IMG/VR virus record: IMGVR_UViG_3300020446_000051
Span: 1 to 30,711 of that record
Source of the DNA: a virus
Reading direction: 5' to 3' (one strand)
Length of the DNA stretch: 30,711 nt
Under the pieces are notes generated by a model, which saw nothing but the letters and a program-made list of their open reading frames with translations, was not told the DNA's origin and made no database searches. The position numbers and the translations under genes were made by a program. Below are positions 1 to 30,711 of this stretch, piece after piece. How positions within the stretch are numbered: position 1 is the first letter of the stretch; each line of letters begins with the position of its first letter.

Positions 1-2112
1 TTGTGTTTCTGTTTTTATAGTGCCGTCTTGATTAAAAAATTGCTTTTCAAAAGTTTTTAGATCTGTAGTTTCTCCTACTATGTTGTATTGAAATCTATTT
101 ATAAATTGTCTTGGTGTTATACCTAACGCTTTAGAATAAGTTTCTGCAAACATCTGAACTAAAATAGCTCTATCTGCAGCTTTATCTTTGTCATAACCAA
201 GACGCATTAATTGATTTTTTATATCTTTTTTTACTGCTTTAGATTCACTTGTAAATTGTTTAAGATCTTGTGCTTTTTGATTAAATTCTTTTTTCATATT
301 TTCTAAAAGCTCAGGCTGATCTTTAAAAAATTGCATCATTTCTGTTTGACTATATTCATTCTCGCCTGTCTTTAAATGTGGCTGTAATGAATTACCAAAG
401 TCTGTACTAGCAATGTCAGCCAAATATGTACCAGTTGGTATTTTTATAACTTTTCCTGTAAATCCTTCTTTCTTTGCATCTTTAAATTGTTTTGCAAGTT
501 CTGGGGAAAATAATTCTAATTGTTCTTCAGTAATTTGATTATCATCAAGTGCTTGTTGGAATTCTTGTGCATTAAAATAAAAATCACTAATACCTGCTTG
601 ATCACCTAATTGTTGTTGATAATCTTTAGTTTGTTCTTTGTTTCTTTTTTTTGTTACATCATCTTTAGATATTTCTACAATTTTTTGTAAAACTGCGGTG
701 TCATTTTTGGCCTTATTTGCTTTGCTCCAATTGCTGCTATATGTAATACCCGGTGCTATTGCACCAAATAAAATCATTCCTTTAAAGGTTTCTGTTAATG
801 TTGACCAAATTCTGTCTCCTATTTCTTCTGGAGTGAATGTTTCTATAGATTCGTCAGCAAATGCATTATTACCTGCTATTGCTGCTATTTCTTGTAAAAC
901 TTCTTGTATTGGTTCTGTAGCTAAAACTAACCCATAGTCTCTAGCAAATTGTCGTGTTGCAGCATTCCATGTAAGTTTTTTACCACTTTTACCTAAAGCA
1001 TTTTTTACAGTTTGTTTTAGAATTCTTTTTTGTATAGATTTACCAACAGGTGTATTTGCTAAACCAGAACGATAAAATGTACTTTTTAAACCACCAAGTC
1101 CTTTAAGATATACTGGACCAACTATATTCAATCCTATTTTTTCTATAATAGCATTTGTAGTACCAACAACATTAGATCTTATTCTTGCATCTTCCATAGA
1201 ATAATTATTTTCTCTAAGCTCTAACCATGAATGACCACCTTCTATTTGAAATGTGTCATAAGTTAATTTATTAGCAAAAGCGTTCCAACCAGTAAACAAA
1301 CCTACAACATTACCAATAGTCGCACCTCCGACAGTTGTTAATGGATCAGGACTTATTGCACCAATACCAGTACCAAGAAGTGTTTTTGCTTTCCATGTTC
1401 CTAATCCCGCTATTGCAGCTTCTGGAAGTGAAGAGCCATATTGTCCAACAAAATATCCAGAACCTTCAATAAGACCTACACCATCTGCGTCATAATTAGC
1501 TATTGTTTCTTGTATTTCTTTTATTCTTTCGTAATCTTTTAAATCTTGTTCTGATGGTTTATATCCAGTTTCAAAACCTTTTTCAATACTTATAAACGGT
1601 ACTTGGGTTCTTCTTAACCTGTTTCCTATTTTTCCTAATTCTCTACTTAATACACCTTTGCGTATACCTTGCCATCCATCTTCTGGTGCTGATGTAATAG
1701 TTTCCCATAAACTTTCAGTTCTAGCTAAATTTTCAATATTGTCATGTGCTATTGCTGCAAAATTAGGATCACGCAATTGCCTAGACAATATAGGATTTAC
1801 CATTGCTAGTTCACTAGCTTGTGTATTTAGTTCTAATGATTTTGCTTTTAAAGATTCTAATGTATCGCCATTATTAATAATTGTACCTTCTGGTAAATTT
1901 AATCTTTTAGCTAATTGTTGTGCTTCTCCTGTTTTATCTGGATCGTTATAACGAACATTATTTAATAGTACTTGTAATTCTTCATCATTTTTCTTTTGTT
2001 TTTTTTCTACATAAGCATTTAAAAGAGTTTCATCATTATCTGGACTAGATTGATTTTCTCGTACACTTTCATATTTTGCGAGATATTCATTAAATTCGTT
2101 GATGTTATCCAT
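1..2112 (-). CDS. Large internal virion protein, gp16-like position (partial, C-terminus beyond window)
   Basis: An uninterrupted reading frame of 704 codons runs from an ATG at 2112 to the left edge of the window, so the C-terminal part is missing. It starts four bases after the stop of the preceding virion gene. The N-terminus is charged and probably helical. Residues about 210-285 are rich in Gly, Ala and hydrophobic residues and could insert in a membrane. A second hydrophobic stretch lies near residues 430-450. In T7-like phages the third and largest internal core protein occupies this place, after gp14 and gp15 equivalents, and is ejected to form a DNA conduit across the cell envelope. 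I see no lysozyme or transglycosylase motif in the visible part. The function is inferred from gene order, size and composition, not from a recognised domain. Confidence 0.75.
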   Translation of the reverse strand, partial: MDNINEFNEYLAKYESVRENQSSPDNDETLLNAYVEKKQKKNDEELQVLLNNVRYNDPDKTGEAQQLAKRLNLPEGTIINNGDTLESLKAKSLELNTQASELAMVNPILSRQLRDPNFAAIAHDNIENLARTESLWETITSAPEDGWQGIRKGVLSRELGKIGNRLRRTQVPFISIEKGFETGYKPSEQDLKDYERIKEIQETIANYDADGVGLIEGSGYFVGQYGSSLPEAAIAGLGTWKAKTLLGTGIGAISPDPLTTVGGATIGNVVGLFTGWNAFANKLTYDTFQIEGGHSWLELRENNYSMEDARIRSNVVGTTNAIIEKIGLNIVGPVYLKGLGGLKSTFYRSGLANTPVGKSIQKRILKQTVKNALGKSGKKLTWNAATRQFARDYGLVLATEPIQEVLQEIAAIAGNNAFADESIETFTPEEIGDRIWSTLTETFKGMILFGAIAPGITYSSNWSKANKAKNDTAVLQKIVEISKDDVTKKRNKEQTKDYQQQLGDQAGISDFYFNAQEFQQALDDNQITEEQLELFSPELAKQFKDAKKEGFTGKVIKIPTGTYLADIASTDFGNSLQPHLKTGENEYSQTEMMQFFKDQPELLENMKKEFNQKAQDLKQFTSESKAVKKDIKNQLMRLGYDKDKAADRAILVQMFAETYSKALGITPRQFINRFQYNIVGETTDLKTFEKQFFNQDGTIKTETQ

Positions 2113-2115
2113 AAT

Positions 2116-4719
2116 TTATTTTGCTAAGATGGCATTTAGTTCTTCTAATGTTTTTGGCATACCAAATTCATTAACCCATTTTTCTGCTATATTTTGTTCG
2201 TTCATAGGTAGCTTTTCTAAATATAATAATCTTATGATTTTTGATCTTACAAATTGATCTATTTTATTTGAAAATACTCTTTGTCCGTTAACAACAACAA
2301 ATTGTTTTGATAATTGATCTTCTGTTACAGAACTAGCAAATACGTTTTTCTTAGATCCTATAAATTTATCTAAATTTACTTTATCTAAAAGTACGTTGCG
2401 TAATATATCTACTTTTTGTTCTCTTGTTAATTTTTGGTTTCCTTGTTTTCTTTGAGCATAATCTATTCTATCTACCCATTCAGTTTTTATTCCATGAAAT
2501 ATAGCTGCTTTCTCACCTTTCTTTGTGTCATATACCCATTGATAACCGCTTTTATACATGACATCTTTTAGCAAAGTGTCATTACCTGTAGCTTCTTTAT
2601 ATTTTTCTCCTGATGATTTTAATTTTTCTGATTCTTGTTTTAAAAGTAAATAATCTTCTGGTGACAATGTAAATCTATATTCATCTAAATTATCTCTTAC
2701 TTCTTTTGGATCATCGTCTAAAGTTGCTAATGTTTCTATATTAGATTCTTTTGGTGGACCTGCTTTTATTATTGCTTGATCTTCTGGTGTAAAATCATCT
2801 ATATCTATATCATGTTCATGTAATTTTTTATATCCATTTGGTTCAGAGTATGATATTTCTATCGCAGCATTTTTTTTACTTTTATAATTTGCTAACCTTT
2901 CTTCTTTAATTTTGTCGTACTCTATATCTAATTGTTCTAGTTCATATTCTAATTCTTTTTTATTTAGTGTTGTAGCTTTTAATTTACTTGCTATAACTTC
3001 TTTAGGTTGTAAACCAGTTCGTATATCTATCTTGGCATCTTTAACAGGTTCATAATCATAATCAACATTACTCTTAATAACATTTAAATCATTTGCAATT
3101 GCATTTATGTATTTATTAGTTTTTTCATTTTGTTCTAAATTAAATGGTCCTAAAGCACTTTGTGGAACAGGCACAATAACATTAGATTCTTCATAATTGT
3201 CTGGGTTACGTTTAGCTTTTGCTCGTGCTCTATTGTATTTACGTTTTTCTGATGGGCTATTACCAAAATCACTTCTCTTAACAGTATCTTCTTTAAATAC
3301 TTTTTTTGTTTTAACAGCAAGATTAGAATATTTTCTTGTAGCTTCTTGTTTAATTAAATCAGTATATCTATTTAAAATACCTTCATTAACTATTTTAAAA
3401 TTATCTGGGTTATTAAAAAATTCATTTCTATATTTATCTATACGAATTTTACTTCCTTTAGTGTTACGTCCACCTTTTTTTATAGTTGGTACTGGAATAC
3501 TAGCTTTATATTCTCGTTCTGCTTTTGTGTATAAAGAATCAGCTTTTTTAGCACCTAAATGCAATACAGCAAACAAATGTGTTGGTTGGTGTTGAGCTAA
3601 TAAAGTACCATTTCTAGAAGAGTCTTCATTAAAAAATATAGATTCACCTCGTTTTTTTTGTATTATTTCTATTTTTTCAGATTGTTTTAAACCTGTAATA
3701 TTAGTTTCATTAGAATGTAATCCATCAGTAACTACAGCTCCTAACCCATCATCAAAAGATTGATTGCTACTTAAAGTATTTAATGAATAAAGTTGTGTTA
3801 AAAAATCACCATTGTTTTGATTTCCATCACTAGCTATTGCTTGTTGTACCTTTGTGTCGCTAATAATTTCTGTGTGTTTGTTTTCTACTTTTGCACCTAA
3901 ATCGTCAAAAGTTTTGCCATCTACATACGGCCTTAAAGACGCATGAAATGCCTTAGCTCCATCAGAATCTCCACTATCTTCATAAGCCTTTATTACAGCT
4001 TCAGCTATTTCAGTTTGCATTTTACTTTTTGCATTTAAATATTGTTCACTTATTGGAATTTTATTGCCATTAATATCTACAGCATTAGGATCAAGATTCC
4101 AACCTTCATGTATAGCTTTTTGTATTAAAACTTCTTCAGCACCACTAACATATTTAAGAAAAAGACCATTAGGATTTCTCCAATCCTTATAAAATGCTTT
4201 AGCTTTTTTTACATAATTGTCTTGCTTTTTAGTTAGCTCATTTCCTTTGTAAAGATCTAATTGTTCTAAGGAATGTTCCATTATTCCTTTATGTGCAGTA
4301 TTTACAGATACACCTATTTGTTTGTCAAACATATATTTAGCACGACCATTACTTGCTTTTTCTCCGTATGCATTTACGACACTTTGTAATTTTTGGTTGT
4401 AATCATCTACTATTGTTTTTTGTGTTTTACCTTCTCCTTCTGTAACTATAGTACCAACTGCATTTGCACCTTTTAAAGTTTTGTATTCTTCAAGTATTCC
4501 ATCTATTTCAACATCTGCTTGACTAAATAAATCGTCAGCTTCTGCTTCAGTTAAAGTATCATCTATAGCAGCTATTGCTTTAGATATATCCATTAACCCT
4601 TTACCTCTAGCTCTTAATGCAGGGCTTGCCGTATCACCAATAGTTTGTGCTTCTGGTAGAGGACTAGCTACGTTTGCACTACCTATATTTAATTGTTGTT
4701 GAGGTATTTTTAAAACCAT
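2116..4719 (-). CDS. Internal virion protein, gp15-like position
   Basis: This 867-residue protein is rich in Lys, Glu, Asp and Asn, probably mostly alpha-helical, and has no signal peptide or clear membrane segment. Its start overlaps the stop region of the upstream 195-residue gene and its stop lies just before the next large gene, so the three look translationally coupled. The order small, large, very large after the tail nozzle gene matches gp14-gp15-gp16 of T7-like podoviruses, where gp15 is a soluble helical core protein that forms a periplasmic tunnel during ejection. Sequence alone gave me no catalytic motif. Assignment rests on synteny and composition; another structural role is possible. 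Confidence 0.7.
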   Translation of the reverse strand: MVLKIPQQQLNIGSANVASPLPEAQTIGDTASPALRARGKGLMDISKAIAAIDDTLTEAEADDLFSQADVEIDGILEEYKTLKGANAVGTIVTEGEGKTQKTIVDDYNQKLQSVVNAYGEKASNGRAKYMFDKQIGVSVNTAHKGIMEHSLEQLDLYKGNELTKKQDNYVKKAKAFYKDWRNPNGLFLKYVSGAEEVLIQKAIHEGWNLDPNAVDINGNKIPISEQYLNAKSKMQTEIAEAVIKAYEDSGDSDGAKAFHASLRPYVDGKTFDDLGAKVENKHTEIISDTKVQQAIASDGNQNNGDFLTQLYSLNTLSSNQSFDDGLGAVVTDGLHSNETNITGLKQSEKIEIIQKKRGESIFFNEDSSRNGTLLAQHQPTHLFAVLHLGAKKADSLYTKAEREYKASIPVPTIKKGGRNTKGSKIRIDKYRNEFFNNPDNFKIVNEGILNRYTDLIKQEATRKYSNLAVKTKKVFKEDTVKRSDFGNSPSEKRKYNRARAKAKRNPDNYEESNVIVPVPQSALGPFNLEQNEKTNKYINAIANDLNVIKSNVDYDYEPVKDAKIDIRTGLQPKEVIASKLKATTLNKKELEYELEQLDIEYDKIKEERLANYKSKKNAAIEISYSEPNGYKKLHEHDIDIDDFTPEDQAIIKAGPPKESNIETLATLDDDPKEVRDNLDEYRFTLSPEDYLLLKQESEKLKSSGEKYKEATGNDTLLKDVMYKSGYQWVYDTKKGEKAAIFHGIKTEWVDRIDYAQRKQGNQKLTREQKVDILRNVLLDKVNLDKFIGSKKNVFASSVTEDQLSKQFVVVNGQRVFSNKIDQFVRSKIIRLLYLEKLPMNEQNIAEKWVNEFGMPKTLEELNAILAK

Positions 4720-5306
4720 TATGATTTCTTCAAGAACATTCCTTCAGGTAAGCCACTTAAAACTGAAGATGTATTTGTTAATAAAGAAGATGCCATAGCA
4801 CCAAATGGACTTATAGACGATGCTGTAATATTCATACTTTTTGCATTCATCTTATATCTTTCAGATGCGTTTAAATAATCTACAGTTTTCATATCTTGTT
4901 TACTTCTTGCCCTTACTTTGTTCATGTTCATGGTCATCTTATCTTTTTCATAATTTATTTGTTGACTAAGCATTACATCTCTATTACTACCAACTCCTAA
5001 TACACCACCTCTACTTGCCATTGATACTTTTCTTGTTGCTTTTTCATCACCTTGTTTTTGCGTCATAGTAGCAAACTGCATATCAAATGCTTTACTTATC
5101 CATTGAGCTTGATTTTCTGAAGCTCGCATATTAAACATCGCTGTATCTGCTAAATCTTCGTACTCTAAGGCTTTACTCCGAGCTACATATTTGTCGTAAT
5201 CTGCCTTTGCACCTGCAGCAAAAACATTAAGTAAACCACCTCCTATACTTGCATATATTTGACCTTTGCCTAAACCACTTAAATCATTCCAACCAACTCT
5301 AGCCAT
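4719..5306 (-). CDS. Internal virion protein, gp14-like
   Basis: A 195-residue protein with a Gly/Ala-rich hydrophobic N-terminal segment (about residues 15-33), a long helical middle rich in Met, Gln and Lys, and a small-residue C-terminus. This profile and its place directly after the nozzle gene match the smallest internal core proteins of podoviruses (T7 gp14 type), which are thought to form the outer-membrane part of the ejection channel. It is the first gene after a 66-base gap that contains motif copy A and a plausible -10 box, so it may open a late transcription unit. A weak GAGG lies about 11 bases before the ATG. No enzyme motif is seen. Confidence 0.7.
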   Translation of the reverse strand: MARVGWNDLSGLGKGQIYASIGGGLLNVFAAGAKADYDKYVARSKALEYEDLADTAMFNMRASENQAQWISKAFDMQFATMTQKQGDEKATRKVSMASRGGVLGVGSNRDVMLSQQINYEKDKMTMNMNKVRARSKQDMKTVDYLNASERYKMNAKSMNITASSISPFGAMASSLLTNTSSVLSGLPEGMFLKKS

Positions 5307-5339
5307 TGTTGCACTAACCTCTACACTTCTTTATTTTTT

Positions 5340-5375
5340 AGTATATCTACATAATATCTGTTTACGGTCACACTA
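5340..5375 (-). promoter_or_regulatory. Putative late promoter A with the TTACGGTCACAC motif
   Basis: On the minus strand the motif GTGTGACCGTAA (5373-5362) is followed after exactly 12 bases by TAGATATA, and a -10-like TATACT covers 5345-5340. The predicted transcript start is near 5333, about 27 bases before the gp14-like gene. The same motif, spacing and TAGATATA box recur at 11340-11373. The motif begins inside the TAG stop of the nozzle gene. Promoter function is inferred from repetition and position. Confidence 0.5.
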
Positions 5376-7841
5376 TCCACCCATAGCTACTTCTAATGTT
5401 AAACCTACAATTGTTAGTGGTAATGGATCTGTTTGACGTACAAATAATTGTCCATTGTCTTGCCATTGTGGTGTAAGCATAATTTTTATATCTTGTGTTT
5501 TTAAATCTGGTGGCGAACCATACGGTTCAGTTGTACGTTGTTTTGCTTCTACTAATTTATCTGCACTTGGACCTGCAAAAATACCAGATGATTCCAATAC
5601 ACGCAGCCATACATGATTTAAATTTTTAACTCTACCCTGACCAAATGCTTCTACTTGTAGGGCCATAGGTAATGTTAATAAATCACTTTCATAAGGTAAG
5701 CCAAGATGTACAACACTAGCTGCACGATCTAACGTAATAGAACCACTAGATACTACCTTTTGTGGGTGTACTGCACCATCTGCCAAAATGTTTACTGTTT
5801 TACCTTCTAACCAAGAAATACCTGATATAACATTTCTAGCAACTTCGTAAGTAGTTATAGCTGTATTACGCAAAGATGCAGGTAACTGTTTATCTAATTT
5901 TGCAGTTGCTACTGTTTGGCTTGATGTGCCAAGAATAGTAAGACGGTAAAGAGTAGTGCCATCAACTAAGACTATTGCATCATTAACATCAGCAACACTA
6001 GGCGGTGCATTAAATAAATTGTAGTTAGCAGTAATCGTAACAGTTTCACCTTTTGTGTAGTTTGTACCGCCAGATATAGTTACGTTTTGACCTGTGTTTG
6101 TATTTGTGCCGTTATAAGTAGCCCCTGCATCTACAAAAAAGTTATCTCGTTGAGTTGTAAATAATCTTGTACCCATCCGTTCTACATAACGTTTGCTTGC
6201 ACCATTTATAGTTCTTTTTACAACACAATAAGTAACGTCATCATTGCCTTCAGATACACAAGCTACACTTTCAAAAGTTCCATCTGTATCATGTTGATGC
6301 CATGCTCCTATTTGTTGTTCTGGTACATATGTAAGACCTAATAACTTACCGTTACTACTTACCATCCATACAATAGGTATTGGTGACTTTGATAAAGCCA
6401 TATCTACAATTGTGAAATTATCAAATAGATGAGGAGCACGAAGAGATAAATCACCTGTTATAAATCCATTTGCTTGCCAGTTATAACCAAGTTCTCTTAC
6501 ATGACCACCACGAGCAGCACCATATACTAAGCTATTATTAACAATTACTGGTTGTGCATTATTTGCACCAACATATGATTGTGGTTTTACAGATATAGAT
6601 GTAGGAGTTATTGCATCACTATTAACAGAAGTAACTCTCCATTCTGCTGACCCAGTAAGCATAAGTAAGTTTGTTAATGGGACTATGTGTCTAATAGTAT
6701 TTGCTTCACGAGCAGCAACTCTAAACTCAATACGGTCATCATCTCGTATAGGTAATCCAAAAGACATATTGTTTTCAGTACCTGATTTCGTCATCCATAT
6801 ATTTTGTGGTGCATTATTTGTACCTGCAAAAACTCTACGTTGTTCAAAATAAGATACAGCACCGGGATAATTACCAGAACCTACAAAATCATTTTCATGT
6901 ATTGGCGGTGTCATAGAAAAATCTGGTGAAATATTATCGTCTATAAGTGTTGTCGTAGTAGTTTCACCAAGAAATCCAAATATACCACCTTGTTCTTTAT
7001 AAACTCTATATCGACTAGCACCAGAAACTGCATTCCATGTAATGGTGTTTTTTGCTCCAGAAACAAATATATTGTTATCTACAGAAGCAACAGATGATTG
7101 ATTACTTTCGTCTACTAAATTAGATTTTACAGCCGTTACAACATAATTATGAGCCACATAAGTATCTGAATTTGTAGAAGTAGATGCAGGTATATACCTA
7201 GATACTGCTACGTTTGTAGGAGCAGGTAAAGGAGTACCAAAGTTAATTACACGCAATTCCCATTGTGTTGCCCCAAGTCTTCTTAATTCTCTAGGTGCAT
7301 GATTAGGATGCACTAATGTTATAACATCAGCAGATTGCACATAATTTACATCAAACAATTCTGCTTCTAAATATGGATGAGGTATTTCATATACATTAGG
7401 ACTTGTTGGCAAAGCGTACCAATTAGTTGCGTTTGGTGGTTGACTATTAGAATGTGCAGTTTTTGAATAATAATTTACACCGCCTTGTTTAGCTATCGAA
7501 CCAACTACATAATTAGTACCACCGTTCCATGCTGCACCATCGCTATAAAATAAGGTTTGTCCTTGAGTATGAAACCTAAAATATTGATCACCAAACTCAA
7601 GCACCATAGTTTGAGTTGTATTAAATGTAAAAGATAATAACCTTGTAGATTTAGCACTATTTTTTACTTCTCTTACAAAAGCAAATCCCGGTCTATTTTG
7701 TGCAGGTCCTTGTGGTTTAGCAATAAAATTACGCATTGTTGCTGCACCTTGTTGAAATTTATTATCAGCAATACGTCCAAACATTTCTGGGGATATTTCT
7801 CCTCCAGAAAATGATTGTTTAAAATTGCGTGTTACTGGCAT
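5373..7841 (-). CDS. Tail nozzle / tail tubular protein B-like
   Basis: An 822-residue tail protein following the adaptor gene, as in podoviruses where the nozzle forms the long end of the tail tube. The N-terminus (FSGGEISPEMFGR, then MRNFIAKPQGP and RPGF) is typical of the family found in epsilon15/BPP-1-like and many marine phages. Around residues 104-143 there is a W-G-x-Y-x-x-G ... Y ... W pattern like small carbohydrate-binding modules of the CBM5/12 type. Residues about 206-305 (APTNV ... ITWNAVSGASRYRVYK ... I) look like a fibronectin type III domain. These two modules appear inserted in the nozzle and may contact cell-surface glycans. A good GGGAGG ribosome site precedes the ATG. The stop codon overlaps motif copy A. 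Confidence 0.85.
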   Translation of the reverse strand: MPVTRNFKQSFSGGEISPEMFGRIADNKFQQGAATMRNFIAKPQGPAQNRPGFAFVREVKNSAKSTRLLSFTFNTTQTMVLEFGDQYFRFHTQGQTLFYSDGAAWNGGTNYVVGSIAKQGGVNYYSKTAHSNSQPPNATNWYALPTSPNVYEIPHPYLEAELFDVNYVQSADVITLVHPNHAPRELRRLGATQWELRVINFGTPLPAPTNVAVSRYIPASTSTNSDTYVAHNYVVTAVKSNLVDESNQSSVASVDNNIFVSGAKNTITWNAVSGASRYRVYKEQGGIFGFLGETTTTTLIDDNISPDFSMTPPIHENDFVGSGNYPGAVSYFEQRRVFAGTNNAPQNIWMTKSGTENNMSFGLPIRDDDRIEFRVAAREANTIRHIVPLTNLLMLTGSAEWRVTSVNSDAITPTSISVKPQSYVGANNAQPVIVNNSLVYGAARGGHVRELGYNWQANGFITGDLSLRAPHLFDNFTIVDMALSKSPIPIVWMVSSNGKLLGLTYVPEQQIGAWHQHDTDGTFESVACVSEGNDDVTYCVVKRTINGASKRYVERMGTRLFTTQRDNFFVDAGATYNGTNTNTGQNVTISGGTNYTKGETVTITANYNLFNAPPSVADVNDAIVLVDGTTLYRLTILGTSSQTVATAKLDKQLPASLRNTAITTYEVARNVISGISWLEGKTVNILADGAVHPQKVVSSGSITLDRAASVVHLGLPYESDLLTLPMALQVEAFGQGRVKNLNHVWLRVLESSGIFAGPSADKLVEAKQRTTEPYGSPPDLKTQDIKIMLTPQWQDNGQLFVRQTDPLPLTIVGLTLEVAMGG

Positions 7842-7844
7842 AAA

Positions 7845-8513
7845 TTACCTCCCAGATGTCCAAGGAACAATATGTTCAACAGTTATATCTCTATGTAAAT
7901 TGTCTGATTGTTTTGCACTATTTAAATAATTAACCATCATTTGTTGACTACGTTTTGCTTCTGCTGCTCCTTGATCTCCTTTAATTACAGGACCTGCAAG
8001 CATAGATGCCAAATGCCATGACAATGTAATTACAAATAAAGGAGAAAATAACGATGGATCAGTTACAAATGCTTGGTATCTCAGCATTGCATTCTCTTGA
8101 TTGGTATAAATTAAATCGCCTTCTATTGCAAACTGTTGTGGTGTATATTGACCTGCCACAATAGTAGGTGCAAAATTAGCAGTTAAATTACCCGGAGTAT
8201 CACCAGCAGACATCCTTGTAGCGTAATCATTTTGTGCTGTAGGAGATATTATTGAGACAGGTGACATCATGTCTGCAGGGGCTACATATGCATAATCCCA
8301 TTGGTCAAGAGTATTAGTTGTTAATGCTAAGTTTCCACGCTTTGATGCAAAATTCCATGTATGCATTTCTAGCAAAGTATTTCTTGCTATTGGATAAAAA
8401 CGTGCAGCTTTTTCTGCTTGAGCAGATCCTTCTGGTGGATTTAAAGAAGCTATAGTTGCATCATCACCTAAATGTGCCAAGGCAAGGTTGCAAATGTCTA
8501 CTTCAGTTGCCAT
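7845..8513 (-). CDS. Tail adaptor / tail tubular protein A-like
   Basis: A 222-residue protein starting TEVDICNLALAHLGD, the hallmark of the podoviral tail-tube A / gp11-type adaptor family, followed by EKAARFYPIARNTLLEMHTWNFA, also typical. These proteins form a 12-fold ring beneath the portal and connect it to the nozzle. The gene sits directly upstream of the nozzle gene and has a strong AGGAGA ribosome site. It follows a hairpin terminator that separates it from the capsid genes, so the tail genes may be expressed at a different level. Length is normal for the family. Confidence 0.88.
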   Translation of the reverse strand: MATEVDICNLALAHLGDDATIASLNPPEGSAQAEKAARFYPIARNTLLEMHTWNFASKRGNLALTTNTLDQWDYAYVAPADMMSPVSIISPTAQNDYATRMSAGDTPGNLTANFAPTIVAGQYTPQQFAIEGDLIYTNQENAMLRYQAFVTDPSLFSPLFVITLSWHLASMLAGPVIKGDQGAAEAKRSQQMMVNYLNSAKQSDNLHRDITVEHIVPWTSGR

Positions 8514-8524
8514 GTCATCTCCTA

Positions 8525-8561
8525 TAAAAAGAGGAGGTTAGCAGTATTACTACTAGCCCCC
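8525..8561 (-). terminator. Intrinsic terminator between head and tail genes
   Basis: On the minus strand an imperfect 12-base stem (8561-8550 with 8544-8533, one C:A mismatch and two G-U pairs) closes a five-base loop (TAATA) and is followed by TCTTTTT. It lies in the 73-base gap after the SAP/HeH-like gene and before the adaptor gene. It probably reduces read-through from the very strongly expressed capsid genes. Confidence 0.65.
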
Positions 8562-8586
8562 AGTAAGAAAAATTGAAAAATAATGC

Positions 8587-8832
8587 CTACTTACTTGCTG
8601 ATTCAAGTTGACTAATAAGAGTTTCTTTTGTTTGTCTTCTATCCAGTTCTAAACCAATAGTACGACCATACACTTCAAGTTCTGCTTTTGTCATTGCTTC
8701 AAAATCAATAACATCAGATCCACCAACAATTTCAATGTTAGTGTTTGGCTCTCCGTTGTATTCAAACTCTTCATCAGGTTCTCGTAGGGATTGACCTACA
8801 AAACACTTAATTTTTGCTCTGTAAATAGGCAT
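8587..8832 (-). CDS. Small virion-cluster protein with HeH/SAP-like C-terminus
   Basis: An 81-residue acidic protein between the cement and adaptor genes, with a clear AGGAGA ribosome site. The last 35 residues (MTKAELEVYGRTIGLELDRRQTK followed by ETLISQL) have the spacing of a helix-extended-loop-helix or SAP/Rho-N motif, a fold often used for nucleic-acid or protein contact and common in short proteins of phage head clusters. The N-terminal half looks like a small beta domain. The role is unknown; a head-completion or capsid-associated function is the contextual guess. Confidence 0.7.
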   Translation of the reverse strand: MPIYRAKIKCFVGQSLREPDEEFEYNGEPNTNIEIVGGSDVIDFEAMTKAELEVYGRTIGLELDRRQTKETLISQLESASK

Positions 8833-8844
8833 AAATTCTCCTTA

Positions 8845-9276
8845 TTAAGCTACGGTAAAGCCAGAAGCGTAATACTTTTGACCATCACCTATTGTTTCTA
8901 CTATATCAGCAGTAACTTTACCTGCATTAAAAGTACCAGCAATTGTGTATCTAGCACCAATATATCTCTGGCCTTTGCCAGCAATATCTGGATTAAAACG
9001 TACTACTACGTTTTTGCCTAATGTTAGTGCTGCTGTAAGGATTGCATCGCTGCTACCAATTACAGTAGGACTAGACAAGTTAGCATTTGCACTAGTAATA
9101 ACTTCAAACTTTACGCTTGTACCATTTGCTAATGCAGTAGTAACGGCAAAGTTCATATACAATGCAGTACCTTCACCTATATCTCTAGCAGTTCCTAGAT
9201 CTACAGTATTAGTAGATACAGCAGTTGTTGTAAGTGCTTGATCTTCACTTACTCTGAGCAATGCATCTGTGATCAT
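8845..9276 (-). CDS. Bbp16-like capsid cement protein
   Basis: A 143-residue beta-rich protein starting MITDALLRVSEDQALT, followed by STNTVDLG, GEGTALYM and a C-terminal run of alternating strands. This pattern matches the cement/decoration proteins of BPP-1 and its relatives (Bbp16 family), which stabilise the capsid at interfaces between major capsid subunits. It directly follows the major capsid gene with an AAAGGAGA ribosome site, the usual place for this family. Length is close to that expected. No enzymatic role is anticipated. Confidence 0.8.
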   Translation of the reverse strand: MITDALLRVSEDQALTTTAVSTNTVDLGTARDIGEGTALYMNFAVTTALANGTSVKFEVITSANANLSSPTVIGSSDAILTAALTLGKNVVVRFNPDIAGKGQRYIGARYTIAGTFNAGKVTADIVETIGDGQKYYASGFTVA

Positions 9277-9303
9277 TTTAAATCTCCTTTAATAATAAAC
9301 AAA

Positions 9304-10323
9304 TTAAACAACACGAGCTTCGCTGTTAATCAACGCATCTACTCTTCTTAGAGGTACTCCAAGGAATGATAAGTAGCTTTGTGCTGATCCAAACTGTGAT
9401 AAACCTTCTTGTATTGATAATACGTTTTGTGATTTATCAAGTGCTGCAATACTCATGCCTGAGTGAACTGTTCTATTCATATAGAATGCTGCTCTACCCA
9501 TTGCCATGTTTGGTATTCTATACAACGCTCTAGCCATCAATTTAACTAAGTTAGTTGATGCTGCTGCTGTTTGTGTATTAGCACTACCAAGGAGGTCAGA
9601 AATATCAATGTTGCAAATACGAACAACGTATCTCCAATCTTTAACAACCAAACCGTTTTTCCATTGGTAACGAGTAGCAAAAGCTTGTAGTCTTGTACCG
9701 TCACTATTGTAAACAGTTTGCTCACCTAGGTCTTCGTGTGTCAAACCTGCTTTAGATCCTTTAGGGAAAGGACAATAAACTGTTTGATCTCCCCAAACAA
9801 CTAAATATACAGAAGCGTTATCAGAACCTGATCCACCTGCATCAAGAATGTTTACTGCATTATCAGCAGATAAATCACCATATCTAGGTGCTAAACCTAA
9901 AAACTTTTTAGGATCAGTACCGGGATTGCCGTAAAACATTGTTTCGGCTTGTGTCTGGTTCATTGCTTCTAAGAAAGCAGTATCTTCAGATAAACGGAAC
10001 TGTGCGGTGTTACCATTTAACATCGCTAAGTCTTTGTCTACTTCAGAACGAGCTTCTAGAATTCCGCAAGCTTCATCAATTTGTGCTGTTGTTGACTTGC
10101 TGTTTGGAATACCTTGGTTTAATGCTCTCCAATATACTGAAGGTAAACCAGTTCTAATAACTACACGTTCTCCAGTAGGTAAATTACCTTCCTTAAACAC
10201 GCAATCATCTAGTATTTCGTTGCTTTGTGATAATAGTTCTGCAACAATTGGAACTCTACCGTCTGGGTCAGATCTTTTTGCCCAATCCGCTAGTGTTAAA
10301 TTTGAGGTTGAAAGTGTAGCCAT
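9304..10323 (-). CDS. Major capsid protein, GP7-like (HK97 fold)
   Basis: A 339-residue protein with the opening LSTSNLTLADWAKRSDPDG, then VAELLSQSNEILDDCVF and RTGLPSVYWRALNQGIPNSK. These are the signatures of the GP7-like major capsid protein of epsilon15, BPP-1 and related phages, which have an HK97-type fold without a delta domain. It sits between scaffold and cement genes, as in those phages, with a strong AAGGAG ribosome site. Many copies form the icosahedral head. The sequence is full length and unbroken. Confidence 0.92.
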   Translation of the reverse strand: MATLSTSNLTLADWAKRSDPDGRVPIVAELLSQSNEILDDCVFKEGNLPTGERVVIRTGLPSVYWRALNQGIPNSKSTTAQIDEACGILEARSEVDKDLAMLNGNTAQFRLSEDTAFLEAMNQTQAETMFYGNPGTDPKKFLGLAPRYGDLSADNAVNILDAGGSGSDNASVYLVVWGDQTVYCPFPKGSKAGLTHEDLGEQTVYNSDGTRLQAFATRYQWKNGLVVKDWRYVVRICNIDISDLLGSANTQTAAASTNLVKLMARALYRIPNMAMGRAAFYMNRTVHSGMSIAALDKSQNVLSIQEGLSQFGSAQSYLSFLGVPLRRVDALINSEARVV

Positions 10324-10334
10324 TTAATAACTCC

Positions 10335-11030
10335 TTACTTGTTTTGCTGATTTGAATATAGTGCGTTAGCTATGCCGTTAAAATCTTTTGGTATGCCGCC
10401 TTTAGCGTTTGCACCTTGAGAATTACCAACATAACTGTCTTCACTAATTGCCTTACCTGCTCGGTACATAAACCGAATTACTTCGGGATGATTTCCCAAG
10501 CCTGATTCTGACAGCAACTGTTTAAAAGGATCAGTACCAAAAGCATTAAGGGCTGTTTTAGCAACTTCTAAATTGGCATTAAGATTTTCACCACCAAATT
10601 CATCATCTGATTTTGAACTTTCTGCCCAATCTATCCTTGCTTGTTCTGCCACTTCTGCTTGTCTTGCCTGTATTACAGGTGCGACTTTGTCTAATACCTT
10701 TTGTGCAGCTTCCTGTGGCAGGTCAAGTTCTTTAGCGACTTCACCGAATGCAGTTAAAACATCGGGGTCGAGGACTTCTGGTGCGTCAGCCACCTTATCG
10801 TTGAACTCGTATTTGTCAGGAGCACCTTCTTTTTCGGTTTCCTGTTCGCTAGTTTCACTTTCAACAGAGGATTCATCCGAATCTTGTTGATCCTGTACAG
10901 TTTCAGCTTGTTGCTGCGTATCTTCAGTATTAGTTGCTTCAGCCGATTGCTCGGTTTGTGCTTCTCCTACTGGTTGCTGTGTGCTGCCTTCATTGGTTTG
11001 GTCGGCTTCCGTCATCAGCGTTTCTGACAT
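10335..11030 (-). CDS. Capsid scaffolding protein
   Basis: A 231-residue protein whose first 80 residues are an extremely Gln/Glu/Thr/Ser-rich acidic tail. A helical region follows (ALGEVAKELDLPQ type repeats, residues about 85-130), then a C-terminal part with VIRFMYRAGKAISED. Position directly before the major capsid gene, acidic disordered start and helical core are the usual features of phage scaffolds that guide procapsid assembly and are then removed. A protease motif is not seen. It overlaps the end of the preceding Bbp19-like gene by 41 bases and has an AAGGAG ribosome site within that gene. Confidence 0.8.
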   Translation of the reverse strand: MSETLMTEADQTNEGSTQQPVGEAQTEQSAEATNTEDTQQQAETVQDQQDSDESSVESETSEQETEKEGAPDKYEFNDKVADAPEVLDPDVLTAFGEVAKELDLPQEAAQKVLDKVAPVIQARQAEVAEQARIDWAESSKSDDEFGGENLNANLEVAKTALNAFGTDPFKQLLSESGLGNHPEVIRFMYRAGKAISEDSYVGNSQGANAKGGIPKDFNGIANALYSNQQNK

Positions 11031-11334
11031 TTTTTTGCTCCTTAATCATTGTCGGGTATAACTCTGGGCAGAGAGTGTGAATCAAGTTTAGTATTTGCAA
11101 ACCATAGTTTCTGTTACCTTCGCTAAATGACATTGCCATTGCGTTAGTGTTAAACGATGATCGGAAAACACCTGCTTGCTCCAGAAGTCTCCAGATTAAT
11201 CTGCGACCCCTCTTGCTGCTCATCAGCCATTTGATGTCCGACTCTTCATTTTGGCGGTCAATTCTTTCTTCAGACTTTTTATTGTCTTTAGATTTTTGTT
11301 GACTTTTGAGGTCGAGAGGATTGTATTCACTCAT
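10990..11334 (-). CDS. Bbp19-like phage protein
   Basis: A 114-residue protein with a charged, probably disordered first third and then SDIKWLMSSKRGRRLIWRLL, AGVFRSSF and MSFSEGNRNYGL. These match my recollection of the small Bbp19-like domain of BPP-1-type phages, found between portal and scaffold genes. Its molecular function is not known to me. The ATG lies only six bases beyond the end of a TATATT -10-like box and no Shine-Dalgarno is present, so the transcript may be leaderless. It would be the first gene of the capsid transcription unit driven from motif copy B. Confidence 0.78.
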   Translation of the reverse strand: MSEYNPLDLKSQQKSKDNKKSEERIDRQNEESDIKWLMSSKRGRRLIWRLLEQAGVFRSSFNTNAMAMSFSEGNRNYGLQILNLIHTLCPELYPTMIKEQKNVRNADDGSRPNQ

Positions 11335-11339
11335 ATATC

Positions 11340-11373
11340 AATATATCTAGTTATAACTTAGTTACGGTCACAC
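11340..11373 (-). promoter_or_regulatory. Putative late promoter B with the TTACGGTCACAC motif
   Basis: The minus strand reads GTGTGACCGTAA (11373-11362), 12 bases, TAGATATA (11349-11342), with a -10-like TATATT at 11345-11340. This repeats the arrangement of copy A exactly. The predicted start of transcription falls on the A of the ATG of the Bbp19-like gene. The motif follows the TAG stop of the small basic gene upstream. Confidence 0.5.
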
Positions 11374-11529
11374 CTATTTTTGATTAGGATACATTTTTTT
11401 TGCAGTTTTTGCTGCGTTTTTAAAATCTTTATCAGTTGGCCTACCCTTTTCACCTTTCTTTTTCATACGCTCACCAGAACCTTCTTTGATTCTTTTGCGT
11501 TTTTTGTGGATGTTTTCGTATAAACTCAT
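11374..11529 (-). CDS. Small basic protein, 51 residues
   Basis: The frame reads MSLYENIHKKRKRIKEGSGE and continues with RMKKKGEKGRPTDKDFKNAAKTAKKMYP. The K/R-rich N-terminus and the GSGE-x-M-x-K-x-G-x-K-G-x-PT pattern resemble short proteins I have seen beside portal genes in many marine phages. Function unknown; its charge suggests binding to DNA or to an acidic virion protein. It follows another short basic gene at close spacing and ends exactly where motif copy B begins. Confidence 0.75.
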   Translation of the reverse strand: MSLYENIHKKRKRIKEGSGERMKKKGEKGRPTDKDFKNAAKTAKKMYPNQK

Positions 11530-11531
11530 AA

Positions 11532-11669
11532 TTAATTATGATTTGAATTTGGATAATACTTTTTAAGTAACTCTTTTTCTTTTTTTGTTAATTCACCATA
11601 ACCACCTACTTCAAGTTTTGTTTTTGCTTCAGCAGCTTTTTTCTTTTCAAGGTTTTTCATAAAGCCCAT
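11532..11669 (-). CDS. Small basic protein, 45 residues
   Basis: The frame starts MGFMKNLEKKKAAEAKTKLE and ends in a GGYGELTKKEKELLKKYYP segment. A GGAGG ribosome site lies eight bases before the ATG, and the ATG overlaps the stop of the previous gene as TAATG. No family recognised. It is one of three consecutive short lysine-rich genes between portal and capsid genes. Confidence 0.7.
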   Translation of the reverse strand: MGFMKNLEKKKAAEAKTKLEVGGYGELTKKEKELLKKYYPNSNHN

Positions 11670-11821
11670 TATTTTTTACCTCCATATAATGAATCTGCAA
11701 ATTGTTCTAATTTAGATTTCTTTTTCTTTTTTTCTTGTTCTTGTCTGTTGTGTTCTTCTATCATTTTTCTATACCTTTTTTTAAAATCAGGTGACATCTT
11801 TGTAAAATTTGGGTCAGCCAT
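11669..11821 (-). CDS. Small Lys/Glu-rich protein, 50 residues
   Basis: I start this gene at MADPNFTKM (ATG at 11821) because a GGAGG site sits just before it, overlapping the portal stop. A longer frame from 11857 would add a His-rich segment that merely mirrors the portal coding sequence in another frame. The protein is a single charged helix with a run of five lysines and ends in LYGGKK. Function unknown; coupling to the portal gene suggests a head-assembly accessory role. Confidence 0.7.
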   Translation of the reverse strand: MADPNFTKMSPDFKKRYRKMIEEHNRQEQEKKKKKSKLEQFADSLYGGKK

Positions 11822-11822
11822 T

Positions 11823-13502
11823 TTATACCTCCAATGGTGATGGTGAATTGTAACCACTAAATTGATTTAACATATCCATCATAGACGGTTCGCCAGTTTT
11901 TGAATCATTAAGTTTTACTGCGTTATCAACAGTGCTTTGTAATTGTTCTTGTTGTGCTGCGGCTGCTTGTGCTTCTGCTCTTTGTTGTCTAATTCTTGCA
12001 ACTTGTTCACCTCCAATTACTAATTTAGGATCAACACCTAACATATCCGCATAAGCTTCTGCCCATACATCAGAATCAAATTTATCTAATACGTCAGGTT
12101 TCATCTGTGCAACCATACCCATATTATTTACATACCTATCAATACTATTTGTACCAATAGCACGTTGTGCTTGTGCCAACATAGATACAAATTCTACGCT
12201 TAAATCCATGCCTTGCAACTCTTCTGGTGCAGGTGGTATTAAATCTGCTTCTATCATTCTGTTAAACGTGTTATCTATTAACGGATCTAATAATTCGTTA
12301 TGCAATCTTTCTAGTACAGGACCTAACATAAGCAGTTTTTCTTCGTGACGTTCTGCTACTTCTGTTGCAGTCATCCTTGTATCGGTAGCATTTGCCAACA
12401 TTAAAAACAAATCAGCATAAAATGATGCATTAATGCGACTTCTTACGTCTTGAATATCTGCTAACAAATGATTTAAATTTAAATTTACGTTAAATGCTGT
12501 CTCAATTTTGCCTTGTTGACCATCAACAAACGTAACTCCACCCGGTAAACTATCCACATCACGGTTTTTCATATAGCTAGGTACTTGTAATGGTGGCTTT
12601 GTTTGATAATCAATGCCTTGTGCCTTGCGTAATTGTTCATGTTGTAGCTGTTTTATATCACCTAATGCTTCCATTCCCGGTGAATTGCCATAAATATCAC
12701 CACCTGCTATGCCCCATCTTGGTACTACACAAGGAAAATCTTTAAATCCACTTTCTCTTAATACCTGTTCGCCATCTCCACCTTGTTCAAAATAACAAGA
12801 TTTGTATGCCATGTTCATGTTGTCTTTCTTTTTAAAATCACGTTCCCTATCATCTCTTGGTTCTATCGCATGAATAATAGTTATCCACTGATCTAATGAA
12901 CCTCTGTCGTGCAAGTTTTTAACAGACGTTGAACAATTCTTATATCCAAATTCTCTTACAACTTCTCCTACTGTTTTTTGAAATTCTCTATACAAAGTAT
13001 TTACTCTGCCTTGATAATCTGTTGCTATTGCATATTCTCCTATGGTTACAGGGTAATGATGTATAGCTGTTCTAGCATCAGGAAGAATAATAGAACCTGC
13101 TGTACCAAATGCTCCTAACTCTTCATAAATTCCATGCAATGTTCGATATGTATTAGATTTTTGAAACACTACTTGCATTCGTTCAGTAACATCATTAAGC
13201 CAAAGCTTTACAGGTGTGTATTTATTTAAATCTGGATCTGTTGTTCCAAGCCTAAACCAAGGTCTTGCAGGGGATGTCGCACCTGCCATCATACCAGCAC
13301 CTAATGTTCTTAGTGCTCTTGTACCTGTGTTGTCATAAATACTATTATGTCTTCTATGACCTTTGTTCCTATCCTGTTCAAAATAACGTCCATTCCTTGG
13401 TAACAAGTATGTTGTCACTTCTTGCCAATGTGACCACCATGTAGCTCTTTCTGTTCTAAGGTGACCCCACCTTGTCAACAAATCTGCACGTTTTGTTTTC
13501 AT
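11823..13502 (-). CDS. Portal (head-to-tail connecting) protein
   Basis: A 559-residue protein with RWGHLRTERATWWSHWQEV and YLLPRNGRY at the N-terminus, GAGMMAGATSPARPWFRL about residues 68-85, and a Gln/Ala-rich C-terminal helix (AEAQAAAAQQEQ). These are typical of the T7/epsilon15-type head-to-tail connecting protein family. Twelve copies form the ring at one vertex through which DNA is packaged and ejected and to which adaptor proteins bind. The gene follows a small coiled-coil gene with a four-base gap. Length agrees with the family. Confidence 0.92.
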   Translation of the reverse strand: MKTKRADLLTRWGHLRTERATWWSHWQEVTTYLLPRNGRYFEQDRNKGHRRHNSIYDNTGTRALRTLGAGMMAGATSPARPWFRLGTTDPDLNKYTPVKLWLNDVTERMQVVFQKSNTYRTLHGIYEELGAFGTAGSIILPDARTAIHHYPVTIGEYAIATDYQGRVNTLYREFQKTVGEVVREFGYKNCSTSVKNLHDRGSLDQWITIIHAIEPRDDRERDFKKKDNMNMAYKSCYFEQGGDGEQVLRESGFKDFPCVVPRWGIAGGDIYGNSPGMEALGDIKQLQHEQLRKAQGIDYQTKPPLQVPSYMKNRDVDSLPGGVTFVDGQQGKIETAFNVNLNLNHLLADIQDVRSRINASFYADLFLMLANATDTRMTATEVAERHEEKLLMLGPVLERLHNELLDPLIDNTFNRMIEADLIPPAPEELQGMDLSVEFVSMLAQAQRAIGTNSIDRYVNNMGMVAQMKPDVLDKFDSDVWAEAYADMLGVDPKLVIGGEQVARIRQQRAEAQAAAAQQEQLQSTVDNAVKLNDSKTGEPSMMDMLNQFSGYNSPSPLEV

Positions 13503-13505
13503 TGA

Positions 13506-13832
13506 TTAACCACCTAATAATGTGTTACCACCAAGATTTAATTTGTTAGGATCTACACCTTGATTACCTGTAAGCAATGTACCTGCAGGTCCTGCCATTG
13601 CTGCCTGTTCTTCTTTTGCAGTCAATGCGTCTACATCTGCTCTCTTTCTATTTGCTCTGTTCATTTGAATATCCGCACGATCTGCTGCTTCTTTACGTCT
13701 TTTTTTAGCTTCTGCATTTTGTCGTTGCTGCATTGCTAATTGTTCCCTTTGTGCTTTCTTTTGTTGCTTACGTTGTTTATATCCTTGGTATGCACTAAAA
13801 ACTGATGTTACTGCAAGTACTGTTCCTACCAT
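13506..13832 (-). CDS. Small coiled-coil protein with hydrophobic N-terminus
   Basis: A 108-residue protein with a short hydrophobic N-terminus (VGTVLAVTSVFSAY), a long Gln/Lys/Arg-rich predicted coiled coil (residues about 17-75), then a Gly/Leu-rich tail ending in GGNTLLGG. It has an AAGGAGA ribosome site. Similar short proteins occur just before portal genes in other podoviruses, often considered virion-associated. I do not recognise a defined family, and its function is open. Confidence 0.65.
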   Translation of the reverse strand: MVGTVLAVTSVFSAYQGYKQRKQQKKAQREQLAMQQRQNAEAKKRRKEAADRADIQMNRANRKRADVDALTAKEEQAAMAGPAGTLLTGNQGVDPNKLNLGGNTLLGG

Positions 13833-13835
13833 TGT

Positions 13836-14345
13836 TTAAATCTCCTTAGAATACATGATTTCTTGTACACCATATTTTAATTTTGGTAGCAACTTTGCTA
13901 AAGCGGTGTTTTCTTTAGCATGCCATAACATCAATTTGCAGCCTTCAGACCTTGCGTAGTCTTCTGTAACCTTTATTAATTTTAAACCTAATCGTCCACC
14001 CCTAAATTCTTTTTTGACAAACAAAACGTCATTTTGGGTGACTCTTAGATCTGCATAATGGAAATGATGCATGATGATATTCATAGAATAACCAATACAG
14101 ACATCGTTTTGCATTGCTAGATAAATAAACAAAAGTCCGTTTTTGTCTACTGACTCATACAAAGGCCAGTTTGGTTTTAGCTTCATTACCTGTTTGTTGC
14201 GAGCAATCTCTTCGTAATGCTCTTCAAATAATGGTTCTGCTAATACCTTAAATTCATCTAACGTGCAGAGTCTAATTTCTGTTTTAGGTACTCTACTTTC
14301 GTTTACAGTAGCTGTACTATCAGCAGTTACGGTCACACTAGTCAT
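13836..14345 (-). CDS. GNAT-family N-acetyltransferase-like protein
   Basis: A 169-residue protein with the acetyl-CoA binding motif region LFVKKEFRGGRLGLKLIK (R115-G-G-R-L-G120), preceded by beta strands (FIYLAMQNDVCIGYSMNII) and followed by a helix and LMLWHAKEN, as in GNAT enzymes. The substrate is unknown. It leads the structural operon, immediately upstream of head genes; GNAT genes in this place are also seen in other BPP-1/epsilon15-like phages. The first 20 residues are Ser/Thr/Val-rich and lie outside the fold; they are encoded by motif copy C. No Shine-Dalgarno precedes the ATG. Confidence 0.75.
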   Translation of the reverse strand: MTSVTVTADSTATVNESRVPKTEIRLCTLDEFKVLAEPLFEEHYEEIARNKQVMKLKPNWPLYESVDKNGLLFIYLAMQNDVCIGYSMNIIMHHFHYADLRVTQNDVLFVKKEFRGGRLGLKLIKVTEDYARSEGCKLMLWHAKENTALAKLLPKLKYGVQEIMYSKEI

Positions 14346-14366
14346 AAAGGATATAATGGTTATATC
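14327..14366. promoter_or_regulatory. Divergent late/terminase promoter region with motif copy C
   Basis: Third exact copy of TTACGGTCACAC at 14327-14338, lying over codons 3-7 of the GNAT gene. Twelve bases further on is the perfect palindrome GATATAA-TGG-TTATATC (14350-14366). It supplies TATAAT (14352-14357) to the plus strand and TATAAC to the minus strand, so one palindrome could provide -10 boxes for both directions. For the plus strand the motif covers the -35 position of the terminase promoter. The TAGATATA box of copies A and B is absent here. Confidence 0.45.
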
Positions 14367-14390
14367 TATTATTGGAACTTATTTTAATTA

Positions 14391-15716
14391 ATGCAAGTAA
14401 GTCTTGACTATACGGCTCGTGAATGGCAGCGTCAATGTCATATAAACAAAAAAAGGTTTAGTGTTTACGCTCTACATAGACGTTCTGGTAAAACTGAACT
14501 CGCAATTATGGAGCTAATAGACAAAGCCATGAAGACAAACAAAGAACTAGCTATGTTTGTTTATGTTGCACCCTTTTTACGTCAAGCAAAAGCTATCGCA
14601 TGGGCTAGATTAAAGCAGAAAATAGAACCATTAAGACAAAGATCAGCTATAGAAATAAACGAAGGTGAATTATCTATAAAATTTAAACATAATGGTGCAA
14701 TTATTAGGCTATTTGGTGGTGATAATCCTGATGCTATGCGAGGTTTGCGTCTTGATGGCATAGTCATGGATGAGGTTGCACAACTTAAAAACGAGCTATG
14801 GACTGACATAGTACAACCAGCACTCTCTGACCGTCTTGGGTGGTCTATATTCATCGGTACTCCATCAGGAATTAACTTATTCTCTGAGTTGTATTACAAG
14901 GCAATGAATGAGGAAGATTGGACGGCAGCCAGATATACCGTGTTTGATACTGATTCCCTACATCCAAATGAGGTGACTCGTCTCAAGCGAGACATGAGTG
15001 AGACTTCCTTTGCTAGGGAGTACCTATGCGATTTCTCAGCACAGGGGGATGATCAACTTATTGCATTAGCAGATACCGAAGATGCAGCTAAACGTGTATA
15101 TCAAGCTGACCATGTGAAGTTGTCACCTATAGTCCTAGGCATTGACCCTGCAAGATTTGGGGATGATCGTTCTGTAGTATTTCGTAGGCAGGGGAGACAA
15201 GCATTTAAGCCTGTGGTCTATCGTGGGATAGATAATATGGAACTAGCAACAAGAGTTGCCAACCTGATAGAAGAACATGATCCAGACGCGGTTTTCTGTG
15301 ATGCAGGGGCAGGGAGTGGAGTTATCGATAGATTAAGGCAGTTATCGTATGACGTTATTGAGATTCCATTTGGTGGTAAGGCTACTAAACCTGATCAATA
15401 CATCAACCGCAGAAGTGAGATGTGGTGGTTAATGAAACAATGGGTAGAAGAAGGTGGGGCAATACCTAACGACATAGCCCTTAAACAAGAGTTAGCAACA
15501 CCCATTTATTGGTATGACAATGTGGGTAGACGAGTGCTTGAGTCTAAGGATCAAATCAAGAAGAGATTACAGGGTGCAGGTTCTCCAGATTTAGCTGATG
15601 CACTAGCCCTCACATTTGCCCTCCCAGTAGCCAAGAAACAACCAGAGGACATATATATCAAAAGACGTAAACAAGCCACACAAAAGACCGATTATGACCC
15701 TTACAAAGCACTTTAA
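14391..15716 (+). CDS. terL: Terminase large subunit
   Basis: A 441-residue DNA-packaging motor. Walker A is HRRSGKT at residues 29-35, Walker B is IVMDE at 124-128, and the coupling motif region IGTPSG lies near 155-160. The C-terminal RNase H-like nuclease shows GIDPARFGDD (D252), VFCDAGAGSG (D304) and SPDLADALAL (D400 and D403). All expected ATPase and nuclease residues are present. It hydrolyses ATP to translocate DNA through the portal and cuts the concatemer. The gene is on the strand opposite to the rest of the head genes and to the small subunit. The leader has no Shine-Dalgarno at normal spacing. Confidence 0.95.
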   Translation: MQVSLDYTAREWQRQCHINKKRFSVYALHRRSGKTELAIMELIDKAMKTNKELAMFVYVAPFLRQAKAIAWARLKQKIEPLRQRSAIEINEGELSIKFKHNGAIIRLFGGDNPDAMRGLRLDGIVMDEVAQLKNELWTDIVQPALSDRLGWSIFIGTPSGINLFSELYYKAMNEEDWTAARYTVFDTDSLHPNEVTRLKRDMSETSFAREYLCDFSAQGDDQLIALADTEDAAKRVYQADHVKLSPIVLGIDPARFGDDRSVVFRRQGRQAFKPVVYRGIDNMELATRVANLIEEHDPDAVFCDAGAGSGVIDRLRQLSYDVIEIPFGGKATKPDQYINRRSEMWWLMKQWVEEGGAIPNDIALKQELATPIYWYDNVGRRVLESKDQIKKRLQGAGSPDLADALALTFALPVAKKQPEDIYIKRRKQATQKTDYDPYKAL

Positions 15717-16260
15717 ATGCATAGCCGCAGGGCTAGACGTAGAACCATTGCTTCAATTGTTGGATGCCAAGCCTGAGTTATGGAAGGAGATTGAAACAAG
15801 ACAGCGATTTAGTGGAAGTCCGCACAAAAACACCGAGACTATTTACGTTCGAGGTGCGTTAAAAATGAGTCCTTATTACGTTCTTTGGCATACCGGAGCA
15901 TATGACTACCCCAGTATGGAATACCTCAAGTCAGCATTAGTACCATTGCTACAGCCCATTCTCAAGGAGTTAGGAGTTGAAGAAATGGGAAGGGTACTAA
16001 TAGTTAACTTGAAAGCCACTAAACAAGTAGAAAGACATATTGACCAAGGAACATATGCTAACCATTACGAGAGATTTCATCTTGTACTTAGAAGTAATAA
16101 ACATTGTTTTTTATCAAGCGGTAACTGGATACTAAACCTTCAAGAAGGTGAGGTTTGGTGGATTAACAATAAAGTCCTTCATTCTGCCGAGAATAACTCT
16201 ACAGAGGACGATAGATGGCACATTATCTTTGACTGCGTTCCTACTGTGGAACTCCAGTAA
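15694..16260 (+). CDS. Aspartyl/asparaginyl beta-hydroxylase-like 2OG-Fe(II) oxygenase
   Basis: A 188-residue protein with the iron-binding HxD pair H115-x-D117 in a VERHIDQGTY context and a distal histidine H163 in VWWINNKVLHSAEN. R174 in the DDRWHIIFD segment is placed to bind 2-oxoglutarate. Spacing and flanks fit the double-stranded beta-helix fold of the Asp/Asn beta-hydroxylase family. The substrate is unknown; related enzymes hydroxylate protein side chains, and other phage oxygenases modify amino acids or nucleobases. It overlaps the end of terL by 23 bases, so it is made with the packaging motor, and it overlaps the small-terminase gene tail to tail by 20 bases. Confidence 0.82.
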   Translation: MTLTKHFKCIAAGLDVEPLLQLLDAKPELWKEIETRQRFSGSPHKNTETIYVRGALKMSPYYVLWHTGAYDYPSMEYLKSALVPLLQPILKELGVEEMGRVLIVNLKATKQVERHIDQGTYANHYERFHLVLRSNKHCFLSSGNWILNLQEGEVWWINNKVLHSAENNSTEDDRWHIIFDCVPTVELQ

Positions 16261-16708
16261 CTACATTTACATTAATATCACCTTTAGTTTCAATTCCTAT
16301 TAACTTCTCTGAATATTCCTGTGGATACCATTTAGCCAACAACCTAAGACGTAAATCTGCCCTTGATCTCATCCAATTAACATGAGCATTATCCATTCTT
16401 GCATTCTCTCCCTCACCGATCATAGGAGGAGGAGTATCAACAAGTGCTAAAGCTTCTTCCGCAATTGCTCTAGCTCCTAAGAATCTGCTCGTATGTACGA
16501 AGCGTGACATGAACTCTTTATCCTTATCTAACCATCGATACAAAGTTCTATAAGAAGGCATTCCTTTCTGCCTACAAAATGATCTCAAAGTACCACCGTT
16601 TGCGACATATTCTAAAACCTGCTCAACGATTACAGGATCAGGCTTTTTAATTGGCCTACCTAACTTTGATGGTTTTGAATCTGTCAGGATAATCTGCTCT
16701 TCGCTCAT
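16241..16708 (-). CDS. terS: Terminase small subunit-like DNA-binding protein
   Basis: A 155-residue protein with an N-terminal helix-turn-helix (about residues 25-62: VEQVLEYVANGGTLRSFCRQ, then SYRTLYRWLDKDKEF), a helical oligomerisation region (ARAIAEEALALVD), and VNWMRSRADLRLRLLAKWYP ahead of a Val/Asn-rich tail. This organisation is typical of small terminase subunits of the Sf6/P22-like group, which recognise the packaging site and recruit the large subunit. The start overlaps the upstream gene by 53 bases with no clear ribosome site, so translational coupling is likely. Unusually, it is encoded opposite terL. Confidence 0.82.
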   Translation of the reverse strand: MSEEQIILTDSKPSKLGRPIKKPDPVIVEQVLEYVANGGTLRSFCRQKGMPSYRTLYRWLDKDKEFMSRFVHTSRFLGARAIAEEALALVDTPPPMIGEGENARMDNAHVNWMRSRADLRLRLLAKWYPQEYSEKLIGIETKGDINVNVVTGVPQ

Positions 16709-16919
16709 AACGACATATCTTGGCTATGGTATGTTTATTCAAATTAAAAATTTTAGATAAAGTAGAATATCCTATACCGTCCTCCTCGTGTAAATCACGC
16801 AAGGCATCAACAATAACATCACTAATTCTAGGATTATGGTTATGGTGATAGGAATTTATTCTATAACCTTTACTGTTAACCCCAATTACTAAGGTTTTAA
16901 CTGGAGTTGAAGCAGTCAT
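16656..16919 (-). CDS. Small helix-turn-helix protein
   Basis: An 87-residue protein with a basic, His-rich N-terminal part (INSYHHNHNPRISD) and a helix-turn-helix in the second half (LRDLHEEDGIGYSTLSKIFN followed by LNKHTIAKICRYERR). This type of motif is seen in recombinase-like and homeodomain-like DNA-binding regions. It is the first gene after a good minus-strand promoter at 16944-16972 and is followed by the small terminase. It could be a transcription factor for late genes or a packaging-site binding partner. No Shine-Dalgarno precedes the ATG. Confidence 0.68.
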   Translation of the reverse strand: MTASTPVKTLVIGVNSKGYRINSYHHNHNPRISDVIVDALRDLHEEDGIGYSTLSKIFNLNKHTIAKICRYERRADYPDRFKTIKVR

Positions 16920-16943
16920 AAAAAAATGAATAAAATTAAATAA

Positions 16944-16972
16944 AATATAAGAAATTTTTAGGTAAATTGCAA
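16944..16972 (-). promoter_or_regulatory. Minus-strand sigma70-type promoter for the HTH/terS genes
   Basis: On the minus strand a -35 TTGCAA (16972-16967) is separated by 17 bases from a -10 TATATT (16949-16944). The start would lie near 16937, about 18 bases before the ATG at 16919. The promoter is divergent from the early promoter at 16990. A perfect palindrome ATATTT-G-AAATAT (16972-16984) lies between the two -35 boxes and could be an operator. Confidence 0.6.
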
Positions 16973-16989
16973 TATTTGAAATATATTAC

Positions 16990-17073
16990 TTGACATCTAT
17001 AGCACTTAATGCTACACATATATATAGGTCGCTAGTCGAGCGATCCGTCACTTACTAATTTTATTAACAACAC
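16990..17073 (+). promoter_or_regulatory. Early promoter cassette 1 (promoter, dyad operator, 5' hairpin, leader box)
   Basis: A -35 TTGACA (16990-16995) lies 17 bases before an extended -10, TG-C-TACACA (17013-17018). A dyad TAGCA-N5-TGCTA (17000-17014) fills the spacer. The predicted start is near 17025 and an inverted repeat GGTCGCT/AGCGATCC (17027-17033, 17039-17046) would fold at the very 5' end of the RNA. It is followed by CTTACTAATTTTATTAACAA (17051-17070) and the ATG at 17074. The same elements recur in the same order at 19359-19451. Confidence 0.65.
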
Positions 17074-17370
17074 ATGGAAACATTCACACCTAGCGAAATT
17101 CAGCAGCAAGCCAGTTTATGGTTTATGACTCATGCAGGTACTTATTCAAGATTACTCAATCGTACCAAGGCTGAAGGCAAAAGAGCATATGTAGTATTTT
17201 GCGATTTAATGCTTGGAGTTGATTACAGAGATGTTAAAGGCAAAGCAAACAAGGATGCATTTATCAATGCTTTTATGTCTAGCTCTACAGTATCTGCAAT
17301 TACTGCACAGCAACTAGTAGCAGGTTCTGTTGAATACAAAGAAACCGTTGACTCATACTTAGGAGAATAA
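17074..17370 (+). CDS. Early protein of unknown function, 98 residues
   Basis: First gene behind early promoter cassette 1. The protein starts METFTPSEIQQQASLWFMTH and is a mix of helices with no signal peptide or membrane segment; I do not recognise a family. There is no Shine-Dalgarno in front of the ATG; the conserved AT-rich leader box takes its place. Being promoter-proximal and probably the earliest and most strongly made product, it is a reasonable candidate for a host-takeover protein, but nothing in the sequence proves that. Confidence 0.7.
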   Translation: METFTPSEIQQQASLWFMTHAGTYSRLLNRTKAEGKRAYVVFCDLMLGVDYRDVKGKANKDAFINAFMSSSTVSAITAQQLVAGSVEYKETVDSYLGE

Positions 17371-17373
17371 ATT

Positions 17374-17544
17374 ATGAGATTTACGTTTATTTATTTGTTG
17401 GCAATGACAGCACTTATAGGATTTTTTGGAACATCTGCAAGTTTAAGAAAATCTACACAATATGATTGCGAAAAATTAGGCTCACAATCGCTCGCTTGTA
17501 AGCAACTACAAAAAACAAATTTAATTAATGAGGTTTTAAACTAA
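17374..17544 (+). CDS. Small membrane or secreted protein, 56 residues
   Basis: The frame begins MRFTFIYLLAMTALIGFFGT, one hydrophobic segment of about 17 residues near the N-terminus, followed by a polar tail with two cysteines. It could be a signal anchor or a cleaved signal peptide. An AGGAGA site lies seven bases upstream, within the end of the previous gene, and the stop overlaps the next start as TAATG. No family recognised. Confidence 0.65.
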   Translation: MRFTFIYLLAMTALIGFFGTSASLRKSTQYDCEKLGSQSLACKQLQKTNLINEVLN

Positions 17545-17714
17545 TGACTAAAGCAGAAGCAATTAAACAATTTAGATCGTTTTATAAATGGTGGGGTTAT
17601 CGCAGGGGCGATGTAATAGCCAAGCGTACAAAATGGAACGATTACACAGATGCCCTTTGCAAAGAGGGTTTAATCACACTTAAACAATATGAAAACTGGG
17701 GGCAACCATTCTAA
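17544..17714 (+). CDS. Small basic early protein, 56 residues
   Basis: A 56-residue protein with many aromatic and basic residues (FRSFYKWWGYRRGDVIAKRT, then WNDYTDALCKEGLITLKQYE). It is compact, with no membrane segment. Start and stop both overlap neighbouring genes as TAATG, so it is translationally coupled in the early operon. Function unknown; the aromatic/basic surface could bind nucleic acid. Confidence 0.65.
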   Translation: MTKAEAIKQFRSFYKWWGYRRGDVIAKRTKWNDYTDALCKEGLITLKQYENWGQPF

Positions 17715-18178
17715 TGACAACAATTACAGAACAAAAATTTACCTGCAACGTCAATTATCAATTTGACATCAGTTTAGATGACTTAAGATGTTTATTTTGC
17801 ACTATGGGTCAGGGTGCTAACTACTGGGCTACTGAAGTTACAGTAGGAAACATCATAGAAGAAGGAGATGAAGACGGCAATGTTTGGTATAAAGATGACC
17901 AAGACTATCAATTTGAAGGTTGCTGTGCATGGCTGATGGATTTAACTCTAGACAGTCCTATAACAGTAAAAGATATGGAAGAAGACACACATTTATTTAA
18001 AGTTCAAGATGTTTTAACCACCATAGAAAAAATTATTTGTGGTAAAACTGATTTAAATAAACATGATTGCTGTGAAATATTTGAAGCCTTTGCGACTAAC
18101 AACCTTGGTCTTATTGATGCTGGAATAGCAGATTCAATATTGCAGATTATGACCTATGACTCACTTGTATACGGATAA
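17714..18178 (+). CDS. Acidic early protein of unknown function, 154 residues
   Basis: A strongly acidic 154-residue protein with several cysteines (KFTCNVNYQFDISLDDLRCL, later CCAWLMDL and DCCEIFEAF). The first part resembles a beta-rich domain, the second is helical. No catalytic motif or known family is recognised. It is the largest gene of the first early operon. Small acidic early phage proteins sometimes mimic DNA or inhibit host enzymes, but here that is only a possibility. Confidence 0.68.
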   Translation: MTTITEQKFTCNVNYQFDISLDDLRCLFCTMGQGANYWATEVTVGNIIEEGDEDGNVWYKDDQDYQFEGCCAWLMDLTLDSPITVKDMEEDTHLFKVQDVLTTIEKIICGKTDLNKHDCCEIFEAFATNNLGLIDAGIADSILQIMTYDSLVYG

Positions 18179-18183
18179 AAATT

Positions 18184-18318
18184 ATGAACAGATCAAAACT
18201 ATACGAGTGGTTACTTGATAACGACTGCCCTTGGGATTTTGAAACTGACGAGGGCGAAGCTGACTTCTTAGGTACTTGCACTCTTGTATTTTCTGAAAAA
18301 CAAAAGGAGGACGAGTAA
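18184..18318 (+). CDS. Small acidic early protein, 44 residues
   Basis: Begins MNRSKLYEWLLDNDCPWDFE and continues with a run of Asp/Glu (TDEGEADFLG), ending in EKQKEDE. It has two cysteines and no membrane segment. The stop overlaps the next start as TAATG. Function unknown. Confidence 0.6.
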   Translation: MNRSKLYEWLLDNDCPWDFETDEGEADFLGTCTLVFSEKQKEDE

Positions 18319-18536
18319 TGGACAACAAACAATTTATTGAAGAAGTCTATGAGATTGCTTTTGGAGACAATGCAATCAATCGTAAATTTTCCCATGAGGA
18401 GGTAATAGAACAACTTAAAGAAATCAATAAAGATTCTGTTAAATGGGATCAAGTAAATGATTACGATAAGGAATTCTATGAACAACAATTGAGAGATGAA
18501 GCTGCTGATCACTTTGATCAATGTCCGCAAAGTTAG
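18318..18536 (+). CDS. Acidic helical early protein, 72 residues
   Basis: Last gene of the first early operon, with an AGGAGG ribosome site inside the previous gene. The protein is helical and acidic (FSHEEVIEQLKEINKD, then YDKEFYEQQLRDEAADHFDQ). No family recognised. Its TAG stop codon lies in the left arm of the terminator hairpin. Confidence 0.65.
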   Translation: MDNKQFIEEVYEIAFGDNAINRKFSHEEVIEQLKEINKDSVKWDQVNDYDKEFYEQQLRDEAADHFDQCPQS

Positions 18537-18560
18537 AGGGTGTAACAACCCTCTTTTTTT
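18535..18560 (+). terminator. Strong intrinsic terminator of early operon 1
   Basis: Perfect seven-base stem AGAGGGT (18535-18541) with ACCCTCT (18548-18554), six-base loop, followed by seven T residues. It overlaps the stop codon of the last operon gene and directly precedes the regulator promoter, insulating the two units. Confidence 0.88.
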
Positions 18561-18561
18561 A

Positions 18562-18596
18562 TTGCATTAACGTTGCATTTATGACAATATAGAACT
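18562..18596 (+). promoter_or_regulatory. Regulator promoter with two TTGCATT repeats
   Basis: A -35 TTGCAT (18562-18567), 17-base spacer and -10 CAATAT (18585-18590) place the start of transcription at about 18597, the A of the regulator ATG, so the mRNA is probably leaderless. Two direct copies of TTGCATT (18562-18568 and 18573-18579), 11 bases apart, cover the -35 and spacer and are good autoregulatory operator candidates. Confidence 0.6.
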
Positions 18597-18815
18597 ATGG
18601 AACAAACTGCAAAAACACCAGTACAATTAGCCATTGCTTCGTTTGGTGGTGTCCGAGCATTAGCTAGAGCTATTCATCGTGACCCTGCATCTGTATCTAA
18701 ATGGCAAAAAGGAGATGGCACTATACCTACATCTATTCAACGTAAACTGCTTGAAACAGCATGGGATAGAGGTATACAGCTATCAGCCCATGAACTTATT
18801 TTTGGTAGAGAATGA
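18597..18815 (+). CDS. Small helix-turn-helix regulator (Cro/YdaS-like)
   Basis: A 72-residue protein consisting almost wholly of one helix-turn-helix domain: LAIASFGGVRALARAIHRDP, then ASVSKWQKG and a C-terminal helix with IPTSIQRKLLETA and LSAHELIFG. This matches small Cro/YdaS-like phage regulators that bind as dimers to short dyads. It has its own promoter between the two early operons, whose promoters share a dyad operator, so it is the natural candidate for the repressor or switch protein acting on both. Its promoter carries direct TTGCATT repeats, suggesting autoregulation. No Shine-Dalgarno and almost no leader are present, as for lambda cI made from PRM. Confidence 0.8.
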   Translation: MEQTAKTPVQLAIASFGGVRALARAIHRDPASVSKWQKGDGTIPTSIQRKLLETAWDRGIQLSAHELIFGRE

Positions 18816-19189
18816 ATCAAAAAAAATTAGAAAAATTACAAAAATTGTATGCATTGGCAGCAAACAATCCAAATAAAAATGAAGCAATAGTAGCTGCACA
18901 TAAATTTATAAATGCAATTAAAAAAGATGGATTACACGTTACGTTGTCAGAACGCCCTCAACCAACGCAACAACAAATTGATCAAGCATTACAAGCAAAC
19001 TATCAGAAAGGCTTTACAGAGGGCAGCCAACACGCATATGACCAAGGTTATCAGGCAGGGTATGAAAAAGGGATTGAAAGTATTGGTTTAGCTAACCAAA
19101 ATCAACCAACAAGAGAATATATACCACACACAACAGCTAGTTTGTATATAAATAATAGTTCTAGCTCTTCTACTATACGAGTAGGATAA
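18812..19189 (+). CDS. DUF2786-like protein with Tyr/Gly repeats
   Basis: A 125-residue protein whose first 40 residues (KLEKLQKLYALAANNPNKNE followed by AIVAAHKFINA) look like the short DUF2786 helical domain. The middle has a repeat-like YxxGFxxG / YDQGYQAGYEKG pattern, and the C-terminus is Ser-rich and probably disordered. ATG overlaps the regulator stop as ATGA, so the two are co-translated and it may act with the regulator. DUF2786 proteins have no established activity that I know of. Confidence 0.65.
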   Translation: MNQKKLEKLQKLYALAANNPNKNEAIVAAHKFINAIKKDGLHVTLSERPQPTQQQIDQALQANYQKGFTEGSQHAYDQGYQAGYEKGIESIGLANQNQPTREYIPHTTASLYINNSSSSSTIRVG

Positions 19190-19350
19190 TGAATTGTTAT
19201 TGGTGTAATGAACAATTGGTTGTTGGAGGTGATGTTGATATTGACGAGGGAATGATTGGTTACCCTGACTTCTCAGTATTGACCAATGCATCATGCCCAG
19301 TATGCAAGACAGAAGTAGAAATCTGGAAAAGAAGAGATGCCTTCGATTAA
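19189..19350 (+). CDS. Small zinc-ribbon protein, 53 residues
   Basis: The frame begins MNCYWCNEQLVVGGDVDIDE and has a second pair in ASCPVCKTEVEIW, giving CxxC (C3, C6) and CxxC near residues 42-45, the arrangement of a single zinc ribbon. The start overlaps the previous stop as TAATG. It probably binds zinc and nucleic acid or protein. The partner is unknown. It is the last gene of the regulator transcript. Confidence 0.7.
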   Translation: MNCYWCNEQLVVGGDVDIDEGMIGYPDFSVLTNASCPVCKTEVEIWKRRDAFD

Positions 19351-19358
19351 TTGATTAT

Positions 19359-19451
19359 TTGCCATATGTTGCATTATGTGCTACACTGGTTTACGAGCAG
19401 ATAACTGCTCAAATTTGATCCCTTACAAATTTTTATTTACAAAATCAAATC
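19359..19451 (+). promoter_or_regulatory. Early promoter cassette 2 (promoter, dyad operator, 5' hairpin, leader box)
   Basis: A -35 TTGCCA (19359-19364), 17-base spacer and extended -10 TG-C-TACACT (19382-19387). The dyad TTGCA-N5-TGCTA (19369-19383) sits in exactly the same register as in cassette 1. A perfect hairpin GAGCAG-ATAA-CTGCTC (19395-19410) begins at the predicted +1. It is followed by GATCC (19417-19421) and an AT-rich leader box (19422-19442) nearly identical to that of cassette 1, then the ATG at 19452. No Shine-Dalgarno is present. Confidence 0.65.
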
Positions 19452-19880
19452 ATGAAAGCAGGTCACTATTACGCATGGGCTAAAAAGTCTTTTGCAATCC
19501 TTGATAAGTTTCATACAAGAATGTATGAGCTATGGGAAGGTTCAAACGAAACCGAGCATTGGGATGATGATCTCAATTGTAGACATCACGATTTAGAAAG
19601 AGCATTGGAAGATGACAACTATGATCGTACTGGCTATTGGAGACAAGGCTATTTCTATAGGCTTGAAGCAACAGACAGTTCTATAAAAGCTTGTGATCCA
19701 CACATTAAAAAATTACAGGCTGAAATAAAAGAGTTGCAAAGACAGGTCAAGCAAACCAAAGCTAGAAAGGAAAGTCTTAAAAAGCATAGACTTGAGATGA
19801 TTAAAGACTTTGACATGGATTACAAAACCATTGAGCAAAGGTTAAAAACTACATATCCAGAATATGCGGAGGGTGCATGA
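19452..19880 (+). CDS. Coiled-coil early protein, 142 residues
   Basis: First gene of the replication/recombination operon. The N-terminal 75 residues are rich in aromatic and acidic residues (MKAGHYYAWAKKSFAILDKF, then HDLERALEDDNYDRTGYW). The C-terminal part is a charged coiled coil (IKKLQAEIKELQRQVKQTKA). No family recognised. Like the other promoter-proximal genes it lacks a Shine-Dalgarno and depends on the leader box. Confidence 0.68.
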   Translation: MKAGHYYAWAKKSFAILDKFHTRMYELWEGSNETEHWDDDLNCRHHDLERALEDDNYDRTGYWRQGYFYRLEATDSSIKACDPHIKKLQAEIKELQRQVKQTKARKESLKKHRLEMIKDFDMDYKTIEQRLKTTYPEYAEGA

Positions 19881-20023
19881 CAGATACCCAGAAACTTAAA
19901 AGGTTGGCCTTCTTGGCTAACCTTTCTTATTCCGATCACACTTCCGAGGATTGGGAAGAAGAACTCAGACTCGAATGTGAATTACAAGACCACCCTCAGT
20001 ACAAATCCTATTTAGACCAATGA
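19877..20023 (+). CDS. Small acidic protein, 48 residues
   Basis: Begins MTDTQKLKRLAFLANLSYSD and continues with an acidic stretch (DWEEELRLECELQDHP). The start overlaps the previous stop as ATGA and the stop overlaps the next start. Small, soluble and unknown; position suggests an accessory replication role at most. Confidence 0.6.
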   Translation: MTDTQKLKRLAFLANLSYSDHTSEDWEEELRLECELQDHPQYKSYLDQ

Positions 20024-20184
20024 AAAACTTAAAAGAAATTTTAGCTAGTGAAGACCGCAACACAATTCAAGAGATTGTTTATTGGACTTGTGTTGAACAC
20101 GGTTTAGTAGAAACTACAGACATTCCAGATTTTAACTCAGTTGAATTTGATCTTTCAGTAACTATAAAGGAGTTACAAAAATGA
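20020..20184 (+). CDS. Small acidic protein, 54 residues
   Basis: Begins MKNLKEILASEDRNTIQEIV and contains YWTCVEHGLVETTDIPDF. Predicted as two helices and a short strand, with no motif known to me. It overlaps the previous and next genes by four bases each, so it is part of a tightly coupled operon. Confidence 0.6.
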   Translation: MKNLKEILASEDRNTIQEIVYWTCVEHGLVETTDIPDFNSVEFDLSVTIKELQK

Positions 20185-20447
20185 GAAAGCATACAATCAC
20201 CGTCTACACCAATGACGAGTATTCTCTTTACGACATATTGCAAGAGGTTAGATCTGAAATAGACCGCAAGGTTTTTGATAGAGATAACATTAGACAACGC
20301 AAATTTAGTGGTACATGGAAGGAGGAGGTAACATCTTCTTCCCCACTTGCAGACCGTTACGGTTACAGATACGAAACCGTAGCTAAATGGGAATCTAATG
20401 TAGTTCCTGATGCAGAATTTATACGATTTCAAAAGGAGAAAAATTAA
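20181..20447 (+). CDS. Early protein of unknown function, 88 residues
   Basis: Begins MRKHTITVYTNDEYSLYDIL, followed by a helix (QEVRSEIDRKVFDRDN) and a Tyr/Arg-rich second half (RYGYRYETVAKW). A small alpha/beta protein without a recognised family. AAAGGAG ribosome site seven bases before the ATG; it directly precedes the exonuclease gene. Confidence 0.65.
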   Translation: MRKHTITVYTNDEYSLYDILQEVRSEIDRKVFDRDNIRQRKFSGTWKEEVTSSSPLADRYGYRYETVAKWESNVVPDAEFIRFQKEKN

Positions 20448-21397
20448 TGACTAACACAAAATCGTACCCAATTACAGACAAGCAATCATGGCTAGAGAAC
20501 AGATTGTTAGATGTCACCTCCACTGAGGTATCAGCATTGTTTAATCTCAACCCATACCAGACTGAGTTTGAACTGTACCACCAGAAAAAAGATAAAGTGG
20601 TAGTTAACATCGATGACAACGAACGAATGGCATGGGGTCGCAGACTTGAAGATTCTATTGCTTTAGAATTTGCAGACCGCAACAAGTTTAAGGTTGAGCA
20701 ATTTGATGTTTATATGCGTAATCCAAATACACGCATGGGATCATCTTTCGATTACAAAATTGTAAGTGAAGAAGAACCTATGATTCTTGAGATAAAAAAT
20801 GTGGATGCATTGGCATATCGCAAGAACTGGATTGAACATGACGAAGACAACATTGAACCACCAGAACATATTGCTTTACAGCTACAACATCAGTTAGAAA
20901 TTACTGGTTACAACGTGGGTTACATAGTTGCCTTAGTTGGTGGTAACACTATGAAGGTAGTTAAGAGTAAAAGAGATCCAGAGATTGGCAAACTTTTAAC
21001 AGAAAAAGTTAAAAATTTTTGGGAGAAAATACAATCTGGTACAGAACCAAACCCTGACTACACCAAAGACGCACAATACATAATGAAAAATTTATGTAAC
21101 CAAGCAGACGCAAGTTTAATTCTTAATGCTGATGAGGATATGGATAAGTTGATTGATGAATACAATTTAGTTAACAAAGAATATAAATCTTTAGAAAAAA
21201 CAAGAGATGCAATCAAAGCACAAATTTTAGATATGAGTCAAAATGCATCAAAGATTATTTCCGTAAATGGAACAATCAGTTGCGGTATGTCTAAACCAAA
21301 TAAAGGCAAACTGATAACTCAAGACATGGTTGGCACATACCAGAATCCACGCAAAGGATACAGAATGTTCCGTTTCAATTCACCTAAAGGAGTTTAA
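20447..21397 (+). CDS. YqaJ-type phage recombination exonuclease
   Basis: A 316-residue PD-(D/E)XK exonuclease. The conserved YqaJ features are present: a start region TSTEVSALFNLNPYQT, a helix WGRRLEDSIALEF (E69), the catalytic aspartate D102 in SSFDYKI, and E115-x-K117 in ILEIKN. A Gln-rich motif follows (ALQLQHQLEITG, residues about 143-154). The C-terminal 90 residues form a coiled coil (EYNLVNKEYKSLEKTRDAIK) common in this family. It digests one strand of double-stranded ends to give single strands for the RecT annealase encoded next. The gene has a clean AAGGAGA ribosome site. Confidence 0.9.
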   Translation: MTNTKSYPITDKQSWLENRLLDVTSTEVSALFNLNPYQTEFELYHQKKDKVVVNIDDNERMAWGRRLEDSIALEFADRNKFKVEQFDVYMRNPNTRMGSSFDYKIVSEEEPMILEIKNVDALAYRKNWIEHDEDNIEPPEHIALQLQHQLEITGYNVGYIVALVGGNTMKVVKSKRDPEIGKLLTEKVKNFWEKIQSGTEPNPDYTKDAQYIMKNLCNQADASLILNADEDMDKLIDEYNLVNKEYKSLEKTRDAIKAQILDMSQNASKIISVNGTISCGMSKPNKGKLITQDMVGTYQNPRKGYRMFRFNSPKGV

Positions 21398-21400
21398 CTA

Positions 21401-22198
21401 ATGACACAATCAATTTCACCACTAGTGCAAATGCAAGGAACACTAGAAAAAATGGCAGACAAATTTAAAGAAGCCTTGCCATCAACAATGGACGAATGGA
21501 AGTTTATTAGTGTTGCTAAGTTAACCCTAAACCAAAATCCAAAATTACTTCAGGCAGACAGAAATAGTCTAATGCAAACCTTTATGAAGGCTGCACAAGA
21601 TGGTTTGTATTTGGATGGTAAAGAAGCAGCAGCAGTTCAGTATGGGCAATCAGTTCAATACATTCCTATGGTCGAAGGAGTCATTAAGGTTTTGCACAAT
21701 AGCGGATTAATAAAAACAATTTCTGCTGAAGTTGTATACGAAAATGATTTGTTTGATTACGAATTAGGTAGCAAACCACATATTACACACAAACCTTGTA
21801 TTACTGGTGACCGTGGCAAACCTGTATGTGTTTATGCAATTGCAGTAACAATTAATAAAGGCGAATACTACGAGGTCATGTCGATGTCAGATATAGATAA
21901 ATGCCGACAAGTATCTAAAGCTAGTTCATCTCCTCATAGCCCTTGGTCTAAATGGTTTGATCAGATGGCAAAAAAAACTGTCATTCATCGTATTGCAAAA
22001 CGACTACCAAAAAATGATGCGATTAATTCTGTTGTAAGAATTGAGGACGAAGGCATGGTAAACGTAACACCTGATTCTAATCAATCAACAGAACCAAAAG
22101 ATTCTTTATCAAGGTTAAGAGAATCAATTGGTATGGATGATGCAAGTGCAGAACAGGCCAAGGAAGAAGTTTTAAATAACTATCGCAAGGAGGAGTAA
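21401..22198 (+). CDS. recT: RecT-family single-strand annealing protein
   Basis: A 265-residue protein with the RecT pattern throughout: LTLNQNPKLLQADRNSLMQT, then MKAAQDGLYLDGKEAAAV, YIPMVEGVIKVLHNSG, ISAEVVYENDLFDY, and SPWSKWFDQMAKKTVIHRIA. It binds single-stranded DNA produced by the upstream exonuclease and anneals complementary strands during phage recombination and possibly concatemer formation. Exonuclease and annealase adjacent in one operon is the usual pairing. AAAGGAG ribosome site; the stop overlaps the next start as TAATG. Confidence 0.92.
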   Translation: MTQSISPLVQMQGTLEKMADKFKEALPSTMDEWKFISVAKLTLNQNPKLLQADRNSLMQTFMKAAQDGLYLDGKEAAAVQYGQSVQYIPMVEGVIKVLHNSGLIKTISAEVVYENDLFDYELGSKPHITHKPCITGDRGKPVCVYAIAVTINKGEYYEVMSMSDIDKCRQVSKASSSPHSPWSKWFDQMAKKTVIHRIAKRLPKNDAINSVVRIEDEGMVNVTPDSNQSTEPKDSLSRLRESIGMDDASAEQAKEEVLNNYRKEE

Positions 22199-22851
22199 TG
22201 CATTTTTACTCCTTCAATATTGGCGATTACATGAGCCACACTATGCATTTAAGTCCAATGGAAGACTTAGCATATCGTAGGTGCATGGACATTTATTACT
22301 TGCATGAGAAACCATTGCCAGAAAACGTAAAAGATGTGGCTCGTCTAATTAGAATGATGGATCACACACATCAAGTGCAAATTGTTTTAGAAGAATATTT
22401 TACTTTACAGTTAGGCAAAGGGTGGATAAATCCAAGGGCTGACGAAGAAATAGAAAAGTATCAAAGCAAGGTACAGTCAGCGATTAGAGCAGGTAAAGCA
22501 TCTGCTCTTGCTAGGTCTAACGCACGTTCAACAACGGTTCAACCAAACAATAAACAAGAAACATTAAACAATAAACAAGAAACAAATAATAAGACGCTAA
22601 AGCGTCCACGTAATGTAAGTAAAAAAACATGGGATGATTTCTTAGTTCATAGAAAAAACAAAAAAGCACCATTAACAGAAACTGCTTTAAAAGGTATAAA
22701 GAATGAAGTTAAGAAAACTTCTATTAGTTTGGAGGATGCATTGGTTATGTGCCAAGCACGAGGATGGCAAAGTTTTAAATCCGATTGGATTTCTAAGGAA
22801 CAAAAGTCATTTGCTACTACTAACTACGGTGAGGGGGTACAAAAAATATGA
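22198..22851 (+). CDS. DUF1376-type replication protein
   Basis: A 217-residue protein. The first 80 residues (MHFYSFNIGDYMSHTMHLSP, then MEDLAYRRCMDIYYLHEKPL) match the DUF1376 winged-helix domain that precedes DnaC-like loaders in many phages and is thought to act as replication initiator. A low-complexity linker (residues about 115-140) contains the repeat NNKQET-L-NNKQET, and a C-terminal helical domain follows. The linker DNA holds two iteron-like repeats and a palindrome. This recalls lambda O, where the origin lies inside the initiator gene. Overlaps recT and the loader gene. Confidence 0.85.
   Translation: MHFYSFNIGDYMSHTMHLSPMEDLAYRRCMDIYYLHEKPLPENVKDVARLIRMMDHTHQVQIVLEEYFTLQLGKGWINPRADEEIEKYQSKVQSAIRAGKASALARSNARSTTVQPNNKQETLNNKQETNNKTLKRPRNVSKKTWDDFLVHRKNKKAPLTETALKGIKNEVKKTSISLEDALVMCQARGWQSFKSDWISKEQKSFATTNYGEGVQKI
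22545..22606. repeat. Iteron-like direct repeats and palindrome, candidate replication origin
   Basis: Two perfect copies of AAACAATAAACAAGAAACA occupy 22545-22563 and 22566-22584, with a 21-base period that is two turns of DNA. AT-rich sequence and the perfect inverted repeat GACGCT-AA-AGCGTC (22593-22606) follow at once. The repeats lie in the middle of the probable initiator gene. The origin role is inference by analogy with lambdoid phages. Confidence 0.4.
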
Positions 22852-23615
22852 CTTTGAAAAATCTTATTAACAAAGATAAGCCAACAAAAAAACGTATGTG
22901 TTCAAAGCATGGTGAATATATTTCAACAAATTTTGTTAGTGATTTTTGGACAGAATGTCCTAAATGTATGAAGACAAAAATAAATAAACAACTAAAAGAA
23001 CGTGACAAGCAAGCTGCATTAGAACGTGAGCAGCGAAAGTGGGCAGCAAAAATAGGAAGTGCAGCTATTCCAGAACGATTTAAAGATAGAACATTAGAAA
23101 GTTATGTAGCAAAGACAAGTGGTCAAAAAAAAGCATTAGCTTTTGCAAAAGAGTATGCAGAAAACTTTGACCAAGTTTTAAAAAATGGACGTTCAGCAAT
23201 CTTTACTGGGAAAGTTGGTACAGGTAAAACTCATTTGGCAGTAGGCATTGCGTTGAGCATTATGCAACAACAACGATCAGCTTTATTCGTGACCGTCCAA
23301 AGATTAATAAGAAGAATTAAAGATAGTTGGAGGACAAAAGAAGAAACAGAAAGCGATGTAGTAAATGCATTTGCATCACCAGATTTATTAATACTTGATG
23401 AGGTAGGTGTGCAGTTTGGGTCAGAGTTTGAAAAACAACAGTTGTTTGATGTACTAAATGAACGCTATGAAAAACTTAAGCCATCAATTTTATTATCAAA
23501 TATTCCTAGCGAACAATTATCTGACTACCTTGGCGAGCGTGTCATGGATAGACTGCGTGAAAACGGAGGTGCATTAATTGGTTTTAACTGGGATTCATAC
23601 AGAAAAAGTTTATGA
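22848..23615 (+). CDS. DnaC-like helicase loader (AAA+ ATPase)
   Basis: A 255-residue protein. An N-terminal zinc-binding region (C18, H21, C37, C40) precedes an AAA+ module with Walker A GKVGTGKT at 121-128 and Walker B LLILDE at 180-185. VMDRLREN near the C-terminus supplies the expected sensor/arginine region. Proteins of this kind load the replicative helicase onto the origin. As no helicase or polymerase gene is visible, it probably hijacks host DnaB. It overlaps the DUF1376 gene by four bases, the typical initiator-loader pair. GAGGGGG lies upstream as ribosome site. Confidence 0.9.
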   Translation: MTLKNLINKDKPTKKRMCSKHGEYISTNFVSDFWTECPKCMKTKINKQLKERDKQAALEREQRKWAAKIGSAAIPERFKDRTLESYVAKTSGQKKALAFAKEYAENFDQVLKNGRSAIFTGKVGTGKTHLAVGIALSIMQQQRSALFVTVQRLIRRIKDSWRTKEETESDVVNAFASPDLLILDEVGVQFGSEFEKQQLFDVLNERYEKLKPSILLSNIPSEQLSDYLGERVMDRLRENGGALIGFNWDSYRKSL

Positions 23616-23701
23616 CAACTGAACAAAAAATTGCAGCAGCAAAAGCTCGCATTTGTGAATTAGAATTATTAATTAAATTATGGAGCAAAACAAATGGATG
23701 A
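23612..23701 (+). CDS. Very small helical protein, 29 residues
   Basis: A short frame starting MTTEQKIAAAKARICELELL, overlapping the loader stop as ATGA and overlapping the next start. The conserved-looking coupling and a leucine-rich helix argue that it is translated, but at 29 residues coding status is uncertain. Function unknown. Confidence 0.45.
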   Translation: MTTEQKIAAAKARICELELLIKLWSKTNG

Positions 23702-23846
23702 ATCTACTATTTTAAAAATTGCAAGATACAAATGCCAATTAGCAGAACTAGATAGGCAATGGTGGTTTGAAAATTTAGATAATAAATTCTATAAAATAAA
23801 CGTCAAACGCATTGAAGCAGAGTTGACAAGGTTAGAAAATGATTGA
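23694..23846 (+). CDS. Small coiled-coil protein, 50 residues
   Basis: Begins MDESTILKIARYKCQLAELD, with RQWWFENLDNKFY in the middle and an RIEAELTRLEN helix at the end. It overlaps both the previous 29-residue frame and the RusA gene start by eight bases. No family recognised; tight packing suggests a genuine gene in the replication operon. Confidence 0.55.
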   Translation: MDESTILKIARYKCQLAELDRQWWFENLDNKFYKINVKRIEAELTRLEND

Positions 23847-24270
23847 AGTAGTATTAGGTTGGCCGCCAACAGATCTTTCACCTAATGCAAGAAAGCATTG
23901 GGCAGTAGTAGCTAAAGCAAAAAAACAATACAGAAAAGATTGTTATAGTGTTTCAAAAGAACAACTAAAAAAATATAAAAAAGAAACAGAAAATATACCA
24001 GAAAGATTAGTTTTAGAAATGACATTTATACCACCAGACAGAAGAAGTTATGATCGTGACAATCTTGTAGCAAGAATGAAATCAGGTATTGATGGTTTAG
24101 CAGATGCACTTAAAATAAATGATAAGCGGTTTAATACTGTGATTTCAACAATGGATCAAGATTACTTAGGTGGTTTTGTCCGCATACGCATACTACAGGA
24201 GATTCCTTATGGCAAAAAAAGTAAAGAACCTATCAGTCAAGACACGAGAATATGTGAAAGACGGAGTTAA
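23839..24270 (+). CDS. rusA: RusA-like Holliday junction resolvase
   Basis: A 143-residue protein with an N-terminal GWPPTDLSPNARKHWA (the PP-x(6)-N-x-R pattern of RusA) and the catalytic core PPDRRSYDRDNLVARMKSGI, giving D72 and D74. A third acidic residue D95 lies in LADALKINDKRF and a basic K81 nearby. These correspond to the metal-binding aspartates and lysine of RusA. The dimer cuts four-way junctions made by recombination and can debranch DNA before packaging. The last 25 residues are polar and probably dispensable; the SSB-like gene starts within them. Confidence 0.88.
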   Translation: MIEVVLGWPPTDLSPNARKHWAVVAKAKKQYRKDCYSVSKEQLKKYKKETENIPERLVLEMTFIPPDRRSYDRDNLVARMKSGIDGLADALKINDKRFNTVISTMDQDYLGGFVRIRILQEIPYGKKSKEPISQDTRICERRS

Positions 24271-24529
24271 AAAAGCAAACTGGCAAAACATAGGAGTCAT
24301 TATGGAAAATGACGAAGGTAAACAATATATGCTTATTGATAGATGGGTAAATTTAGCAGGGTTACCTGACTTTGGTAACAAACCAAATCCATCAGCAGTA
24401 ATGGTTACTTTGTTTGATGCTGATAATAACTACCAACCGGGAAAACCAAACCCTAATACACCAACGTATAAAGGTAATGATGATTTACAAAGTTTTGAAA
24501 AAATACCAAACGATGAAATACCTTTTTAG
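24209..24529 (+). CDS. Single-stranded DNA-binding protein-like
   Basis: A 106-residue protein. I choose the ATG at 24209 because AGGAG lies seven bases before it; a longer frame from 24170 would only mirror the RusA coding sequence. The middle (NWQNIGVIMENDEGKQYMLI, then DRWVNLAGLP) fits a small OB fold. The linker is Pro/Asn-rich, and the protein ends in NDEIPF, very like the acidic DDDIPF tip that bacterial SSB uses to recruit partner enzymes. Placement with YqaJ, RecT, DnaC-like and RusA genes supports an SSB role. It is the last gene before a terminator. Confidence 0.7.
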   Translation: MAKKVKNLSVKTREYVKDGVKKANWQNIGVIMENDEGKQYMLIDRWVNLAGLPDFGNKPNPSAVMVTLFDADNNYQPGKPNPNTPTYKGNDDLQSFEKIPNDEIPF

Positions 24530-24538
24530 GTGGGCAAT

Positions 24539-24585
24539 ATAAAACCCTAGACTGACACGAACCATTAATCAATCTAGGGTTTTAT
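24539..24585. terminator. Bidirectional terminator between convergent operons
   Basis: A 13-base perfect stem built on AAAACCCTAGA (24541-24551) and TCTAGGGTTTT (24573-24583), extended by two A-T pairs, with a 21-base loop. The A and T ends of the stem give U-runs in both directions, so it can stop the replication operon from the left and the small minus-strand operon from the right. Confidence 0.75.
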
Positions 24586-24601
24586 GGTGATGGGGTTAGA
24601 A

Positions 24602-24664
24602 CTATTTTTTCTTTGGTGGTCTACCAACTTTAGTTCCATATGTACCTTTGCCTTTTGGGCTCAT
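24602..24664 (-). CDS. Micro-protein of 20 residues, conserved-looking phage type
   Basis: The whole product is MSPKGKGTYGTKVGRPPKKK, with a GGAG ribosome site seven bases before the ATG. Very similar 20-residue basic peptides with KGKGTYG and VGRPPKK occur, as far as I recall, in other phages, often unannotated. The GRPPKK end looks like an AT-hook, so it may bind the minor groove. Last gene before the bidirectional terminator. Confidence 0.6.
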   Translation of the reverse strand: MSPKGKGTYGTKVGRPPKKK

Positions 24665-24686
24665 GGCAATCTCCATAAATGTCTTT

Positions 24687-24986
24687 TTAAATATGAAAGA
24701 ATTTTTTAATTCTGTCAATAGATCTACGTTCTAATCTTTTATTTTTTGATCTTTCTATTTTTCTTTCTTCTACAATTTCTTTAGCTTCTAACTCTACAAC
24801 TCTGCCTAATAACCCTGCTAAAAAAACATCTTGTTTCATTTGATGCCTTATAAGATGAGTGCAATATCTTTTTATATTATCTATATCATTGCTTTTCATT
24901 ATTTCTCTGCAACGCATTTCAACTGACAGTTGCAGCTCTACAGGAGCAGGTTCTATTTCTATATTTAAAAAAGTTTCTTTTTCCAT
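24687..24986 (-). CDS. Helical protein of unknown function, 99 residues
   Basis: Begins MEKETFLNIEIEPAPVELQL. The remainder is charged alpha-helix (REIMKSNDIDNIKRYCTHLI, then ELEAKEIVEERKIERSKNKR), ending in a basic tail. ATG overlaps the stop of the upstream small gene as TAATG. No family recognised. The operon has promoter-proximal membrane protein genes, so this could be a lysis- or structure-linked accessory. Confidence 0.65.
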   Translation of the reverse strand: MEKETFLNIEIEPAPVELQLSVEMRCREIMKSNDIDNIKRYCTHLIRHQMKQDVFLAGLLGRVVELEAKEIVEERKIERSKNKRLERRSIDRIKKFFHI

Positions 24987-25150
24987 TAATTTAATTTAGG
25001 AAATAAATTTTGCTCCAACAGATCTACTGCTTTATCGTCCAATGTATTCGAGGTCTGCTTCACAAATGCACGACAGAGATCCACCACAAGTCTTTTGCAT
25101 CCTGTCGTAGAAAGGAAGCGTAATAGTATAGGCTTCAGTATTTTGTACAT
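24986..25150 (-). CDS. Small protein of unknown function, 54 residues
   Basis: The frame reads MYKILKPILLRFLSTTGCKR and then LVVDLCRAFVKQTSN, TLDDKAVDLLEQNLFP. An amphipathic basic N-terminus and an acidic helical end. Short proteins of this type (LKPxLxRFL ... VKRLVVDLL ... DNTVDD) are familiar to me from several phages next to holin-like genes. Function unknown. It overlaps the next start by a TAATG. A 31-base gap separates it from the membrane protein upstream. Confidence 0.62.
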   Translation of the reverse strand: MYKILKPILLRFLSTTGCKRLVVDLCRAFVKQTSNTLDDKAVDLLEQNLFPKLN

Positions 25151-25181
25151 AGTTTGTTAGTTTTTCCAAACATAGCAAACA

Positions 25182-25343
25182 TTATTGGATCTGTCCTTCT
25201 ATCCTACTGACTGCTTCAGATAACTTATTCAATCTGAAGTATATATCTCGTATGTCTCGTTCTCTGCGATTACTCATGTTAGATAAAACCATAAGTAAAG
25301 CAGTAGCTGCTGCACCAATTAAGGCACTATATATCTCAGGCAT
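25182..25343 (-). CDS. Small single-pass membrane protein, holin candidate
   Basis: A 53-residue protein beginning MPEIYSALIGAAATALLMVL, one transmembrane segment near the N-terminus, followed by a charged coiled-coil helix (RRERDIRDIYFRLNKLSEAV). Short N-terminal-anchor proteins of this kind are common near phage lysis genes and some act as holins. No endolysin is visible next to it, so the role is uncertain. It is the first gene of a four-gene minus-strand operon and lacks a Shine-Dalgarno. Confidence 0.62.
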   Translation of the reverse strand: MPEIYSALIGAAATALLMVLSNMSNRRERDIRDIYFRLNKLSEAVSRIEGQIQ

Positions 25344-25370
25344 TTGCGTTAATAGGTAATTATGTATAGT
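25343..25370 (+). promoter_or_regulatory. Possible plus-strand promoter for the membrane/secreted protein operon
   Basis: TTGCGT (25343-25348) and TATAGT (25365-25370) are 16 bases apart, giving a start near 25377, about 14 bases before the ATG at 25391. The region is the only gap between divergent genes here. A minus-strand promoter is less clear. Confidence 0.45.
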
Positions 25371-25390
25371 ATGACTAATAAATCGTTGTT

Positions 25391-25807
25391 ATGGCTGACA
25401 AATTAGTAGAAAAAAACAAACAACTAGAAGATGACAAACCTGATTATCAGGAAAAAATTACTTTTTTAGTTTCTACTGTTGCCCAAGGTTTTATTTTAAC
25501 TTGGTGTTTATTAGTTTTATCTCTTGGATATGTCAAGCTTCCTAATAAATTATTTGGTTTAGACATACCAGACCAACCTCGTGTGGATTCGACCTTCGCA
25601 GCAGGGCTTCTCGGTAATATTTTAGGTGGACTAGGTATAAGTGTTAATGCAGCACAAGGAGCAAAAAAGAAAAAGAAAGAAAATGAAAACGGTGTGATTG
25701 GTGACTCTGGTGGTGGCACTTCAACCATTATAATTCGTCAACCAATCGAGCTTATAACGTCAAAACCAGACGTTGTTAAAGTTGATTCTACTAAACCAAA
25801 AACATGA
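25391..25807 (+). CDS. Membrane protein of a type seen in cyanophages
   Basis: A 138-residue protein with two hydrophobic segments: residues about 25-50 (ITFLVSTVAQGFILTWCLLV and onwards) and about 68-88 (FAAGLLGNILGGLGISVNAA). A Lys-rich stretch and a Ser/Thr-rich tail follow. The layout, with a small proline-rich segment (KLFGLDIPDQPRVD) between the membrane segments, resembles holin-sized proteins I recall from marine cyanophages. It leads an operon of exported proteins. The stop overlaps the next start. No Shine-Dalgarno precedes the ATG. Confidence 0.65.
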   Translation: MADKLVEKNKQLEDDKPDYQEKITFLVSTVAQGFILTWCLLVLSLGYVKLPNKLFGLDIPDQPRVDSTFAAGLLGNILGGLGISVNAAQGAKKKKKENENGVIGDSGGGTSTIIIRQPIELITSKPDVVKVDSTKPKT

Positions 25808-26325
25808 AAAAACTATTAGCACTACTGTTATTGTTTAGCCCTTCAGTTGCATTAGGGGACATTCAGCAAAAATTTGTGACATCAGCCCAAATATCGGTTG
25901 ATATGCCATTTGTAACTACTCAGAAAGTGGGGACTACGTACAGTCTTAGCGGCAACAATATAACTCCAAGCGTTACATCTGGTGGCAGCACTACGTCTGG
26001 GGCGATAGGAGGACTTAATGTTGGCTCGCTTACAGATGGTGTGCCAGCTTTAATTCAAACTGATAAAGCTATTACAACAGCAGGTTCAGCTTTTTCATTG
26101 ACTGAATCAGTAACTATGGGTGACGCAACACCATCAGCAGTTACTCCATCGTCAGGAATAGCAGCACTACCTCATCTTTCGGGACAAACCACAGTGGGAA
26201 GCGGAGGAACTCTTGGTAGTGGAGCAATGACAAGTTTATCTAGTGGTGTTCATACTTGTAGCGGTGCATTCGGATCAGGTTCTAGCTGCATTGGATCTAC
26301 TACTGTACAAATAACAATTGATTAA
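25804..26325 (+). CDS. Secreted Ser/Thr/Gly-rich beta protein
   Basis: A 173-residue protein with a clear signal peptide (MKKLLALLLLFSPSVALG, cut after ALG), followed by a Ser/Thr/Gly/Val-rich sequence with alternating strands (TQKVGTTYSLSGNNI, then ITTAGSAFSLTESVTMGD) and two cysteines near the C-terminus. It looks like a secreted beta-rich protein. I recall very similar signal-peptide proteins from marine Synechococcus/Prochlorococcus phages, of unknown function. A phage protein exported by the host could act in the periplasm during lysis or superinfection exclusion. Confidence 0.65.
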   Translation: MKKLLALLLLFSPSVALGDIQQKFVTSAQISVDMPFVTTQKVGTTYSLSGNNITPSVTSGGSTTSGAIGGLNVGSLTDGVPALIQTDKAITTAGSAFSLTESVTMGDATPSAVTPSSGIAALPHLSGQTTVGSGGTLGSGAMTSLSSGVHTCSGAFGSGSSCIGSTTVQITID

Positions 26326-26755
26326 ATTTTGGCTGCTACTAATAATATTATTTCCTGTCAAAACCCTTGCAAATCCAGTTGTGCCTACCTTCCGTACAGG
26401 AAGTTCAAGTACAAATTCTCAGAGCCAATCTGTAGTGACAGAAAATATAGTAAGCCATCAGTTCCGTACAGGCTACACTCTGAGTGTATCAGGGTCAAAC
26501 ATAGAGAGTGCAGATGTTAATGGTTATATTAATTCCATTCCTACGGCACAAGCTACGCAAACAGTTAATGGGGTTAACTTTTCATACACAAGTCCTACGT
26601 TGGAAGGTGTACCTAGATGGAAAATAGTAAACGAGTCTCAGCCATTCAGTTTGGTAGAGTCAGTAATTTCTCCCGGCCTAGACACAATAACTACAATAAA
26701 CCGCACCATAAATACAACAACCACAACCACCGTAGAAACTACGTTTGGGCAATAA
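26318..26755 (+). CDS. Secreted Ser/Thr-rich protein (TTG start)
   Basis: A 145-residue protein beginning with a TTG codon at 26318 that overlaps the previous stop by eight bases. It has a signal peptide (IKFWLLLIILFPVKTLA, then NPVVPTFRTGSSST). The mature part is Ser/Thr/Asn-rich with VSHQFRTGYTLSVSGSNIES and VNESQPFSLVESVISPGLDT, and ends in a Thr run. The motif PVVPTFRTG and the SPGLDT segment match proteins I recall from picocyanobacterial phages. No ATG start is available in this frame near the signal peptide. Function unknown. Confidence 0.62.
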   Translation: MIKFWLLLIILFPVKTLANPVVPTFRTGSSSTNSQSQSVVTENIVSHQFRTGYTLSVSGSNIESADVNGYINSIPTAQATQTVNGVNFSYTSPTLEGVPRWKIVNESQPFSLVESVISPGLDTITTINRTINTTTTTTVETTFGQ

Positions 26756-27330
26756 TTTTATTATGTTTATGCCCCTCCAAAACCCTTGCTAACACTACAA
26801 TTTCATCGCCATCCAGCCAAGCACAGGGGGTTATCAATAACAATGCTACCCAAATCCTTCCAAATTCTAGCCCCCAGTTTAGAATGTCACAGGGGATTGT
26901 ATGCAGTTCACCTAGTCTTACCATTACACCCTATGTAGTGGATTCATGGAGCTTTAACAGGCCAATAGAGCAATATACATATCAAGACGTATACAACGAG
27001 GATACAGGGGCAGTAAAGTACACTACAAAAACACCAAGGTTTGAAAAAGATAATTACAATTTAAACTACGGTATATCAGCACAGTTTAGTATTCCGCTTG
27101 GCAAAGCACCTGCACTATGTCACCAAGCTACAGAAGTAAATATTAAAAATCAAAAATTATTATATGAAAAAGGAAAATTAGAATTGGCCTTGTTTAGGTT
27201 AAAGGTATGTGGTGAACAAGCTAAGTTGGGAGTACAATTTACAGGCAAGTATGCATCTATATGCGAGGGAATTAGTGTTACTGTCCCTCCCGGTCAGGTG
27301 ATCCCTCACTCTCATTCTTTGAAGCCTTAG
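26617..27330 (+). CDS. Secreted protein, third of a series, start uncertain
   Basis: The only canonical start in frame is the ATG at 26617, which overlaps the previous gene by 139 bases and adds a basic Asn/His/Arg-rich extension. A signal peptide (WAIILLCLCPSKTLA) lies only at residues about 45-59. Homology to its upstream neighbour (LLLIILFPVKTLA) suggests the true start is near 26752-26755 at an ATA or ATT codon. The mature part has cysteines and YNLNYGISAQFSIPLGKAPA, LCHQATEVNIKNQ and helical ELALFRLKVCGEQAK. It resembles secreted proteins of marine cyanophages. The end overlaps the next minus-strand gene by 53 bases. Confidence 0.6.
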   Translation: MENSKRVSAIQFGRVSNFSRPRHNNYNKPHHKYNNHNHRRNYVWAIILLCLCPSKTLANTTISSPSSQAQGVINNNATQILPNSSPQFRMSQGIVCSSPSLTITPYVVDSWSFNRPIEQYTYQDVYNEDTGAVKYTTKTPRFEKDNYNLNYGISAQFSIPLGKAPALCHQATEVNIKNQKLLYEKGKLELALFRLKVCGEQAKLGVQFTGKYASICEGISVTVPPGQVIPHSHSLKP

Positions 27331-27922
27331 ATTTACTTAAACGTTTTATTAAATTTTTAACAATAGGTTTTACTAAATTTAAAATAATAGGAGTAGTCGC
27401 AGCCACACTAGCGATAACAGCAGTAGAGACAATAGTGCTAGGTTGTGGGATGTATTGGTCGATAAAAGGTACTTTTTCCCAAACCGCATTGCACGAAGAG
27501 TCTATTCCACGCTCCCATTTTAGCAGTCTCTCAAGCCTAAGCTCATTTTTAAAATCGCCCTGCCTAAATGGTGCATTTTTAGGAGGACATGGTTTATATT
27601 CTTCTTCTTCTTTTTTTTCTTCTTTTGGTATTTCAGTTTTAGGTGGTTCACTAGTTGGCATCTCACTATCGTTAGCAAGATTAGGCATTTCTTCTGTGAT
27701 TGTTAATTGATCTGGTACATAGTTTAATGGGTTAAAACTAGGGTACGGACAATTACTAATTACACCATTAGGATCTTCTATTATTAAATTTCTATTGCCT
27801 GTATTTTTTGTATCTCTGTGGTAGTATGTGCAACCTATTACTTGTACATTTGAATGACTATAATCAGGCACATAGGTATATGGGATATGAACATCAGGTA
27901 TATGTATCTCAGGTATTTCCAA
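27278..27922 (-). CDS. Proline-rich protein with C-terminal membrane segment
   Basis: A 214-residue protein with an N-terminal repeat-like IPEIHIPDVHIPYTYVPDY, then VQVIGCTYYHRDTKNTGNRN and LIIEDPNGVISNC. A Glu/Pro/Lys-rich linker with an EEKKEEEE run follows, then CPPKNAPFRQGDF, VPFIDQYIPQPSTIV and one hydrophobic segment (about residues 166-192) with a basic tail. The CTYxHRDxKNxGNRNLIIEDPNGV and CPPKxAP blocks match proteins I associate with marine Synechococcus and its phages. A membrane-anchored periplasmic protein is likely. Function unknown. Confidence 0.65.
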   Translation of the reverse strand: MEIPEIHIPDVHIPYTYVPDYSHSNVQVIGCTYYHRDTKNTGNRNLIIEDPNGVISNCPYPSFNPLNYVPDQLTITEEMPNLANDSEMPTSEPPKTEIPKEEKKEEEEYKPCPPKNAPFRQGDFKNELRLERLLKWERGIDSSCNAVWEKVPFIDQYIPQPSTIVSTAVIASVAATTPIILNLVKPIVKNLIKRLSKSKASKNESEGSPDREGQ

Positions 27923-28246
27923 TTAAAATTTTAATTCTTTTTGTGTTGGTGGTGTAGGTATAGATGGCCCTGTCATGTCAGGCAATCCTTTATCCAATAC
28001 ATTAGGCAATAACCCTTTCACCTCACCAAGTATTTGATTCATAATCTTAGCTTTGAATTGTTCGCTGCTTACATATTTGTATGTAAAAAAACCACCTCCT
28101 AATATTCCCAAAACTAGGATAGTAGATACGATAGTTAAAGCATCAAGAATTTTTCTCATGGTCAAATTGTTAATAGTAAAAACACTTGCATTTTCTAGTG
28201 TTCTCTGTCTGTTATTAATTTTAACCTTGTCTCCTCTATATGTCAT
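27923..28246 (-). CDS. Small membrane protein with single TM segment
   Basis: The frame of 107 residues contains MRKILDALTIVSTILVLGIL at residues 30-49, a typical N-terminal membrane anchor. The true start may therefore be the ATG at 28159, giving 78 residues; neither start has a good Shine-Dalgarno. Downstream of the anchor are a helical stretch (FKAKIMNQILGEVKGLL) and a Pro-rich tail (TGPSIPTPPTQKE). Its stop abuts the start of the proline-rich membrane protein, so the two are co-translated and may act together in the envelope. Confidence 0.6.
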   Translation of the reverse strand: MTYRGDKVKINNRQRTLENASVFTINNLTMRKILDALTIVSTILVLGILGGGFFTYKYVSSEQFKAKIMNQILGEVKGLLPNVLDKGLPDMTGPSIPTPPTQKELKF

Positions 28247-28291
28247 TACTGGTTTAATGACTAAACAATTTCACGAAAAAGTAAAATAAAT

Positions 28292-29371
28292 TTATCTTCC
28301 AGCTACAGTGCCACTGTTATTAAATGTAATTGAACTTCGGCCAAATATATAATAACCAGCTAATCCTCCAGCAGCTCCACCAGATCCAGCAGCTCCACCA
28401 GCTCCACCAGATCCGCCACTTCCATTACCCAAACCAAACATATTAAACATACCACAGGTGTTACCACTTCCTGAGCAGCCTCCATTTGCTCCACCTGATC
28501 CAGTGCTACCTGCACTACCCTGATTTCCTGTAGCACCACCTGATCCAGAATTACCAAATGATCCACCAGCACCACCAGTTCCGCCTTGGCCACCAGCTCC
28601 ACCAGTTCCACCAGTTCCACCGTAACCACCCCTAAAGTCAGATGGAGGTCCTCCTCCAGCTCCTCCAGCCCCCGCAGAACCTCCAGCCCCCGCAGAACCA
28701 GAAGAAGCAGATTGGTTATAACCTTGACCTACTCCACCAGCACCGCCAGCACCGCCAGCACCACCAGCACCACCAGCACCGCCAGCTCCACCATAATGAG
28801 TTGAGCCATACCAATGTCCGTTACCACCTTGGCCACCAGTACCACCTTGGCCACCAGTACCGCCTTGGCCACCTTGGCCGCCGCCGCCACCGCCAGCTAA
28901 AATATTACCGCCAGAGTTTAAATTAATAGTAACCCCGCTTGTAGACAGTAAGTGGATTGCATTACCACCAGTACCGCCGTTAGATGCACCTCCATGACCA
29001 TGAACATTACCAGTAATATCCATAATTAAAGTACCAGCCATACCTGTTGGAGCTAAAATAGCGTGTGTATTAGTACCACCAACAGTTATTCCGCTTGGAA
29101 TAATAAGTCGTTTGGGTACAGTCGAAGTCCAGTTAGCCCCAAAGACAGTAGCTAAATTTAAATTAGTAGCATTACCTGTTTGTATTACAATTTCGTTTAC
29201 TGCACCATAAAAATCAGAAATGGAAATAAGACCAGAAGTAGGAACGCCAGTATTATTACTCGGTACAAAACTACCGTTTCTATAGTATTCCGATAAAGAG
29301 TGAGGAGTTGTTCCTCCAAACTCATCAACAATATCTTGTATTGTTATTAGACCTGATGATTGTATAGCCAT
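28292..29371 (-). CDS. Glycine-rich tail adhesin
   Basis: A 359-residue protein. An N-terminal attachment region contains ITIQDIVDEFGGTTPHSLSE and then SGLISISDFYGA, a module widely seen in cyanophage and other tail proteins. The middle forms strands, and residues about 155-330 are dense Gly-Gly-x repeats with Ala, Ser, Thr and Gln that probably fold as a polyglycine type II sandwich, as in T-even gp38 adhesins. The C-terminus (YYIFGRSSITFNNSGTVAGR) is the conserved closing strand. It likely binds the host receptor through loops between glycine runs. It overlaps the tail-fibre stop as TAATG. Confidence 0.82.
   Translation of the reverse strand: MAIQSSGLITIQDIVDEFGGTTPHSLSEYYRNGSFVPSNNTGVPTSGLISISDFYGAVNEIVIQTGNATNLNLATVFGANWTSTVPKRLIIPSGITVGGTNTHAILAPTGMAGTLIMDITGNVHGHGGASNGGTGGNAIHLLSTSGVTINLNSGGNILAGGGGGGQGGQGGTGGQGGTGGQGGNGHWYGSTHYGGAGGAGGAGGAGGAGGAGGVGQGYNQSASSGSAGAGGSAGAGGAGGGPPSDFRGGYGGTGGTGGAGGQGGTGGAGGSFGNSGSGGATGNQGSAGSTGSGGANGGCSGSGNTCGMFNMFGLGNGSGGSGGAGGAAGSGGAAGGLAGYYIFGRSSITFNNSGTVAGR
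28662..28892 (-). repeat. Tandem repeats in the adhesin gene
   Basis: CCTCCAGCCCCCGCAGAA is duplicated exactly in tandem at 28662-28679 and 28680-28697. Further right are short imperfect units of 6-15 bases built on CCACCAGCACCGCCAGC (about 28735-28795) and CCACCAGTACCGCCTTGG (about 28830-28880). They encode GG-x and GGQGGT repeats. The DNA is far richer in G and C than the surrounding genome. Confidence 0.75.
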
Positions 29372-30711
29372 TAGTTTTCCTTCTTAATTAAAAATGTTAA
29401 TTCATCAAATTGTTCTGGTGTAAGATTTTTCAAAGTTTTAACCACAACCGCTTCGTAGGTAGCTTTATATTCGTCTAGCTCAACTTTTAATTCATTTACC
29501 GCATTTATAAGAACACCAACTATTTTTCCATAATCAACAGACTTTACATCTTTACCATCTAGTTGTGTAGTAGTAACAATTTCTGGAATGTGTTGTTCTA
29601 TTTCTTGTGCGATAACACCAATACTTGGCTTGTCATCTTTAATCCACTTATAAGAAACACCTCTTAACTTACCGCAAAGACCTAAAGCATCATTGATTGT
29701 AGTTATATCTTTCTTAAGTGTTTGATCTGAGAATGCAGTTACGTCACCAGACGCTACTAAAGCACCTGTTACAGCCACTCCTGTTCCTGTAGTCTCAAAC
29801 TTTTTATTACTGTTGTCGTGATATAGCTCTACTGCTCCGTCTTCTACAAAATTAGCTATAACTTCACCAGCTGAAGATCTTATACCAAAATAACTAGATT
29901 TAACATATAGACCGCCTGTACCACTATCATCAATGTATGAGTCACTTCCATCGTGAAAAATTTGTAGATCAGAACTATCTCCAAAAGCAGCAACGGCATT
30001 ATCATCCCATTTTATTTTGTTTGTTGGTCTGTCAAAAGTTATATCTGTTCCAGCAGTTGCACCATCAAAAATAACACTACCTGTAAAAATACCACCAACA
30101 AGAGGCATTTTAGCTGCTATGTTGTTATTAACAGTTGTAGAGAAGTTAGCATCATCTCCTAGTGCAGCCGCTAATTCATTAAGTGTATTTAATGCAGCAG
30201 GGCTAGAGTCAACTAGGTTTGATATTGCGGTATCTGTATAAGCTGTTGTAGCAACCTTAGTTGAGTTGTCATTTGCTGATTGAGTGGTTGCAGTTACACC
30301 GTTGTCTAAAGTAGTACCAGTAATTCCTAATGCTGATATGTCCTTTCCGTCAACTGTGCCTGATGTAACTATATTTTGACTACCAAAATTAGGAGAAATT
30401 TTAGTTCCTTGTATAGCTGCACTTGCATTAACGTCCGCGTCTACAATTGTTCCGTCAACTATGTTTGCACTAGCTACTGTTACATCTGTTGGTAAAACTC
30501 CAGCAGCAATTTTAGAAGGTGCTATAGAGTCATCGTTTAATCTACCAGCAATGGAAGCTGAAGATACGTTTGACATATCTTCTCTTGCTAGTGGTCTACC
30601 TCCAACCTGTGAGCCATCATGTACGACAAGAGTATCCTTGTCAGTATCTACTGTAACTTCGCCTTCAGCACCAGTAAAACTACCATGCTGTGAAGTGTTA
30701 CCTCTCCTTAG
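29371..30711 (-). CDS. Tail fibre with S74 intramolecular chaperone (partial, N-terminus beyond window)
   Basis: The frame is open to the right edge. An ATG at 30576 is internal, since the upstream codons encode GAEGEVTVDTDKDTLVVHDG and GGRPLAREDM, a repeat typical of tail-fibre N-terminal regions. The middle is beta-rich fibre sequence (DGKDISALGI, TTAYTDTAISNLV, LNELAAALGDD). The last 119 residues start SDQTLKKDI and include GVSYKWI, IGVIAQEIEQHIPEIV and VDYGKIVGVLINAVNELK, the S74 chaperone that trimerises the fibre and cleaves itself before the Ser of SDQTLK. The fibre binds the host, alongside the adhesin encoded next. Confidence 0.88.
   Translation of the reverse strand, partial: LRRGNTSQHGSFTGAEGEVTVDTDKDTLVVHDGSQVGGRPLAREDMSNVSSASIAGRLNDDSIAPSKIAAGVLPTDVTVASANIVDGTIVDADVNASAAIQGTKISPNFGSQNIVTSGTVDGKDISALGITGTTLDNGVTATTQSANDNSTKVATTAYTDTAISNLVDSSPAALNTLNELAAALGDDANFSTTVNNNIAAKMPLVGGIFTGSVIFDGATAGTDITFDRPTNKIKWDDNAVAAFGDSSDLQIFHDGSDSYIDDSGTGGLYVKSSYFGIRSSAGEVIANFVEDGAVELYHDNSNKKFETTGTGVAVTGALVASGDVTAFSDQTLKKDITTINDALGLCGKLRGVSYKWIKDDKPSIGVIAQEIEQHIPEIVTTTQLDGKDVKSVDYGKIVGVLINAVNELKVELDEYKATYEAVVVKTLKNLTPEQFDELTFLIKKEN

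Follow-up and report, generated by a model that had tools for sequence, protein, structure and literature searches.

Each of the two early operons in the phage sequence analysed here (the window, all 30,711 nucleotides of IMG/VR record IMGVR_UViG_3300020446_000051) opens with a leader in which a weak, covarying hairpin, named hairpin II, takes the place of the usual ribosome-binding signal. Comparison with relatives from ~100 marine IMG/VR phage contigs gives good support for the RNA structure of hairpin II, and by the same sequence evidence the recurring unit is this hairpin and not the promoter cassette, because it is also found between genes lacking any promoter. Hairpin II is best read as a new cis-acting, start-associated RNA element that would serve translation initiation, possibly by way of a trans-acting factor.

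Promoters, operators and the first leader hairpin

The original prediction of a duplicated cassette of promoter, operator, hairpin and leader was borne out: both copies (A and B) carry all of these elements (Table 1), and the cassette recurs in relatives. Within the window, exact matches to TWGCANNNNNTGCWA are confined to the dyads of copies A and B, which stand in identical register relative to the -35 and -10 boxes. The same promoter-dyad arrangement was found in 45 distinct promoters of relatives, giving the operator consensus TGTWG-N9-CWACA; an operator scan with TGTWGC-N7-GCWAYA and 3 mismatches allowed was too loose and was left unused. Both predicted operators are thus present, but they are joined by a third at the promoter of the regulator gene itself. 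GATCC, which had been proposed as a common element of the cassette, was rejected, as it forms part of the hairpin I 3' arm in copy A and lies within the hairpin II 5' arm in copy B.

Table 1. Positions of the early-operon features in the window.
Feature	Position	Strand	Details
Operon A promoter	16990..17018	+	-35 TTGACA (16990-16995), 17-nt spacer, extended -10 TGC-TACACA (-10 at 17013-17018)
Operator dyad, copy A	17000-17014 (core)	+	TAGCACTTAATGCTA
Hairpin I, leader A	17027..17045	+	GGUCGCU-AGUCG-AGCGAUC; starts 9 nt past -10; from fold and relatives
Hairpin II, leader A	17047..17073	+	GU-CAC-UUAC-UAAU-UUU-AUUA-ACAA-C-AC; adjoins ATG 17074
Box, copy A	17052-17070	+	TTACTAATTTTATTAACAA
First gene, operon A	17074..17370	+	98 aa, no Shine-Dalgarno
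Intrinsic terminator	18536..18561	+	GAGGGUGUAACAACCCUC-U7; end of operon A, upstream of regulator
Regulator promoter	18562..18599	+	TTGCAT-17-CAATAT
Third operator	18573-18587	+	TTGCATTTATGACAA
Cro-like regulator gene	18597..18815	+	72 aa; Pfam, PDB sequence match, AlphaFold2/Foldseek
Operon B promoter	19359..19387	+	-35 TTGCCA (19359-19364), 17-nt spacer, extended -10 TGC-TACACT (-10 at 19382-19387)
Operator dyad, copy B	19369-19383 (core)	+	TTGCATTATGTGCTA
Hairpin I, leader B	19395..19410	+	GAGCAG-AUAA-CUGCUC; starts 8 nt past -10; from fold and relatives
Hairpin II, leader B	19413..19450	+	AUUUGAU-CCC-UUAC-AAAU-UUUU-AUUU-ACAA-A-AUCAAAU; ends 1 nt before ATG 19452
Box, copy B	19423-19442	+	TTACAAATTTTTATTTACAA
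First gene, operon B	19452..19880	+	142 aa, no Shine-Dalgarno

Hairpin I begins close to the predicted +1, and among relatives its sequence varies while its position is kept. Of 62 distinct leaders, 57 carried a stem of 5 bp or more beginning 6–10 nt past the -10 box; 300 shuffles gave 5 such leaders on average and never more than 15. This upholds the earlier proposal that structure and not sequence is selected here. Hairpin I is missing from 18 distinct A-type leaders. Its most likely role is that of a protector of the mRNA 5' end.

Covariation in hairpin II

The AT-rich leader box had been described as a separate element of the cassette; it is present in both copies but is itself part of hairpin II, which ends at the start codon. 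The two mismatches between the boxes (17056 and 17066 in copy A, 19427 and 19438 in copy B) are partners in a single base pair. The earlier suggestion to look for compensatory hairpin changes in related phage genomes proved fruitful for hairpin II, in alignments as well as in pattern scans. In MAFFT alignments made from sequence only, 88% of the cells were paired, compared with 34–53% when slid, and the covariation score was 0.234 (alignments A3 and A4) and 0.358 (A5) but stayed at or below 0.081 when slid (0/500 shuffles). Cells with double changes numbered 36, 29 and 133, where sliding left no more than 7, 12 and 52, although many contigs are closely related, so that the independent compensatory events are fewer than these cell counts, perhaps 8–12.

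A test free of any structure model gave the same picture. In pattern scans of the whole collection that permitted paired and unpaired letters alike, 71 out of 72 distinct contexts were complementary at pair 5–16, with a sole exception that has neither promoter nor ATG, and pair 7–14 was complementary in all 22 contexts with both promoter and ATG; the opposite mismatch was seen once, out of context. The inner UNAC/ACNA motif, with its two A.C mismatches, is nearly constant, and where UUAC/ACAA becomes UAAC/ACUA both sides switch together, while the helices vary by compensatory substitution. The outer arm exists in several alleles in one register (AUUUGAU/AUCAAAU, UUCGU/ACGAA, UGCUU/AAGCA, AUUGUUU/AAACAAU and UUGU/ACAA) and in one whose register is slightly shifted (UGUC/GACA); copy A of the window has two outer pairs only, and the arm is absent in the L018, L066 and L119 types, which make up a minority of leaders. 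The idea that CCCUUACAAA resembles a lambda boxA was dropped because these bases vary compensatorily.

The interior of hairpin II consists of AU pairs only and is weak. RNAalifold gave no consensus structure for the mixed alignment A3 because the AU stems are weak; the L034 4914 copy folds no better than its shuffles, and the minimum-energy fold of copy B in the window is a competing fold. Such weakness would suit an open, AU-rich enhancer, in which the box is an unstructured site of the ribosomal-protein-S1 type for starts that lack a Shine-Dalgarno sequence and the hairpin is incidental. The box is indeed very AU-rich, and such starts tend toward locally unstructured mRNA (PMC3121790), but compensatory changes in both the inner and the outer helix, to which the unbiased scans show no exception in context, would be unexpected if pairing were irrelevant, and we consider this explanation unlikely.

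The covariance model (CM) matches copy A at 17042-17076 with 43.9 bits, this sequence being itself in the training set, and copy B at 19413-19448 with 48.0 bits, a near-identical sequence being in the training set. The 4227 covariance models of Rfam 15 gave no relevant match over 16700-19700 up to E = 5, and hairpin II was not found in the examined stretches of DC33, zth2-2, MW202640 and MW202722, which have a related regulator, or of MED4-117.

Hairpin II at the start codons of unrelated genes

All 109 distinct hairpin II elements, which were gathered with a model that includes the structure, are followed by an ATG open reading frame within -1 to +10 nt, and the 3' arm includes the start codon in 16 distinct leaders. 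A Shine-Dalgarno-like 4-mer accompanies none of the 109, compared with 37% of open reading frames of at least 120 aa. Since hairpin II thus occupies the place of the usual ribosome-binding signal, it probably controls translation of the genes behind it. The post-transcriptional control that had been proposed for the duplicated leader gains backing from this start-codon hairpin, through which it would act on translation. About 17 distinct elements are intergenic and stand between genes without a promoter, and hairpin II is therefore not part of the promoter.

The genes behind hairpin II fall into 30 families; unrelated genes stand in for the first gene of operon A in some relatives and for that of operon B in most. 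A leader that stays while downstream genes are swapped might instead be a DNA element, either a site for a further protein that reads dyads or, in recombination that exchanges early genes, a homology arm. The phage encodes a RecE-type exonuclease and RecT, and T4-like phages own cassettes of promoter and stem-loop, the PeSLs, proposed for shuffling (Arbiol 2010 and Comeau 2014, as cited in PMC4503421). The contact letters of a protein site would have to be fixed, whereas the two arms of hairpin II change in concert. Homology arms depend on sequence identity and not on covariation, and the constant spacing to the ATG is left unexplained. We regard a DNA element as quite improbable. PeSLs resemble the present leaders as a portable promoter and stem-loop before shuffled early genes, but by the 2014 title their stem-loops are promoter-terminator motifs, whereas the hairpins described here lie within the leader and at the start codon.

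In HK022, two early promoters are likewise followed by leaders with two hairpins, putL and putR (~70 nt; PMC9378689), and the leaders described here could be antiterminator RNAs that bind the elongating RNA polymerase and carry it past early terminators. Both early operons have two stem-loops shortly after the promoter, as putL does, and the terminator at the end of operon A is conserved (~40 relatives). The put RNAs act on RNA polymerase at early promoters, giving terminator read-through that needs no phage protein, and are unbound to start codons, whereas hairpin II is tied to start codons and also occurs in the promoter-less copies, and hairpin I is dispensable. Many leaders hold two stem-loops in ~57 nt, and the 18 A-type leaders mentioned above hold one. 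Antitermination of this type is, in our view, very improbable.

Hairpin II, as a start-associated RNA element, resembles SAS/ESAS, repeats that likewise stand directly before the starts of numerous phage genes unrelated to each other; about half of them have an upstream inverted repeat. Their function is unproven, and a role in translation has been proposed. SAS is a fixed 13-bp sequence, GGGATAGGAGCCC, which includes a Shine-Dalgarno-like core and is partly complementary to 16S rRNA, whereas hairpin II has different and variable letters, lacks a Shine-Dalgarno sequence and keeps its pairing while the letters drift, the element being the hairpin itself. The operators of T4 RegA, gp32 and gp43 are, like hairpin II, RNA sites at or beside the AUG of early mRNAs. 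Those of gp32 and gp43 combine an upstream fold with a sequence across the ribosome binding site, and RegA sites have no clear sequence or structure (PMC3014915). The gp32 and gp43 sites serve single genes in autoregulation, whereas hairpin II precedes 30 families and any protein that binds it is putative.

Model of early gene control

We propose a model, with a probability of about 0.6 as a whole, in which a Cro-like repressor of 72 aa would bind the same dyad at operon A, at operon B and at its own gene. The mRNA of each early operon, from its predicted start, would open with two neighbouring hairpins. Hairpin I at the 5' end would shield against 5'-end-dependent decay, and hairpin II, spanning the Shine-Dalgarno region and ending at or including the AUG, would set translation initiation of the downstream gene or let a factor do so. 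More tentatively, and with some doubt on our part, hairpin II may serve for recognition in a dedicated translational switch that works without a Shine-Dalgarno sequence and in which a factor encoded or recruited by the phage reads UNAC/ACNA and toggles the early-gene set jointly; if so, these phages would share a common translational switch.

A covarying hairpin in the Shine-Dalgarno place before some 30 unrelated kinds of genes runs counter to the common picture in which starts lacking a Shine-Dalgarno sequence are locally unstructured. It would account for the retention of the leader when genes at the head of early operons are swapped, and hairpin II is a short element with known base pairs, without an Rfam entry, in ~100 marine phage contigs.

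Regulator gene and third operator

The gene between the two copies had been named as the likely repressor, and its product is Cro-like. Pfam gives P22_Cro at E = 2.9e-6, which falls short of the curated cut-off, a PDB sequence search matches it to Cro/XPH1 at E ~1e-3, and the AlphaFold2 model (pLDDT 88) has Xfaso 1 Cro and N15 Cro as its best Foldseek matches, with a probability of 1.00 and an E value of only 0.02, pointing to a Cro/HTH fold. A profile search with the regulator across genome contigs found no relative. With the same dyad at three promoters, this protein is the likely, though putative, repressor of all three.

The -10 box of the regulator promoter ends 6 nt upstream of the ATG in the window, and CAATAT lies 6–7 nt upstream of the regulator ATG in 40 of 41 cases. 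Because the -10 box is so close to the ATG, the regulator mRNA is probably leaderless. The leaderless repressor mRNAs of lambda cI and paaR2 (PMC8630535) likewise belong to regulator promoters with a predicted start at the ATG, whereas here the leaderless state is a prediction from the distance between the -10 box and the ATG.

Hairpin II and its covariation

The cassette heading early operons A and B was described correctly save for some corrections. In both copies the register of promoter, spacer, extended -10 and dyad is identical. What had been described as an AT-rich leader box is indeed AT-rich, but is itself a hairpin (hairpin II). Read from its 5' end, it consists of an outer arm, NNC set against a single 3'-side base, UUAC, one strand of a 4-bp stem, a 2- to 6-nucleotide loop, the opposite strand of the stem and ACAA. 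Inner-stem variants are UAAU/AUUA, AAAU/AUUU, UAUU/AAUA, AAUU/AAUU and UAAA/UUUA; UUAC/ACAA is also found as UAAC/ACUA; and the outer arm, which is not complete in every leader, comes in several alleles that are complementary within a single register. When 28, 25 and 66 distinct sequences were aligned by sequence alone, this structure stood far above slid versions and shuffles.

The cleanest test, independent of a structure model, came from collection scans that left both letters of a pair free. For pair 5-16, 71 of 72 distinct contexts showed complementary letters, and for pair 7-14 all 22 in context did, the contigs being related and partly overlapping, so that counts are not independent events; the opposite mismatch was seen once, remote from any promoter or start. 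The two mismatches noted earlier between the boxes of copies A and B are present, but are the two sides of pair 5-16. Such compensatory changes would be left unexplained if the box were an unstructured AU-rich enhancer, which we regard as unlikely, or a DNA site or homology arm, to which we give slightly less credence still. The hairpin is thermodynamically weak and matches no family in Rfam.

Association with start codons

A covariance model, with the window leaders represented in its training set, found 109 distinct hairpin II elements within the fetched loci. All 109 elements of this model-collected set have an ATG-started ORF at -1 to +10 nt from the box end. A Shine-Dalgarno-like 4-mer is absent there from every one of them; the figure for ORFs of 120 aa or more is 37%, a rate counted from the upstream-most ATG that underestimates the true one. 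In the window, AAGGAG-type sites precede most internal genes and neither cassette-headed gene, and copies A and B are the only hairpin II elements. The genes behind the elements belong to 30 families.

Hairpin II is not bound to promoters. A promoter regex left 23 elements unmatched: four are near-misses with a promoter (including copy A), two are doubtful (L150 and L151) and about 17 closely follow another gene and have no promoter-like match. Some promoter-less copies follow strong intergenic hairpins (e.g. a GCCCCC-UUCG-GGGGGC stem); others have no preceding hairpin. These promoter-less, start-bound copies do not fit an antitermination RNA like HK022 put, a quite improbable reading despite the matching two-hairpin appearance of the leader.

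Position, missing Shine-Dalgarno sequence and covariation instead point to an action of hairpin II at translation initiation, where it may serve as a site for a repressor or an activator, or as an intrinsic initiator. A.C and C.A mismatches are near-constant inside the variable helices and look like a protein-recognition feature, hence the bolder, less probable reading of a common trans-factor; a 53-aa Cys-x2-Cys protein is a possible candidate.

Features in the window and in loci of relatives (L numbers)
Feature	Position	Strand	Remarks
Aspartyl/asparaginyl beta-hydroxylase-domain gene	15694-16260		adjoins terminase genes
Cassette copy A	16990-17073
Sole segment resembling a named phage in DNA sequence	17637-17717		87.7% to cyanophage MED4-117; within 56-aa ORF
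Regulator promoter with internal operator	18562-18599	+	-10 CAATAT ends 6 nt before ATG
Regulator gene	18597-18815	+	72 aa
Small Cys-x2-Cys protein	19189-19350		close behind regulator in nearly all relatives; genes on either side vary
Cassette copy B	19359-19451
48-aa ORF	19877-20023
Homologue of the 48-aa ORF	L108 2340-2421		stops after 18 codons; stop codon within 5' arm of a hairpin II; coding part itself able to form a hairpin
GCCCCC-UUCG-GGGGGC hairpin	L018 7300-7376		between genes, directly 5' of promoter-less hairpin II; also in L060, L094, L097, L120

Hairpin I

Of 62 distinct leaders, 57 have a stem of 5 bp or more starting 6-10 nt past the -10 (dinucleotide shuffles: mean 5, maximum 15 leaders), and the remaining five carry the same stem interrupted by a bulge. 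The stem families (GAAGGT/ACCTTC, GAGCAG/CTGCTC, GAGCAA/TTGCTC, AGAGGG/CCCTCT, ATCGGT/ACCGAT, GGTCGCT/AGCGATC) differ in sequence; thus place and fold are conserved rather than letters, as had been proposed from the two window copies. Its position would fit a 5'-end protector, a role of hairpins treated in literature cited in PMC3997798. Hairpin I is missing from 18 distinct A-type leaders, which are about 28 nt long and have hairpin II alone.

Operators and regulator

The presumed repressor encoded between the copies is Cro-like. Comparison of 45 distinct promoters from relatives gives the dyad consensus TGTWG-N9-CWACA, centred in the spacer and extending into the -10, and the regulator's own promoter bears the same dyad. 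There, 40 of the 41 genomes that were checked have a CAATAT ending 6-7 nt ahead of the ATG; the regulator mRNA is therefore probably leaderless, as are the cI and paaR2 mRNAs. In a more distant group (L041-L043, L045) the regulator is 71-73% identical and its promoter carries TTGA-N7-TCAA in place of TTGC-N7-GCAA, which would fit an operator changing together with its regulator.

Relatives of the window

The window, a virus record in IMG/VR that is 30,711 bases long, has a tailed-phage gene layout (terminase, Cro-like regulator, YqaJ/RecE-type exonuclease, RecT, O-like/primosomal protein, DnaC-like loader, RusA). DNA comparison with named phages found none close to it, cyanophage MED4-117 sharing 81 bp only. 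By protein comparison, the closest regulators are those of environmental podovirus genomes, Limnohabitans phage DC33 and phage zth2-2. The DC33 record (L125, PQ492659.1) is filed under Inoviridae, yet is 39 kb long and encodes an exonuclease and a Cro-like regulator related to those of these tailed-type phages.
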